A DNA stretch of 64,000 bases from Porticoccaceae bacterium (GCA_029248755.1 JAQWIR010000007.1:29166-93165); one strand, 5' to 3'; counted from the stretch's first letter, positions 1-64,000 are shown. Numbers and translations: made by a program. Notes: generated by a model not told the origin, from the sequence alone.

Positions 1-762
1 CCTGTCGCGCCTCATAATGGCGCCGGTCGATTCGGTTATATTTTTGATGAGTCCGCTATGACCATAACATTAAATGGTACGGGCGCGCATATTGGAATTT
101 CAAAGGTAATCAATGGCGCGGAAATTGAATCTCCAAGTGCAGCTCCAAGTTCAATTGTATATGAAATAGTTGATAGCACTGCGACAACCATGACTTTGAA
201 TGTTGATGTTTCTTGGGCTGACTGGACGTTTAAATTAGTCGCTGTTGCAGATGATACTGGTGATGAGTCCGATGAACCAGTTGTCATTAACGACCCAACA
301 GTTACACCAATCAATTTCAGTGCTACAAGTTCACCTGTTGGAGTGGATTTTATTGCGGTTGATTGCGATCTCTCGATTGATGTTAGTGAACCTTGTGACA
401 CACCATCAGCATTTGCCAGTGCTCAGGCTGTGTATGTCTCAAATCAAGAAATAAACGATCAAGGCCAGTTAGTAGTGACTGTTTCTATGGAAACCGACCA
501 AACAGAAACTACAGGGGCAGGTCTACTTGTTCATTTCGATAGTTCTGAATTGACTCTATCAGATGCGTTGGTAAGTGATTATGGGGCACTTGTTATTGGT
601 CCTAACACGTTAGCGGATACGGATAATGCTGATAATGACAGTGAAACTGACTCAGTTGTTAATATAGGTTGGGTTTCATTTGCTGGAGGCTGGCCTGGCC
701 TTTCACCTGTTGATCTTGTGACTTTAACCTTTGAAATTGCTGCTTCTGACGAAAGTAATTAA
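1..762 (+). CDS. C-terminal part of a secreted/extracellular protein with a cohesin-like beta-sandwich at the C-terminus (5' truncated by window edge)
   Basis: Frame 1 is open from base 1 (PVAPHNGAGRFGYIFDESAMTITLNG...), so the ORF called at 58 continues off the window. The C-terminal segment EINDQGQLVVTVSMETDQTETTGAGLLVHFDSSELTL...VTLTFEIA reads like a cohesin-type domain. It adjoins beta-glucan genes. Confidence 0.6.
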   Translation, partial: PVAPHNGAGRFGYIFDESAMTITLNGTGAHIGISKVINGAEIESPSAAPSSIVYEIVDSTATTMTLNVDVSWADWTFKLVAVADDTGDESDEPVVINDPTVTPINFSATSSPVGVDFIAVDCDLSIDVSEPCDTPSAFASAQAVYVSNQEINDQGQLVVTVSMETDQTETTGAGLLVHFDSSELTLSDALVSDYGALVIGPNTLADTDNADNDSETDSVVNIGWVSFAGGWPGLSPVDLVTLTFEIAASDESN

Positions 763-768
763 TAGTAT

Positions 769-800
769 GAAAAAAAGGGCCTTTAAGGGCCCTTTTTTAT
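769..800. terminator. Bidirectional intrinsic terminator
   Basis: AAAAAAGGGCCTTTAAGGGCCCTTTTTT hairpin with A/T tracts on both sides, between convergent genes. Confidence 0.9.
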
Positions 801-813
801 AAAAAATTATTTT

Positions 814-1371
814 TTAATGCATTATTTTGGTAAAGGATCTAAAGCCATCCTGCATTTGAATATACCATTGAGGCACTGATGGTCCATCACCAACAGGTTT
901 GATTTTAGTATGCTTTTTGACCACATCAGTTAAAATCTGATCACTCTCAGGCTCAATATCAACAAAAAACACATGCTTCCCGTTTTTTAATGCCTTTTCA
1001 AAACGAGCAAATCGATTATTATTACGCTGTATTCCAATAAAGCCAAATTCCCAAGTGAAGAATCCTACTATTACTATTGATAAAAAAATAAACGGTACCC
1101 AAGTGGCCTGTTGCGCCCAGCCTGCTAGTGCAACAATATAAAGTATTAATGTTGCTGCGATAACACCAACTACTGCACCTATTTTTGTGCTGTGAACAAC
1201 ATCCGTACGAAGAACGGCTTCAACCTCATTAAGATTTGGATGTTTTGCAACCTGAGCGTCATCTAAGCTTAATACATGAGAATGGGCGGCTGATATACCT
1301 ATAGTTTCAAGTTCTACTTCAAGTGATTCGAGATCACTAAGGTTATTGCTGATATAAAAATGTCTATTCAT
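814..1371 (-). CDS. Two-TM hypothetical membrane protein
   Basis: 185-aa ORF with two hydrophobic helices (IGAVVGVIAATLILYIVALAG; WVPFIFLSIVIVGFFTW). Confidence 0.7.
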   Translation of the reverse strand: MNRHFYISNNLSDLESLEVELETIGISAAHSHVLSLDDAQVAKHPNLNEVEAVLRTDVVHSTKIGAVVGVIAATLILYIVALAGWAQQATWVPFIFLSIVIVGFFTWEFGFIGIQRNNNRFARFEKALKNGKHVFFVDIEPESDQILTDVVKKHTKIKPVGDGPSVPQWYIQMQDGFRSFTKIMH

Positions 1372-1638
1372 AATAATACCCTCAAGCTTTTTTGATTATT
1401 TATGATTTCTCATGGCACAAAAAAAGTGCTCTCATCTCTTTTTGTTACGATAGCAATTTGAAAGAGGATTAATTCTGCAAAGTAGGCACATAAACCTCAT
1501 ATAAACTCAAAATTTATATATTAAGTTTAGTTCATGTACGAGAGGGTTTTATAATTACAGTAATTATGACGTAAGTGCTTAAAGGCTATGGATACTAGCT
1601 GATGGTTTGGGATTAGTGCGGTTAATAAAGGATTAAAA

Positions 1639-2550
1639 TTAACTTTGCATAACTAGTTTTGGTGTTCTATCAGCGTGGTAGATTCCCCAATGTTTTTCTG
1701 GCTCTAATGGATCTGGCGAGCCTTTCCAATTTTCATCAAAGGCCTCAAAGAAATAAACCAGTACCTGCTGTTCTTGGGCCCAGTTCATTAGTTGATGGAA
1801 ATACTGTTGTTGAAACCACTCATTGACATTATCACTTTCAATACCGCGTCCATTTGAATTCGTAGCCCAACCTGCCTCAGTAATAATAATCTGTTTATCA
1901 GGGTAGGCATCTTGGACTGCTTGATAATTAGCTATGGTGTAAGCTAAGCCTTCATCAATACTCTTGAATTCCCAAACTGGGTAAGTATGTATCGAAATAA
2001 CATCAAGCTGGTCTGCAAGTGGTCTTAAGTTTTCAAGCCAAGGAACATAGTTTTCACAGAAAGTAATAGGTTGCTCTACTTGAGATCGTGCTTGCTGGGC
2101 ATAATTAATTAAACTTTCAGTAGGGACCAAATGGTCAGTCCAAGCTACTGCAGCTTCGTTACCTATAGATACGGAGCTGATAATAGCTGGATATCTATTC
2201 GCCAACCTAATAAGTTCTTCAATTTGCTGTTCATTGTGTTGTTTATTACTGCGTAATTGCTCGTCGGAATAAAGCCCTCCCCAAGGGCAATTCTCATTAC
2301 ACACCTCGGCAGTAACATAGGCGCCAAGCATTACATCAAAGGGGAACTTCTCAGCTTCAATAACATGCAAAACGGTTTTTGAATGCTCATCACTGCCGTA
2401 GAGACGCAATGATTTCCAATCATTTTTTAGAATAAGCAAGTCTTGCTTAACTTGTTCATAGGTTGGAAAATCACCACAATCTGGACTCTGGCCATCCCGA
2501 TATCCTGAATAGCAAATAGCTTTGGCGAAAGGTATATTTTTTTTAGTCAT
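1639..2550 (-). CDS. GH17-type glycoside hydrolase (beta-1,3-glucan active)
   Basis: GH17-like TIM barrel: SIGNEAAVAW, DVISIHTYPVWEF, IIITEAGWATNS, YFFEAFDENWKG. Confidence 0.85.
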   Translation of the reverse strand: MTKKNIPFAKAICYSGYRDGQSPDCGDFPTYEQVKQDLLILKNDWKSLRLYGSDEHSKTVLHVIEAEKFPFDVMLGAYVTAEVCNENCPWGGLYSDEQLRSNKQHNEQQIEELIRLANRYPAIISSVSIGNEAAVAWTDHLVPTESLINYAQQARSQVEQPITFCENYVPWLENLRPLADQLDVISIHTYPVWEFKSIDEGLAYTIANYQAVQDAYPDKQIIITEAGWATNSNGRGIESDNVNEWFQQQYFHQLMNWAQEQQVLVYFFEAFDENWKGSPDPLEPEKHWGIYHADRTPKLVMQS

Positions 2551-2554
2551 AATT

Positions 2555-3445
2555 TTATTTTGAATATTTTAAATTTTCGTTTTTATCCCACAAACCCCAA
2601 TAGGCGCCGACATCACCCTCAGCACCCGTTTTCCATGATTCATCAAATGATGAAAAATAGAACATATCTATTTTTTCTGACTCTGTCCACTGCTGACTAT
2701 TTAGAAAATACCGAATGGCATTGGTTTCTGAGGGCTCAGCCCCATGAAATTTTTGGCCGCGATTTGGCCAACCCGTTTCTGTAATAATCACTTTCTTGCC
2801 TGCAGCGGCTTTAACAGTTCGTCTATACATATCTTTCATATAAAGCAAAGAATATTCAATAGGACAGCCCTCCCAGAAAGGATAGCAGTTAGCTAAAATA
2901 ATGTCGCAAGCTTTGGTTAACGCCGGACGATCTTCAAATTCATAATAGGCATCAACATAGCCTACAGGCAGTTTGGGTACGGCTTCCTTTACTCTGGAAA
3001 TATATTCAAGTAACTGCTTTTCAGATAGATCATCACGATATAAAACTTCATTGCCTACGGCACAAATATTGACATAACCTTGATTGGCTAGCTTAATAAG
3101 TCCTTCGATTTCTAATTCATTTTTATCCAAATCATCACTAAGCCATGCGCCGACTAAGGTTTTCTTACCCATTTCTCGAGCAACCATAGGTATAAATTCG
3201 TTACCTAAAAGACAAGAAAAGGAACGGACCCATGAAGTGTGAGGTTTGAGTATAGCCATGCGCTCTCGAATTTGTTTGATTTCAAGCTGCTCGCCAGGCT
3301 CTTGACCTTCGCGATAAGCACTAAAACCAATGCCATGAATTCCAGAGTCTAAGCAACTCTTAAAATGTTCCTGCATTTTTACTTGGTTTAGTTCAGAAAT
3401 ATCTATTCCGGTAAGGGATAGTATTTTTCCTTCTCTTTTGGACAT
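2555..3445 (-). CDS. GH17-type glycoside hydrolase
   Basis: AVGNEVLYRDDL, VIITETGWPNRG, MFYFSSFDESWKTGAEGDVGAYWGL; 4-bp gap to the downstream GH17. Confidence 0.85.
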   Translation of the reverse strand: MSKREGKILSLTGIDISELNQVKMQEHFKSCLDSGIHGIGFSAYREGQEPGEQLEIKQIRERMAILKPHTSWVRSFSCLLGNEFIPMVAREMGKKTLVGAWLSDDLDKNELEIEGLIKLANQGYVNICAVGNEVLYRDDLSEKQLLEYISRVKEAVPKLPVGYVDAYYEFEDRPALTKACDIILANCYPFWEGCPIEYSLLYMKDMYRRTVKAAAGKKVIITETGWPNRGQKFHGAEPSETNAIRYFLNSQQWTESEKIDMFYFSSFDESWKTGAEGDVGAYWGLWDKNENLKYSK

Positions 3446-3878
3446 TGATTAATACAACCTTAGAAGTTCATATTTAATGACTAGTTTACATTAAGTTTAG
3501 CGCATTTATCAGAGTGAAATTTCGAATTCAAATTTCTTTTTCGCCTAATTTTTTTAAAGAATCCTAATAGATAAAAGTACAACTGACAACTGACAAATTT
3601 AATATTTAAATACCTTATATTTTTCTTTTAGCCAATGATAGTGGTAAATAATGAATAAATATGCAGATATTTGGCCAATTTTCGGCAAAAAGGTCTTTTT
3701 AAACGACCGATAAACTAGCGAAATTAAAATAGTCCACTTAGAATAGCCCGCTTTTGAGTTTTATCAGATATCGTATATAGCATTAAAAGTCTAAATGAGA
3801 CAAAAGGATTTGTTAGCAGGTATCCATTAATGTGGATTCCAGTACTTACTTTAAACAATATAATTAGTTAGGTTTCAA

Positions 3879-6800
3879 ATGACTCATAAGCAAATTCACC
3901 TAGGGCAGCAACTTCGTCAAACCAGTAATATTGAGGTTGGCGGCCAATATGTCAGTATAGAAGGCGAGACTTTCTATCAAATTGAAAACTACGATCAGAT
4001 GAAGGATTTCTTTATCAGCGTAGTGAGCGACTCTGATCACTGGATGTTTATATCCACTCGTGGAGGGCTTTCTGCTGGCAGAATTAATTCAGAAAATGCA
4101 CTTTTTCCATACTACACAGATGACAAAGTGAGTGATGGGTCTCCCTTTACAGGTAGTAGAACCATAGCTCTAGCAACTATTGGCGATAAGACCTCTCTTT
4201 GGGAACCGTTCTCCGAGCAATACAATGGAATTTATAACACCACGCGCAATCTTTATAAGAATGTATTTGGTGATAAGCTAATTTTTGAAGAAATAAACCA
4301 TGATCTCGCTCTTACATTTCGCTATTCATGGCGAACGTCAGATAAATTTGGTTTTGTAAAAACTTCTACCTTGATTAATACAGGCGACTCTTTGGCGCAA
4401 GTTGAGATCATTGATGGTATTGAGAATCTCATTCCTTATGGAGTTGAGACTGATGTTCAGGGCAATTTAAGTTGTTTGGTAGATGCGTATAAAAAGAATG
4501 AGCTTGAGGCCGACAGCGGCCTTGGCCTTTATAGTATGAGTTCAATTCTGGTAGATCGTGCGGAACCAAGTGAAGCGTTGTCTACAACAACCGTTTGGTC
4601 CGTTGGCCTATCTGAGTCTAAAAAGCTAGTGTCTTCTCTTCAGTTGGATAATTTCCGCAAGGGTAATGCTGTTGACCAAGAGCTTGATGTTCGAGGTCGA
4701 CGCGGTGCTTATTTTGTAAATGATTGTTTAGCCTTGAGCCCCTCTGCAGAAAAAAGTTGGAGCATTGTGGCTGAAATTAATCAGGGCCCTGCGAAAGTAA
4801 AAGACTTAATTGCATACTTAAAAGCGGATGATAATATCAGACAGGATATAGAAGCTGATATCGCTCTTGGTTCAGAAAATCTTGCTCGTATTGTCGGTAT
4901 TTCAGATGGTCTTCAGGTGACTGAAGATAAACTAAGTGCAAACCATCACTTTGCCAATGTTTTGTTCAATGTTATGCGTGGTGGTCTGTTTGTCGATAAC
5001 TACGCAGTGCCAAAGGCTGACTTAATCGCCTTTGTTAAAGGCTTTAATCGCGGCGTATATGATCAGTTTACAGACTTTTTCGAAGCCTTAGATGACACGT
5101 TCCACTACAGTGATTTAATTAAAGCAGCATCAAAACAAAATGATGCCGGCATTCAACGTATCTGTTTTGAATATTTACCCCTTTCATTTAGCCGCCGACA
5201 TGGTGATCCTTCTCGGCCCTGGAATAAGTTTAATATTAAAGTGAAGCAAGAAGATGGTTCACAGTTGCTAAACTTTGAGGGTAACTGGCGTGATATTTTC
5301 CAAAATTGGGAAGCTTTGAGTTATTCAATCCCCAATTATATTGAAAGTATGATCTGTAAGTTTGTGAATGCTTCTACAGCTGATGGCTATAACCCGTACC
5401 GCATCACTAAAGCCGGTATTGATTGGGAAAAGCCAGATCCGAGCGACCCTTGGGCCAATATTGGCTATTGGGGTGATCATCAGATTATTTATTTATTGAA
5501 GTTCTTGGAATTTTCTAATGATCATCATCCAGGTACCTTACGCGATTTCTTAACCCGCGATCTATTTTGTTATGCCAACGTGCCTTACAAAATTAAAGGC
5601 TACCAAGATTTATTAAAAGATCCGCACAATACCATTGATTTTGATGAGTCCGTTGACGAACTTATTGAACAGCGGGTCTCTCAGGTTGGTGCTGATGGAC
5701 GTTTAATTTGGGATAAGAATGGCTCAGTTTATTATGTGAACTTAACTGAGAAGCTTCTAGCGACAATGTTATCTAAATTGTCGAACTTTATTCCAGAGGG
5801 CGGTATTTGGATGAACACCCAACGCCCAGAGTGGAATGATGCAAATAATGCATTGGTTGGCTATGGCGTGTCCATGGTAACGCTATATTACACGCGACGT
5901 TATCAGCAGTATCTTCTTGATTTATTTGCTAACTCTGAGCTGCAAGAAGTGGCCATATCAGAAGAAATTAATGCGCTACTTAAATCAATTAACAGTACCT
6001 TTGAAAATAATAAGCAATTATTAGCTGGAAAAATCAATGATACAGATAGAAAGCGCGTTGTTGATGCTCTAGGTGAAGCAGGCAGTGATTTCCGTAGCGG
6101 TGTTTATAGCAATGACTTCAGTGGTCATCGCGTTGTGCTTAAAACGGCTGACTTGATTGCATTTTTGAAACTATCTCTGGAATATATTGACCACACCATT
6201 GGGGCTAATCGTCGTGAAGACGGTTTATATCACGCTTATAACCTTATGACGGCCACTAAAGATTCTGTAGAAGTAAACTATCTTTATGAAATGCTAGAGG
6301 GTCAAGTAGCGGTCTTGAGTTCTGGCTATTTAAGCCCTGAACAGGCGTTAGAGGTGCTGACTTCATTGAGAAATTCGGCGGTTTACACGGCACGTCAGCA
6401 CTCTTATTTATTGTATCCTGATCGTGAACTAACTCGTTTTGTGGATAAAAATATTATTTCTGAAGCACAGTTTAACAGCTCTAAACTACTAGCATCGTTA
6501 ATTGCCTCTGGTGATACATCATTGGTAGAAAAAGATTCTCAGGGTGGATATCACTTTAATGGTGCCTTCAATAATGTCGATAGCGCTAAAGCTGTTTTAG
6601 ACAGCTTAAAAGAAAATGGCTACCAAGATTTAGTTGAGAAAGAGCAATCACTGATTGAAGACATTTTTGAAGCAGTCTTTAATCATCGCCAATTTACGGG
6701 TCGATCGGGTGGTATGTATGCCTATGAGGGTCTTGGCTCGATTTACTGGCACATGGTATCTAAACTATTGTTGGCAGCCCTTGAAAATTTCCGCAAAGCC

Positions 6801-7343
6801 TTAGAGCAGGGCTCTGATGCGGTTACTGTGGGTAAATTAGCGGATTGTTATTTCGATATACGCGCGGGAATTGGCTTTAATAAAACACCAGATAATTACG
6901 GTGCATTTCCAACCGACCCATACTCTCATACCCCAGGTTTTGCCGGTGCTAAACAGCCAGGTATGACGGGTCAGGTTAAAGAGGAAGTAATTACGCGTCT
7001 TATGGAGCTGGGTCTATCAGTGAAGGACGGGACTATTTGCTTTAAGCCGTTTATTCTTAGAAAGTCTGAGTTTCTTTCAGCTTCTGATAGTCTAAGTTAC
7101 TTTGATACTTCAGGCGGTCATCAGTCGGTAAATCTTCAAGCTGGTCAACTAGGCTTTACCTACTGTCAGGTTCCGGTTATTTATAGTCTTGCAGATGAAA
7201 CATCCATCATAATCAGCTTTGCTGATGGTTCTGAAAAGGCGATTGCAGCAGATGCTATTGATGCGCAAACATCACTTGCTATTTTTGATAAAACTGGCGA
7301 AGTGGTCAAAATTCAAGTTGCTCTTCAACCGGGTCTTGAATAA
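3879..7343 (+). CDS. Beta-1,3-glucan/oligoglucan phosphorylase-like protein (GH149-type; GH94/GH149/GH161 superfamily)
   Basis: 1154 aa, phosphorylase-like N-terminus (STRGGLSAGRINSENALFPYYTDDKVSDG) and (a/a)6 segments (WANIGYWGDHQIIYLLKFLE). Context is GH17 genes. Distinguishing GH149 from GH161 needs an HMM. Confidence 0.7.
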   Translation: MTHKQIHLGQQLRQTSNIEVGGQYVSIEGETFYQIENYDQMKDFFISVVSDSDHWMFISTRGGLSAGRINSENALFPYYTDDKVSDGSPFTGSRTIALATIGDKTSLWEPFSEQYNGIYNTTRNLYKNVFGDKLIFEEINHDLALTFRYSWRTSDKFGFVKTSTLINTGDSLAQVEIIDGIENLIPYGVETDVQGNLSCLVDAYKKNELEADSGLGLYSMSSILVDRAEPSEALSTTTVWSVGLSESKKLVSSLQLDNFRKGNAVDQELDVRGRRGAYFVNDCLALSPSAEKSWSIVAEINQGPAKVKDLIAYLKADDNIRQDIEADIALGSENLARIVGISDGLQVTEDKLSANHHFANVLFNVMRGGLFVDNYAVPKADLIAFVKGFNRGVYDQFTDFFEALDDTFHYSDLIKAASKQNDAGIQRICFEYLPLSFSRRHGDPSRPWNKFNIKVKQEDGSQLLNFEGNWRDIFQNWEALSYSIPNYIESMICKFVNASTADGYNPYRITKAGIDWEKPDPSDPWANIGYWGDHQIIYLLKFLEFSNDHHPGTLRDFLTRDLFCYANVPYKIKGYQDLLKDPHNTIDFDESVDELIEQRVSQVGADGRLIWDKNGSVYYVNLTEKLLATMLSKLSNFIPEGGIWMNTQRPEWNDANNALVGYGVSMVTLYYTRRYQQYLLDLFANSELQEVAISEEINALLKSINSTFENNKQLLAGKINDTDRKRVVDALGEAGSDFRSGVYSNDFSGHRVVLKTADLIAFLKLSLEYIDHTIGANRREDGLYHAYNLMTATKDSVEVNYLYEMLEGQVAVLSSGYLSPEQALEVLTSLRNSAVYTARQHSYLLYPDRELTRFVDKNIISEAQFNSSKLLASLIASGDTSLVEKDSQGGYHFNGAFNNVDSAKAVLDSLKENGYQDLVEKEQSLIEDIFEAVFNHRQFTGRSGGMYAYEGLGSIYWHMVSKLLLAALENFRKALEQGSDAVTVGKLADCYFDIRAGIGFNKTPDNYGAFPTDPYSHTPGFAGAKQPGMTGQVKEEVITRLMELGLSVKDGTICFKPFILRKSEFLSASDSLSYFDTSGGHQSVNLQAGQLGFTYCQVPVIYSLADETSIIISFADGSEKAIAADAIDAQTSLAIFDKTGEVVKIQVALQPGLE

Positions 7344-7366
7344 GCGTAGATATAATAATGTGAGAC

Positions 7367-7396
7367 AAAAAAGCCGTCTAGATAGACGGCTTTTTT
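7367..7396. terminator. Bidirectional intrinsic terminator between convergent genes
   Basis: AAAAAAGCCGTCTAGATAGACGGCTTTTTT. Confidence 0.92.
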
Positions 7397-7421
7397 ATTA
7401 TTAGAGATTACTCAATTTATC

Positions 7422-8837
7422 TTATCGCGCTTCCAGTTGTGTGCGAATTTCTTGAGATCGCTCCTCATCCAGATCGTAGTTACGCATGGCTAGGATGGCT
7501 ATAAGCGTGCCTGCGCAGGGAATAATAATATAGCTAAGGCGAAGCATTGTTAGGGTTTCTTCACCCTGAACCGCAACTGATTGATCAAAGCCAATAACAC
7601 TTAAAATTAAGCCGCTGGCGGCTCCTGCAAAAGCGCCCCCAAATTTAACCATCCACCAATAGATAGCGCCAAAGGTGCCTTCGCGTCTTTGGTTTGTTTC
7701 AAGTTCGTCAAGGTCACAAACATCAGCTGTCATTGACATCATAATAGTAAATAGGCCGCCAATACCGAATGCGAAAAGAGGTAATGGTATAAACATCATC
7801 CAAGGATTTTCTGGTGAAAACCCCCACCAAAATAATACATAGCCAACCAGAGAAACTGCTTGAGAGTATAGGAATGTAGTTTTCTTACCGTATTTTTGCG
7901 CGCAGTAATTAACAATAGGAATAACCATAAAAGTGGTAAATAAAGCACCTATAGAGCCAAATAATGTCGGCCAAACGCCAGCTGCTGTCGGATCTCCTTC
8001 ATTCATATAATAGACAACAATAAACCAAGAAAATGCAGCGACTACTTGGAAGGCATTAAAGATAAAGAAGGTAGCAATACAGATTTTTTGGAATGGTTTA
8101 TTACTTAGAGTCACAACAATACCACGACCAAAATCAATCATAGTTTCTTTTAAAGTTTTATCGTCACTTTCATACTGAATGGATGATGCTGGTGTTGTAT
8201 GGGTGCAAAAAATAGCGGGCACTAATGCCATTATCATACAGCCACCGCCAACCCATAAAGAGAGTGTTCTAGCCCCCTCGGTTGCTGATTCGTACCAATC
8301 GGGGTCATAAAGAATAATCCAAAACCAAGGTGCAATTACCCATGCCCACTGCCCAATCCATTGTGCGACCGCCATAATTCTTGTGCGCTCATGGAAGTCT
8401 GTGCTCATTTCATAGCCCATAGCCACATAGGGTACGCCGAAGATGGTCATACCAATCCAAAATACACAGGCCCAGAAAAGAAAGTAGTAAAAGTTATACA
8501 TCTCTGTGTTGGTGGCATACAGTTGCCACATCATCATAAATGATAGGCCTGAGATAATAGCGCCAACAAAAACATAGGGTCGACGTTTGCCCCAGCGAGA
8601 ATTAGTGTGATCTGAGATATAACCCATCAATGGATCAGTTACTGCATCAATTAGCTTAGGGATAAAGAAAATAAGCGCCCAAAGAACTGGGCTCATACCG
8701 AGTCCTTGAACCAGAATCACCATAAATATACCCAATGCAGCCGGAAACATTTGATTAGCTAACATACCAATGCCGAAAGCGACTTTTTGATTAAAGGGTA
8801 CTTGATTGGTTGTTGATGCTTCTTGTACGTTATCCAT
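7422..8837 (-). CDS. MFS sugar transporter, GPH (glycoside-pentoside-hexuronide) cation symporter family
   Basis: 12-TM profile; FIPKLIDAVTDPLMGYISDHTNSRWGKRRPY is the GPH signature. Confidence 0.9.
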   Translation of the reverse strand: MDNVQEASTTNQVPFNQKVAFGIGMLANQMFPAALGIFMVILVQGLGMSPVLWALIFFIPKLIDAVTDPLMGYISDHTNSRWGKRRPYVFVGAIISGLSFMMMWQLYATNTEMYNFYYFLFWACVFWIGMTIFGVPYVAMGYEMSTDFHERTRIMAVAQWIGQWAWVIAPWFWIILYDPDWYESATEGARTLSLWVGGGCMIMALVPAIFCTHTTPASSIQYESDDKTLKETMIDFGRGIVVTLSNKPFQKICIATFFIFNAFQVVAAFSWFIVVYYMNEGDPTAAGVWPTLFGSIGALFTTFMVIPIVNYCAQKYGKKTTFLYSQAVSLVGYVLFWWGFSPENPWMMFIPLPLFAFGIGGLFTIMMSMTADVCDLDELETNQRREGTFGAIYWWMVKFGGAFAGAASGLILSVIGFDQSVAVQGEETLTMLRLSYIIIPCAGTLIAILAMRNYDLDEERSQEIRTQLEAR

Positions 8838-8962
8838 AATCCCGATCTTCTAGTATTAATTTAATTTTAAGTGCTTGTGGTTCGCACTTTTGATTTAAGC
8901 AGAGTCTAACATCTTTTTTCTATTAATCGTTTAAGTATAAGTGAGCTCTCAGAAGTAATAAC

Positions 8963-10192
8963 CTATGATTCGATCAATATGGGGATATTTGCGGTAGCAG
9001 AACCACCATGGCAGTCATCCACATAAACAAAAAGCCTGAATTCACCGCTTTTTGGGGGTGAAAACTCTATTTTTGATGATGTATGTGAGTCCGATTGTTG
9101 CCATACAATTTCTGGTGTTGGCTCAAAGTCACCACCATCACTTTCTAATTCTCGATCCACTTCTTTCATCAATTCCCAGCGATAACTTAGGCTTTTATCC
9201 GAGTATTTGATATCTATTGTTGCGCTATAAGTATGGTCTTGTTGCAAGCTGATACTCTCTTCGGCAAGCATACCGTTTACTTTTAATTTACCAATTTGAG
9301 GGATTCTGTGTTCAGCCCATTCTCCAGTCCAAAGATACTGCATCACTTGGGCCGCCTCGGTACATTTATTATTATCTAAAAATAGTCCGTACCAAGTAGG
9401 TGTTCTCTCTTGTTTTTGTCCCCATAAAAACACAAATGAACCAATACATTGTTTAGCATCAGCAGCAATGTAATTTAAAAATCTAGAGTGGTAGTCACTG
9501 GCTTTTTCTGTGCTATTTGCCTCGATAGGCCTATCCCAGCTTGTGCTTTCGCATTCCCAGTGCCCTGTGGCGCCCCATTCGGTAATCATATAAGCACCCC
9601 GATAATTACTTTCTTGCAAAAAGCGAGGTAGTTTATCGATGGCGCCATAAATTTGGAAAGACAATAAATCTAAATCGGGACATTTTTCGGCAACAAGACT
9701 CATAACCTCGGGCTCAGCGCCAGCCAGCATGGTAGTAGTCGGGTGGTTAGGGTCTATATTGTGGATCATTTTCGATAGATCATTTACCGCGCTCCATACT
9801 TCGGGGTTTTTGGAGCGTAGATTTAGTTCATTACCAATACCCCAAATTAACAGTGCGGGATGATCCTTAAGGGCAAGAATATCTTGCTTAATAGATTCCA
9901 TTTGCTCAGCTACAGCCTGCTGGTTATCGTAGTCAAAGCCATGCCGCTCTCGCTCTATCTCCAACCCCATACAGACCATTAAGCCATTTTGATGGGCTTC
10001 ATCAAGAATTTCGAGTCCGCTTTTTTCACCATTATTGACCCGCCATGTGCGAAAAGCATTACCACCAAAATCTGCAAGACTTTTAATACTGCCAAAATCA
10101 ACCCCAGCACCATTAATATAAAAAGGTTTATTATCAACCCTAAGTTGGAATTTACTATCACTGAAATGTAGCTCAACCTTAGAAGGTTTCAT
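8963..10192 (-). CDS. GH2-type TIM-barrel glycoside hydrolase
   Basis: GGNAFRTWRVNN, HPALLIWGIGNELNL (acid/base NE), GAYMITEWGATGHWE (nucleophile E). Confidence 0.7.
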   Translation of the reverse strand: MKPSKVELHFSDSKFQLRVDNKPFYINGAGVDFGSIKSLADFGGNAFRTWRVNNGEKSGLEILDEAHQNGLMVCMGLEIERERHGFDYDNQQAVAEQMESIKQDILALKDHPALLIWGIGNELNLRSKNPEVWSAVNDLSKMIHNIDPNHPTTTMLAGAEPEVMSLVAEKCPDLDLLSFQIYGAIDKLPRFLQESNYRGAYMITEWGATGHWECESTSWDRPIEANSTEKASDYHSRFLNYIAADAKQCIGSFVFLWGQKQERTPTWYGLFLDNNKCTEAAQVMQYLWTGEWAEHRIPQIGKLKVNGMLAEESISLQQDHTYSATIDIKYSDKSLSYRWELMKEVDRELESDGGDFEPTPEIVWQQSDSHTSSKIEFSPPKSGEFRLFVYVDDCHGGSATANIPILIES

Positions 10193-10336
10193 GGGTGGTG
10201 CCTTGGCTAAAAATAATGTGTTTCATTCTAGTTTTGAGGAGCGGACAAAACAAGCGCTATTGCCACTAGAAAAAACTAATCAATGAGTAATATAATTGCC
10301 GGCTTTTTTATACATAAACAATTAAAGGTTAATTGA

Positions 10337-11626
10337 GTGAAATTTTATTCTAAGTATCTTGTTCTATCACTATTATTGTGTGGTCTTATTGGCTGCGACC
10401 AAACATCTAAAGATCAATCTAAGAATCACCTTAATGGACCTTCGGCAAAAGAAATACTAGGTAACCCCAACTATCCAGCGATATCCTATGGTGGCTATCG
10501 TGAAAAAACTCGCGATGATGTGCCGACTGTTGAAGATTTAAAAGAAGATATGCAAATACTCTTTGCCATGGGTGTGCGGATTCTTCGTACCTATAATGCC
10601 TCTCAATTCCCTCAAGCAGAACGAATTCTTGAAGCAATAAAGCAATTAAAGCAGGCAGACGCTAATTTTGAAATGTATGTGATGATAGGTGCATGGATTG
10701 ATTGTAAAAATGCCTGGACAGACATTCCGCCTGTTCACGAAGAAGAAAGTGAAGAAAATAATCGTGCTGAAATTGAAATGGCGGTGACACTGGCTAATCA
10801 ATATCCAGATATTGTTAAAGTGATTGCCGTGGGTAACGAAGCGATGGTGCATTGGGCTACCAAATATTTTGTTTATCCAAAAACCATTCTGAGATGGGTG
10901 AATTATTTACAGGATCTGAAAAAAAATGGTCAACTATCCAATGATGTGTGGATCACTAGTTCAGATAATTATGAATCCTGGGGTGGAGGTCATAAGAATT
11001 ATCATGTAGCAGATTTAGAGGCGCTAATTAAAGCGGTGGATTTTCTTTCAGTACATACCTATCCATTTCATGACTCATACTATAGCCCCAAAAATTGGGG
11101 AGCTCTTGAGGGCGAAGAAAGTTTATCAAAAATAGACATTATTGAGGCCACCATGTTGCGTGCAAAACAGTATGCTATTTTCCAATATCAGGGTGTAGCA
11201 GACTATGTACAAAGCCTAGGGCTGGAAAAACCCATACATATTGGTGAGACTGGATGGTCCTCAGTTGCAGCATCGCTCTATGGCGCATCAGGCTCTAAGG
11301 CAGCTGATGAGCTAAAACTGGGGTTGTATTATCAGCATATGCGCGATTGGGAAAAAGAGTCAGGTATGTCAGTCTTTTATTTCGAGGCTTTTGATGAGCA
11401 GTGGAAAGATCCCAATGATATTAATGGATCGGAAAATCATTTTGGTCTAATTGGGCTAGACAACAAGGTTAAATTTCCTCTTTGGGGTCTGATTGATAAG
11501 CAGACATTTCAAGGACTAAGTCGAGGGGGAAAACCATTAAGTAAAAGCTATAACGGTGATTGGAATTCCCTTTTAAAGGATGCCCAAGAGCCGCCTTTTA
11601 ATGACGGCACTAATTTAGCAGATTAA
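10337..11626 (+). CDS. GH17-type glycosyl hydrolase, predicted lipoprotein
   Basis: Lipobox LLCGLIGC; GYREKTRDDVPTVEDLKEDMQILFAMGVRILRTYNA; AVGNEAMVHW; IHIGETGWSS; FYFEAFDEQWKD. Confidence 0.85.
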   Translation: MKFYSKYLVLSLLLCGLIGCDQTSKDQSKNHLNGPSAKEILGNPNYPAISYGGYREKTRDDVPTVEDLKEDMQILFAMGVRILRTYNASQFPQAERILEAIKQLKQADANFEMYVMIGAWIDCKNAWTDIPPVHEEESEENNRAEIEMAVTLANQYPDIVKVIAVGNEAMVHWATKYFVYPKTILRWVNYLQDLKKNGQLSNDVWITSSDNYESWGGGHKNYHVADLEALIKAVDFLSVHTYPFHDSYYSPKNWGALEGEESLSKIDIIEATMLRAKQYAIFQYQGVADYVQSLGLEKPIHIGETGWSSVAASLYGASGSKAADELKLGLYYQHMRDWEKESGMSVFYFEAFDEQWKDPNDINGSENHFGLIGLDNKVKFPLWGLIDKQTFQGLSRGGKPLSKSYNGDWNSLLKDAQEPPFNDGTNLAD

Positions 11627-11655
11627 AAGTATGCGGTGAAAAATTGAATTATGGC

Positions 11656-13551
11656 CTAGCGATTATTCAATATAATTTCCATTTCATCCATTATATCGTT
11701 CATTCGCTTAATCAGGGCTTTGTAAGGTGCCGCTGTTGCCATATCAATGCCGGCATTTTTCATAAGCTCATAGGGATAATCTGAGCCCCCAGCCTTTAAC
11801 AAATTAATAAAATCTTTTTGTGCTTGTTGATCGCCACTCCTGATTTTTTGCGCAAGATCACTGGCTGCCGCGATTGATGTAGCATACTGAAATACATAAA
11901 AATCATAGTAAAAATGCGGAATATAGGCCCATTCAATGCCATATAAGTCATCTATATTGACCACGCCTTGATCATGACCGTGATAGCGCTTCAATAACTG
12001 TAAATATATAGAGGTTAACTTAGAGCCGGTTAGTACATTCCCCGATTCGACCTCTTCATTAATCTTTAATTCAAATTCAGCAAACATGGTTTGCCTGAAA
12101 AAAGTCCCTCTTAAAGCCTCTAAGCCAATACCTAAATAAAATAGTTTTTCTTCATCCGTAGATGCTTCTTCTATAACCATATCTTGAAGTAGCATTTCAT
12201 TCATAATAGAGGCAGTTTCAGCAATAAATGTAGAGTACCCAGCCGTCTCCCAAGGTTGAACTGAATTGGATAGCACTGAGTGCACCGCATGTCCGTATTC
12301 ATGGGCAAAGGTAGAGGCGCTTTCAAAATTATCATTGTGATTTAGTAGTACATAGGGATGTACGTCATAGGCGCCCCCCGACATATAGGCACCTGAACGC
12401 TTTCCAGGAGAGGGAAAAACATGCATCCAGCGGCCTTTTACCCCCATATCATAAGCAGCCATGTATTCTTCGCCAAGAGGTTCTAGTGCGCGTCGAGTAA
12501 TTGCAATTGAATCTTCAATGCTAAAGGTTTTATCGAGGTTAACTAAGGGAGGATAAATATCGAAGTAGCGCATCTCATCCTCAATACCAAGCATTCTCTT
12601 GCGTAGCTTAAAATACCGATGCAATGTTGGAAGCGCTTGATTAACCTCTGTAACTAAGGTGCGGTAAACCTCAGGCGGCATATTGTCATCAAATAATGCG
12701 CGTCCCATTGAACTCTCATAATTGCGTGCCTCGGTCTTAAAAACTAATCCTTGAACCTGTGAATTCATGATGGCACCTAAGGTCGCTTCGTAGTCTTGCC
12801 ATACCGACCAAAAACTATCAAATACCATTTTTCTATCTTCACGATTGGGTGCTTGTCTTGCTGCAGAGTATCCAGCTTGACTTAGTCTTATTTCTCGGCC
12901 GTCAGACAATGTGACTTGAGGCCAAGGAAGATTGGCGTTGGCTAAAACCGAGTAAATAGAATTAGGGCCGCTGGTTAATTGACCTGTCTTGGCCAGCAGG
13001 GTTTCAATGTCTTTATCCAGAGTATGGGGTGCTCGACGCAATGTATCTGCAGCACTAAAACTGTGCTTATTTAACTTAGGTTCCTCGGCAATAAATTGGT
13101 TAATTTTTTCATCGCCAAGTGCTAGTAATTCAGGGCTATACCAGCTAGTAGAAGCACCTAAATCGGTAAACAAATTTCTAGCTAATTGACTTCGCTCTTC
13201 ATTTTCTGCATCGCGGGTATCAATATCTGCACTTAAGTTGGCATAAATATAGACTCTAACAGCTTCTTTATAAACGCCAGAAATTTGGTCTGATACATAG
13301 AGTAAAGATTGGGCATTTTTGCCCAGACTACCTTGGAGTTTTGACAGTTGCTGGATTTCTCTGGCAACCCTTAGTCGAGCAGCTTCCCATGCCTTCAGAT
13401 CAGCATATAGGTCACTTAAATCCCACTGGTATTTTTCTTCAACATCACTATTAATGGTGGCTTCAGGTTCTTGTTTAATAGCATTACTACTGCATGCAGT
13501 TAAAAAATAGCCAGTTATAATTATCGCGAAAAAACTTTTTTTTATGCTCAT
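11656..13551 (-). CDS. pepF: M3-family oligoendopeptidase F-like zinc metallopeptidase, lipoprotein
   Basis: HExxH as FAHEYGHAVHS; M3 context GAYDVHPYVLLNHNDNFESASTFAHEYGH; lipobox FLTAC. Confidence 0.9.
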   Translation of the reverse strand: MSIKKSFFAIIITGYFLTACSSNAIKQEPEATINSDVEEKYQWDLSDLYADLKAWEAARLRVAREIQQLSKLQGSLGKNAQSLLYVSDQISGVYKEAVRVYIYANLSADIDTRDAENEERSQLARNLFTDLGASTSWYSPELLALGDEKINQFIAEEPKLNKHSFSAADTLRRAPHTLDKDIETLLAKTGQLTSGPNSIYSVLANANLPWPQVTLSDGREIRLSQAGYSAARQAPNREDRKMVFDSFWSVWQDYEATLGAIMNSQVQGLVFKTEARNYESSMGRALFDDNMPPEVYRTLVTEVNQALPTLHRYFKLRKRMLGIEDEMRYFDIYPPLVNLDKTFSIEDSIAITRRALEPLGEEYMAAYDMGVKGRWMHVFPSPGKRSGAYMSGGAYDVHPYVLLNHNDNFESASTFAHEYGHAVHSVLSNSVQPWETAGYSTFIAETASIMNEMLLQDMVIEEASTDEEKLFYLGIGLEALRGTFFRQTMFAEFELKINEEVESGNVLTGSKLTSIYLQLLKRYHGHDQGVVNIDDLYGIEWAYIPHFYYDFYVFQYATSIAAASDLAQKIRSGDQQAQKDFINLLKAGGSDYPYELMKNAGIDMATAAPYKALIKRMNDIMDEMEIILNNR

Positions 13552-13739
13552 TTTTTTCCTGTATAAAACTTTAATTTAAGACAATATTTTAAAATAACAC
13601 TCTAATGATCAGCAAATTATCATGTTATGAAAACCTGTCAATAAGACATATTAAACTTTTGGCTCTTTTCAGAGCATATTTGCCACTAACGCTATATTCT
13701 TTGTAGAATTTGAAAGTCTAATCTGTAGGTCACTATGAA

Positions 13740-14561
13740 ATGTGCAGAATAATACTATGTATATATTTTAGTCTATTTTCAATATCCTCATTTGCTTGGT
13801 GGGATAAAGAGCATCAAATTGTGGCAATGATTGCCGAAAAAAATTTATCCCATGTGGCAAAAAAACAGGTAAATATATTGCTCAATGACAACAATTTATC
13901 TGATGTAGCCAACTGGGCCGATACAATTAAATCTCAATCAAAATGGTCCCATAGCAAGTCTTGGCACTATATGAATACCGATCAAAATAAAAACTTTGCT
14001 AGCTATAAAATGATAGTCGGTGGAGATATTTTATGGGCCCTAAATTATTTTTACCAGCAGTTAAAAAAGACAGATAACTCATTAAAAAACAGGCGAGAAG
14101 CGCTGATGTTTTTTATACATTTGGTGGGGGATATTCATCAGCCATTACATGCAGGAAAAGCCAGTGATAAAGGCGGTAATAGGGTGCCTGTAATTTGGAA
14201 AAACCAGTCGCATAAAACTAATTTACATAAGGTTTGGGATGGTCTTTTAACTCAAACAGATTTAACCCCTTCCAAAGTGGCAAGAAAAATTGATAATAGT
14301 TCATCATCTGATAGAGCTGTATGGCAAGATGCTCCTTTTGAAGTCTGGATCAAAGAATCATCTGAATTAATTGAAAATATATATGATTTTGGCGACAAAA
14401 ATAAAGGCAAGAAAATTATAAATTTAGGGGTTAAGTATCAATTGATAAATAGACCTGTTGCCGAAAGGCGTATCCTGCAAGCAGGCGTTCGTTTAGCGCA
14501 TTATTTAAACTTAGCATTTGAAGTAAAACCACCAGTTACAGTTACTACACAAACATACTAA
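13740..14561 (+). CDS. S1/P1-type nuclease (secreted)
   Basis: Signal peptide ending ...SSFA then WWDKEHQIVAMIAEKNL; WHYMNTD; FFIHLVGDIHQPLHAG. Confidence 0.88.
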   Translation: MCRIILCIYFSLFSISSFAWWDKEHQIVAMIAEKNLSHVAKKQVNILLNDNNLSDVANWADTIKSQSKWSHSKSWHYMNTDQNKNFASYKMIVGGDILWALNYFYQQLKKTDNSLKNRREALMFFIHLVGDIHQPLHAGKASDKGGNRVPVIWKNQSHKTNLHKVWDGLLTQTDLTPSKVARKIDNSSSSDRAVWQDAPFEVWIKESSELIENIYDFGDKNKGKKIINLGVKYQLINRPVAERRILQAGVRLAHYLNLAFEVKPPVTVTTQTY

Positions 14562-14829
14562 TTGAACAACCTATACAAAATACCTAATTTTAATGCAAAT
14601 TTTTATAGTCAAAATTGCGACCATTTTGACGCAAAAAAACTACCTTTTGTCGCAGTGATTTTAGGTGCGACTAGGGTGAGTCCCTGTTATCGCATATCTG
14701 GCTGTTTCGTCTCAAAAACAATGTCTTTAGTGGCGGTACGTTGTACTTTATGTGCTTGATCTAGGCTGGCATAAAATCTACAAGCACTCAGTCTGAAGTT
14801 TAAAGTTTTAATTTAGGGGGTTTAACAAC

Positions 14830-17800
14830 ATGTTATTCAAGAAAAAAGTTCTTTCTAGTAGTGTAGCTCTAGCCTTGGTTGGCGCAACTATGCCTGCACT
14901 TGCTCAGGATGAAGGTCTTGAGATCGAAGAGGTTATTGTTGAGGGTGGTATTCGAGCCAGTCTTAAAAAGTCAATGGATATTAAACGCGACACGGTTGGT
15001 GTTGCTGATGCTATTTCTGCAGAAGATATGGGTAAATTTCCAGATACTAACCTTGCAGAAGCTCTACAGAGAATTACCGGCGTATCCATTGAGCGCTCAC
15101 GCGGTGAAGGTAGTAAAGTAACCGTACGAGGCTTTGGTCCTGATTATAACATGGTAACCCTAAACGGCCGTCAAATGCCGACCCACAGTGGTACTAGCCG
15201 GGCTTATGATTTTGGTGATATTGCATCAGAAGGTATTTCAGCAGTTGTTATCCATAAAACTGGTAATGCATCGGCTCCATCAGGTGGCATTGGTTCTACC
15301 ATTAATATCTTAACCACTAAACCTCTTGAAGCAGGCGATGTAATATCTCTTGGTGCAAAGCGTGTATTTGATACTTCAACTGTCACTGGCGCAGATTCCA
15401 CTGAAGAGTATGCAGGTTTATTTTCTCAGACATTTGCAGACGATACTGTAGGCGTTTCTCTTAGTTTCTCTAGTCAGAATCGTAACAACGCAGATCGTTT
15501 TGGTAATGTTGGAGGCTGGAATAGCCACTTCGCCTCAACTGAAAACGCTCGTTTAGGTATTCCGGGTGATGTTGTAGGTGGCGAACGCCACCTAAACCGA
15601 CCAGAAATTGGTGACCACTTTGATGAAAACTGTGACGTTGACGCTGTAAACTGTGAGTTTGAGTCTATTTCTATTCCTCAAAGTGTTGGTTACAATCTTT
15701 CTGAATTTGAATCTTCGCGTTTGAACGGACAGCTTACTTTGCAGTGGCGTCCTTTCGATTCAATGACAGTCACTCATGATATTACAGGCACTTCTTATGA
15801 GTTAGATAGATCATACAATGATCTATCAGCCTGGTTTAATGGTCAGGGTTCTATTGGTCAAACTTCTGAATGGGATAGCGAAGCTATTTCAACACCATTA
15901 ATGTACCGTGAGCACGGTGCAAATAATGACTTTGCTATGGGTGTAGGTCGTGATGGCAGTAAAAACACCAATGTTTCGCGTGGTTGGAATATTGAGTGGT
16001 TTGCAAGTGATAACCTTCAATTAAATCTTGATTGGCATGATTCATATGCTCATCAGAGAGCAAACAGCCCGTTTGGTACTAGTTCACTGGTTACCATGGC
16101 TAGTTTTAACCGGACTGTCTCTAAAGTTTACTTTACTGAAGACTTCCCAATTTTGGAGTTAGGCTTAAACCCAGCTGATCCAAATACTGTTCAAGAGGGC
16201 GGTGAAGCGCGTCCTTTATATGCTGACGATATGGTCATTACTGGTAGTGTATTTAGTAATGGTAAATCTAAGATGAATATCGAACAAACACGATTCACCG
16301 GTTCTTATGACTTTGGTGAAGTAACAGGTATTGATTTTGGTATTGAAAAAACCGTAGTAGATAACCGCTCACTAGGTTCAAATGTGCAACGTGATACTTG
16401 GGGTGGTATTTCAGACCCTGGTTATATCAGTGACGTATTGGTTAGAACTACAATGGCGGATAATTTTGATTCGCTCTCCGGTGGAGAAGACGATCTTCGT
16501 CAAGTTGAATCTTTTTATACTTCATTGGAAGACTTAACTGATTTAGCGAGACTACTTCCAGTAACCGAGGTTGATAGCATTGCTTCTGGTACATGTGTAC
16601 CTGAGCCATTCAGAGATTTCTACTGTGCTTCAGATGACTGGACGGTTGACAAAGCTACTGCAGAAGAAACTCTAGGTGCTTATATTCAGCTTAAGTTTGA
16701 TGGCGAAATTGGTGATTATCCGGTTAATGCAAGACTTGGTTATCGCTATGAGCAAACTGATGTTATTTCAACTGCTTCTGTGCCTAAGTATCAAAATACA
16801 TCTTGGACAGGTGGTAATGAATTTAACCTTATTCCGGGAGCAGAGGTTGTAGAGGAGCCAATGAATGGTGACTACGATCTTGAGTTACCAAACTTTGATA
16901 TTAATATTTCCTTATCAGATGATGTGGTCGCTAGATTCTCAACCAGTAAGACGGTAACTCGACCTAGCTATGAAGATATTAAAGGCGGTACTTCTGCCAA
17001 TGGTACTTCTTTCAAGTATGGTAATGTTTCCGCTAGTCGGGGTTCACCTGGTTTGTTGCCTATTGAAGCGACAAACTTTGATTTCTCAACTGAGTGGTAT
17101 TACAGCGACGCTAGTTATATGTCCGTAGGCTATTTCAAAAAGGCGACTGAAAACTTTATTGGGACAACTACAGAGCTGGACGTTATCATTCCAGAATGGG
17201 ACGGTTTAACGGATGTTACCAGTGGTGGTTTATGGCAAGAAGCTGCAGATCTAGGTGGAGTTGCAGTAAATGATTTTGCAGGGATTAAGCAGTTCTTACC
17301 CTCAATACCTACTTCTGATAATCCTTTAATGTCGACAGCAGACAATGATCCTTTGTTGTTCAGTTTAAGTTATCCAGTAAACCAGAAAGATGCCAATGTT
17401 TATGGTTGGGAGTTTAACGTTCAGCATAACTTTGGTGAGAGCGGGTTTGGCTTTATCGCCAACTATACAAAAGCATGGTCAGATGTAGGCTATGTTGCTA
17501 CGCCTACAACACAACCTTGTCCAGAAGAGTTAATTAATACAGACGCTAAATGTATGATTAGTCAGTTTGCCCTAAGCGGCCTGAGTGACTCGGCTAACTT
17601 GATTGCGTTTTATGATAAAGACGGTCTTAACGCTCGTATAGCCTACAACTGGCGCGATGACTTCTTTAACGGTGATGGACAGGGTCAGGGTGCGTTTTAT
17701 GATGATGACGGTGAGAGAAGAATTGGCAATAACCCAACTCAAACTCAAGCCTATGGTCAAGTTGATATGAGCGCAAGCTATGAAATAAATGACAACCTAA

Positions 17801-17928
17801 CACTGTTTGCTGATGGTATTAATGTGACTAACGAGGGCTATAGACTCTATGGTCGTACAAAGCAACAGGTTCTTCGCTCGGGTCAAACCGGTGCCAGATA
17901 TAATCTAGGTGTTCGCTATAACTTCTAA
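14830..17928 (+). CDS. TonB-dependent receptor (carbohydrate-type)
   Basis: Signal peptide, IEEVIVEGGIRASLKKSMDIKRDTVGVADAISAEDMGKFPDTNLAEALQRITGVSIER plug; C-terminal aromatic RYNLGVRYNF. Confidence 0.95.
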   Translation: MLFKKKVLSSSVALALVGATMPALAQDEGLEIEEVIVEGGIRASLKKSMDIKRDTVGVADAISAEDMGKFPDTNLAEALQRITGVSIERSRGEGSKVTVRGFGPDYNMVTLNGRQMPTHSGTSRAYDFGDIASEGISAVVIHKTGNASAPSGGIGSTINILTTKPLEAGDVISLGAKRVFDTSTVTGADSTEEYAGLFSQTFADDTVGVSLSFSSQNRNNADRFGNVGGWNSHFASTENARLGIPGDVVGGERHLNRPEIGDHFDENCDVDAVNCEFESISIPQSVGYNLSEFESSRLNGQLTLQWRPFDSMTVTHDITGTSYELDRSYNDLSAWFNGQGSIGQTSEWDSEAISTPLMYREHGANNDFAMGVGRDGSKNTNVSRGWNIEWFASDNLQLNLDWHDSYAHQRANSPFGTSSLVTMASFNRTVSKVYFTEDFPILELGLNPADPNTVQEGGEARPLYADDMVITGSVFSNGKSKMNIEQTRFTGSYDFGEVTGIDFGIEKTVVDNRSLGSNVQRDTWGGISDPGYISDVLVRTTMADNFDSLSGGEDDLRQVESFYTSLEDLTDLARLLPVTEVDSIASGTCVPEPFRDFYCASDDWTVDKATAEETLGAYIQLKFDGEIGDYPVNARLGYRYEQTDVISTASVPKYQNTSWTGGNEFNLIPGAEVVEEPMNGDYDLELPNFDINISLSDDVVARFSTSKTVTRPSYEDIKGGTSANGTSFKYGNVSASRGSPGLLPIEATNFDFSTEWYYSDASYMSVGYFKKATENFIGTTTELDVIIPEWDGLTDVTSGGLWQEAADLGGVAVNDFAGIKQFLPSIPTSDNPLMSTADNDPLLFSLSYPVNQKDANVYGWEFNVQHNFGESGFGFIANYTKAWSDVGYVATPTTQPCPEELINTDAKCMISQFALSGLSDSANLIAFYDKDGLNARIAYNWRDDFFNGDGQGQGAFYDDDGERRIGNNPTQTQAYGQVDMSASYEINDNLTLFADGINVTNEGYRLYGRTKQQVLRSGQTGARYNLGVRYNF

Positions 17929-17964
17929 TTTATAGATTCTCTGTGAATTAGTTGAAGTAAGACT

Positions 17965-17995
17965 AAAGAAGCCGCTTAATTTAAGCGGCTTCTTT
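17965..17995. terminator. Intrinsic terminator after TonB receptor
   Basis: AAAGAAGCCGCTTAATTTAAGCGGCTTCTTT. Confidence 0.9.
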
Positions 17996-18099
17996 GTATT
18001 TAACGTATAACAAGACACAACACAGAACGCTTTGAAGTCTGTATACTGAAAAACTGTTTAGATTTCACCTTAATTTAAATAAAGCACTAAATTATTGAC

Positions 18100-19677
18100 A
18101 TGAAAAATACTATTAATCGAGTTGTAATTGTTGGTGGGGGTACAGCTGGCTGGTTATCAGCAGGTATCATCGCTGCAGAACACTTTGTGAAAAAAAATAA
18201 TGCTACTGACAATCATAATTTTCAGCTCTATTTGATTGAGTCGCCAGACATACCTACCATTGGTGTGGGTGAGGGTACCTGGCCATCAATGCGCTCAACA
18301 TTGAAAAAAATAGGAATTTCTGAAACTGATTTCTTTCGACAATGCAGTGCTAGCTTTAAACAGGGTACTCAGTTTCATAATTGGACCTATGGTGAAGATG
18401 ATACTTACACCCATCCTTTCACAGTGCCACATAACTTTAATGAGACAAATCTAGCCCCTCATTGGCAACAACTAAGAGAAAAAATTAATTTTGCTAATGC
18501 TGTGAATCCGCAAAGTGCACTTTTTAATAACCAGTTAGCCCCTAAAAACATTGCGACGCCTGAATATGCTTTTCATGTGAATTATGGCTACCATTTAGAC
18601 GCTGGTAAATTTGCTGAGCTGTTACGTCAACACTGTGTTGACAATCTTGGCGTTGAATATGTTAGTGCCAATATGACTGCTATAAACTCAGGGGAAAATG
18701 GTGATATAGCGTCTATTTCAACAGACACCCATGGTGAGATTACCGGTGATTTATTTATTGATTGTAGCGGCTCAAGAGCGCTGTTGTTAGGTGAGCACTA
18801 TGGCATACCTTTGGTTAGTAAAAATCAGTATTTATTCAATAATTCTGCATTAGCTGCCCAGGTTCCCTATCAAAGTCCAGAGGCTCCAATTCAGTCTGCA
18901 ACACTTTCTACTGCACAGACTGCTGGGTGGATATGGGATATAGGATTGCCAACCAGAAGGGGAATAGGTCATATATATTCAAGTGACTATACCACCGAAG
19001 AAAGCGCTCGCACTGAATTACTAAATTATATAGCCACAACCGCCAGCGAAGATGCAGCAGACAATGCAAGTATTCGTAAGATAACCTTTGACCCTGGGCA
19101 TAGAGAAAAGTTTTGGCATAAGAATTGTGTCGCCATTGGTATGTCATCAGGTTTTATAGAGCCACTTGAAGCCTCAGCTTTGGTGTTAGTAGAGCTATCT
19201 GCAGCTATGATTGCAGAGCAATTGCCAGCCAATAGAAAAATAATGGATATAGTGGCTAAGCGGTTTAATGATAAGTTTTTATATCGCTGGGATCGTATTG
19301 TTGATTTTTTGAAACTCCACTATGTACTAACTCAAAGAACTGACACTAAATACTGGGTTGATAATTGTCATCCATCATCGATTCCAGATAGTCTTCAAGA
19401 GTTAATGGAAATTTGGCAGTATCAACCTCCTTGGCATCGAGATACTAAACATGCGGATGAAATGTTTCCATCTGCCAGTTTTCAGTACATTCTTTATGGT
19501 ATGGATTTCAAAACCCTGTTAGATACAAGTCTTAAGCGCTCAGATCGCGAAGCAGGGGCTAAGGCAATGAGATTATTTACTGAAAATGCCAAGCGCACAG
19601 AGCAGTTAATGAACACAATGCCTGCCAACAGAGAGCTAATAAACAAGATTTATAAATATGGATTTCAAAAAATTTAA
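18100..19677 (+). CDS. Flavin-dependent tryptophan-halogenase family protein
   Basis: GGGTAGWLSA FAD motif, VGEGTWPSM, SFKQGTQFHNW, and GWIWDIGLP at the WxWxIP position. Confidence 0.88.
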   Translation: MKNTINRVVIVGGGTAGWLSAGIIAAEHFVKKNNATDNHNFQLYLIESPDIPTIGVGEGTWPSMRSTLKKIGISETDFFRQCSASFKQGTQFHNWTYGEDDTYTHPFTVPHNFNETNLAPHWQQLREKINFANAVNPQSALFNNQLAPKNIATPEYAFHVNYGYHLDAGKFAELLRQHCVDNLGVEYVSANMTAINSGENGDIASISTDTHGEITGDLFIDCSGSRALLLGEHYGIPLVSKNQYLFNNSALAAQVPYQSPEAPIQSATLSTAQTAGWIWDIGLPTRRGIGHIYSSDYTTEESARTELLNYIATTASEDAADNASIRKITFDPGHREKFWHKNCVAIGMSSGFIEPLEASALVLVELSAAMIAEQLPANRKIMDIVAKRFNDKFLYRWDRIVDFLKLHYVLTQRTDTKYWVDNCHPSSIPDSLQELMEIWQYQPPWHRDTKHADEMFPSASFQYILYGMDFKTLLDTSLKRSDREAGAKAMRLFTENAKRTEQLMNTMPANRELINKIYKYGFQKI

Positions 19678-19714
19678 TTTTTTAAGCCAAGCTTAAAAGC
19701 CCCATGGAGAACAG

Positions 19715-20428
19715 ATGAGTAACTTTGAGGTTTTAAACCCCACAACACATAAAAATACCTGTGTCATGACAGAGCGTTCAGAGGCGCTGGGCGATAATGT
19801 TCAATATGCCTTAACTTTTCCATTGGAGTTTAGAAATATACAGTCCTGTTATCCAATTTTCTTTTCAAAGAGTGGAGAAACCGGTGAGTTCTTCCCTTTA
19901 GCCTTATTTGGATTTGAACAGAATGAGAACCTATTTCTTGATGATTCAGGTTGGAATGCCACTTATACCCCGATGATGGTGGAGCGGCAGCCTTTTTTAA
20001 TCGGCTACCAAGGCCCTGATGATGATCTGAAACCCATTGTTTCAATTGATATGGATAGTCCAAAAATTAGCCAAGAAAATGGACAAAATCTATTTGATAA
20101 GCATTCACAGCCTACCGAGTTTCTTAAAAATATGATGATTAAATTGGAATCACTCCATCATGGTCATGAGCATAACAAAGGTTTTATTACAGCTTTGACA
20201 GTGGAGGATCTTTTAGAGCCATTTACCCTTGAAATCACCCTCGATAATGGTTCTACTAATCAGCTAATAGGCTTCTATACCATCAATGAAAATAAACTAC
20301 TCCAGCTTGATGGCCCTACTTTGGCTGACTTTAATAGCAAGGGATATCTTCAGCCAATTTATATGGCAGTGGCCTCTTATGCTCGCATTAGGGCATTAAT
20401 TGATAAGAAAAATATCTTAAGTAAATAG
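19715..20428 (+). CDS. SapC family protein
   Basis: YALTFPLEFRNIQSCYPIFFSK...FFPLALFGFEQNENLFLDDSGWNATYTPMMVERQPFLIG. Confidence 0.88.
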   Translation: MSNFEVLNPTTHKNTCVMTERSEALGDNVQYALTFPLEFRNIQSCYPIFFSKSGETGEFFPLALFGFEQNENLFLDDSGWNATYTPMMVERQPFLIGYQGPDDDLKPIVSIDMDSPKISQENGQNLFDKHSQPTEFLKNMMIKLESLHHGHEHNKGFITALTVEDLLEPFTLEITLDNGSTNQLIGFYTINENKLLQLDGPTLADFNSKGYLQPIYMAVASYARIRALIDKKNILSK

Positions 20429-20448
20429 TAATAAATGAGGAAGTAAGT

Positions 20449-21939
20449 GTGTCTAATCAACCCGTTAAAAAAGTAGTCATTGTAGGTGGTGGAACTGCCG
20501 GCTGGATGGCTGCTGCTGCAATTTCAAAATTAATTGGTAAAAATATAGAGGTCAGCCTTATTGAATCTGACGCTATAGGCACAGTAGGTGTGGGTGAGGC
20601 AACCATACCTACCATGATTACCCTTCATCGACTGTTAAAAATAGATGAGCGTGATTTTATGAAATCTGTTCAGGGTACCTTCAAGCTCGGTATCTCGTTT
20701 GAGAACTGGAAAAATGTGAATGAAAATTATATCCACTCTTTTGGTTTTACCGGAAAAGATTGCTGGGCTGCCGGTTTTCAGCATTTTTGGCTTAAAGGAA
20801 AAGAGCAGGGCATCAGTTTTGAATTTGGCGATTACTGCAATGAGTTACAAGCGGCAAAACAGAATAAATTCGCCGTGATACCGCAAAATGGCCTTAACTA
20901 TGCTTTTCATATGGATGCAGGACTCTATGCTAATTATTTGCGAAAAATTGCAGAAAAAAATAATTGTAAACGTATAGAGGGCATGATTACTGAGGTGGTA
21001 ACTGACCCTCAGACAGGAAATATAAGCCATGTTAATCTAGAGTCTGGTCAAACTATAGAAGGTGATCTATTTGTCGATTGTAGTGGTTTTATGGGGTTAT
21101 TAATCGATAAGGCGTTACATACAGGATACGATGATTGGTCCCACTATCTACCCTGTGATAGCGCAGTGGCAGTTCAGACCCAATCTGTTGCAGAGCCAAT
21201 TCCTTACACAAGATCCATTGCCAGAGATGCCGGTTGGCAATGGCGAATACCCCTTCAGCATCGCGTAGGTAATGGCTTGGTTTTCTGTAGTAAGTATTTA
21301 ACTGACGAGCAGGCAACCCAAACCCTGCTTGATAATATTGAAGGCGAGCCTCTTACCAAACCCCGGATTATAAAATTCCGAACTGGACAGCGGCACCAGC
21401 ATTGGAACAAAAATTGTATAGCCTTAGGTCTTGCAGCGGGATTTTTAGAGCCCCTAGAATCAACGAGTATTCATCTTATTCAGCGTGGAATAATAAGATT
21501 GCTACAATTGTTCCCTACTCAAGGTATCAGTCAGACAGATGTGGATGAATTTAATGCTCAAATGAAAGAAGAGTTCTTAAATGTAAGAGACTTTATCGTA
21601 CTCCACTATCATGTGACAGAGCGAGAAGATACGCCATTTTGGCGGCACTGTAAGAGCATGCAAATACCTGAAACTCTAGCCCATAGGATTGAGCTATTCA
21701 AAGAATCTGGGCGAATCTTTCAAAAGGATAATGATGTTTTTGCTGAAAACTCATGGTCTCAAGTTATGCTGGGTCAAGGCATAATGCCCGAGCAATATCA
21801 TCCAATTGTCAATATGATGAGTGATAATGAGCTAGAAAATTTTCTTCATGGAATCAAGGGTGCTGTGGACAATATGGTTGACCAGCTGCCGACGCACCAG
21901 CAGTTTATTGATAGCTACTGTAAAGCACCCTCGATGTAA
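20449..21939 (+). CDS. Flavin-dependent tryptophan-halogenase family protein (GTG start)
   Basis: GGGTAGWMAAAAI; VGEATIPTM; TFKLGISFENW; GWQWRIPLQHR (canonical WxWxIP). Confidence 0.92.
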   Translation: MSNQPVKKVVIVGGGTAGWMAAAAISKLIGKNIEVSLIESDAIGTVGVGEATIPTMITLHRLLKIDERDFMKSVQGTFKLGISFENWKNVNENYIHSFGFTGKDCWAAGFQHFWLKGKEQGISFEFGDYCNELQAAKQNKFAVIPQNGLNYAFHMDAGLYANYLRKIAEKNNCKRIEGMITEVVTDPQTGNISHVNLESGQTIEGDLFVDCSGFMGLLIDKALHTGYDDWSHYLPCDSAVAVQTQSVAEPIPYTRSIARDAGWQWRIPLQHRVGNGLVFCSKYLTDEQATQTLLDNIEGEPLTKPRIIKFRTGQRHQHWNKNCIALGLAAGFLEPLESTSIHLIQRGIIRLLQLFPTQGISQTDVDEFNAQMKEEFLNVRDFIVLHYHVTEREDTPFWRHCKSMQIPETLAHRIELFKESGRIFQKDNDVFAENSWSQVMLGQGIMPEQYHPIVNMMSDNELENFLHGIKGAVDNMVDQLPTHQQFIDSYCKAPSM

Positions 21940-21950
21940 TCCAGTTGTAA

Positions 21951-22958
21951 TTATTTAAGCTTTTCAGCCAAGAAATTTCGCACCTTAGTTTCTTGCTCTG
22001 GACTGAGCTCAGTTACTACGTCTTTTAATTTAGGTGGCAAGTGTTCAGATGGATTATCTGTTGTCTTAAACACATAATAGTTAAAGAAATTTCTCCACGC
22101 CTCGCGTTTTGTCTTATCTAGATTAGCAATACTCAACATACTGTGTAAAAGGCTGTCATTAGGTGAGAGGCTGCCTTGATGGCTTCCTCCCCACCAATAA
22201 TTAACCAAGATATTGAATGTATCTAAAGACTCCACACCGTGCCACCAAAGAGCAGGGATAAAAACTACATCGCCGGGTTCTAAAGTGCCCTCAAAGCCAG
22301 CTTGAAGAGCATCCTTATACTTAGGATAGCGTTTAAAATCTGGATCTTTCATGTCCACCATACTAACCGGAACTCCTGCCGGTGCGCTAAGTGTGGGGCC
22401 AGGATAAAGATTGTTAATTTGCTCGGGGGGGAATAGAGTGAATTTTCTTTTCCCGGCAACTACACAGGCTAAATTATCATGAATATCATAATGTGGGGCT
22501 ACCGTCGCTTGATTACCCACCCACATAGTAGGTTCAGCTGAGGTGTCTAAAAGCGGCTGCGGATGAAGAGCTTTATAGTCTGGCATCACTTGGCTCAGTG
22601 GTATCGCCTGTAATGCAATAGCATGGGGAGTTTGATTGTCTTTAATAGCTAAAAGGCGTTCTAAGCCGATAGTAAGAGTGACATCAGCACGCTGAAAATT
22701 AATATCTGTAAGATCATCGGAATAAAAAAACCGCCCCTTAATATCTGGCGATCCCACTAGAGCAGGGACTATGGTATCAGTGTCAAAAGACTTGAGATAA
22801 TCAACAACCATCTCAGGTGATTTTTTTGCCGCCTGAACTGTTGGCCAATCAGACACTAAGGATCTGATAATGGCCGGTTGATTTAGAGAGATTATCTCAT
22901 TTTGAAAGCGAGCATAATCCACATTGTCCCAAACTCGAATATCCTGCAAAGTTATCAC
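21951..22958 (-). CDS. Cupin-like (JmjC-type) protein
   Basis: IIRSLVSDWPTVQ; APHYDIHDNLACVVAGKRKFTLFPPEQ; LEPGDVVFIPALWWHGVESL. GTG start. Confidence 0.85.
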   Translation of the reverse strand: MITLQDIRVWDNVDYARFQNEIISLNQPAIIRSLVSDWPTVQAAKKSPEMVVDYLKSFDTDTIVPALVGSPDIKGRFFYSDDLTDINFQRADVTLTIGLERLLAIKDNQTPHAIALQAIPLSQVMPDYKALHPQPLLDTSAEPTMWVGNQATVAPHYDIHDNLACVVAGKRKFTLFPPEQINNLYPGPTLSAPAGVPVSMVDMKDPDFKRYPKYKDALQAGFEGTLEPGDVVFIPALWWHGVESLDTFNILVNYWWGGSHQGSLSPNDSLLHSMLSIANLDKTKREAWRNFFNYYVFKTTDNPSEHLPPKLKDVVTELSPEQETKVRNFLAEKLK

Positions 22959-23024
22959 CTAAAGGGTTTCTGTCGCTATTTAATAAGTTTTGAATTATGG
23001 CAGAAAATCTAAAAAATTGTGTAT

Positions 23025-24551
23025 TTATTGTGAAGCCTGATCAAGTATCCAAATTTTTAGGTTGGACATCTTTTTGTTGTCTTCATTGATTAAAAATCGA
23101 ACCAAAATAAAATATATATCTAAATCAAACTTATCGTCCGCCTTAAAGTTGGTATTAGACTGCTGAGAAAGTGACGGGTTATTATTAGAGACCTGATAGC
23201 CCAAATCATAAATATCCTCTGCTACATCCAATTTTTTTATATAGCGCCAGTGGTCAATGATATGAAAAGCGGGTTCCCCTTGTGGGTTGGATTCTTCAAT
23301 CATAATGGCATTTTGATAGGGCCAGGCTTGAATCTGATAGCGCTGTATAGCTGATGTTAATCGTTCATTGTAATGTTCTGGAGCTTCTGCCCCGTGGCAA
23401 GCTCCAAGGCATTTTTTAAGCTGACTTCGAAAGCACGGCTTTCCCTGTTTGTGAGTTTTTTCTAAACCAATAAGTTGATGGCATAAAAAATACTGGTCAG
23501 CCAATTTTTCTAATTGAATTGAAGCCTGTCTTGGTGACCTAAATAGTCCAAATTGCTGCTCTGATGGATCGGTTGAAGAAACCGCTTCAGTGGCTAGTCG
23601 TAAATAGCCGCTCTCATCTAACGTTGATTTATACTGGTAAAGTTTTCTGGTTTTTCTCAATCGACGATTATACAAAGGAGAGAGCGCTTTGATTTGATGG
23701 CTTTCTCTGATTTGTGCGCCAAAATCACTGGGGGTGGTTTCAAAGTTCACATGAGCGGTTTTTTGGCACATCTGAAATTCTTTAGAATTCGTGTAGTCTG
23801 CCGAAAAATGACTTAAGACGCGATTGCGAAGATTAATACTTTTACCCACATAAAGTAGTTCGCCATTCTGTGCATAAAAATAATAGACGCCTGCAGTATT
23901 GGGAATGTTATTAACCTCATCAGGGTCTAATAGTGGCGGAAGAGAGGTACGTTTTAATAATTGCTTACAACAAGCCTCAATTTCTTGGGGTGAATAAATA
24001 CTAGAGGTTTTAACAAAAAAACCATACACCATTTGAGCGTCATCAAGAGCGCGATGGCGATTATCAATATTTAAATCAAAACGTTTGATAATTTCTGATA
24101 GGCCATGTCGCTTAAATTGTGGATATAGATTTCGGCTTAATTTAACCGAGCACAGGGGCTTTGCATTGTAGTTAACACCAATACGGCTAAATTCACTTTT
24201 TAGAAAGCTGTAATCAAATCTAGCGTTATGTGCAACTAAGGTTCTATTTTCTAGTAATTCGTGTAATTTATCGGCAATTTCAGAGAATTTAGGCGCATTA
24301 TTAAGCATATTTGGCTTAATGCCTGTTAGCTTTTGAATAAAGTTAGGAACAATGGTTTCAGGGTTGATAAATGATTGCCATGTCTCAATTAAGCGGCCAT
24401 CCTCAATAACCAGCAATCCGATTTCTATAATTCTGTGGTACTTAGCTCTACCGCCAGTGGTTTCACAGTCGAGTATCACCATCCTATCTGGAAATCCTGC
24501 AGATAATGAGTGGTTAATACTGTCGTTTTGGTTAAGCCAATTTAGTTGCAT
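23025..24551 (-). CDS. DnaQ-like 3'-5' exonuclease fused to UvrC-type GIY-YIG nuclease domain
   Basis: N-terminal VILDCETTGG...AHNARFDYSFLKSEF...HRALDDAQMVYGFF; then NTAGVYYFYAQNGELLYVGKSINLRNRVLSHFSADY (GIY-YIG). Confidence 0.88.
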   Translation of the reverse strand: MQLNWLNQNDSINHSLSAGFPDRMVILDCETTGGRAKYHRIIEIGLLVIEDGRLIETWQSFINPETIVPNFIQKLTGIKPNMLNNAPKFSEIADKLHELLENRTLVAHNARFDYSFLKSEFSRIGVNYNAKPLCSVKLSRNLYPQFKRHGLSEIIKRFDLNIDNRHRALDDAQMVYGFFVKTSSIYSPQEIEACCKQLLKRTSLPPLLDPDEVNNIPNTAGVYYFYAQNGELLYVGKSINLRNRVLSHFSADYTNSKEFQMCQKTAHVNFETTPSDFGAQIRESHQIKALSPLYNRRLRKTRKLYQYKSTLDESGYLRLATEAVSSTDPSEQQFGLFRSPRQASIQLEKLADQYFLCHQLIGLEKTHKQGKPCFRSQLKKCLGACHGAEAPEHYNERLTSAIQRYQIQAWPYQNAIMIEESNPQGEPAFHIIDHWRYIKKLDVAEDIYDLGYQVSNNNPSLSQQSNTNFKADDKFDLDIYFILVRFLINEDNKKMSNLKIWILDQASQ

Positions 24552-24632
24552 TGAGTTATTTTTTTATGGAGTCAGAGCTACTATGTACGCAAAATTGTGC
24601 TGTGAATATCAATTTTAAACAGAAAAGGTGAT

Positions 24633-25571
24633 TTATCGGCGGTTGGCTTTAGTTTTTCTTTTGCGGGCGGCTTTTTCTTCAATGCGGCGTTTTTCAAGCG
24701 CTTCTTTTTCTGCTTTCATTACTTCCACCTGCTGTAATTCTCTATCAATAACCTCTGGCGTTTCCAGCGTCATTGGGCCAAGTTTGCCATCTCTTAATTC
24801 ATTGATAAAAATGGTTGAAGCACGCTCAAAATCAATTCGTTTGCCACCGCGCAAACAGCCGCGCTGCTTACCTATTATTTCTAACAATTCTGTTTCTGTT
24901 TGTGGCATTTCACTCAGATTAAAGCGATTTTTTAAATACTCTGGATACTGAGCTAGGCAAAAGTCTGCCGCAAAATAGGCCACATCCTCATAGCTCATTG
25001 CAGTATCTTTAATAGCCCCTGTAGTAGCTAATCTGTAACTACTATTGGGGTGATCTATCTTGGGCCATAAAATCCCTGGGGTATCCAACAGCATAATACC
25101 ATTGCGAAGATTAATACGCTGCTGCCCCTTAGTGATTGCCGGTTCATCCCCTGTATTAGCAATATGTTTGCCCGCTAGGCAATTAATAAGGGTAGATTTA
25201 CCTACATTGGGAATGCCCGTCACCATGGCAAGGGTATTACGCTCAGTTTGTTGAGGATAAAGCTTATTAATTAAATCTATAACCTGCACACTGGGATCAG
25301 TATTTAGCAAATCTAAAGCCATAGACTTAGTATTATTTTGCTGTTCAAAATAACTTTGCCACTGTTTGGTAATAGCCGGATCCGCAAGATCCAACTTGGT
25401 CAATAATTTGATCCGAGGTTTTTCAGTGCAAAGGGTTTGAATAAACGGATTAGAGCTACTATAAGGAATACGCGCATCAAGCACTTCGATGACAAGGTTA
25501 ACTTGAGGCAATGCCTCAGTCATTTCCTTGCTAGCTTTGTACATATGGCCTGGATACCATTGAATTGCCAT
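24633..25571 (-). CDS. ylqF: Ribosome biogenesis GTPase YlqF/RbgA
   Basis: IQWYPGHMYKASKEM; circularly permuted G motifs TKLDLAD, GIPNVGKSTL, DTPGILWPK. Confidence 0.93.
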   Translation of the reverse strand: MAIQWYPGHMYKASKEMTEALPQVNLVIEVLDARIPYSSSNPFIQTLCTEKPRIKLLTKLDLADPAITKQWQSYFEQQNNTKSMALDLLNTDPSVQVIDLINKLYPQQTERNTLAMVTGIPNVGKSTLINCLAGKHIANTGDEPAITKGQQRINLRNGIMLLDTPGILWPKIDHPNSSYRLATTGAIKDTAMSYEDVAYFAADFCLAQYPEYLKNRFNLSEMPQTETELLEIIGKQRGCLRGGKRIDFERASTIFINELRDGKLGPMTLETPEVIDRELQQVEVMKAEKEALEKRRIEEKAARKRKTKANRR

Positions 25572-25655
25572 AGGGCGCTAATCTCTAGTGTTGAAATCAA
25601 AAAAAATTATTCTAACATGGTTGGCAGGCAAACTAACTTCTAAAGAGATAAATTC

Positions 25656-25844
25656 CTAAAAGCCCAAATCTTCTTGAGCGACGCGTACAGTAATATGATC
25701 GCCCTGAATGTCAGTGTTGACTAAAATGGGTTGGCAGCAGACAGAACAATCTTCGGTATAAGTCTGGGATTCAGAGGGATCAACCAATAACGTGATGATT
25801 TCCCAGCAGAAGGGGCAGGTTATTTGCTCTTCATGTAAAAACAT
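25656..25844 (-). CDS. CPXCG motif-containing cysteine-rich protein
   Basis: 62 aa, ITCPFCWEIITLLVDPSESQTYTEDCSVCCQPI. Confidence 0.85.
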   Translation of the reverse strand: MFLHEEQITCPFCWEIITLLVDPSESQTYTEDCSVCCQPILVNTDIQGDHITVRVAQEDLGF

Positions 25845-25882
25845 AGGTTTTGGCCATTAGTACTAAAGCTACGCAATCAAGT

Positions 25883-26890
25883 TTAGTTAGTCTGGAGCGG
25901 TGCTTTTCGTAGACTATCTAAATTAGAACTACCAGTTAAAAACATCGTCCAGCGAAGTTGCTCTTTAAGCACAGTAATTTTTTCTATAACAGCTTCAGTC
26001 GATTCCAATGCAGGCGCTAAGAATGGCTGAGCCAGAGCAGATACGTTTGCTCCAAGCCGAATGCAACGTGCTACATCCAACCCATTTCTTACGCCACCAG
26101 AACCAATAAGGTTTAGATTTGGACAGACTTGTTTAACAGCGGGCAAAAGCTCTATGGTATCCATTCCCCAGTCAATAAAAGGCTCTGCAATTTTCTTTTC
26201 CTGAGCTATTTGATTACGCGCCATTTCAATACTTGCCCAGTTGGTGCCTCCACGACCAGCGACCTCAATCCACTTAATACCACCATTGGCCAACCTTTTA
26301 GCACAGCTAGGCCCAATGCCTGCACCTACTTCTTTGACTATGACTGGAACCGATAATTTATCGGAACAGTGGTAGATTGATTCTAAAACTTGTTTCCAGT
26401 CGCGATCGCCACCCTGCTGTACCAATTCTTGCAGTGGATTAATATGAATAACCAATGCATTTGCCGCAACAGCATCTACTGCTTTTTGGGCAAAAGTTAA
26501 TCCCAATTGTTGAAGCTGTGTGGCCCCAATATTTCCTAGCAATAAAGCTGATGGGGCATACTGCCTAACTGTTTGTGGCTGATTTTGTTCAAGCGCAGCA
26601 CGTTGTGAGCCCAATGCCATTGGGATACCACAGGCTTCAGCCGCTTCAGCTAAATGACGGTTAATAATATCGCCTTTATCACAGCCGCCAGTCATAGCGC
26701 CAATCATAATCGGAGCACTTATACTTTGGTCTAAAAAGTAACTATTAATATCAATATCAGTCACAGCGACTTCAGGTAATGCGTTGTGCTCAAAGCGAAT
26801 ATTATCAAACGTTGAAAGCGCATGGCTTTGATGCTCGGACTTAAGCGCCAACTCAATATGGTCAGCTTTGCGATTAATAATATCAGTCAT
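25883..26890 (-). CDS. fni: Type 2 isopentenyl-diphosphate delta-isomerase (FMN)
   Basis: RKADHIELAL, GAMTGGC, GSQRAALE, VKEVGAGI, EVAGRGGTNWASIE, GSGGVRNGLDVA. Confidence 0.95.
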   Translation of the reverse strand: MTDIINRKADHIELALKSEHQSHALSTFDNIRFEHNALPEVAVTDIDINSYFLDQSISAPIMIGAMTGGCDKGDIINRHLAEAAEACGIPMALGSQRAALEQNQPQTVRQYAPSALLLGNIGATQLQQLGLTFAQKAVDAVAANALVIHINPLQELVQQGGDRDWKQVLESIYHCSDKLSVPVIVKEVGAGIGPSCAKRLANGGIKWIEVAGRGGTNWASIEMARNQIAQEKKIAEPFIDWGMDTIELLPAVKQVCPNLNLIGSGGVRNGLDVARCIRLGANVSALAQPFLAPALESTEAVIEKITVLKEQLRWTMFLTGSSNLDSLRKAPLQTN

Positions 26891-27684
26891 AATAAAGACC
26901 GCCGTTTATCCAAATAATCCACTAAAACCATATGTGGCCAAGTCAGTGCAGCCAGCCCAATAAAAGTGAGCTGTAATAAAATATCGCTTAAAGATCCACT
27001 TAGATAAAACACAAATATCCCCGCGCTTGCCCAAGATAGCAACGTATAAACAATAGCCTCTCGAGCTGCGCTTAATCGTTTATCCTCTTCTAAGCTATGC
27101 CATAGGCGCACAGTGTGTCCACGGCTGTGCCATAGGCAAAAATACAGAGCAAAACTTATTAAGGGAGGTAGTGATAAAGCAATAAGGATCATTGCCATAA
27201 GACCTACCAGGGGTTTCCCATACTGCTTTTTATACAAAGCAAAGAAACAATAGCCAATAAAGCCTACAAGCCACAGAATAAAAAATACCTGAATGACAGA
27301 CAACAATAAATCAGCTTCGTTGGCACCAATAAGAATAGCAAAAATAGGCTTTACTGCTTCTGGATTTAAACTTGGAATAGCAATAGGTACTAGACCACCA
27401 TGAGCCAGCCAAGGTAGCCAGTCTGTGCCAACTTCGGCAATATCACTTGCGCCAAAATGGTAGCCAGAAATGATTAGAAATAGGCCTAGACTTACAAGAG
27501 GAAACCACCACCAGAGTAAAGCAATAATAGCGGCCATAGATACATAAGCTAGATGAAATAAAACCCATGATAGCGAACCGTGCATTGACCAGCCGTTTCG
27601 TCGCGCAATAGCGGCATCAAAACCTCCATGAGGCACGCCGAACAGAAATATGGCGGCCAATGCCGCAAAATCCCAGCTGGTCAT
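26887..27684 (-). CDS. blh: Brp/Blh family beta-carotene 15,15'-dioxygenase (retinal synthesis)
   Basis: FLFGVPHGGFDAAIARR, ISGYHFGASDIAE, FCLWHSRGHT; multi-TM; 4-bp overlaps with crtY and fni. Confidence 0.92.
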   Translation of the reverse strand: MTSWDFAALAAIFLFGVPHGGFDAAIARRNGWSMHGSLSWVLFHLAYVSMAAIIALLWWWFPLVSLGLFLIISGYHFGASDIAEVGTDWLPWLAHGGLVPIAIPSLNPEAVKPIFAILIGANEADLLLSVIQVFFILWLVGFIGYCFFALYKKQYGKPLVGLMAMILIALSLPPLISFALYFCLWHSRGHTVRLWHSLEEDKRLSAAREAIVYTLLSWASAGIFVFYLSGSLSDILLQLTFIGLAALTWPHMVLVDYLDKRRSLL

Positions 27685-28805
27685 AATCGAAACACCTGAG
27701 TTAAAAACGGTAATTTAGGCATAGCTAAGATAACTTTTATCCAATCTTTTATTGTTGCTTTGCCTAGCATAAAGCGAGAAAAACCCTCGGCATCAAGAGC
27801 ACCAGCAGTTTTCATCATAAGCGTAACGCCCAATGATGGTTCAGCAACAAGCACACGGTTATAAATTTTATCCAATGTATTAATAGTGCCCGAGATCACT
27901 TGGGGTATACGATAGTCACCCTTTTCAATATTTGATGCAAGTTGATTGATCTGTGATTGAATATGGGTAAAAGCATAGCCAGAAGATAGTCTGATCGCAC
28001 CACTAGATGTTCCAATCCGGGATAAAGATGTGTCTTTAGGTGTGGTTTCATGCATTGGTATAATGCCGAGTTCTTCTCTGGTTATTTCTTCAATCTCAAT
28101 AGATTGTCCATCAAGCCATTGATAGATTGCCTGTTTATACCAGTCCACCGGTTCGATGGTTGTAGAAATCATGGTCGATTCTATTAATAGGCTTCGATCA
28201 GAAAAGGGTAGGGCATAGATAAAATGTAGTCCCCTAGACTGATCGACTCTAAAGTCCATCAATGTAGCGATTTCAATATCCTTTAGAGGTTTTTTGGTGC
28301 GAATTTCTATACCTAAAAAATGCTGCTTAAGACCCGCTTTATGCATTTTTGCTGGGCGTGAGTCAAAAATATGATCTGCATAATACTGTTGCCCAGAGGC
28401 AGTAAAGGTTCCGCCTGAACCATTACTAATAATGTTTTCTGCAGTTTCTCTAACCAAACCTACATTTGGCGAAAGTTGTTGTTCACAATAATGCAAATAG
28501 TCTGCCGAGCTTAGACTCGTGTAATAATACTCATTACTATTGTGTAAAATCTCATGATTATGATCCACTAATCGCCATTGCTTCCAGCGCCCTCTGGTAG
28601 CAGAGGCTATATCTTTTTGATCGTTCCCAGTTGCCCATAATGCCCAACTTACGTCTCGATCTTCAGGAGTTTTGGGCTCAAAAACTAATGCATTTTGATG
28701 CTTGAGTTTAGAGGCCAATGTTATACCCGCATTACCACCACCAATAATAGCAATATCAGTTTTGATAATGTCAGGGCTCTGGCTAGTTGGTATCGACACC
28801 CGCAA
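27681..28805 (-). CDS. crtY: Lycopene beta-cyclase
   Basis: DIAIIGGGNAGITLA, YADHIFDSRPAKMHKAGLKQHFLGIEI, FIYALPFSDRSLLIESTMIS. Confidence 0.92.
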   Translation of the reverse strand: MRVSIPTSQSPDIIKTDIAIIGGGNAGITLASKLKHQNALVFEPKTPEDRDVSWALWATGNDQKDIASATRGRWKQWRLVDHNHEILHNSNEYYYTSLSSADYLHYCEQQLSPNVGLVRETAENIISNGSGGTFTASGQQYYADHIFDSRPAKMHKAGLKQHFLGIEIRTKKPLKDIEIATLMDFRVDQSRGLHFIYALPFSDRSLLIESTMISTTIEPVDWYKQAIYQWLDGQSIEIEEITREELGIIPMHETTPKDTSLSRIGTSSGAIRLSSGYAFTHIQSQINQLASNIEKGDYRIPQVISGTINTLDKIYNRVLVAEPSLGVTLMMKTAGALDAEGFSRFMLGKATIKDWIKVILAMPKLPFLTQVFRL

Positions 28806-29685
28806 GCCCCTGAAGTGATTGATGTAATTTTGACTGATGGGTTGGTACTTTCTTTGGTCTTAAATCCACCAGACTATAAATACTAAGAAAGATTTTTTCT
28901 ATTTTATGAACCACAACTCTTCCCTTCCACCAAGATAGGTTGCGTCGTTTTAATAAGACCCCTATTTGGCGGTACACTCGCAGAGCTACAGTAATAGAAA
29001 AGCGTGAGCGAAAGGGCAAAAGCTGAATGCCTAATAGAGCGCTTTTATAATACTCATCTGAAAGATTTAATAATTTTTCAATCGCCTCTGCAGTAGGTTG
29101 ACGGCAGGGTATATCACTAGTGGCAAGATCAGTTGCAGAAAAATTAACCCAGGTTTCTGGCAAATATCTACGACCCATTTTTGCATCCTCAAGCACATCG
29201 CGCGCAATATTAGTCAATTGCATAGCGATACCAAGATCAATTGCAAAATGATCAGCACGGGGGTGCTGACAGTCAAGAATTCTACACATCATAAGGCCAA
29301 CAGTTCCAGCCACAGCATGACAGTACCTTAGTAGATCAGCCTCAACTTTTACTGCAGTAGGCTGTTGGTCAAGTAGCATGCCATCCAAAAGCTCAGTGGC
29401 TGCGTTCATGGGGATATTAACTTCAGATGCTAGCTCAAGAAAAGCGTCGACCTCAGGCCCAGCCGTCAGGCGATCACCCTTTAGGCAAGCACTAATATCG
29501 GCCAGAGTTTCATGGCGATGGGGTAAATCACCATCGGCAATATCATCTACAAAGCGACAAAATTCATAAAGTCTAGCGGCGCGATTAGCTAGTTTTTGAC
29601 CGAGAAAAAGGCTTGCCCAATAAAATGATTTACCATGACGAGCAAGTACTTGCTTTGATGACTGGTTTGTTTGAGCAACATCCAT
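28783..29685 (-). CDS. crtB: Phytoene synthase
   Basis: SFYWASLFLGQKLANRAARLYEFCRFVDDIAD; AMQLTNIARDVLEDAKMGRRYLP. Confidence 0.95.
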   Translation of the reverse strand: MDVAQTNQSSKQVLARHGKSFYWASLFLGQKLANRAARLYEFCRFVDDIADGDLPHRHETLADISACLKGDRLTAGPEVDAFLELASEVNIPMNAATELLDGMLLDQQPTAVKVEADLLRYCHAVAGTVGLMMCRILDCQHPRADHFAIDLGIAMQLTNIARDVLEDAKMGRRYLPETWVNFSATDLATSDIPCRQPTAEAIEKLLNLSDEYYKSALLGIQLLPFRSRFSITVALRVYRQIGVLLKRRNLSWWKGRVVVHKIEKIFLSIYSLVDLRPKKVPTHQSKLHQSLQGLAGVDTN

Positions 29686-29688
29686 GAT

Positions 29689-31200
29689 TTAACCGCCTGA
29701 ACCCACCTCAACACCTGTAATCAGTTCTTCAACTACCTTAGCTGAGCTTACAACACCAGGCAGGCCAGCACCAGGGTGAGTTCCCGCGCCAACAAAATAA
29801 AGATTTTTTAGACTATGGTGGCGATTGTGAAATCTAAACCATGCAGATTGGGTCAGTCGTGGTTCAATAGAAAATCCAGCACCATGCATAGATCGATAAT
29901 CATTGGCAAAGTCAGTGGGCGTCATCCAGAAGACTTCCTCTATAACAGAGGATAAATCCGGAAGTATTGATCCCTCAAGCGCCTCAATAATTCGATCACG
30001 CAACTTTGATCCTTCATCCTCCCAGTCGACATCACCCTGGAGATTGGGTACCGGGCAAAGCACATAAAATGATTCACAACCCTCGGGCGCAAAGCTTTTA
30101 TCTGTTGCTGTTGGGCGATGCAAATACAAAGAGAAGTCATCACTCATTTTTTTGCTATCAAAAATCTCTGATAGCAATTCCTTAAATCTAGGCCCCATCC
30201 AAATGCTGTGATGGGCGACATCTGGATAGAGTTTTTTGGTGCCAAAATAAAGAACATACAGGCCCATACTGTAGCGTTTTTTAATGCTGGGCATTTTGCT
30301 CTTTTTGCTCGGAATTAGGTGTTTGTAGCAGGTTTCCGGATCACCACCGAAAACAACTATATCAGCATCCAAGGTTTTTCCATCCGCCATACGAACACCA
30401 GTGGCGAGATTTTTTTGCGTAAGAATTTCATCTACATCGGCATTAAGTACAATCTCAATACCCTGGCGTTCCATTAAAGCGCCCAGTTCTTGAACCAGCT
30501 TGCCAGTACCACCCATGCAAAAGAAAACACCCCAGCGACGCTCTAAATAATGTATTAGGGTGTAAATCGCCGTTGTTTTAAATGGATTACCACCCACTAA
30601 AAGGGGATGAATTGAAAAGGCTTGCTGAATTTTTGGGTGTTTTAAATAACGGCCGACTAACTGGGACACTGTCTTATAACATTTAAGAGTGAGAAGGGCT
30701 GGAATCTGCTTAATCATCAACCACAAACTATTAAATGGTCGATGGACCAGCTTTTTAAAACCAATATCGTACACTTTTTTCGATTGGTCCAATAATTTGA
30801 GATAGCCATCAGCATCAGCTGGGCTAAATCGACGAATCTCATCTAATGTGTCTTCAACCGAAGCGCGGTAATCAAATTGACTACCGTCGGTAAAATGAAA
30901 ACGATAAAAAGGGTCGAGTGGAACAAAATCCAGATGATCCTCAAGCTTCTCATCAAACAGCTCAAATAATTCATCAAAAAGAAAAGGTGCAGTAATTACT
31001 GTTGGCCCGGCATCATGTTTATAACCGCCGCGATTAAAAACCTGAGCCCTACCGCCAAGGCTACCCAGTCTTTCCATTAATGTAACGCGATAACCCAGAG
31101 CTCTTAATCTTAAGGCTGTTGCTATTCCTGAAAATCCTGCACCAATAACGACTGCATGCTGATTATTGCCCTTAGGCGACGTGGTTATGCTATGCGGCAT
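29689..31200 (-). CDS. crtI: Phytoene desaturase
   Basis: VVIGAGFSGIATALRLRALGYRVTLMERLGSLGGRA; YFVGAGTHPGAGLPGVVSSAKV. Start set at the ATG ending at 31200 (MPHSITT), not the ORF-track start at 31308. Confidence 0.95.
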   Translation of the reverse strand: MPHSITTSPKGNNQHAVVIGAGFSGIATALRLRALGYRVTLMERLGSLGGRAQVFNRGGYKHDAGPTVITAPFLFDELFELFDEKLEDHLDFVPLDPFYRFHFTDGSQFDYRASVEDTLDEIRRFSPADADGYLKLLDQSKKVYDIGFKKLVHRPFNSLWLMIKQIPALLTLKCYKTVSQLVGRYLKHPKIQQAFSIHPLLVGGNPFKTTAIYTLIHYLERRWGVFFCMGGTGKLVQELGALMERQGIEIVLNADVDEILTQKNLATGVRMADGKTLDADIVVFGGDPETCYKHLIPSKKSKMPSIKKRYSMGLYVLYFGTKKLYPDVAHHSIWMGPRFKELLSEIFDSKKMSDDFSLYLHRPTATDKSFAPEGCESFYVLCPVPNLQGDVDWEDEGSKLRDRIIEALEGSILPDLSSVIEEVFWMTPTDFANDYRSMHGAGFSIEPRLTQSAWFRFHNRHHSLKNLYFVGAGTHPGAGLPGVVSSAKVVEELITGVEVGSGG

Positions 31201-32159
31201 TGGCTTTTTACCAAGGTAGTTTTCTTCACTGAATTCACTAAATCTGAAGTCACAGATTGCAGAGCAGGAGGAAGTGTTAAAATTAGCGCCTCTGCTTGCA
31301 TCAACCATTGGTCGACTAGTTCATTAGCTTGAGAAATAACCACACTTGAGGCAATCCGTTGCTGCCAATGAGATAGACGATCGGTATTATCGGAAGCGTA
31401 CCACCGATGGAAATCCTCTCGTCCTAATCCTTGTTTTGCAAATAAACTCACTACTAAATTTGGTTTGCGTCCATCCAGATCGCTGGATCTATGACTTGAA
31501 GGGATAATATCGTCTATATCATTATATCCCTGATAAGCTAAACCACAGAGACCCACTAATTGGTCTAGTTGGGTTATCCAGCGATTATTATTTTGCGAGT
31601 CAATTAAACCAGCAGCCATTGCTGCTCCCTTGATAGGTGCAACTAAAAGCGGTGCGGTTTTACCTTTGGCAATACGTTGCCACTCCTCTAAATCAGCACA
31701 TTGACGCTGACTGATATCAGAAATTTGTCCATTGCAGGTTTCCTGCATTGCCTGAGCGAGTAAAGCGGTTAATTGACCGCCCACTTGAGTGTTTCTTGCA
31801 GCGAGCTCAAAGGCTTTTGCTACCATCCAATCGCCAAGGCAAAGGGCCATATCAGAGCCGAAAAAGTGATTGATACTTTTCTGGCCGCGGCGATGGGTAC
31901 TGGCATCGCTTATATCATCATGTATAAGTGATGCATTGTGCAGCAGCTCACAAGCTGCCGCCCAGTTTAAATTATCTAAATGATTAATTTGCAGAGCAAT
32001 ACCGCTAGACAGTGCTAGCTGTGCTCTGAAAGATTTTCCGGGATTTTTAAAGTGATACTTGGCTGCAACAGTCAGACTACTGTTGTCCTGCGGTAACTCT
32101 GCTTTGTACAGAGTATCTAATTGAGATAGCCACTCTTGTTGAACTGAGCTCGAGGCCAT
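31185..32159 (-). CDS. crtE: Geranylgeranyl diphosphate synthase (polyprenyl synthetase)
   Basis: ELLHNASLIHDDISDASTHRRG (first DDxxD-type motif) and GYNDIDDIIPS. Confidence 0.93.
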   Translation of the reverse strand: MASSSVQQEWLSQLDTLYKAELPQDNSSLTVAAKYHFKNPGKSFRAQLALSSGIALQINHLDNLNWAAACELLHNASLIHDDISDASTHRRGQKSINHFFGSDMALCLGDWMVAKAFELAARNTQVGGQLTALLAQAMQETCNGQISDISQRQCADLEEWQRIAKGKTAPLLVAPIKGAAMAAGLIDSQNNNRWITQLDQLVGLCGLAYQGYNDIDDIIPSSHRSSDLDGRKPNLVVSLFAKQGLGREDFHRWYASDNTDRLSHWQQRIASSVVISQANELVDQWLMQAEALILTLPPALQSVTSDLVNSVKKTTLVKSQCRIA

Positions 32160-32225
32160 TGGTCAAACCCTCGTTAATCATAACTTGATAGTTACTTGTT
32201 TTTGTTTTTTATATTTTTTGAGAAA

Positions 32226-32251
32226 GAGAGAGCCAGAAATCTGACTCTCTC
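32226..32251 (-). terminator. Stable hairpin between proteorhodopsin and crtE (weak terminator or mRNA stabiliser)
   Basis: On minus strand GAGAGAGTCAG-ATTT-CTGGCTCTCTC, 11 bp with one G-U, but no clean U-tract afterwards. Confidence 0.5.
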
Positions 32252-32269
32252 ATACTTCTCAACAGTAGA

Positions 32270-32959
32270 TTATTCTGAATCAGCTACTGCTGCTGACCAA
32301 ATTACAACACCGAAGGCGATTTTGTTCCAAAAATCAGCTAGGTTGTAAATAATGTTCATTGTGCCTGCATCTGCACCACCACCTAGATAGCCTAGGAAAT
32401 AACCTAGTGGATAGATAGCCCAACCAAAAGTCACTAGCAATGTCATGGTCTTGTAAGCCTTTTGTACATTGGCATTTGCAAGACTAGCATTAACCTGACT
32501 TGCTTCACCTTTAATAATGTACCAAATAACATAGAACCAAGATGCCATTGATAGAATGAAGGCCGTACCTACGCCCATAATTCCAGTTTCTCCTGCATAA
32601 CCGAATAACAACATTGCTGTTGAACCGATTAGAAGATTCCAGAATACGCGTCCAGGTACTTTACCTACTGCTGACATGATTAGATAGAATTCAACCATCA
32701 AGAGTGGCACTGTTAGTAGCCAGTCAATATAGCGAAACTCTGTTGGAGATGTTCCTGATGCAACCCACACATCACGCATATAGAAATAGTGAACTGCTGC
32801 TATAAGCGTAACTAAACCTGACACTGTCAATGACGTTTTCCATTTACCTGAAACGCGATCACGCTCCAAGAAGAAAAAAGCAGTTGCAGCGACAAGCGCC
32901 ATAGATATTAACCAAAAAGACATTCCGACATAATCGCCGGATACTAAATTGTTAGTCAT
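32270..32959 (-). CDS. Proteorhodopsin, light-driven proton pump, predicted green-tuned
   Basis: RYIDWLLTVPLLMVEFYLI gives D97/T101/E108 (DTE) and L at position 105 (green); retinal lysine in NLADFWNKIAFG; H75 in VHYFYMRDVW. Confidence 0.97.
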   Translation of the reverse strand: MTNNLVSGDYVGMSFWLISMALVAATAFFFLERDRVSGKWKTSLTVSGLVTLIAAVHYFYMRDVWVASGTSPTEFRYIDWLLTVPLLMVEFYLIMSAVGKVPGRVFWNLLIGSTAMLLFGYAGETGIMGVGTAFILSMASWFYVIWYIIKGEASQVNASLANANVQKAYKTMTLLVTFGWAIYPLGYFLGYLGGGADAGTMNIIYNLADFWNKIAFGVVIWSAAVADSE

Positions 32960-33313
32960 GTGTAACCCCTACATAAATCGAGCTTTATTTTTATCGTATC
33001 AACCTAATTAAATGAAGAGAATTAAGTGATACACCCAGTATTTCTGTTCTAGATATTTGTTATTTTTAATCTAGAGCGCTTACATTATCCTTTTTTTTTG
33101 CCAAGGACAACCCATTGTTAGTGCTTTAAACTTAGTATACCTAACGATAGTGATAATTATTCGTTGCAAAATTCAATATGGATTAATTTTCTCTACATGG
33201 TGTTGATAGCAAAAAAATAATAACTTATCCCTAAAAAAAATAAACAACTAATACCCTATAATTAGCGTATATTTGGTTGTGATGTACTAAAAGAACTAGG
33301 GGTTGATACAACA

Positions 33314-34558
33314 ATGAAGAGTAATAAGCTAATACCATTTCCATTCATTATCTGGGCTTTATTGTTAGCTACTACGGCCATTATTGCTAGTAATAAAGCT
33401 AGCGGAATTAGTGTTTCAGCCGCATATCCGGAAAAAAATTGGTCACTAATATCAGCTGAAAATATAGATTTAGATCCCTTAAAAATAAAACACCTATTTA
33501 ATTTGTCGTTTCAGGACCAATCAACTCAAGGTGCAGCCCTTTTCGTAAAGGGTAGACTAGTGTATGAGCAATATGCCGATGGATTTAATAAAGATAGTTT
33601 GGCAACCTCTTGGTCAATGGCAAAAAGTTTTTACGCAGCCCTGATTGGAATTTCTATCGATCGAGGCGAAATTAATAGTCTTGATGACAAAGTTAGCCAA
33701 TATCTAGATTATTTTCAAGATGACCGACGCGAAATAACTATTAGGCAATTACTGAATATGTCCAGTGGTCTTGAAATGCCAGCCGATGAACATGAGAAGA
33801 TGTTCTTCACAAAAAATCATTTAGCCTATGCTAAAAAGGTTGAACTGGAGACAGAGCCGGGTGAAAGGTTCGAATACAACAATGTAAATTCAATGTTATT
33901 GGCAGATATTCTGTTTCGGGCGACTGGTGTTCGAGCCGATAAACTACTAAAAGATAGAATACTAAAAAGAATTGGTATGGATAATGTCACCCTATGGAAA
34001 GATCCAGCTAATAACCCGCTTTCCTACTGCTGCATTGATACTACTGTAAGGCAATATGCTAGATTTGGATTGCTGTTTGCACGAGGCGGAAAATGGCAAG
34101 ATCAACAAATAGTGCCGAGTAAATTTATCGACCAAACGTTTCAACTTAGGAGAAGTGATTTAGCTGATAACGTACAAATTCAGCGAGGCTACTCTTTGCA
34201 CTGGTGGATTTCTCGTTACCAAAAAGAGGCAAAAATATTTAGCGCCAAGGGCAAATTTGGCCAACGCATTTTTGTGGACCCTGAAAATGATATGGTGTTT
34301 GTTAGGGTGACTAAATACCACTCAACTGGCGGTGACGTTATTGATTGGGGGCCATTAAGGTTTTTTAATCAGTTAGGTAGCGTAAAATTTCGCAGAAAAT
34401 TAGCCAGCATTCTTGGGCATATTGGATTGATTAATATCCATAGCAGTGTACGTGCACCCATGACCTTTGACGATGGGATATCTAACGAATTCTTAAGCAA
34501 TTATGACTCTATCATTGATGCTCTGGCAGCACTTAATAGCCCAAAGTCGAAAATTTAA
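33314..34558 (+). CDS. Serine hydrolase, beta-lactamase/class C type
   Basis: SxxK in SWSMAKSFYAALIG; YNN motif (FEYNNVNSMLL). Confidence 0.87.
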   Translation: MKSNKLIPFPFIIWALLLATTAIIASNKASGISVSAAYPEKNWSLISAENIDLDPLKIKHLFNLSFQDQSTQGAALFVKGRLVYEQYADGFNKDSLATSWSMAKSFYAALIGISIDRGEINSLDDKVSQYLDYFQDDRREITIRQLLNMSSGLEMPADEHEKMFFTKNHLAYAKKVELETEPGERFEYNNVNSMLLADILFRATGVRADKLLKDRILKRIGMDNVTLWKDPANNPLSYCCIDTTVRQYARFGLLFARGGKWQDQQIVPSKFIDQTFQLRRSDLADNVQIQRGYSLHWWISRYQKEAKIFSAKGKFGQRIFVDPENDMVFVRVTKYHSTGGDVIDWGPLRFFNQLGSVKFRRKLASILGHIGLINIHSSVRAPMTFDDGISNEFLSNYDSIIDALAALNSPKSKI

Positions 34559-36111
34559 AGGTGTTCTAAGTTCTCAATACAGTAATCACCACGTTGTAGT
34601 ATTTGCTGTTTTATTTCAGGCTGCATTCTATCCCAGCTTCTATAAGCCATGGCTGTTCTGGGGTTATTCTTGAATCGCCCGCTATGTGACATCATAAAAC
34701 GCCAATACAAACTATTGAATGGACAAGCATCTTCACTGGCGCGTTCTTTTACTTTGTAGTCACATTTGGGGCAGTAGTCGCTCATCTTATTAATGTAACT
34801 GCCACTGGCTGCATAGGGTTTTGTAGCGATTAGGCCGCCATCTGCAAATTGACTCATACCGCGCGTATTGGGCATCTCAACCCACTCAATAGCATCTATA
34901 TAAATGCCAAGATACCAATCTTCTAATTGATCAGGGTCAATACCAGCCAGCATGGCAAAGTTACCAGTGACCATTAATCGCTGAATATGGTGAGCATAGG
35001 CATAATCCAAAGACTGTTCTACCGCGTGTTTAACGCAGCTCATCTTGGTATCGCCAGTCCAAAAATAATCTGGCAATGGGTTGGTGGCTTCAAGATGGTT
35101 AAGATCTTTATATTCCGGCATATTGACCCAATAAACCCCGCGCACATACTCCCTCCAGCCAATAATTTGACGAACAAAGCCTTCAATTTGCGCCAGTTCA
35201 ATGGAGCTATCTGCACTATAAAACCTATCGAGTGCAGCTTGTACAACCTCAGATGGATGCAAAATTTTAGAATTAAGTGCAAATGAAATTCTTGCATGAT
35301 AAAGGCTCCATCGCTGTTTTCCTTGATGGGTCATGGCATCCTGAAAGCGACCGAATAAAGGTAGGCAATACGTGCAGAAGAAATCCAAAAGCTCGAGCGC
35401 CTGCTGTCGATTAACGGGCCAGATTAAATGCGACGAAATATTTCCTATAGTTTTAATATTATGGCGTTTTATTCGATCTAGCAGGTCAGAAATATCATTA
35501 CTGAATAACAGCGGCTCGGGAATGTCTTCAAGATCACCCGGCTTAAGTTTTTGTCGATTTTCGGAATCAAAATTCCATCGCCCATCCATAGGTTGATCGC
35601 CATCCATTAAAATATGAAAACGTTTGCGCATTTTGCGATAAAACGATTCCATACGATTATGTTTTTTAGGATTAAGATACTGCTTTAATTCTTCATTAGT
35701 TAATAAAAAATGCTCTGAATCGTGACAAGAGACACTAATTTCTGAATCTAGATCAAGTGATTGAAGTTGTTGTGACAACCTATACTCATCAGGCTGTTGG
35801 TATTCAAAAGTGCTAATACTATACTTATTCGTTAAGTGATTAATTAGCCCATTAAGATCCGAAAACTCGACTGTTTCATCAAGCGTGAGATGCAAAACCT
35901 GATGATCGTCAGCTTTAAGGTGGTCTGCAAAAGCTGCCATTGCAGCAAAAAACCCACATATTTTTTGAATATGGTGGCGTACATAGTTAGTTTCTTGATG
36001 CAGTTCAGCCAGTACATAAAGAACTGATGAATCTTGAGTGCTATACCATGAATGATTGTGGTTTAGTTGATCGCCTAAAATTAGACGCAGGGTTTTGAAG
36101 CTATCACTCAT
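34555..36111 (-). CDS. Cryptochrome/photolyase, FeS-BCP/CryPro type (PhrB-like)
   Basis: LRLILGDQLNHNHSW; MVTGNFAMLAGIDPDQLEDWYLGIYIDAIEWVEMPNTRGMSQFADGG; Fe-S cysteines in DYCPKCDYKVKERASEDACPFNSLYW and SCVKHAVE. Confidence 0.93.
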   Translation of the reverse strand: MSDSFKTLRLILGDQLNHNHSWYSTQDSSVLYVLAELHQETNYVRHHIQKICGFFAAMAAFADHLKADDHQVLHLTLDETVEFSDLNGLINHLTNKYSISTFEYQQPDEYRLSQQLQSLDLDSEISVSCHDSEHFLLTNEELKQYLNPKKHNRMESFYRKMRKRFHILMDGDQPMDGRWNFDSENRQKLKPGDLEDIPEPLLFSNDISDLLDRIKRHNIKTIGNISSHLIWPVNRQQALELLDFFCTYCLPLFGRFQDAMTHQGKQRWSLYHARISFALNSKILHPSEVVQAALDRFYSADSSIELAQIEGFVRQIIGWREYVRGVYWVNMPEYKDLNHLEATNPLPDYFWTGDTKMSCVKHAVEQSLDYAYAHHIQRLMVTGNFAMLAGIDPDQLEDWYLGIYIDAIEWVEMPNTRGMSQFADGGLIATKPYAASGSYINKMSDYCPKCDYKVKERASEDACPFNSLYWRFMMSHSGRFKNNPRTAMAYRSWDRMQPEIKQQILQRGDYCIENLEHL

Positions 36112-37433
36112 GTTGAAGCCCCTGGCATGATTGGCCAGTCAGAGGGGTCTGTTGAATCCAAAGCTAAATCATCGCAGTGACCTTGCCAGCGATCGATAAA
36201 TTGATGCTCAGAATCATATATTTGAGTCTGTTTTTTAAGATCAAACTGTCTATGACCCCTAGGGTCAGCGCCTACACCGGCTAAATATTGCCAGTTACCC
36301 CAATTAGAGCCAAGATCAAAATCAATTAGCTGTTGTTCCATATAGGCAGCGCCATAACGCCAGTCCAATGATAACTCATGAACAAAGCAGCTGGCCACCA
36401 GTTGCCTTCCTCTATTAGACATATAACCGGTAGCATTAAGTTGCTTCATACAGGCATTAACAATCGGGTAAGGGGTATTACCTTGGCACCATTTTTGGAA
36501 GCGTTCAGGGTAAAAACTAGTATTGGGCGCCTGATCTTTAATCCCGGAAAACTCAGTCATCTTCTTAGCAAAATGCTCGCCATACCACTGAAAATACTCT
36601 CTCCATAATAATTCAAAATAAATCCAATAAGTTGAATCATTAGCAATTACCTCTGATTCATATTGTTTAAGCCTTTGAACTATGCGGCGAACCGAAAGAC
36701 ATCCTGAGGCCAACCATGGACTAAATTTGGTTGAATAATCCATACCATCGAGGCCATTGCGAGTTTGTTTGTAAGTGCTGGCAAAAGACGTTTGAAAATA
36801 CTGTTCCAAATGAAAACTGCCGGCAGTTTGCCCGCCAACAAAATCCATTTGAGCTGGACCCTCTATTTTGCAAAAAGGTCGCGGCCACTCAATTGGATCA
36901 ATAATAGGGGGTGGAAGTGTTTCAACGGCTGACTGTGGGGCTAATATCTCAATTTTTTCGACTTTACGTCTGAATTTAGAAAAACTGGCCGGCAAAGTAC
37001 CCAGATCAAATGGAAACTGTTGCTCATTAAATAATCGGTTCCCCCCAGTTTCACAAAATTCTACAGCTGGGTATTGTATAGTCAAAAAATCCCAACTTTT
37101 GCTATCAAGAGTGTGCTGACCCTGACTTCGAAAAACATGGGTGATGCCATAATTCTCAATAATCTGTGACAGATTTTTCTCAGGCTGTTGGCAAATAATG
37201 ATGTGCTGACCTAAGGGTGCGAGGGTGTCATGCAAGTCTCTTAGACTATTATTTAAAAATTGTTGTCGGTTAACAGATATTGACGGGCCAATTTGAAAGC
37301 TCAAAAGTCTTTCAGAATCCTCTGGGCAATACACCAATGTGAGCTGGTCCATTAAAGTTGCTGCCTGTGTAAGCGCTCGATTATCATCTAAACGCAGATC
37401 GGTGGTAAACCAGAAGATACCTTTTTTAAGCAT
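36108..37433 (-). CDS. DASH family cryptochrome
   Basis: GIFWFTTDLRLDDNRAL; SRPFCK... FELLWREYFQWYG; YMSNRGRQLVASCFVHELSLDWRYGAAYMEQQLIDFDLGSNWGNWQYLAGVGADPRG. Confidence 0.93.
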   Translation of the reverse strand: MLKKGIFWFTTDLRLDDNRALTQAATLMDQLTLVYCPEDSERLLSFQIGPSISVNRQQFLNNSLRDLHDTLAPLGQHIIICQQPEKNLSQIIENYGITHVFRSQGQHTLDSKSWDFLTIQYPAVEFCETGGNRLFNEQQFPFDLGTLPASFSKFRRKVEKIEILAPQSAVETLPPPIIDPIEWPRPFCKIEGPAQMDFVGGQTAGSFHLEQYFQTSFASTYKQTRNGLDGMDYSTKFSPWLASGCLSVRRIVQRLKQYESEVIANDSTYWIYFELLWREYFQWYGEHFAKKMTEFSGIKDQAPNTSFYPERFQKWCQGNTPYPIVNACMKQLNATGYMSNRGRQLVASCFVHELSLDWRYGAAYMEQQLIDFDLGSNWGNWQYLAGVGADPRGHRQFDLKKQTQIYDSEHQFIDRWQGHCDDLALDSTDPSDWPIMPGAST

Positions 37434-37589
37434 ACAAGCCTCAGATTGTTAATTCTAAATAAAATTACGTCACCTCGGGGTGGATGGATTTAAATGGATG
37501 GTTTGCGATCAAACCAAACTAGCGGCTAAATCGTAAGTTATCATATTCAACGGCAACACTGTTACATTGCTTTTATTAGGGAAATATCC

Positions 37590-38105
37590 ATGACTACAAA
37601 TAATCCAAATTCCTCACAGTCTGGCAAATCACATCTCACCATCTGGTTGGGATACCTGGGTTTAATTCCTTTCATTATTCCTTTGTGGCAAATGGTTGCG
37701 TCAGTAGAGCAAGGCATAGGTGTTCATGGTGCCTCATTGTTTGGTTTGTATGCACCCTACGTTTTTATTTCATATAGTGCCATTATATTAAGCTTTCTTG
37801 GTGGTATCTTATGGTCAAAAGGAAGATTTAAAGATCCGGAGAAAGTGTCTAAACCGGCAGTTGTGTTTAGTAACATTATGGCGTTATCTGCATGGGCTAG
37901 TTTAATTCTAATTAATTTTTCTTCTATGCTAACCATGTTTGCTTTGGCACTCTTGCTTTGCGGATATGGGAGTCTTCTCTTAGCTGAGAGAGCTCTCGAT
38001 ATGGAGTCTCAGGATAAATCCTATTGGCGTATGAGGCTTGTACTTACTACGATAGTGATTGTTGCCCATAGTCTTGTTTTAGCCTTTCTTATTCGGGAGT
38101 TTTAA
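37590..38105 (+). CDS. DUF3429-type membrane protein
   Basis: Multi-TM, WLGYLGLIPFIIPLW ... YAPYVFISYSAIILSFLGGILWS. Confidence 0.8.
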   Translation: MTTNNPNSSQSGKSHLTIWLGYLGLIPFIIPLWQMVASVEQGIGVHGASLFGLYAPYVFISYSAIILSFLGGILWSKGRFKDPEKVSKPAVVFSNIMALSAWASLILINFSSMLTMFALALLLCGYGSLLLAERALDMESQDKSYWRMRLVLTTIVIVAHSLVLAFLIREF

Positions 38106-38109
38106 TACT

Positions 38110-38508
38110 ATGGCAGAACTAAAAATTTTTTATGATGGTGGTTGTCCGCTGTGTCTTTCAGAAATGAAACACCTAATGAAATTGGATCAACAGCAAAAAA
38201 TAGATTTAGTGGATATAAATCAAGAAAGCTTTCAGGCCAAGTACCCAGATATAAATCGTGAAAAAGCAGATCGTATACTTCATGGGCAGCTTGCAAATGG
38301 AAACATATTGCTGGGTTTAGATGTAACCCACAAAGCATGGAGTTTAGTTGGAAAAGGTAAGTGGATAGCTATTATTCGCTGGCCGATTATCCGCATTTTC
38401 GCAGACTTTGCATACCTCCAGTTTGCTCGCCATCGCCACTTCTTATCACGTCTATTGACGGGTAAAGAACGCTGTGAATCATGTAGTTTAGAGAGGAAAA
38501 AATGCTAG
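38110..38508 (+). CDS. DUF393 / thiol-disulfide oxidoreductase DCC family
   Basis: IFYDGGCPLCLSEM (DxxCPxC), VDINQESFQAKYPDI. Confidence 0.88.
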   Translation: MAELKIFYDGGCPLCLSEMKHLMKLDQQQKIDLVDINQESFQAKYPDINREKADRILHGQLANGNILLGLDVTHKAWSLVGKGKWIAIIRWPIIRIFADFAYLQFARHRHFLSRLLTGKERCESCSLERKKC

Positions 38509-39230
38509 ATAATTCAGCCAATGCTATGGTGCTAGGTGCCGGTGGAGCAATAGGTCAGGCAATCGTTAAAAACCTACTCGAAGATCAGCGAATTGCACAG
38601 GTAGTTGCAGTGAGTCGTTCCAGTACCAAAATTCAGCATCCGCGATTAAACTGGATTCAAACTCAATATGACGAAAATTCTATGGCAGGGGTTACCGAAA
38701 GCCTAAGTGATCTTAGTGGAAGTTTTGTAAAAGTAAGTATCTGTCACGGTATATTGCATGATGATCATATGTTTCCCGAAAAGCGCATGGAAGATATGAG
38801 TGTCGAAATGCTACAGGCAATATTCCATGCTAATACAGTTGTGCCCTCATTGTGGTTAAAGCTTTTAAGAAAAATACTTACCGGACCCAATCCTTGTAAA
38901 GTAGCCTGTTTTAGCGCCAGAGTAGGAAGCACCGGGGATAATCGATTGGGCGGTTGGTACAGTTATCGAGCATCAAAAGCAGCGCTTAACAGTTTGATGA
39001 AAACATTTTCAATTGAATATGCCCGTCGTGCAAAAAATGTAAAGCTGATTGCTTTTCATCCTGGCACCGTCAATTCAGCGATGTCTAAGCCCTTTCATGC
39101 CACAGTGCCAGAGGGGAAACTATTTGAGCCTAAATTTGTTGCCGAATGCTTATCTGAAGTGATGGATAAAATGGATATCGATGGCCAGTTATCCTATGTA
39201 GATTATGCTGGAAAGCCCATCCCTTGGTAG
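38502..39230 (+). CDS. Short-chain dehydrogenase/reductase (CsgA-like)
   Basis: VLGAGGAIGQAIV, ARVGSTGDNRLGGWYSYRASKAALN (YxxxK), FHPGTV. Confidence 0.88.
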   Translation: MLDNSANAMVLGAGGAIGQAIVKNLLEDQRIAQVVAVSRSSTKIQHPRLNWIQTQYDENSMAGVTESLSDLSGSFVKVSICHGILHDDHMFPEKRMEDMSVEMLQAIFHANTVVPSLWLKLLRKILTGPNPCKVACFSARVGSTGDNRLGGWYSYRASKAALNSLMKTFSIEYARRAKNVKLIAFHPGTVNSAMSKPFHATVPEGKLFEPKFVAECLSEVMDKMDIDGQLSYVDYAGKPIPW

Positions 39231-39398
39231 TAACTTTAAGCGTGACAATAGGCTTAGCCTGGGATTGAAAAAAAATAAACAAAGCTAGATGAAAATCAAT
39301 GCTTTTCTCTGTTAGAACAAGACAGAATAATGTAAAATGTGTGGCATAATTTAGCACGCCTTTTAATACTCAAAATACTATTTAGGAAACGCCAAAAA

Positions 39399-40658
39399 AT
39401 GTTCGATAAACAACAGACTATTGAAAAATTTGACGCTGATTTATGGCAAGCCATGCAGCAAGAAGATCAACGTCAAGAACAGCATATTGAACTTATTGCA
39501 TCAGAAAACTATACCAGTCCAGCGGTAATGGAAGCTCAAGGTGGCAAGTTGACTAATAAATACGCCGAGGGATATCCCAATAAGCGTTATTACGGTGGTT
39601 GTGAATATGTCGATGTGGCTGAAGAGTTGGCTATTGAAAGGCTAAAAAGTCTCTATGGTTCAGACTTTGCTAATGTTCAGCCTCATTCCGGTTCGCAGGC
39701 AAACAACGCTGTTTTCTTAGCCTTAATTAAGGGCGGTGATACAGTTCTTGGTATGAGCTTGGCTGATGGTGGTCACCTGACGCATGGCGCGAAACCAAAC
39801 TTCTCAGGCAAACTCTATAATGCTGTGCAATATGGTTTAAATGCTGAAACTGGCCTAATTGATTATGAACAGGTTGAAGCTCTGGCTGTGGAGCACAAGC
39901 CAGCAATGATTATTGCCGGATTCTCGGCTTACTCAGGTATTATGGATTGGGCTCGTTTTAGAGAGATAGCCGATAAAGTTGGCGCCTACCTTTTGGTCGA
40001 TATGGCCCATGTTTCTGGTCTTGTAGCGGCAGGTGTTTATCCAAGTCCAATCCCTTATGCCGATGTGGTTACCTCCACAACCCACAAGACATTACGTGGC
40101 CCGCGGGGTGGTTTTGTACTAACTAATGATGAGGCCATTGCCAAGAAAGTAAATTCAGCAGTATTCCCTGGTAGTCAGGGTGGTCCTCTTTGTCATGTGG
40201 TTGCTGCTAAGGCTATTGCCTTCAAAGAAGCGGCTAGTGACGAATTTGTTGAGTATCAAAAACAGGTAGTTGCCAATGCTAAAGTGATGGCAAAAACCTT
40301 TATCGATCGTGGCATTAATATTGTCTCAAAGGGTACAGAAAATCATCTCATGCTGGTAGACCTTATCGGTAAAGAATACACCGGAACTGATGCGGATGCC
40401 GCTATGGGTGCAGCCTTCATTACTGTCAATAAAAACGCTGTTCCCAATGATCCTCGCTCACCTTTTGTTACCTCCGGTCTTCGGGTTGGAACTCCTGCTA
40501 TTACGACAAGAGGTTTTGGTATTGAAGAGACGACTCAATTAACTCATTGGATGTGTGACATTCTGGAAAGTTTAGAAAACGGTAATTCTGAACAAGTTAT
40601 CGCTGAAGTGAAAACCAAGGTTCTAGATATTTGCAAGCGCTTCCCTGTATATGCTTAG
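39399..40658 (+). CDS. glyA: Serine hydroxymethyltransferase
   Basis: [55 protein letters not shown]. Start at MFDKQQ (39399), 20 codons downstream of the ORF-track start. Confidence 0.98.
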
Positions 40659-40680
40659 GCTTAAATTAATATGGAATCTT

Positions 40681-40710
40681 AAAGCCCCATTAAATTGGGG
40701 CTTTTTTTTT
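40681..40710 (+). terminator. Intrinsic terminator after glyA
   Basis: AAAGCCCCATTAAATTGGGGCTTTTTTTTT. Confidence 0.93.
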
Positions 40711-40826
40711 CCTATTTCTTGTTGCGGTTAAACGTACCTAGGCTGAGCTTTGTATGTATTCAGTGATTGGGTCTCCAAAGCGTCAGGTTGTGTTAGAATA
40801 CCTGCTCTTTTTTAAGGTAAATCATA

Positions 40827-41297
40827 ATGTTTTGTCCATTTTGTAATGCTGACGACACAAAAGTTATCGATTCGCGCCTAGTGGCCAATGGCGGTCAGGT
40901 GCATCGGCGCAGAGAGTGTGCGGTATGCGGTGAGCGGTTTACCACCTATGAGCTAGCCGAACTGGTTATGCCGCGAGTGATAAAAACCGATGGCACAAGA
41001 CAGTCATTTGACGAGGATAAACTGCGTGCAGGCCTTCAGCGAGCCCTAGAAAAGCGGCCGGTATCAATTGAACAAATTGAAGTATCCATATCCGAAATTA
41101 AACATTTTCTTCAGGTAACCGGCGAGCGCGAAATACCCTCACAAATTATTGGTGAAGAAGTAATGCGCCAGCTTAGAGAGCTTGATGCGGTGGCCTATGT
41201 CAGGTTTGCCTCTGTTTATCGCAGTTTTCAAGATATCAGTGAATTCCAAGCTGAACTCAATCGGCTTAATGAAGACAATAGTGACCTGACTGATTAA
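40827..41297 (+). CDS. nrdR: Transcriptional repressor NrdR
   Basis: [15 protein letters not shown]...[16 protein letters not shown] Zn ribbon plus ATP cone. Confidence 0.97.
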
Positions 41298-41299
41298 TT

Positions 41300-42421
41300 A
41301 TGAAATTCTCGCCACAAGATCACAGTTTGATGGGAAGAGCCCTGCAATTAGCCGGTAAGGCGCGCTATACCTCAGCGCCAAATCCAGCGGTTGGCTGCGT
41401 TATTCTGTCGAACAACAAGATAATTGGCGAGGGCTTTACTCGGCCAGCGGGTGGGAATCATGCTGAGATCGAAGCTTTGCAAATGGCTGGTGATGTTTCT
41501 GGCTGTACGGTGTATGTAACTCTTGAGCCCTGCAGTCATCAAGGAAAAACAGGTCCCTGCGTTCAGGCATTGATTAAAGCCAAGGTTTCGCGAGTTATTG
41601 TCGCTTGCGAAGATCCAAATCCAAAAGTATCTGGCTCTGGTATAAAACAGCTACAGGATGCTGGAATTGAGGTTGAAGTTGGTCTGATGGAAGCTCAGGC
41701 AAGAGAGTTGAATAAAGGCTTTTTTAAGCGATTTACCGAGGGTAATCCTTGGGTTTTAGTAAAGATGGCGGCTAGTTTAGATGGCCGCACTGCGATGGCA
41801 AGCGGACAGAGTCAGTGGATTACATCACCCGCAGCGCGGTTGGATGTTCAGCGTTTAAGAGCTGCTAGTTGCGCTATTATTACGGGTATAGGCACACAGC
41901 AAATGGATAATCCATCGCTCACTCTGCGTATAACAGAAGAGCAGCTTGGCGCTGAAGACCCTGTGCAACAGCCAATGCGTGTGGTGGTAGATGCGCAGAT
42001 GAAAATGTCTGCAGATGCAAGATTACTACAAGCTCCGGGACTCTGTGTTATTGCTACCCTTGATAAGCCGCAACAAAGAGAGAATTCAAAAGCACTCGTC
42101 GCCGCCGGTGCTGAGGTCATCTTTCTGCCGGCTCAAGGTGAGCATATCGATCTTCAAAAACTGCTTGAGGTATTAGCACAGCGGGATTGCAATCAGGTAA
42201 TGGTTGAGGCGGGTGCAGGCCTAGCAGGGGCGTTTATTGCTGAAGGGTTACTTGATGAATTGGTCTGTTATTGGGCGCCAAAATTATTTGGCAGTCAAGC
42301 AAGACCGATGTTCGATCTACCCATTGATACTATTGATGCCCATTTAGCATTGTCAGTCAAAGATATACGCATGGTTGGCGAAGATATAAGGCTTACAATG
42401 CAACCCGATAAAGATTATTAG
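41300..42421 (+). CDS. ribD: Riboflavin deaminase/reductase
   Basis: AEIEALQMAG...VTLEPCSHQGKTGPC; VKMAASLDGRTAMASGQSQWIT. Confidence 0.97.
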   Translation: MKFSPQDHSLMGRALQLAGKARYTSAPNPAVGCVILSNNKIIGEGFTRPAGGNHAEIEALQMAGDVSGCTVYVTLEPCSHQGKTGPCVQALIKAKVSRVIVACEDPNPKVSGSGIKQLQDAGIEVEVGLMEAQARELNKGFFKRFTEGNPWVLVKMAASLDGRTAMASGQSQWITSPAARLDVQRLRAASCAIITGIGTQQMDNPSLTLRITEEQLGAEDPVQQPMRVVVDAQMKMSADARLLQAPGLCVIATLDKPQQRENSKALVAAGAEVIFLPAQGEHIDLQKLLEVLAQRDCNQVMVEAGAGLAGAFIAEGLLDELVCYWAPKLFGSQARPMFDLPIDTIDAHLALSVKDIRMVGEDIRLTMQPDKDY

Positions 42422-42443
42422 GATTTAAAGTTAGGTAAAGACT

Positions 42444-43046
42444 ATGTTTACAGGAATTATTAGTGCTATAGGTAAAATTACTGAATTAGAGCATCGCCAA
42501 GGCGACGTAAGGGTTTCTATTTATGCCCCTAAGCTAGGTTTTGATGATGTGCAATTGGGTGACAGTATCGCCTGCAATGGTGTATGCCTAACTGCTGTTG
42601 AATTAATTGATCAAGGTTTTATAGCTGATGTTTCTGTTGAAACACTCAGCCTAACGACCATAGAGCACTGGAAAGTAGATACTGGCATCAATCTAGAAAA
42701 AGCCATGCAGGCCAGTGATCGTTTTGGTGGGCACATAGTGTCTGGTCATGTGGATGGTATCGGTGAGGTGGTTTCACTGCATGAAGATGCCCGTTCATGG
42801 CGCTTTACTCTAAGGGCGCCAGCCAATTTAGCCAAATATATAGCGCAAAAGGGATCAATTACCGTTGATGGTACTAGTCTAACGGTCAATGCCGTTAAGG
42901 GTGCAGAGTTTGAAATGAATATAGTACCGCACACCATGATCCACACGGTTATTAGTGATTATAAGGTTGGAACAAAAGTTAATCTTGAGGTGGACTTGAT
43001 TGCACGATATCTAGAGCGTTTAACCTCAGTAGATGCAACTAGCTAA
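42444..43046 (+). CDS. ribE: Riboflavin synthase alpha subunit
   Basis: MFTGII; GDSIACNGVCLT; SGHVDGIGEV; DGTSLTVN. Confidence 0.97.
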   Translation: MFTGIISAIGKITELEHRQGDVRVSIYAPKLGFDDVQLGDSIACNGVCLTAVELIDQGFIADVSVETLSLTTIEHWKVDTGINLEKAMQASDRFGGHIVSGHVDGIGEVVSLHEDARSWRFTLRAPANLAKYIAQKGSITVDGTSLTVNAVKGAEFEMNIVPHTMIHTVISDYKVGTKVNLEVDLIARYLERLTSVDATS

Positions 43047-43067
43047 GGACAGGAAAGAGAATAGATA

Positions 43068-44201
43068 ATGAAATTAAATACAGTGGAAGAGTTAATCGAA
43101 GATATCCGTCAGGGTAAGATGGTTATTTTGATGGATGACGAAGATCGCGAAAATGAAGGCGATTTAGTGATGGCGGCACCTATGGTGAGGCCAGAAGATA
43201 TCAATTTTATGGCCACCAATGCTCGAGGTTTAATCTGCCTGCCTCTGAGCGAAGAACGCTGTGAGCAACTTAATTTAGGTTTAATGGTTGCCGGTGACAA
43301 CAATAGCTCAAGTCATGGTACGCCTTTTACATTGTCCATTGAAGCGGCTGAGGGCGTCACTACAGGAATATCCGCGGCAGATCGTGCGCGGACGGTTCAA
43401 GCTGCAGTAGCCAGCAATGCCCGCCCGCAAGATATCGTCCAGCCTGGGCATATTTTCCCGCTAAAAGCTCAGCCAGGGGGTGTACTAAGTCGGGCAGGGC
43501 ATACAGAAGCAGGTTGTGATCTGGCTAGACTAGCAGGTTTTGAATCTGCCGCCGTAATTGTCGAAATTATGAATGAAGATGGCACCATGGCGCGACGTGA
43601 TGATTTAGAGGAATTTGCCAAAAAGCATGATCTTAAAATTGGCACAATTGCCGATTTAATCCACTACCGTTTGGTGACTGAAAAAACCACCCAATGTGTT
43701 AGTGAGCGCACAGTGAATACGCACTATGGTGAATTTACCCTTAAAACCTATTTAGATTATGCCCGAGACGAAAAGCATTTTGCATTGGTTATGGGTGATG
43801 TAAGCGCTGGTGATGCGCCGCTGGTTCGGGTGCATATTAATCGATCGGCTCGTGACTTGCTGGCTATTGAGCCTATAGAGGGCTTCCAGTCATGGTCAAC
43901 GCATACAGCCTTAGAAGCCATTGCTAAAGAAGGGCGCGGCGTATTGGTATTACTAGTTTATCCAGAAACTGCAGAGGATATGGATAATCATATTGATGAA
44001 ATGCTGAATATTAGCACCGATAAAACTCCACCAGCCAATGAAGTGGTTTACTTTCAAGTGGGAACAGGCTCGCAAATTCTAATGGATTTAGGGATAAGTA
44101 AAATGCGCCTATTAAGTGCGCCATTTAAATTTAGTGGCATTTCTGGTTTTGATTTAGAAGTTGTTGAATACGTTGATTACCAAGAGAGTAAAAGGACCTA
44201 A
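43068..44201 (+). CDS. ribBA: 3,4-DHBP synthase with degenerate GTP cyclohydrolase II-like domain (RibBX-type)
   Basis: N-term MDDEDRENEGDLVMAA, GHTEAGCDLARLAG intact; C-terminal domain lacks the Cys and RQEGRGIGL motifs. Confidence 0.95.
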   Translation: MKLNTVEELIEDIRQGKMVILMDDEDRENEGDLVMAAPMVRPEDINFMATNARGLICLPLSEERCEQLNLGLMVAGDNNSSSHGTPFTLSIEAAEGVTTGISAADRARTVQAAVASNARPQDIVQPGHIFPLKAQPGGVLSRAGHTEAGCDLARLAGFESAAVIVEIMNEDGTMARRDDLEEFAKKHDLKIGTIADLIHYRLVTEKTTQCVSERTVNTHYGEFTLKTYLDYARDEKHFALVMGDVSAGDAPLVRVHINRSARDLLAIEPIEGFQSWSTHTALEAIAKEGRGVLVLLVYPETAEDMDNHIDEMLNISTDKTPPANEVVYFQVGTGSQILMDLGISKMRLLSAPFKFSGISGFDLEVVEYVDYQESKRT

Positions 44202-44203
44202 AA

Positions 44204-44680
44204 ATGGGTGAATTTAGACCTCAAGAAGGCAATTTTTCAGTAAAAGAAGCGCGAATTGCAGTTATTACTGCACGTTGGAATTCTCAGGTTACCGAAGGCT
44301 TGCGTGACGGAGCACTACGCGCTTTAAAGCGACATAATATTGAAGTTGTCGAAGACTTTTATGTACCGGGTGCCTTTGAACTGCCTTTGGCGGCACAAAA
44401 AGCGGCAAAAACTGGTCGCTTTCAAGGCATTATCACTCTGGGCTGTGTTATTCGAGGTGATACGCCACATTTTGATTATGTCTGTGCTGAAACTACCCGG
44501 GGTATTGGTGAGGTAAGCCTTAGTCAAGATATACCAGTTGCCTTCGGTTTGTTGACCACTGACAACCTTAAGCAAGCATTGCAACGTGCCGGTGATAATA
44601 ATGAGAATAAAGGCGAAGAGGCGGCATTAACCGTGCTTGAAATGCTTGAACTGTTTAAATCAATGCAGGTGACTCAATAA
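44204..44680 (+). CDS. ribH: 6,7-dimethyl-8-ribityllumazine synthase
   Basis: VPGAFELPLAAQ; GCVIRGDTPHFDYV; PVAFGLLTTDNLKQAL. Confidence 0.97.
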   Translation: MGEFRPQEGNFSVKEARIAVITARWNSQVTEGLRDGALRALKRHNIEVVEDFYVPGAFELPLAAQKAAKTGRFQGIITLGCVIRGDTPHFDYVCAETTRGIGEVSLSQDIPVAFGLLTTDNLKQALQRAGDNNENKGEEAALTVLEMLELFKSMQVTQ

Positions 44681-45118
44681 ATGTCGAAAACCAAAGCCAA
44701 GCAAAAGGCTAGAAAGTTATCCCTTCAAGCGCTCTATTCATGGGATATGGGCGGCATTGACTTACAAACTATAGAAGTTAATTTCTATACTGAAAATGAT
44801 ATGAGTAAAGTTGATACCGATTTATTCAAAAGCTTACTCTATGATGTTCCCAAAAATCTCGAAAAGATTGACGAAGCCTATCAACCTCATTTAGATCGTG
44901 AACAGGATCAGTTAGACCCAGTGTCTCGTGCTATATTGAGAATTTCCACGTATGAACTATTATTTAGTGTTGAGGTACCTTATAAGGTAGCCATCAATGA
45001 AGGGGTTAACCTAGCTAAAACATTTGGCCCCACAGATGCGTATAAATTTATTAATGGTGTCCTCGATCGCGTTGCAACACAAACTAGAGCAGTGGAAATC
45101 GCCGCCAACCAAGGATAA
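44681..45118 (+). CDS. nusB: Transcription antitermination factor NusB
   Basis: ARKLSLQALYSWDM; LDPVSRAILRISTYELLF; YKVAINEGVNLAKTFGPTDAYKFINGVLD. Confidence 0.96.
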   Translation: MSKTKAKQKARKLSLQALYSWDMGGIDLQTIEVNFYTENDMSKVDTDLFKSLLYDVPKNLEKIDEAYQPHLDREQDQLDPVSRAILRISTYELLFSVEVPYKVAINEGVNLAKTFGPTDAYKFINGVLDRVATQTRAVEIAANQG

Positions 45119-45133
45119 ATACAGTCTGCAAGC

Positions 45134-46102
45134 ATGAATCAATCAATTGACGAATTCTCGCTTATCTCTACTTTTTTCAAAGAGTTAACCGGCCAACAGG
45201 ATGTTGCTGTAGGAATTGGCGATGATGCAGCAATCATTAACAGTCAAAAAGATCATCAGATTGCCATAGCTACAGATACCCTAGTCGCCTCAGTACATTT
45301 TCCTGGCGATGCATCAGCCGAACAAATCGCCACCAGAGCGCTGTGCGTTAATCTTAGTGATATGGCAGCAATGGGTGCCACTCCAAAATGGTTTACCCTA
45401 TCCCTATCTATGCCTCAAGAATTAGTCTCCACAGACTGGTTGCAGGGGTTTAGTCAGGGTTTAGCAACAGTAGCTGATCAATATCAGGTTTCACTGGTTG
45501 GTGGGGACACAACAGCAGGGCCTCTGACTATAAGTATTACGGTTGTAGGTGAAATACCAATCAGCCGAGCGCTTTGTCGAAATGGCGCCAAGCCTAACGA
45601 TATTATCTATGTTAGCGGTACATTGGGTGATGGTGCGGCAGCCCTTCATCAGCTTACAGAATTAACTTTGAAAAAAAATGATCGACTAATAAAAAGATTT
45701 TATCAGCCCCAACCTAAAATCGATCTGGGCATTGGTCTTCGCGACTTCGCAAGCGCCTGTATTGATATTTCAGATGGATTGATAGCCGATCTTGGCCATC
45801 TTTGTAAAGCCAGTGAAGTGACAGCATTGATTAATAGTCAGGCACTACCAATTCATGACGATATAAAGCAGGCCTTTCCAGACCAAAGTATAAATTGGGC
45901 ATTAACTGGCGGAGACGACTATCAACTCTGCTTTACTGTTCCATTAAATCAGAAAGCAAACTTTGAACAATGGGCAGACGCAAATAATTTTGATGTGAAT
46001 GCAATTGGCAATATGATCCCATTAGATCATAATCAAAATTATTTAAAGATAGATAACCAAACAGTATCTATCACAGCAGGAGGGTACAGCCATTTCAAGT
46101 AA
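45134..46102 (+). CDS. thiL: Thiamine-monophosphate kinase
   Basis: GIGDDAAI; NLSDMAAMGATPKWFTLSLS; LVGGDTTAGPLTISITVVG. Confidence 0.96.
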   Translation: MNQSIDEFSLISTFFKELTGQQDVAVGIGDDAAIINSQKDHQIAIATDTLVASVHFPGDASAEQIATRALCVNLSDMAAMGATPKWFTLSLSMPQELVSTDWLQGFSQGLATVADQYQVSLVGGDTTAGPLTISITVVGEIPISRALCRNGAKPNDIIYVSGTLGDGAAALHQLTELTLKKNDRLIKRFYQPQPKIDLGIGLRDFASACIDISDGLIADLGHLCKASEVTALINSQALPIHDDIKQAFPDQSINWALTGGDDYQLCFTVPLNQKANFEQWADANNFDVNAIGNMIPLDHNQNYLKIDNQTVSITAGGYSHFK

Positions 46103-46580
46103 TAACCCCCAGTTTAGCGAATTACTTCGCTCACCCAGTCTAATGTTAGCGTTTGGCTTTGGTAGTGGTCTACTGCCAAAGGCTCCCGGAACCATGGGAA
46201 GTCTAGCCGCAATACCCCTATGGCTATTGCTTATTCAGTTGCCAGTGGTTTTTTATTGGCTGGCAATACTAATTGCAGCCGTTGTGGGCGTTTATATATG
46301 TGGCAGCGCAGCAAGCAAACTGGGGGTGCATGATCATGCTGGCATTGTATGGGATGAGTTTGTTGGCCTATGGATTGCTATGGCATTCCTACCCCCGACA
46401 TTTGGATCTATTATTTGTGGCTTCGTGTTATTTCGTTTGTTTGATATTGTAAAGCCTTGGCCAATTAGCTGGTTGGACAAAAATATCCATGGCGGTTTAG
46501 GCATTATGATTGACGATATAGTGGCTGGAGCCTGTGCCGCTTGCATAGCCAGCTATATTAACTACTTGGGCTATTTATAA
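46092..46580 (+). CDS. pgpA: Phosphatidylglycerophosphatase A (probable ATT start at 46092; ORF track starts at 46143)
   Basis: GFGSGLLPKAPGTMGSLAAIP; DHAGIVWDEFVGLW; GGLGIMIDDIVAG. AGGAGGG SD at 46078-46084, 7 nt before in-frame ATT. Confidence 0.9.
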   Translation: MSSNNPQFSELLRSPSLMLAFGFGSGLLPKAPGTMGSLAAIPLWLLLIQLPVVFYWLAILIAAVVGVYICGSAASKLGVHDHAGIVWDEFVGLWIAMAFLPPTFGSIICGFVLFRLFDIVKPWPISWLDKNIHGGLGIMIDDIVAGACAACIASYINYLGYL

Positions 46581-46643
46581 AGGAAAAACGTAGGATAACT
46601 TTATACTGATCAAGTAAAACCAATTGCCACAGAGGGCAACCCG

Positions 46644-47822
46644 TTGAAAACAAAAATTTTACCGTTAATTATTATTATTGTTGCCTTTCTAATTGCAGGG
46701 CTAATGAGCCTGTTAAAGCCAGATGCCTTAGAGCTTGAGTCACCCAATCGAGAAGTGGCTGTAACAACAAAAGTGATAGAAAAGTCCCAGATTCAACTCA
46801 ACGTTAAATCTCAGGGAACTGTGCAACCACGAACCAGAACCATGCTAGTTTCAGAGGTTTCCGGCATAGTGATGGCAGTAGCTCCCCAATTTGTGGTTGG
46901 TGGTACTTTTAACAAAGGTGATGTATTAATTAAGTTAGATTCAGCTGATTACAAAGTAGCCAAGCAGAGAGCAGACGCGCAACTAAATAGTGCAAAAGCG
47001 CAATTACTTTCAGAGCAGGCACGTTCTACACAGGCCCAAAAAGAATGGGAAATGACCGGCAGACCTTTGGCAGAAGCACCGGTATTGGCATTGCGTACAC
47101 CGTTCCTTGCTGAAGCAGAGTCGCGCTTATTGCAAGCTCAAGCTGAAGTCAGACAAGCTGAACTCAAGCTAAAAAGAACCATAATTCGCGCACCCTATGC
47201 TGGCATGGTTTCAAGTAAACAAGTTGATGTGGGTCAGTATGTCACCATAGGAGCAAGATTAGGTGAAACATTTGCCATCGATTTTGCAGAAATACGCCTA
47301 CCGATGACCGGTAAAGATTTATTAAAATTGGGTTGGAATACAGCCACAGAAAATCAACAAATACTGAATAAAAATAAAGTACAACTTCAGGGTATGGTGA
47401 ATGGCAAAACAGCCACTTGGCAAGCTGTTCTAGTTCGTTCAGAAGGGACCATTGAGCAGAGTAGTCGAGCCCAATATCTAGTAGCACAAGTTTCGGATCC
47501 TTATAATATCAAACGTCGTAACGATCGCATGCCACTGCTAATTGGAAGCTTTGTTCAAGCTAAGGTATCAGGAAAAACAATCAATGATGTGTACTCATTG
47601 CCTCGCAATGCTTTACGTTCCAATAGTCGAGTAGCAACAGTTGATAGTCAACAGCGTTTAAAATTGTTTGCAGTCGACTATTTGTTTGAAGATCGGTCTA
47701 ATTACTACATTAATAAGGGTTTGGAAGGGCAAGTTGAAATTGTCACCAGCGGCATGGGTATTATGGTCGATGGTATGAAGCTCAAGCCTTTTAATGCGGA
47801 AAATACGGTGAAGTTACCATGA
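46644..47822 (+). CDS. RND efflux membrane fusion protein (HlyD-like)
   Basis: TM helix then periplasmic adaptor; ELKLKRTIIRAPYAGMVSSKQVDVGQYV; 4-bp overlap with the RND permease. Confidence 0.9.
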   Translation: MKTKILPLIIIIVAFLIAGLMSLLKPDALELESPNREVAVTTKVIEKSQIQLNVKSQGTVQPRTRTMLVSEVSGIVMAVAPQFVVGGTFNKGDVLIKLDSADYKVAKQRADAQLNSAKAQLLSEQARSTQAQKEWEMTGRPLAEAPVLALRTPFLAEAESRLLQAQAEVRQAELKLKRTIIRAPYAGMVSSKQVDVGQYVTIGARLGETFAIDFAEIRLPMTGKDLLKLGWNTATENQQILNKNKVQLQGMVNGKTATWQAVLVRSEGTIEQSSRAQYLVAQVSDPYNIKRRNDRMPLLIGSFVQAKVSGKTINDVYSLPRNALRSNSRVATVDSQQRLKLFAVDYLFEDRSNYYINKGLEGQVEIVTSGMGIMVDGMKLKPFNAENTVKLP

Positions 47823-50800
47823 ATGATCCTCAATCCTATGGATTGATTGGTTGGTTCGCCAAAAATCCCGTTGCGGCCAATCTACTCATGCTCTTTATTG
47901 TGGTGGCAGGTGCTATTTCAGCCTATACCATTAGTAAAGATATGTTTCCTCGAACAGAAAGAAATAGTATTCAGGTGACAGCAGTTTACCCTGGAGCAGC
48001 ACCGATAGAAGTAGAAAAGGGTGTTATTTTACCAATCGAAGCTGCCTTGCAAGGGATGAGTGGCGTCAAAGAAATGCGTTCCACTGCCAATCGTGATCTG
48101 GCATCTATTGAGCTAGATATAGAGCCTAGTCAAGATATTAATGAGATGCTTGCTAGAGTGGAGGACCGCATAAGCGGCATCCTTAATTTTCCAGTTGATC
48201 TTGAAAAGCCCAGTGTTAGTAAATTTGAGGATATCAGTTGGGTTACCGGCGTAGCTGTATCTGGCCCCCTAGACGAATTTCAAAGAAAGCGTTTAGGTCA
48301 AGAAATTCGCGATGAATTGCTAGAATTATCAGAGGTAAAAAAAGTTATTCTTTGGGGCGTTGATGACTATGAAATCGCCATTGAAGTCAAAGAAGATCGA
48401 CTTAGAGAATTAAATATGACCTTGGGCGAAGTCGCGAATGTACTGCGTGAATCATCGCTAGATATGCCCGCAGGTATGGTTCGATCCGCCAGTGGCAATA
48501 TCTTAGTTCGCACCCAAGGTAAAGCCTACTCTGGTGAAGAATTTGAGAATATAGTGTTGCGTAGTAACCCTGATGGGTCGCAACTATTGGTATCCGATGT
48601 AGCAGTGGTCAAAGATTCATTTCAAGAATCCAGTACCCTCGTCCACTTCGATAAGGAATCGGCGGTCACCCTTGGAGTATTTTCCCTGGAAAACCAAAAT
48701 CTTTTAGCAATAGATGAAGCGGTTAAAAGGTATATAGAAGAAAAATCAGATTCCATGGTCGATGGGCTGAAAATTGAACAATTTGAACCCCTATCATTTC
48801 ACCTGCGCGGTCGACTGGATATGATGCTATCCAATCTTGCCATGGGGGCAATATTAGTAGCAGTGGTTCTAACTCTATTTCTCAATATTCAGGTAGGTAT
48901 TTGGGTATTACTTGGTATCCCCGTCAGTTTCTTGGGCGCTTTTTGGTTAATGCCTGTAACTCCCTTCCCAGTCACAGTTAATGTTTTAAGTTTATTTGCC
49001 TTTATTATGGTGCTGGGGATTGTGGTGGACGACGCCATTGTTATTGGTGAAAGTATTTATAGCGAAGCTCAGCAACAAGCGGAAAAAGCTGGAGTAAAAG
49101 GTACTGGCGAAAGCACTTTTAGAGCCTCATTGGAGCACGTTATAGCGGGAGCACAAAAGGTTGCTATACCCTCAACAATTGGCGTATTGACTACCATGGC
49201 TGCCTTCGCCCCAATGTTATTTATCGGGGGTGTAGTGGCAGGTTTCCAAGAAGCCATTGCGATGGTAGTTATTCTCTGCCTGATCTTCTCATTGATAGAG
49301 TCAAAATTAATTTTACCGGCGCATTTGGTAGGATTAAAAATTGGCGGCAAGCCCAAACCAGGATTTCAACATATTGCAAAATGGCAGACGCAGATTGACA
49401 GAAATCTTAAGTTATTTATCGTTAATAAATATCAACCCTTTCTGGCCTACTGTATAAAGCGGCGCTACCTAACCATATCATTCTTCTTAGGATTATTAAT
49501 TATTGCCGGTGGTGCAGTAAATAGTGGTATCGCTAGGTTTGAATTTTTCCCCAATGTTCCCAGTGATACAGTGCGAGCGGAGGTAATTCTCTACGATGGC
49601 ACCTCAGCACAGGATATGGCCAAAATACTGATTACCATAGAAGAAGCTGCCTATGCAGTGGATGAAAATTATCGTAAGCAGTATCCCAAAGGCAATGGTT
49701 TAGTTAAACATCTACTGTTCTATGCCGGTTCAGATACAAGCGGTACCTTTATAGTTTCTCTAGTACCTTCAGAAAATAGAGGTATCTCATCCCTAGAGTT
49801 TGAAAAACTCTGGCGACAAAAAGTGGGTGAATTGCCTAATGTTAGAAAGCAACGTTACTTTGCCAGCACTAATGCCGGTGGCGGAGCAAAGATTAATTTA
49901 CAACTTAGCGGTGTTAACCCCGAACAGTTAGCACTAGCAAGTAACCAACTTCAAAATAAATTAGCTCAATATAATGGCGTGTTTGATATCTACAACTCTC
50001 AGGGTACTGGTGGGCAGGAAATTCAAATTAGTCTTAAGCCTTATGCAAGCCAGTTAGGAATTAGTCTTGGCGATGTCGGACGGCAGGTCCGTCAGGCATT
50101 CTTCGGGGAAGAAGTACAACGTATCCAAAGGGGTGTAGACAGAGTAAAAGTAATGGTTCGCTATCCATCAGAGGAGCGTGGTTCAGTAGCTAATCTGGAA
50201 AATTTATTAATTAGAACCAAAACTGGACAAGCCATTCGCATAGGTCAAGTAGCCGACATAAAACTCGGTGAGGGTCTTTCAACAATATCCAGAACTGATA
50301 GAAAACGAACAGTTAATGTCACCGCAGATATTGATCCAACCAAAATTCAAACAGGGATGGTGGTATCGGATATTATGGACAACTATGTTCCACAGTTACT
50401 CCAACAGTATCCCGATGTAGAGTTTGATTTAGGTGGTTCAACTAAAGAAGAAAACACACTTAAAATGCGAACAGCAGTTGGTTTTATAGCGGCGCTGTTT
50501 ATGATCTATGGATTATTAGCAGTTCCCCTAAGATCCTATGTACAGCCACTAGTGATTATGTCAGTCATTCCTTTTGGATTTATAGGTGCAGTCGTAGGCC
50601 ATATCTTATTCGGTATCTCCCTCAACATGTTATCCATATTGGGACTAGTTGCACTTGCAGGGGTAGTGGTTAATGACAGTCTTATTCTGGTTGAATTTGC
50701 TAACCGGCGTCGCGCTGATGGAATGTCTATTGAAGATTCACTTATGTCGGCGGGCCAGCAAAGGTTTCGAGCCATCGTGCTAACTACACTGACAACCTTT

Positions 50801-51004
50801 GTTGGGTTGCTGCCCATGCTATTTGAAACTAGTATGCAGGCTCAATTTGTTATTCCAATGGCAATTTCGCTAAGCTTTGGAATTGTTTTTGCAACCACTA
50901 TGACTCTGATTTTAGTACCCTGCTTTTATCGTATTGTCTACGATGTGAAGGACTCTCTGAGAGTGCCGCTAGATTTCATAAAAACTAAAATATCGAATGA
51001 TTGA
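47819..51004 (+). CDS. RND efflux transporter permease
   Basis: 1061 aa, FAKNPVAANLLMLFIVVAGAISAY; GIVVDDAIVIGESI; AGVVVNDSLILVEFANRRR. Confidence 0.95.
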   Translation: MNDPQSYGLIGWFAKNPVAANLLMLFIVVAGAISAYTISKDMFPRTERNSIQVTAVYPGAAPIEVEKGVILPIEAALQGMSGVKEMRSTANRDLASIELDIEPSQDINEMLARVEDRISGILNFPVDLEKPSVSKFEDISWVTGVAVSGPLDEFQRKRLGQEIRDELLELSEVKKVILWGVDDYEIAIEVKEDRLRELNMTLGEVANVLRESSLDMPAGMVRSASGNILVRTQGKAYSGEEFENIVLRSNPDGSQLLVSDVAVVKDSFQESSTLVHFDKESAVTLGVFSLENQNLLAIDEAVKRYIEEKSDSMVDGLKIEQFEPLSFHLRGRLDMMLSNLAMGAILVAVVLTLFLNIQVGIWVLLGIPVSFLGAFWLMPVTPFPVTVNVLSLFAFIMVLGIVVDDAIVIGESIYSEAQQQAEKAGVKGTGESTFRASLEHVIAGAQKVAIPSTIGVLTTMAAFAPMLFIGGVVAGFQEAIAMVVILCLIFSLIESKLILPAHLVGLKIGGKPKPGFQHIAKWQTQIDRNLKLFIVNKYQPFLAYCIKRRYLTISFFLGLLIIAGGAVNSGIARFEFFPNVPSDTVRAEVILYDGTSAQDMAKILITIEEAAYAVDENYRKQYPKGNGLVKHLLFYAGSDTSGTFIVSLVPSENRGISSLEFEKLWRQKVGELPNVRKQRYFASTNAGGGAKINLQLSGVNPEQLALASNQLQNKLAQYNGVFDIYNSQGTGGQEIQISLKPYASQLGISLGDVGRQVRQAFFGEEVQRIQRGVDRVKVMVRYPSEERGSVANLENLLIRTKTGQAIRIGQVADIKLGEGLSTISRTDRKRTVNVTADIDPTKIQTGMVVSDIMDNYVPQLLQQYPDVEFDLGGSTKEENTLKMRTAVGFIAALFMIYGLLAVPLRSYVQPLVIMSVIPFGFIGAVVGHILFGISLNMLSILGLVALAGVVVNDSLILVEFANRRRADGMSIEDSLMSAGQQRFRAIVLTTLTTFVGLLPMLFETSMQAQFVIPMAISLSFGIVFATTMTLILVPCFYRIVYDVKDSLRVPLDFIKTKISND

Positions 51005-51058
51005 AAAACCTGAATAAACTTGCACCAAGAGTTACAATATCAGACATAAACATTAACT

Positions 51059-51670
51059 TTGGAGCTTTCATTGGTTCTACGCTTTATTGAATCTTCGACC
51101 CTACCTACAAAATGGGGTACTTTTGATATCCACGGTTTTGAAGACCCATTCAAAGGCAAAGAGCATATTGCCATTACTATGGGTGACTGTGCAGTCGATG
51201 AGCCATTAGCGGTGAGAATTCATTCCGAATGCTTAACGGGTGATGCGCTGGGAAGCCTGCGTTGTGACTGTGGTGAGCAATTACAGGAAGCTATGCGGGG
51301 TATAGCTGAAATAGGTCGTGGTGCGATTTTATACCTTCGCCAAGAGGGTCGAGGAATAGGGCTAGTAAACAAAATACGCGCCTATAACCTCCAAGATCAG
51401 GGTGCTGATACAGTAGAAGCCAATGAACGCTTGGGTTTTGGTGCCGATATGCGTGACTACTCAATCTGCGCGCCCATGCTACAGTATCTGGGCGCTGAAA
51501 AAATACAGTTAATGACCAATAATCCACGCAAGCTAGCCGCGTTAAAAGAGTTAGGCTTTGATGTGATTGAACGTATTCCACATCAAGCTGAAAGTAACCC
51601 ACATAATATAAAATATCTGGCGACTAAAGCAGGAAAGCTAGGTCATCTACTTAAAGACAACAGTGAGTGA
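51059..51670 (+). CDS. ribA: GTP cyclohydrolase II
   Basis: [24 protein letters not shown] and [12 protein letters not shown] intact; TTG start. Confidence 0.95.
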
Positions 51671-51678
51671 GGTCAAGT

Positions 51679-52455
51679 ATGTCAAAAGGACTAGCTAAAC
51701 GATTGATTCCCTGCCTTGATGTTGACAAGGGTCGCGTGGTGAAAGGCGTACAATTTTTAGATATACGCGACGCAGGAGATCCAGTAGAAGTAGCACGACG
51801 CTATAACGAACAGGGTGCCGATGAGATTACCTTTCTAGATATTACTGCCAGTCATGAAGACAGAGATACCACATTACATACCGTAGAGCGTATGGCAGGG
51901 GAGGTATTTATACCCCTTACCGTCGGTGGTGGGGTTCGTGAACTATCCGATATTCGCAACCTATTAAATGCTGGCGCAGATAAGGTAGCCATAAACTCAG
52001 CAGCTATTAAAAATCCACAATTTGTTAAAGATGCGGCCGAAAAGTTTGGCTCTCAGTGCATAGTGGTAGCGATTGATGCCAAACAAACCGATCACAGTGA
52101 CAATCCTCGATGGGAAATATTTACCCATGGTGGACGCAACTCAACGGGGATCTGCGCCATAGAATGGGCGATTAAAATGGCCGATTATGGCGCTGGAGAA
52201 ATTCTTCTCACCAGTATGGATCGCGACGGCACCAAAAATGGTTTTGATTTAGAGCTTACATCAAGAATAAGTGATGCAATCCCAGTGCCAGTCATAGCCT
52301 CAGGTGGTGTTGGTAATTTACAGCACCTAGTCGACGGCGTTAAAAAGGGTGGAGCAGATGCAGTATTAGCTGCCAGTATATTCCACTTTGGCGAACACAG
52401 CATCCCTGAAGCTAAACACTTTATGGCTCAGCAGGGCGTGTTAGTTAGACAATAA
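51679..52455 (+). CDS. hisF: Imidazole glycerol phosphate synthase subunit HisF
   Basis: [49 protein letters not shown]. Confidence 0.97.
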
Positions 52456-52482
52456 ATCAAAAAATATAAACACATAAAAAAA

Positions 52483-52500
52483 GACCGCGTAAGCGCGGTC
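52483..52500 (-). terminator. Intrinsic terminator of the ECF sigma/ChrR operon
   Basis: GACCGCG-TAAG-CGCGGTC; the minus strand continues into TTTTTTT. Confidence 0.85.
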
Positions 52501-52550
52501 AAAGTGTATAAGTACTAAAAGTGTTTAAGTACAAAAAGTGTTTAGGTACT
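52501..52550. repeat. Three imperfect 16-18 bp tandem repeats
   Basis: AAAGTGTATAAGTACT / AAAAGTGTTTAAGTAC / AAAAAGTGTTTAGGTACT. Confidence 0.8.
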
Positions 52551-52565
52551 AAGAGAGGAGCCTTA

Positions 52566-53234
52566 TTAGGAAGGGTTGATTCTTAACCATGGGTTCAAGA
52601 AAAAGCCTAACAAGCTGGTTAATCGGATAGGAGCTTTTTGCGCAGAAAGACAGATACACTCGCCATTTTTAGCCCCCATAGGTTGGTGAATATCACCAGG
52701 TTCTCTAATAATAAAATCACCCTCTGTATACACAGAGTTTTCATCAGAAAAACTACCTTTAAGTACAACGGTGTACTCTAGATCACGGTGATCATGTTTA
52801 GGCGTAACACCGCCTGCACAAATTTTGTGAAGCGCGACCTCAAACTGATTTTGACCGGTATAAAGTTTCGCCTCTTGCATAGACTTAGAAAGGCGCTTCC
52901 ATACAGGTGTTTTTTTTGCATTATGTATCAATGTATTTACATGAGCTGGGAAACCACTGACACCTATTTTTTGCACAGGATTAGCCTCAAGCTTGGGTTG
53001 GGGCTCATCAATTTTTAACATAACCTTATCAAACAGACCTTCATCAATAGTTTCAGGCTCAGCTTCAGCCATAAGATGAGCGCCTACTTCATTTAGTCTA
53101 GCCACTTCATCACGGCAAGATTCGCAGAAATGTAAATGAGCTGAGACACAGATAGACGTCGCGGTATCTAAAGTGCCAGCTGAAAATTCAACTAACATCT
53201 CTCGTGTGGGGTGGTGATTTAAAAATTTAGTCAT
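52566..53234 (-). CDS. chrR: ChrR-type anti-ECF-sigma factor (ZAS plus cupin)
   Basis: HLHFCESCRDEVARL zinc anti-sigma motif, C-terminal cupin GGVTPKHDHRDLEYTVVLKGSFSDE. Confidence 0.92.
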   Translation of the reverse strand: MTKFLNHHPTREMLVEFSAGTLDTATSICVSAHLHFCESCRDEVARLNEVGAHLMAEAEPETIDEGLFDKVMLKIDEPQPKLEANPVQKIGVSGFPAHVNTLIHNAKKTPVWKRLSKSMQEAKLYTGQNQFEVALHKICAGGVTPKHDHRDLEYTVVLKGSFSDENSVYTEGDFIIREPGDIHQPMGAKNGECICLSAQKAPIRLTSLLGFFLNPWLRINPS

Positions 53235-53886
53235 TAACTAGCTCTTCTCTAAACTCTGGAGCGACTAAGATCTGCAACTTCTGCAATCCTAATCTAACTC
53301 TTGATTTCACGGTTCCTAGGGGCAAATCCAATTCCTGTGATGCTTCAGCATGGGATTTACCTTCTAGATATACTTTTCTTAAAATTTCGTCTTGCTCACG
53401 AGGAAGTTGTCCAAGGCTTAACTTGACGTGTTCCTCAGTTCTTTTTTGCCTGAGCAAAGAGACAGGTGTTTCTTCATCAGGTTCATGCCAGTAATCTTCA
53501 TTTTCCAAAGGTAAATGCTGTGTGTTGCATTTTCTTCGAAGCATATCAATTCTACAATTTCGAGCAACGGTGTAGATCCAGGTAGTAGCAGATGCCTTTT
53601 GCGGGTTATATCCTGCTGCTTTTTGCCATACCTTAATCATAACTTCTTGAACTAAGTCTTCGGCAAGACCCGGAAACCAGCCGTCTTGTTTACTGGCCTG
53701 AGCGAAGCTTTTAAGTAATGGAGCAAAATGTTCAAACAGCTGAGCAAAGGCACGACGATCCTGTGAGGCACCCACCTCTACAAGGAGGACACTCCATTTA
53801 TCGTCGCGTTTCTCAGTGCTCTTAAAAATAGCAACTTTGGGCGCACTTTGAATTTTTTTGTCCACAGTGGCTCTAATATTTTCCAT
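53227..53886 (-). CDS. rpoE: RNA polymerase ECF sigma factor (RpoE/ECF11-like)
   Basis: DLVQEVMIKVWQKAAGYNPQKASATTWIYTVARNCRIDMLRRK; DEILRKVYLEGKSHAEASQELDLPLGTVKSRVRLGLQKL; overlaps chrR. Confidence 0.93.
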   Translation of the reverse strand: MENIRATVDKKIQSAPKVAIFKSTEKRDDKWSVLLVEVGASQDRRAFAQLFEHFAPLLKSFAQASKQDGWFPGLAEDLVQEVMIKVWQKAAGYNPQKASATTWIYTVARNCRIDMLRRKCNTQHLPLENEDYWHEPDEETPVSLLRQKRTEEHVKLSLGQLPREQDEILRKVYLEGKSHAEASQELDLPLGTVKSRVRLGLQKLQILVAPEFREELVND

Positions 53887-53919
53887 TAACTTATAATCAG
53901 GTTATCAGTTTAACAATAA

Positions 53920-53946
53920 TTACGCTCAAACCGAAAACTAAGATCA
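53920..53946 (-). promoter_or_regulatory. Candidate autoregulatory ECF11-type promoter of rpoE-chrR
   Basis: Minus strand TGATCT-N15-GCGTAA, about 34 nt upstream of the sigma ATG; resembles the -35 TGATC / -10 (GC)GTAA type described for RpoE-ChrR systems. Confidence 0.5.
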
Positions 53947-54111
53947 CTAGCATTAGGTTTTTTTATTTCAGACTCAATACCCGCAACAATAATTGAGGGT
54001 ATATTGAAAGGTTCCAAGGTATAGGCTAGATTTAGATTGGATTATGTTATGGTAACAATCAAAATATAGACATTGAATTTTATACAAACAGATTAAACAA
54101 AGGTTAGTTTT

Positions 54112-55395
54112 ATGAGTCTCACGCAGCGAATCGTTATTGCCATGTTACTTGGCCTTCTGACTGGGGCTTTTTTAAATGCCATTTTCTCCCTAAACATCCT
54201 ACCTTCAGCAATAGCATTAAATCTTGATAGCCTGTTAGTAAATGGTGTTTTTGATACAGTGGGGCAAATATTTGTCCGCTCATTAAAATTACTAGTAGTC
54301 CCCTTAGTTTTTGTCTCCCTAATCTGTGGAGTCTCATCACTGGGTAATAATTCGCGCATGGGCGCAGTAGCAAGCAAAACAGTTATTTTGTATATGGTGA
54401 CAACAGCCATTGCCATTGCCCTAGCAATTTTTACTGCAGTAATAGTTAAGCCGGGTGTAGGGATAGATTTAGCTATGGCCACAGAATTTGTCGCCAAAGA
54501 AGCCCCACCCCTCAAGCAGACAATAATCAATATATTTCCAAGTAACCCGATCCAATCCATGGCCAATGGGTCCATTCTTCAGGTAATAGTGTTTGCATTA
54601 TTAGTTGGCTTTGCAATATCTCGAGCCGGCGATCAGGGTAAAAGGATTGGAGATTTCTTTAATGATCTCAATACCATTATTATGAAGATGGTAATGATAC
54701 TCATGAGGCTAGCGCCCTACGGCATATTTTGTCTTTTAGCCAAACTATTTGCTGATGTTGGCATCGCAATGATTATGAGTTTAGCCAAGTACTTTTTTAC
54801 AGTTGTGTTTGTCTTGTTACTCCACAGCCTAGGGGTTTATTCAATTATATTTAAAGCTTTTACCGGCCTTAATATTAAAACCTTTTTAAGTAAGCTACGC
54901 CCAGCATTAGCGCTGGCATTTAGTACTGCATCAAGCGGTGCCACCATGCCAGTTACCATGAGAACTGTTGAGCAGCGCATGGGCGTTAGTAAAAGCGTAT
55001 CCTCGTTTACAGTGCCATTAGGTGCCACCATAAATATGGATGGTACAGCCATAATGCAAGGAGTAGCCACAGTATTTATAGCCCAAGCCTACAATATTGG
55101 ATTGGGCTTAGAAGGGTACTTAACCGTTGTGTTGACGGCGACCCTTGCCTCGATTGGGACTGCTGCTGTTCCGGGTGTCGGTTTAGTTATGCTAGTTATG
55201 GTGCTTAATCAGGTCGGTTTACCTGTTGAAGGTATCGGTTTGATTATTGGCGTCGATAGACTGCTAGACATGACTAGAACCGCCACTAATATTACAGGTG
55301 ATGCTATGGTAACCACTGTAGTTGCAAAAAGTGAGGGCCTTTTAAATACAGAGGTATTCAATGACCCGCAAACGTCAGTTGATGAGGCAGTTTAG
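54112..55395 (+). CDS. Dicarboxylate/amino acid:cation symporter (DAACS)
   Basis: AFSTASSGATMPVTMR; PLGATINMDGTAIMQGVATVFIAQ; DRLLDMTRTATNITGDAMVT. Confidence 0.95.
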   Translation: MSLTQRIVIAMLLGLLTGAFLNAIFSLNILPSAIALNLDSLLVNGVFDTVGQIFVRSLKLLVVPLVFVSLICGVSSLGNNSRMGAVASKTVILYMVTTAIAIALAIFTAVIVKPGVGIDLAMATEFVAKEAPPLKQTIINIFPSNPIQSMANGSILQVIVFALLVGFAISRAGDQGKRIGDFFNDLNTIIMKMVMILMRLAPYGIFCLLAKLFADVGIAMIMSLAKYFFTVVFVLLLHSLGVYSIIFKAFTGLNIKTFLSKLRPALALAFSTASSGATMPVTMRTVEQRMGVSKSVSSFTVPLGATINMDGTAIMQGVATVFIAQAYNIGLGLEGYLTVVLTATLASIGTAAVPGVGLVMLVMVLNQVGLPVEGIGLIIGVDRLLDMTRTATNITGDAMVTTVVAKSEGLLNTEVFNDPQTSVDEAV

Positions 55396-55403
55396 ATCAG
55401 TTT

Positions 55404-56735
55404 ATGAATAGGCTATTAAAAGACCCTACTATCGCTGATTTATTTCAACAGCATATCGAAGAAAAGCGCTGCAGATTTCATAATATTTTAAAGACAACAG
55501 GCTGGGATGAAATTGTTATTGGTTCAGGGAGTGGCAAAGTCCAATTTCAGGACGATATGGCCTATCCATTTAAGGTTAATCCCTACTTTCGAGAATGGAT
55601 GCCCTTAGATAAGCGCAGTAAATGCTTTCTGCGTATTCAATCTAATACCGATAAACCAACACTCTATTTAAACTGCGCAGAGGATATTTGGCACACAGCG
55701 CCACAGGGGTTGCCAGAAGGGTTTTCCGAGCATCTCGAAATTATCGAATATGCCAGTATTGATGGGCTAAAAAAACATCTAGGTAAAACTCAAGATAAAG
55801 CAGTTCTGATAAATGAAACTAACGATCTAGATATATCCGATGCACAGTGGAATCCCGACCAAGTTCTTAACGCAATTGATTTTCAAAGACGCAGCAAAAC
55901 TCCCTACGAACAGGCCTGTGTTCGCCAAGCGACTCAGCTTGCAGTGCCAGCCCATAGGGCAGCCGAGCAAGCCTTTATGGCAGGAGCTTCAGAATTAGAG
56001 ATTGCCAGTGCCTATCTTACAGCCTGTAAATGCAGTGAAAATGAAATGCCCTACGCTATTATTGCCGGTATTAATCAAAATGCGGCCGTACTTCATCATC
56101 ATCAATTAAATAATAAAGCCGTAAAGCCTCGAAGCTTCCTTATTGACGCTGGTGTTCAGTTTAATAACTATGCATCAGATATAACTCGCACCTATGCCTT
56201 CGACAAGGGTAGTGATTTTTCGGCAATGATCAGCACATTAGATTCGGCTCAGCAGCAGTTAGTATCTTATGGAAGCATTGGAAAAAGCCCAATGGATTTG
56301 CAGGTGCTAGCACAGCAAAAAATTGCTCAAATATTAATAGATTTTAATGTATTAAAGGTATCCGTAGAGCAGGCGCTTGAACAAAAAATTATTAATACAT
56401 TCTTTCCTCATGGATTAGGGCATCACCTAGGCTGTAATGTACATGATAAAGGCAGTCGATTAGCTAACCCCGCCGGTGATCTTGTTTCAGCATCAGAAAA
56501 ATACCCAAGTTTGCGAGCCAGTGCTCCAATGGTAGCTAATCAAATTCACACCGTAGAGCCGGGCATATACTTTATCCCGTCGCTCTTAGATAAGTTGCGA
56601 TCAGATCAATCAGAGGCTGTTAATTGGAGCGAGATTAATCATTGGATTCCCTTTGGCGGAATAAGGATAGAAGATAATATTATTTTGCATTCAGATGGCG
56701 ATCTAGAAAACATTACTCGTCTGGCTTTTCAATAA
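55404..56735 (+). CDS. pepQ: Xaa-Pro dipeptidase
   Basis: FLIDAGVQFNNYASDITRTYAF; FFPHGLGHHLGCNVHDKG; HTVEPGIYFIP; GGIRIEDNIIL. Confidence 0.93.
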   Translation: MNRLLKDPTIADLFQQHIEEKRCRFHNILKTTGWDEIVIGSGSGKVQFQDDMAYPFKVNPYFREWMPLDKRSKCFLRIQSNTDKPTLYLNCAEDIWHTAPQGLPEGFSEHLEIIEYASIDGLKKHLGKTQDKAVLINETNDLDISDAQWNPDQVLNAIDFQRRSKTPYEQACVRQATQLAVPAHRAAEQAFMAGASELEIASAYLTACKCSENEMPYAIIAGINQNAAVLHHHQLNNKAVKPRSFLIDAGVQFNNYASDITRTYAFDKGSDFSAMISTLDSAQQQLVSYGSIGKSPMDLQVLAQQKIAQILIDFNVLKVSVEQALEQKIINTFFPHGLGHHLGCNVHDKGSRLANPAGDLVSASEKYPSLRASAPMVANQIHTVEPGIYFIPSLLDKLRSDQSEAVNWSEINHWIPFGGIRIEDNIILHSDGDLENITRLAFQ

Positions 56736-56876
56736 TAATACCACCAGCAAATTATAATTCTTGGTTCGAGTAATTCTCTCGAACGCATTAAATACTTACA
56801 TTCTGTAATTTGTTGAAATCGACTCGATAAAGGCAAAGGTTTTAATAAAATCTTAAAGTCTAAAAATAGTTAGAAT

Positions 56877-56894
56877 AATGACAATATTATCATT
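56877..56894. promoter_or_regulatory. 18-bp near-perfect palindrome upstream of the FucP-type transporter (candidate operator)
   Basis: AATGACAAT-ATTATCATT; half sites agree at 8 of 9 positions; about 145 bp upstream of the likely ATG. Confidence 0.5.
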
Positions 56895-57038
56895 GCGGTA
56901 AAATTTTCAGCCTCAGAGTCGATAAAATAACCTTAAGTTGCGATTAAAGCGTCGATATAACCCAAGATCGTATTGAATGCATATCAATACCGCACTAAGC
57001 TTATTACACAAAAAACTAATCTAATACTGGGGGTTCAC

Positions 57039-58262
57039 ATGGCAGGTTCAATGCCAAATGATTCATCAACTACATCGTCTGATGAGCAACAAAAAACACA
57101 GACATTTGCATTTATTGCAATGACATGTCTATTTTTCTTTTGGGGATTTATTACCGTACTGAATGATATTTTAATTCCCTTCCTCAAAGACTCCTTTGAC
57201 CTTAACTACACACAGGCAATGCTAGTTCAATTTTGCTTTTTTGGCGCATATTTTATTATTTCGCCATTCGCAGGAAAGTTAATTGACAAAGTTGGCTATC
57301 AGCAGGGAATTGTTCTCGGCTTGTTGACAACATCTATAGGCTGTTTTTTATTTTACCCATCAGCCGACCTTAATGTTTATGAGTTTTTCTTGTTTTCATT
57401 TTTTGTCCTAGCGAGTGGTGTCACTATTCTTCAGGTCGCGGCAAACCCCTATGTAGCTGCACTGGGCCCAGATAAAACTGCAGCTAGTCGACTTAATCTA
57501 GCCCAAGCGGCAAACTCATTAGGCACTACAGTAGGGCCTCTAGTAGGTGCTGCACTTATACTGGGTGTAGTAGCTGCAGATGCATCGGCAGTCCAGGGTC
57601 CATACATCATACTCGGTGTGTTGCTAGTGTTAGTTGCGATTATGTTCCGCTTTATCAAATTACCCAGAATCACCAGTGTAGAAACCGATGAGACTGCCAA
57701 TGATGAAAGCATTTGGGATCGTAGATCACTGGTACTTGGTGCCTTGGCTATCTTCTTATATGTGGGTGGAGAAGTATCTATCGGTAGTTTCTTGGTCAAT
57801 TACTTTGCTGAGAGTTCTATTGGTGGTTTAAGTCATGCTGAAGCCGGTGAAATGGTCGCCTATTACTGGGGTGCAGCAATGATTGGTCGCCTTGTTGGTG
57901 CTGCTGCAATGAACTACGTTGCACCTACCAAATATCTTTCAATAAACGCATTGATTGCAATCGTAATGATTATTGTAAGTATGAATACCACGGGTAGCAC
58001 TGCGATGTGGTCAATACTAGCGGTAGGGTTCTTTAATTCAATCATGTTCCCAACCATTTTTACCCTAGCCGTTAAAGGTCTTGGATCACTAACAAGTAAG
58101 GGATCTGGACTAGTATGTCAGGCTATAGTTGGCGGTGCATTGATACCCCTAATTCAGGGAGTAGCTGCAGACACTATAGGTATACAGTTAAGCTTTATAG
58201 TGCCGATGATGTGCTATATCTATATCGGTTGGTATGCGTTGAGAGGTGCAGATCAAGGCTAG
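57039..58262 (+). CDS. MFS sugar transporter, FucP/glucose-galactose family
   Basis: FFWGFITVLNDILIPFLKDSFDLNYTQAMLVQFCFFGAYFIISPFAGKLIDKVGYQQGI. Start set at ATG 57039, preceded by GGGGG SD. Confidence 0.93.
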   Translation: MAGSMPNDSSTTSSDEQQKTQTFAFIAMTCLFFFWGFITVLNDILIPFLKDSFDLNYTQAMLVQFCFFGAYFIISPFAGKLIDKVGYQQGIVLGLLTTSIGCFLFYPSADLNVYEFFLFSFFVLASGVTILQVAANPYVAALGPDKTAASRLNLAQAANSLGTTVGPLVGAALILGVVAADASAVQGPYIILGVLLVLVAIMFRFIKLPRITSVETDETANDESIWDRRSLVLGALAIFLYVGGEVSIGSFLVNYFAESSIGGLSHAEAGEMVAYYWGAAMIGRLVGAAAMNYVAPTKYLSINALIAIVMIIVSMNTTGSTAMWSILAVGFFNSIMFPTIFTLAVKGLGSLTSKGSGLVCQAIVGGALIPLIQGVAADTIGIQLSFIVPMMCYIYIGWYALRGADQG

Positions 58263-58287
58263 CAAAAGCTAGTTAATTTGTAATGCT

Positions 58288-58320
58288 AAAAAAGCCTTAA
58301 TGATTTGTTAAGGCTTTTTT
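58288..58320. terminator. Intrinsic terminator after MFS transporter
   Basis: AAAAAAGCCTTAATGATTTGTTAAGGCTTTTTT. Confidence 0.92.
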
Positions 58321-58355
58321 ATAATGTATAAAAATATTTAAAAAATAATTTTTAT

Positions 58356-58371
58356 TGTGACCCAGTTCACA
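58356..58371 (+). promoter_or_regulatory. Perfect CRP site, class II position relative to a TATAAT -10 box
   Basis: TGTGA-CCCAGT-TCACA centred at 58363.5; TATAAT at 58393-58398 gives +1 at 58405, i.e. -41.5. Confidence 0.8.
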
Positions 58372-58404
58372 TAATTAAAGAGTAGCTTTAGTTATAATTA
58401 CTAG

Positions 58405-58541
58405 CGGAAAGTAATGATAGCCTTGGGATTTCACCAAATTAATGGTGGGGAGTTCTTCTAAATAAAATACCTGTTTTCAGGGAATAAGAAGAGCAGTTCC
58501 AAGGCTGTTACTACCATTCCCCGCCACCATTAAATATTTTT
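58405..58541 (+). ncRNA. Putative CRP-activated structured RNA (small RNA or leader of GH3)
   Basis: No ORF; AGCCTTGG (58419-58426) pairs with CCAAGGCT (58499-58506) and extends imperfectly outward; enclosed hairpins CACCA/TGGTG and TCTTCT/AGAAGA capped by CCTG-TTTT-CAGG; T-rich 3' end. Confidence 0.6.
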
Positions 58542-58658
58542 ATTCCTGATCTAATTTATAGTTATTTTAAGCAATTCAACCTATTGCAAGTACAAGCTAT
58601 CGATTATAAATTGCCTACTAAGGCTAAATTTTGTATTTTCGTTCATCTTGTAGATAAA

Positions 58659-58686
58659 TTGTAAATAGCTACCCTTAATCTAAAAT
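58659..58686 (+). promoter_or_regulatory. Candidate sigma70 promoter of GH3 gene
   Basis: TTGTAA-N16-TAAAAT, about 20 nt upstream of the GH3 ATG. Confidence 0.35.
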
Positions 58687-58707
58687 TAAAATAGAGAATA
58701 AAATAAA

Positions 58708-61077
58708 ATGTTAAACAACAGTCTTAAATTACTAATAATCTCGATTTTAATGATAATAGGAGTCCCAGTGAGCGCTGAGTTGGATGAAAAAATCCTGTCA
58801 CAAAAAATTGAGCATCTAGTGTCAAAAATGACATTAGAGGAAAAAGCACTTCTCACTTCAGGAAGAGACGCATGGAGCACCCAGCCCATAGAGCGACTGG
58901 ATATACCCTACATTTGGATGGCTGATGGACCTCATGGTCTTCGTCGGGCACCAACAACAGATACATGGGGCTATGGCAATCAAGCACCAGCCACTTGCTT
59001 CCCTACAGCCTCAGCGTTATCAGCCTCATGGGATATGGAGTTACTACAAGAAGTAGGCGCCGCACTCGGCGTAGAGTCCAATGCATTAGGTGTAGATTTA
59101 TTACTAGGACCCGGTATTAACATTAAGCGCTCACCATTAGCTGGGCGAAATTTTGAATACTTCTCAGAAGACCCAATTCTCTCTGGAAAATTGGGTGCAG
59201 CCTACATTAATGGGGTGCAAAGTCAGGGTGTTGGAGCAACAGCCAAACACTATGTAGCCAATAATGTAGAAACAAAGCGCATGTGGGCAAACTCAAACGT
59301 AGACGAGCGCACATTAAATGAAATCTATATGACGCCATTTGAAATTGCCGTCAAAGAAGCCCAGCCATGGTCAGTTATGGCATGCTACAACAGAGTTCAG
59401 GGCACCTATGGTACAGAATCCCTAAGACTATTAACCGATAAGTTAAAAAATGAATGGGGCTTCAAAGGTTTTGTAGTATCAGATTGGGATGCCGTAGTTG
59501 ATCGTGTTCAAGGTATACGAGCGGGAATGCATTTAGAAATGCCCGGCAAGCCAGCCAGAATAACCAACAAAATGGTTGTTGATGCAGTCAAAAATAATGA
59601 ATTAGACGAGCAACAATTAGATTCAATTGTAAAAGACCTCCTACGTATCGTATTCATGGGCCAAAATGTTAATGATAAGCATGGCGATCAAAAGATTGAT
59701 CAACATCATCAGCTAGCACGCAAAGTTGCAGCAGAAGCTATCACGCTATTAAAAAATACCGAAAAATTGCTCCCAGTCGATGCATCCAAATATAAGAAAA
59801 TCGCAGTGCTCGGTGAGTTTGCAGTTAATCCACGCTATCAAGGCAATGGTAGTTCACAGGTTAAGCCCACCAAGCTAGATAAGTTGATGGATATTATTCG
59901 TCAAGAATATGGTCAAGATATTGAGATTGAATACTCAGCAGGTTATAGCCTAGCCAATGATGATGACCTCTCATTGGTAGAAGCAGCAGTAGCAGTAGCG
60001 GCCGATGCAGATCTAGCACTAGTTATGGCAGGACTGCCATTAAGTTATGAGTCAGAGGGTATTGATCGCACCCATATAGATCTGCCACCCTCTCACAACA
60101 AGCTAATTAGTGCCGTTGCCAAAGCTCAGCCAAATACAGCAGTAATCCTTACCAACGGAAGTGCCATCGCAATGCCTTGGGTTGACCAAGTTTCAGCAAT
60201 TCTTGAAACATGGCTAGGCGGCCAAGCAGGTGCAGGTGCAATCGTCGATGCCGTATTCGGTAAAGTAAACCCATCGGGTAAATTAGCTGAGACATTCCCA
60301 GTTCGTTTAGAGGACAGTCCAGCCTACTTAAATTTCCCCGGCGAAGACGGACAAGTAATTTATGGTGAACGCATGTTTGTCGGCTATAGGTACTACGATA
60401 AGCGCAATATAGAGCCATTATTTCCATTTGGCCACGGTTTATCCTACACCGAGTTTGGGTACAGTGATTTAAAACTATCCGCCACAGAACTAACTGACAA
60501 AGATAAACTAGAGGTTAGCCTAACAGTCACCAATACCGGTAAAGTAAAAGGTAAAGAAGTAATACAGCTTTATGTTGCCGATAAAGAGTCAACGGTTCAG
60601 CGGCCAGTGAAAGAACTAAAAGCCTTCGATAAAGTTGAACTAGAGCCAGGTGAAAGCAAAAGTGTTAACTTTACCCTAAATAAAAGAGACTTCTCCTACT
60701 ACAGTAAAGTCTATGATCGCTGGCTTGCGGAAAGTGGCGAATTTCAAATTTTAGTCGGTTCATCATCTCGCGATATCCGACTCAAGGGTAATTTAAACCT
60801 AAACAATACAGAAAAACTAAATTACACCATGACAATGTTTAGCTTTTTCTCAGAATTTTGGAGTAATCCACAACTTAAGCCCTTACTTATAGAGTTTATG
60901 CCAAACTGGATTAAAGCAATGACACCGGCAGGAAAACCAATTGAAGAAGCTAAAATTGAAGATTTTCTCCAACAACAACCCCTCATAAAATTCCCATACT
61001 TCACAGGTGGAGAAGTTGATGAGCAAAAAATTAAGGCATTTGTTGAGCAAATCAATCAGTTAACATTTAACCCATAA
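58708..61077 (+). CDS. bglX: GH3 beta-glucosidase, secreted
   Basis: Signal peptide; WMADGPHGLRRAP; KHYVANNVETKR; GFKGFVVSDWDAV (nucleophile D); C-terminal fibronectin-III-like FPFGHGLSYTEF. Confidence 0.95.
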   Translation: MLNNSLKLLIISILMIIGVPVSAELDEKILSQKIEHLVSKMTLEEKALLTSGRDAWSTQPIERLDIPYIWMADGPHGLRRAPTTDTWGYGNQAPATCFPTASALSASWDMELLQEVGAALGVESNALGVDLLLGPGINIKRSPLAGRNFEYFSEDPILSGKLGAAYINGVQSQGVGATAKHYVANNVETKRMWANSNVDERTLNEIYMTPFEIAVKEAQPWSVMACYNRVQGTYGTESLRLLTDKLKNEWGFKGFVVSDWDAVVDRVQGIRAGMHLEMPGKPARITNKMVVDAVKNNELDEQQLDSIVKDLLRIVFMGQNVNDKHGDQKIDQHHQLARKVAAEAITLLKNTEKLLPVDASKYKKIAVLGEFAVNPRYQGNGSSQVKPTKLDKLMDIIRQEYGQDIEIEYSAGYSLANDDDLSLVEAAVAVAADADLALVMAGLPLSYESEGIDRTHIDLPPSHNKLISAVAKAQPNTAVILTNGSAIAMPWVDQVSAILETWLGGQAGAGAIVDAVFGKVNPSGKLAETFPVRLEDSPAYLNFPGEDGQVIYGERMFVGYRYYDKRNIEPLFPFGHGLSYTEFGYSDLKLSATELTDKDKLEVSLTVTNTGKVKGKEVIQLYVADKESTVQRPVKELKAFDKVELEPGESKSVNFTLNKRDFSYYSKVYDRWLAESGEFQILVGSSSRDIRLKGNLNLNNTEKLNYTMTMFSFFSEFWSNPQLKPLLIEFMPNWIKAMTPAGKPIEEAKIEDFLQQQPLIKFPYFTGGEVDEQKIKAFVEQINQLTFNP

Positions 61078-61207
61078 AACTTGTGGCAACAATGTGCTTA
61101 ACAATCTCATTGTTGCCGCAAATATTCTGCTATTAATGTGCGCCTGGTTATAGAGCTATCTAAAACTTTTATCTTAATCCGAATAATTTTAAGAAATTTG
61201 CTAAAAC

Positions 61208-61223
61208 TGTGAACTGCATCACA
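61208..61223 (+). promoter_or_regulatory. Second perfect CRP site, class II position
   Basis: TGTGA-ACTGCA-TCACA centred at 61215.5; TATCTT at 61245-61250 is exactly where a -10 box must be for +1 = 61257 (-41.5). Confidence 0.75.
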
Positions 61224-61256
61224 CTTTCTAATTAAAATATGGTCTATCTTGAAAGA

Positions 61257-61345
61257 AGTACACAGTGTTTAGATTTGAACATTAATTCACAGTGAGTAGT
61301 AGCATTGCTTCCTGCTTTGATGCCCCTTTCGAGGGGCAAATTTTT
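61257..61345 (+). ncRNA. Putative ~89-nt CRP-activated small RNA
   Basis: Starts at the implied class II +1, no ORF, ends in TGCCCCT-TTCG-AGGGGCA-AATTTTT; the next gene is convergent, so no downstream CDS can be the target of this promoter. Confidence 0.65.
61321..61345 (+). terminator. Intrinsic terminator with UUCG loop
   Basis: 7-bp stem TGCCCCT/AGGGGCA, TTCG loop, then AATTTTT; oriented only for the + strand. Confidence 0.9.
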
Positions 61346-61390
61346 ACCGATACAAACCGATACAAGAAAGATTTAAGGGGTGATAAAAAT

Positions 61391-61798
61391 TTAGTGTTTG
61401 CTACAGTAATTCTCCCAGACTATTTCGCCTAGAAGATATTTTAATTTAGGAACTAACTTATCAATAGAAATGGATTTTACGAAATAACCACTAATATCAA
61501 GTTCTCTAGTACCATTGATAATCTCACTTTTCTCTGCAGACAAAACAACAATAGGGATGGGATTATTTTTTCCAGTAAGCTTCTCACGTTTTCTAACAAT
61601 TTTTATAAATTCAATTCCATCGACAATGGGCATACTTAAGTCGGTCAGAATTAAATCACAGTGACGAATAGTTAATAGTTCTAGAGCTTGTTGGCCATTT
61701 TCAGCGGGGATGCATTTAAGGCCATGTGATTCCAATGTGGCTACGATAATAGTTCGGCTCAATCGTTCATCTTCGACGACAAGAATCGTTCTTTTCAC
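61391..61798 (-). CDS. Receiver-only response regulator (CheY-like)
   Basis: ILVVEDERLSRTIIVATLESHG; phosphoacceptor in LILTDLSMPIVDG; GYFVKSISIDKL; no output domain. Confidence 0.93.
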   Translation of the reverse strand: MKRTILVVEDERLSRTIIVATLESHGLKCIPAENGQQALELLTIRHCDLILTDLSMPIVDGIEFIKIVRKREKLTGKNNPIPIVVLSAEKSEIINGTRELDISGYFVKSISIDKLVPKLKYLLGEIVWENYCSKH

Positions 61799-61853
61799 GA
61801 ATTATGAACCTCTAATGGGTGATCAATTTAAATAGGTATTTGGGCATTAAGCA

Positions 61854-62237
61854 TTAGCTAATAATTTCAAGTAATTGCTTAATTTTTGGTACTAATTTAT
61901 CAATCGGTTCTTTCTTAATAAAGTATCCACTAATATTCAAAGCTACAGCGGAATCTATCATTTCACCTTCCTCCGCAGATAGCACAACGATAGGTACATC
62001 CTTATTAATTGCGAGCTGATTTTCACCACTTCGTATAGCTTTTATTAAATCTAATCCATTGAGAACTGGCATTCTTAAGTCAGTAAGAATTAAGCCGCAT
62101 TCTAGGGTACTCAACATTTTCAATGCCTCTCGACCATTTTCTGCAGAAATACAATGTAATCCATGAGCCTTCAAGGTAGCTAAGATAATAGTTCTACTGA
62201 GTTTCTCATCTTCAACAACAAGTATAGTTTTGTTCAT
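61854..62237 (-). CDS. Receiver-only response regulator, tandem paralogue
   Basis: ILVVEDEKLSRTIILATLKAHG; LILTDLRMPVLNG; GYFIKKEPIDKL. Start at MNKTIL (62237). Confidence 0.93.
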   Translation of the reverse strand: MNKTILVVEDEKLSRTIILATLKAHGLHCISAENGREALKMLSTLECGLILTDLRMPVLNGLDLIKAIRSGENQLAINKDVPIVVLSAEEGEMIDSAVALNISGYFIKKEPIDKLVPKIKQLLEIIS

Positions 62238-62757
62238 AAGCTTTGGGCATCCAGCCAGTATCAAATTAATAAGGCAACATATCTAGATTCAGCTCCACAT
62301 ATGCATCTCATGAGCGTAATTAAAGAGAGACTACAAAACATCATTGTCACAATTTTGATTGAGTAATTATAAGTTAGCCACACAAGTCATTAACCCACAG
62401 GCCACGCTCTTCTTGGAAGAATAGTCCAAAATAGACAGTGTTTTTTAAAGTATTGAACTTCTATGGAAATGTTTATAATGGGCCTGCTAGAAAGAACCGC
62501 GTATTAGGGATTTTGAATCCTGTTTAAACCCCCTTAAGTCCTACAAAATTACCTGAGATCCCTACAAAACTCCTTCAGCGAAAAGAGGGGGGGTAGCGAT
62601 CTTGTGATGGGGGTATTCACTATATGCGGTTTCATAGCGGTTAATACTCTTATCAATACCTTACCTGATATACCCTTAAATCAATGCTTACTGACGAAGT
62701 ATTGGTCTATTATTTGATTAATGTATAAATCTGTTTTGACTAAGGAAAGTCCTAAAT

Positions 62758-62859
62758 ATGAAACCATTACTTTTATTTGGATGGCTAACAATTTTAGTCG
62801 GTAGCGCCAAATTACCTCATGAAATTTTAGAGCGAGCAGCAGCTAGAGTAGCTGATTAA
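62758..62859 (+). CDS. Candidate 33-aa small membrane-type peptide
   Basis: MKPLLLFGWLTILVGSAKLPHEILERAAARVAD, preceded by AAGGAAAG; not in the ORF track because of size. Confidence 0.35.
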   Translation: MKPLLLFGWLTILVGSAKLPHEILERAAARVAD

Positions 62860-62882
62860 CTAAAATTTCACATGGAGAGTGG

Positions 62883-63860
62883 TTGATAGCACTTAAGAAA
62901 AAGCCAATGCAAAAAATAAAACTAGACACTTCAAATATTAGAAAAATTATTGGTTCAGTCACTTTAGTAGCTGTTCTCGCATATTTTGTGTGTGTCTCAA
63001 ACCGATTAAGCATTATAGAGTCAACTCCTAAACAGGCTATCACCAGTCAGGAGCGAGAGGTAGTTATTGCAAAGCCTGAGCCTTTGCAGCTAGATGCTGA
63101 AGTCGTCACTATTGGACCTGACGTTGAGCCAGTTGAGATTAACTACCTATCGGTTGAAGAAGCCTTTGAAGCAACAGAACAGCAGGCTTTAGAATTATTG
63201 GAGGATTATAAATTTCATCTATCTCAAGATACTGCTGAAAGTCACTTCGGTATATTCCGAATCAAGTCAAGCTGCATGGGTATTAATTTCTATACGCAAC
63301 AAGATTTAGATGGCTGGATTGCAGAAGATAAGTGGGCTAGAGGACGCGAAGCTATGAGGTTTGAAGCCATAGAGTTAATGATGCGAGTTGGGCGGTGTCA
63401 TAAATTAGTATCTTTTATAGGTACGGAAGAAATCGGAGATGCAGAGCTTTTATATAGTTCGTTAAAACGATCAGCAGAGCTAGGCCATCCCATCGGTAAA
63501 TTGCTTCTAGGCAAAAACACAGACCCTACAAATATGACTGTGTTATTTACTGATGCTTATGAGTTTTCAAAGGTGTTTCCCCGATTCAAAGCCGAGGTCT
63601 ATGGTATGGCTTTAAGGTATATAAAAAGCGATCACTACTATGAGGATAATACGACATACTTGGCCTTGTCCTATATGGTTTTGCGTGATGGGATTATATT
63701 TAATGAATTTGTTGACCCTAATCAAGTTGTTAGTGACATACAAGATGCGATGGAAATTGATTTACGCCCTTTAGAACTGGATGCTGTTCATCGAAAAAGA
63801 AAAGAGATTACAGAGGCTATGGAAAATGGCGATTGGAGTTGGTTGCTTTCAGAAAGCTAG
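62883..63860 (+). CDS. Hypothetical protein with N-terminal TM anchor
   Basis: 325-aa ORF (TTG start, or ATG at 62907); KIIGSVTLVAVLAYFVCVSNRLS then a helical, acidic domain. Confidence 0.7.
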   Translation: MIALKKKPMQKIKLDTSNIRKIIGSVTLVAVLAYFVCVSNRLSIIESTPKQAITSQEREVVIAKPEPLQLDAEVVTIGPDVEPVEINYLSVEEAFEATEQQALELLEDYKFHLSQDTAESHFGIFRIKSSCMGINFYTQQDLDGWIAEDKWARGREAMRFEAIELMMRVGRCHKLVSFIGTEEIGDAELLYSSLKRSAELGHPIGKLLLGKNTDPTNMTVLFTDAYEFSKVFPRFKAEVYGMALRYIKSDHYYEDNTTYLALSYMVLRDGIIFNEFVDPNQVVSDIQDAMEIDLRPLELDAVHRKRKEITEAMENGDWSWLLSES

Positions 63861-63918
63861 TAATTTATCAGCCTTCTTATTGGGGGCTTTTTATTTCGCT
63901 TTAAGTGATTGATTTATA

Positions 63919-63995
63919 TGGTAGCTACGGGTGGACTTGAACCACCGACCCCAGCATTATGAATGCTGTGCTCTAACCAGCTGAGCTACGTAGCC
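63919..63995 (-). tRNA. tRNA-Met (CAT anticodon), CCA encoded
   Basis: Reverse complement GGCTACGTAGCTCAGCTGGTTAGAGCACAGCATTCATAATGCTGGGGTCGGTGGTTCAAGTCCACCCGTAGCTACCA folds as a cloverleaf; anticodon loop TTCATAA. Confidence 0.95.
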
Positions 63996-64000
63996 ACTAA

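Follow-up and report, generated by a model that had tools for sequence, protein, structure and literature searches.

A predicted C4-like sRNA-Xcc1 RNA and a second short RNA, each with a CRP site, flank a GH3 glycoside hydrolase gene of a Porticoccaceae bacterium

Between a sugar transporter gene and a glycoside hydrolase gene of a Porticoccaceae bacterium, which we take to be a marine member of the SAR92 group, lies a short non-coding RNA (RNA1) that, judged by sequence comparison, is a divergent sRNA-Xcc1 RNA (RF02221) with the anatomy of a C4-like antisense RNA. The initial annotation of this DNA had treated RNA1 as an anonymous transcript and missed its kind. In the reading we consider probable, RNA1 is an orphan, host-kept C4-like sRNA-Xcc1 RNA that would be transcribed from a CRP class II promoter and act in trans, and a second RNA on the far side of the hydrolase gene (RNA2) is a separate RNA with its own CRP site.

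The window (the whole 64,000-nucleotide stretch that was analyzed) places RNA1 between the gene of an MFS sugar transporter of the GluP glucose/galactose subfamily (56973-58262, + strand; NCBIfam TIGR01272 gluP, 343 bits against a cut-off of 202.6; PF07690) and that of a GH3 beta-glucosidase-type glycoside hydrolase (58708-61077, + strand; PF00933, PF01915 and PF14310). The nearest solved chains of the hydrolase are beta-glucosidases, and its closest named relatives come from MAGs labelled Cellvibrionales UBA7375, Porticoccaceae and SAR92 clade. A terminator-like hairpin follows the transporter gene (58288-58320, + strand; inverted repeat AAAAAAGCCTTAATG...TTAAGGCTTTTTT, by inspection), with a similar repeat visible in the related genomes G283, G008 and G005, and a further inverted repeat 3' of the GH3 gene (61085-61117, + strand; GGCAACAATG...CATTGTTGCC, by inspection) is the likely transcript end. 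Two adjacent single-domain receiver proteins are encoded immediately 3' of RNA2 (61391-61798 and 61854-62264, - strand), one of which is also present in G283, at a contig end.

Two copies of the exact palindrome TGTGANNNNNNTCACA are present in the window, at 58356-58371 (CRP site 1, TGTGACCCAGTTCACA) and 61208-61223 (CRP site 2, TGTGAACTGCATCACA), compared to a mean of 0.03 in 100 dinucleotide-preserving shuffles of the window, none of which contained two. This bears out the initial annotation, which had described just two TGTGA-N6-TCACA palindromes, both intergenic and both flanking one sugar gene, i.e., the GH3 gene in between. A -10-like hexamer lies 21 bp 3' of each palindrome, TATAAT (58393-58398) for site 1 and TATCTT (61245-61250) for site 2. 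The earlier claim that both sites sit at -41.5 fits this spacing within the window, and for RNA1 the spacing extends to three genomes, but for RNA2 it is not conserved, as TATCTT is replaced by TAAACC in G283.

The genome carries what is, by similarity, a true CRP: its crp gene (NCBIfam CRP equivalog, 268.8 bits against a cut-off of 266; gene order trpC-crp-osmC-like) encodes a protein 52% identical to E. coli CRP. Of the crp and cya genes on which the initial annotation had made its CRP reading depend, crp is thus present, as is a class III cyclase-like gene (class III cyclase domain), whereas a class I cyclase was not found in the 1.65 Mb assembly, which is 89% complete. Five exact CRP palindromes were counted in this same assembly and none of the reversed control pattern. 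The window pair is intergenic as first described; two of the five, near-identical sequences at contig ends, seem to fall within a single coding region, and the fifth is intergenic on contig C32 (L052:1969-1984), ~250 bp upstream of a gene for a 312-aa protein, with a tRNA gene on its other flank. Perfect CRP sites are hence rare and mostly intergenic, and they are not confined to RNA promoters. A perfect palindrome in G286, whose spacer matches that of G283, was considered as an RNA1 locus and rejected as lying within a protein-coding stretch.

An Rfam scan of the window at gathering scores returned a tRNA alone. In a sensitive Rfam scan (471-base search), RNA1 matched RF02221 with 38.8 bits (E 2.2e-5), which is under the gathering score of 53 bits, a threshold that is a curation value; a model made from outside relatives tests membership more sharply. 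To avoid circularity, a covariance model (R3) was built from 16 sequences outside the two clades to which RNA1 and its closest relatives belong (types A and B, see below); as the R3 alignment was made with an earlier model (R1), its independence lies in the sequences and not in the alignment step. R3 identified 58444-58533 (+ strand) with 60.1 bits (E 5.9e-14) as its sole match in the 64-kb window. The core is predicted to form a three-helix junction composed of P1 (58444-58452/58517-58525), P2 (58453-58459/58487-58493) with an inner hairpin (58470-58481), and P3 (58494-58507), all on the + strand. Across 34 distinct sequences, 94% of the pairs in this junction are standard and double changes occur in 23 of 24 pairs; none of 500 shuffles reached the observed covariation, and slid controls were only 43-51% paired. 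RNA1 shares with sRNA-Xcc1 the three-helix junction, the P1 closing stem, a core of about 88 nt, and the conserved AAUACAAnACC...GGGAAUA internal loop; unlike sRNA-Xcc1, it occupies a host locus between sugar genes, with a CRP promoter and without an antirepressor or SymE gene. An HDV-like, self-cleaving interpretation of the nested helices was given up once the Xcc1 match had been found.

sRNA-Xcc1 was described in Xanthomonas campestris (PMC2996969), where it is reportedly dependent on HrpG/HrpX (Chen et al. 2011), and it occurs with symE in integron cassettes (PMC12444791); a 2025 integron paper left the relation between sRNA-Xcc1 and symE open. Within the order, relatives of RNA1 are mostly found immediately 5' of a start codon, and the tested next genes encode Phage_pRha, Bro-N, AntA, KilA-N or SymE proteins. 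The P3 loop of these relatives is complementary both to the region just 5' of the next start codon and to a copy that precedes the RNA. Matches of at least 7 nt were scored in 33 non-redundant genomic loci, using mismatched pairs as control: an upstream match was present in 21/33 loci (11% in mismatched pairs) and a downstream match in 18/33 (5%), and the observed mean for the upstream box was reached by none of about 2000 permutations. The same complementarity was recovered in an independent set of 57 non-redundant IMG/VR viral loci picked by an exact core pattern, with 88% upstream (12% in the mismatched control) and 72% downstream (7%), and 0 of 1000 permutations reached the observed mean for either box. 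More widely, at least 120 IMG/VR contig stretches (L178-L257) contain the exact sRNA-Xcc1 core, many before antirepressor-like genes, and covariation between the loop and the ribosome-binding box is seen in such viral stretches.

Complementarity between loop and boxes in two data sets indicates that the family works in the manner of C4, the antisense RNA of phage P1. In C4, loops a' and b' face target boxes that cover the ribosome-binding site of the antirepressor gene, and RNase P processes the RNA at the GG that forms the 5' end of P1 (PMC5320573); its mode of action and processing are taken here from the literature (PMC5320573, PMC12197685), and Weinberg et al. 2010 listed c4-a1b1 as a separate motif (PMC2864571). 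C4 of P1/P7 and the sRNA-Xcc1 family are alike in having a loop complementary to the antirepressor ribosome-binding region and a second copy of the target upstream, as well as a 5' end at P1 with a GG start and an NCC following P1, as would suit RNase P. The a1b1 copy of C4 likewise lies upstream of the RNA. RNA1 itself carries the upstream a1/b1-like copy and lacks the downstream box at a ribosome-binding region. In sequence the two differ: neither RNA1 nor the family member L022 was matched by the C4 model (RF01695), even at E 10, so the likeness in mechanism is supported and common descent is not.

The -10 box of RNA1 (TATAAT, + strand) predicts a start near 58405, which would place CRP site 1 at -41.5, the class II position. 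In G000 (the genome of the window), G014 and G283, both CRP half-sites and TATAAT are invariant and at a fixed distance, with 21 bp between TCACA and the -10 box, while the six spacer bases vary (GCTAGT in G014, TCTGGG in G283). No perfect CRP palindrome was present upstream of any of the 57 viral relatives or of the scanned genome relatives outside type A, and no CRP site was seen in the inspected upstream stretches of type B, suggesting that the CRP promoter is specific to type A.

Downstream of the predicted start, a putative target mimic analogous to a1/b1 of C4 (upstream box, 58410-58428, + strand) pairs with 58497-58512 and flanking bases, forming a predicted duplex of -29 kcal/mol. Its exact core with the loop is 7-8 nt in the three type A genomes, and 8 nt in RNA1. 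The opposing segment (58497-58512, + strand), consisting of the P3 loop and the following joint, corresponds to a'/b' of C4, and its equivalent in relatives is complementary to the ribosome-binding region of the gene that follows; for RNA1, no downstream box for the P3 loop was found, the longest match being 4 nt. In types A and B, P1 begins with GG (GGU in RNA1). In RNA1 it is directly followed, as read from the alignment, by ACCA (58526-58529, + strand), the kind of tRNA-like 3' signal that RNase P substrates would be expected to carry; 26 of the 32 distinct rows have NCC after P1. Both features are compatible with 5' processing of RNA1 by RNase P. Pairing of the linker (between upstream box and P1) with the 5' strand of P1 exceeded permutations across the family, but the effect was very small and was not used.

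When the full-length RNA1 was folded in silico, a closed structure in which the antisense segment is covered (-46.5 kcal/mol) was favored over the junction fold (-29.3 kcal/mol), and the closed fold was likewise favored in G283 and in type B. RNA1 is therefore proposed to be a two-state RNA that would be released by RNase P or by refolding. A search of three genomes for trans targets of the RNA1 loop returned self-matches and scattered sites, none of them at a ribosome-binding site or start codon. The proposal of the initial annotation that the two RNAs form a catabolite-responsive circuit attached to glucan or glucose use fared less well than its description of the sites: since no target tying either RNA1 or RNA2 to glucan use was found, such a circuit is something that we can only infer.

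Among 245 genomes of the order, the sRNA-Xcc1 family was detected in 22, and a model from close sequences searched in 50 genomes of the genus found it in eight. Two types could be distinguished. Type A, the copy between the GluP and GH3 genes, is found in G000, G014 and G283, and type B, a copy between proB and bioB with an upstream box, in seven genomes of the genus. The genome of the window harbors both, its second copy on contig C42 (L033, G000:C42:21481-21572, - strand) being an orphan sRNA-Xcc1-type RNA that by reading-frame inspection lies between proB and bioB, without a CRP site and without an antirepressor or SymE gene. Type B has kept the upstream box, in different letters (CACAAG/CTTGTG), and has no downstream box; as box and loop letters both differ from type A, pairing has been kept while the sequence changed. 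The linker between box and P1 is common to both types (GGATTTCACC/GGATTCACC), which suggests that one type derives from the other. G281 contains two near-identical sRNA-Xcc1 copies (L060 on C70 and L063 on C79) before a SymE-like reading frame, likely the mobile form.

Within type A, the 90-nt RNA1 core shows two differences between G000 and G014, with diverged flanks. The gene order transporter-RNA1-GH3-RNA2, which the initial annotation had singled out for comparison across relatives, recurs in G283 and is patchy elsewhere: G008 and G005 keep transporter and GH3 without RNA1, and G014 is missing RNA2 beside GH3. RNA1 is absent from G005, and in the transporter-GH3 gap of G008 (L096, G008:C13) a 14-nt piece of it, TAAAATACCTGTTT, is present that was not reproduced by shuffles, suggesting that RNA1 was lost there.

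RNA2 (61251-61345, + strand, about 90-95 nt) was delimited by a terminator scan and by words conserved in G283. It contains TCACAGTGA (61287-61295), a core ATTGCTTCCTGC (61304-61315) that by inspection resembles an anti-Shine-Dalgarno seed, and a strong intrinsic terminator (61321-61345), all on the + strand. At the same place in G283, the 12-nt ATTGCTTCCTGC and TCACAGTGA are invariant; besides G283, nothing above about 15 bits was found among the 50 genomes of the genus, and RNA2 has no credible match in Rfam. Where other genomes of the genus gave DNA matches to the 3' end of RNA2, these proved to be similar terminators after protein genes and were not counted as RNA2. The view that the window holds two compact non-coding units that are unlike each other has held. 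RNA2 resembles the enterobacterial CRP-controlled sRNAs CyaR and Spot 42 in being a short RNA with a CRP site, an anti-Shine-Dalgarno-like core and an intrinsic terminator, and differs from them in sequence, which is unrelated as far as compared.

How CRP would act on RNA2 is less clear than for RNA1. The candidate core promoter TATGGTCTATCTT (61238-61250, + strand) offers two -10 boxes, TATGGT (61238-61243) and the TATCTT of the initial annotation, so the promoter spacing is uncertain. CRP site 2 carries one change in G283 (TGTGAACTGCATCACC) and has degenerated in G008, in which no RNA2 was found. The promoter word TATGGTCTA, conserved in G000, G283 and G008, is closer to the CRP site, by 7 bp, than the -10 box first proposed, and activation of RNA2 is consequently uncertain. 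If TATGGT is used, 14 bp after CRP site 2, the site would be near -34.5, over the promoter, and CRP would repress RNA2, giving RNA1 and RNA2 opposite responses to cAMP. We regard this as quite possible, though short of an even chance: TATGGTCTA keeps its place in all three genomes, and G283 retains TATGGT while it has lost TATCTT, but TATGGT agrees with the consensus at just 4/6 positions, and TATCTT has class II spacing in G000 and also survives in G008. Repression would concern RNA2 alone and is compatible with the explanation favored for RNA1.

For RNA1, the main competing account makes it the leader of the GH3 message, with the CRP promoter driving GH3 and the Xcc1-type RNA being a cis element that is processed off or controls translation. 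RNA1 and GH3 do share a strand, with about 175 nt from the core to the GH3 start, and no conserved intrinsic terminator was found between them, so that the CRP promoter might also serve GH3; moreover, relatives adjoin the gene they control on its upstream side, and RNA and target share a transcript in phages. This account nevertheless appears unlikely, as RNA1 is not followed by a box complementary to its P3 loop (beyond the 4-nt match noted above), its distance to the start codon far exceeds that of relatives, and GH3's own region (ATCGATTATAAATTGCC onward) is recognizable in five genomes, including G005 and G008, which lack RNA1. That RNA1 and the proB-bioB copy are instead decaying, now functionless remnants of a lost mobile element, whether transcribed or not, with the CRP site serving something else, would fit the loss of the target gene, the patchy presence and the mere fragment in G008. 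It is very improbable given that the 90-nt core is nearly unchanged between G000 and G014 despite diverged flanks, that the upstream box pairs with the loop in both types through different sequences, that seven genomes keep the proB-bioB copy, and that the half-sites of CRP site 1 are preserved around a drifting spacer.

Following the explanation of RNA1 as an orphan, trans-acting C4-like RNA, the family would operate as follows. RNase P probably frees the three-helix RNA at the 5' end of P1, and the P3 loop with the following joint would pair with the ribosome-binding region of a gene for an antirepressor or SymE. The RNA1 locus has lost this target gene and retains just the upstream copy, and it has gained a promoter with a CRP site. 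CRP would activate transcription of RNA1 from this class II promoter, and RNA1 should accordingly be made at high cAMP. The full-length RNA would first fold closed, its upstream target mimic covering the antisense segment, and processing or refolding would then set the antisense form free to act on messages from other loci. RNA2 would be a further short RNA, not related to RNA1, that combines a CRP site with an anti-Shine-Dalgarno-like core.

For phage-type antisense RNAs that persist in a bacterial chromosome there is a precedent in the Group 1 C4-like sRNAs of Acinetobacter baumannii, whose retargeting to host messages has been proposed (PMC5320573); they are like RNA1 in this respect, and differ from it in that the part of that study considered here describes no CRP promoter or link to a sugar locus. 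More tentatively, we put forward the speculative possibility that a SAR92-type bacterium has co-opted a phage-type antisense RNA, descended from silencers of antirepressor and SymE genes, as a CRP-controlled, trans-acting two-state RNA at a locus for sugar uptake and glucan digestion, silenced by its own target mimic until released by RNase P or refolding. This agrees with all results obtained here. Overall, the mobile copies with SymE, the orphan between proB and bioB and the copy with a CRP promoter form a chain of evidence leading from a phage immunity RNA to a possible host regulator. For sRNA-Xcc1, a widespread RNA whose mode of action is unsettled, the covariation of loop, ribosome-binding box and upstream copy provides a testable C4-like mechanism.
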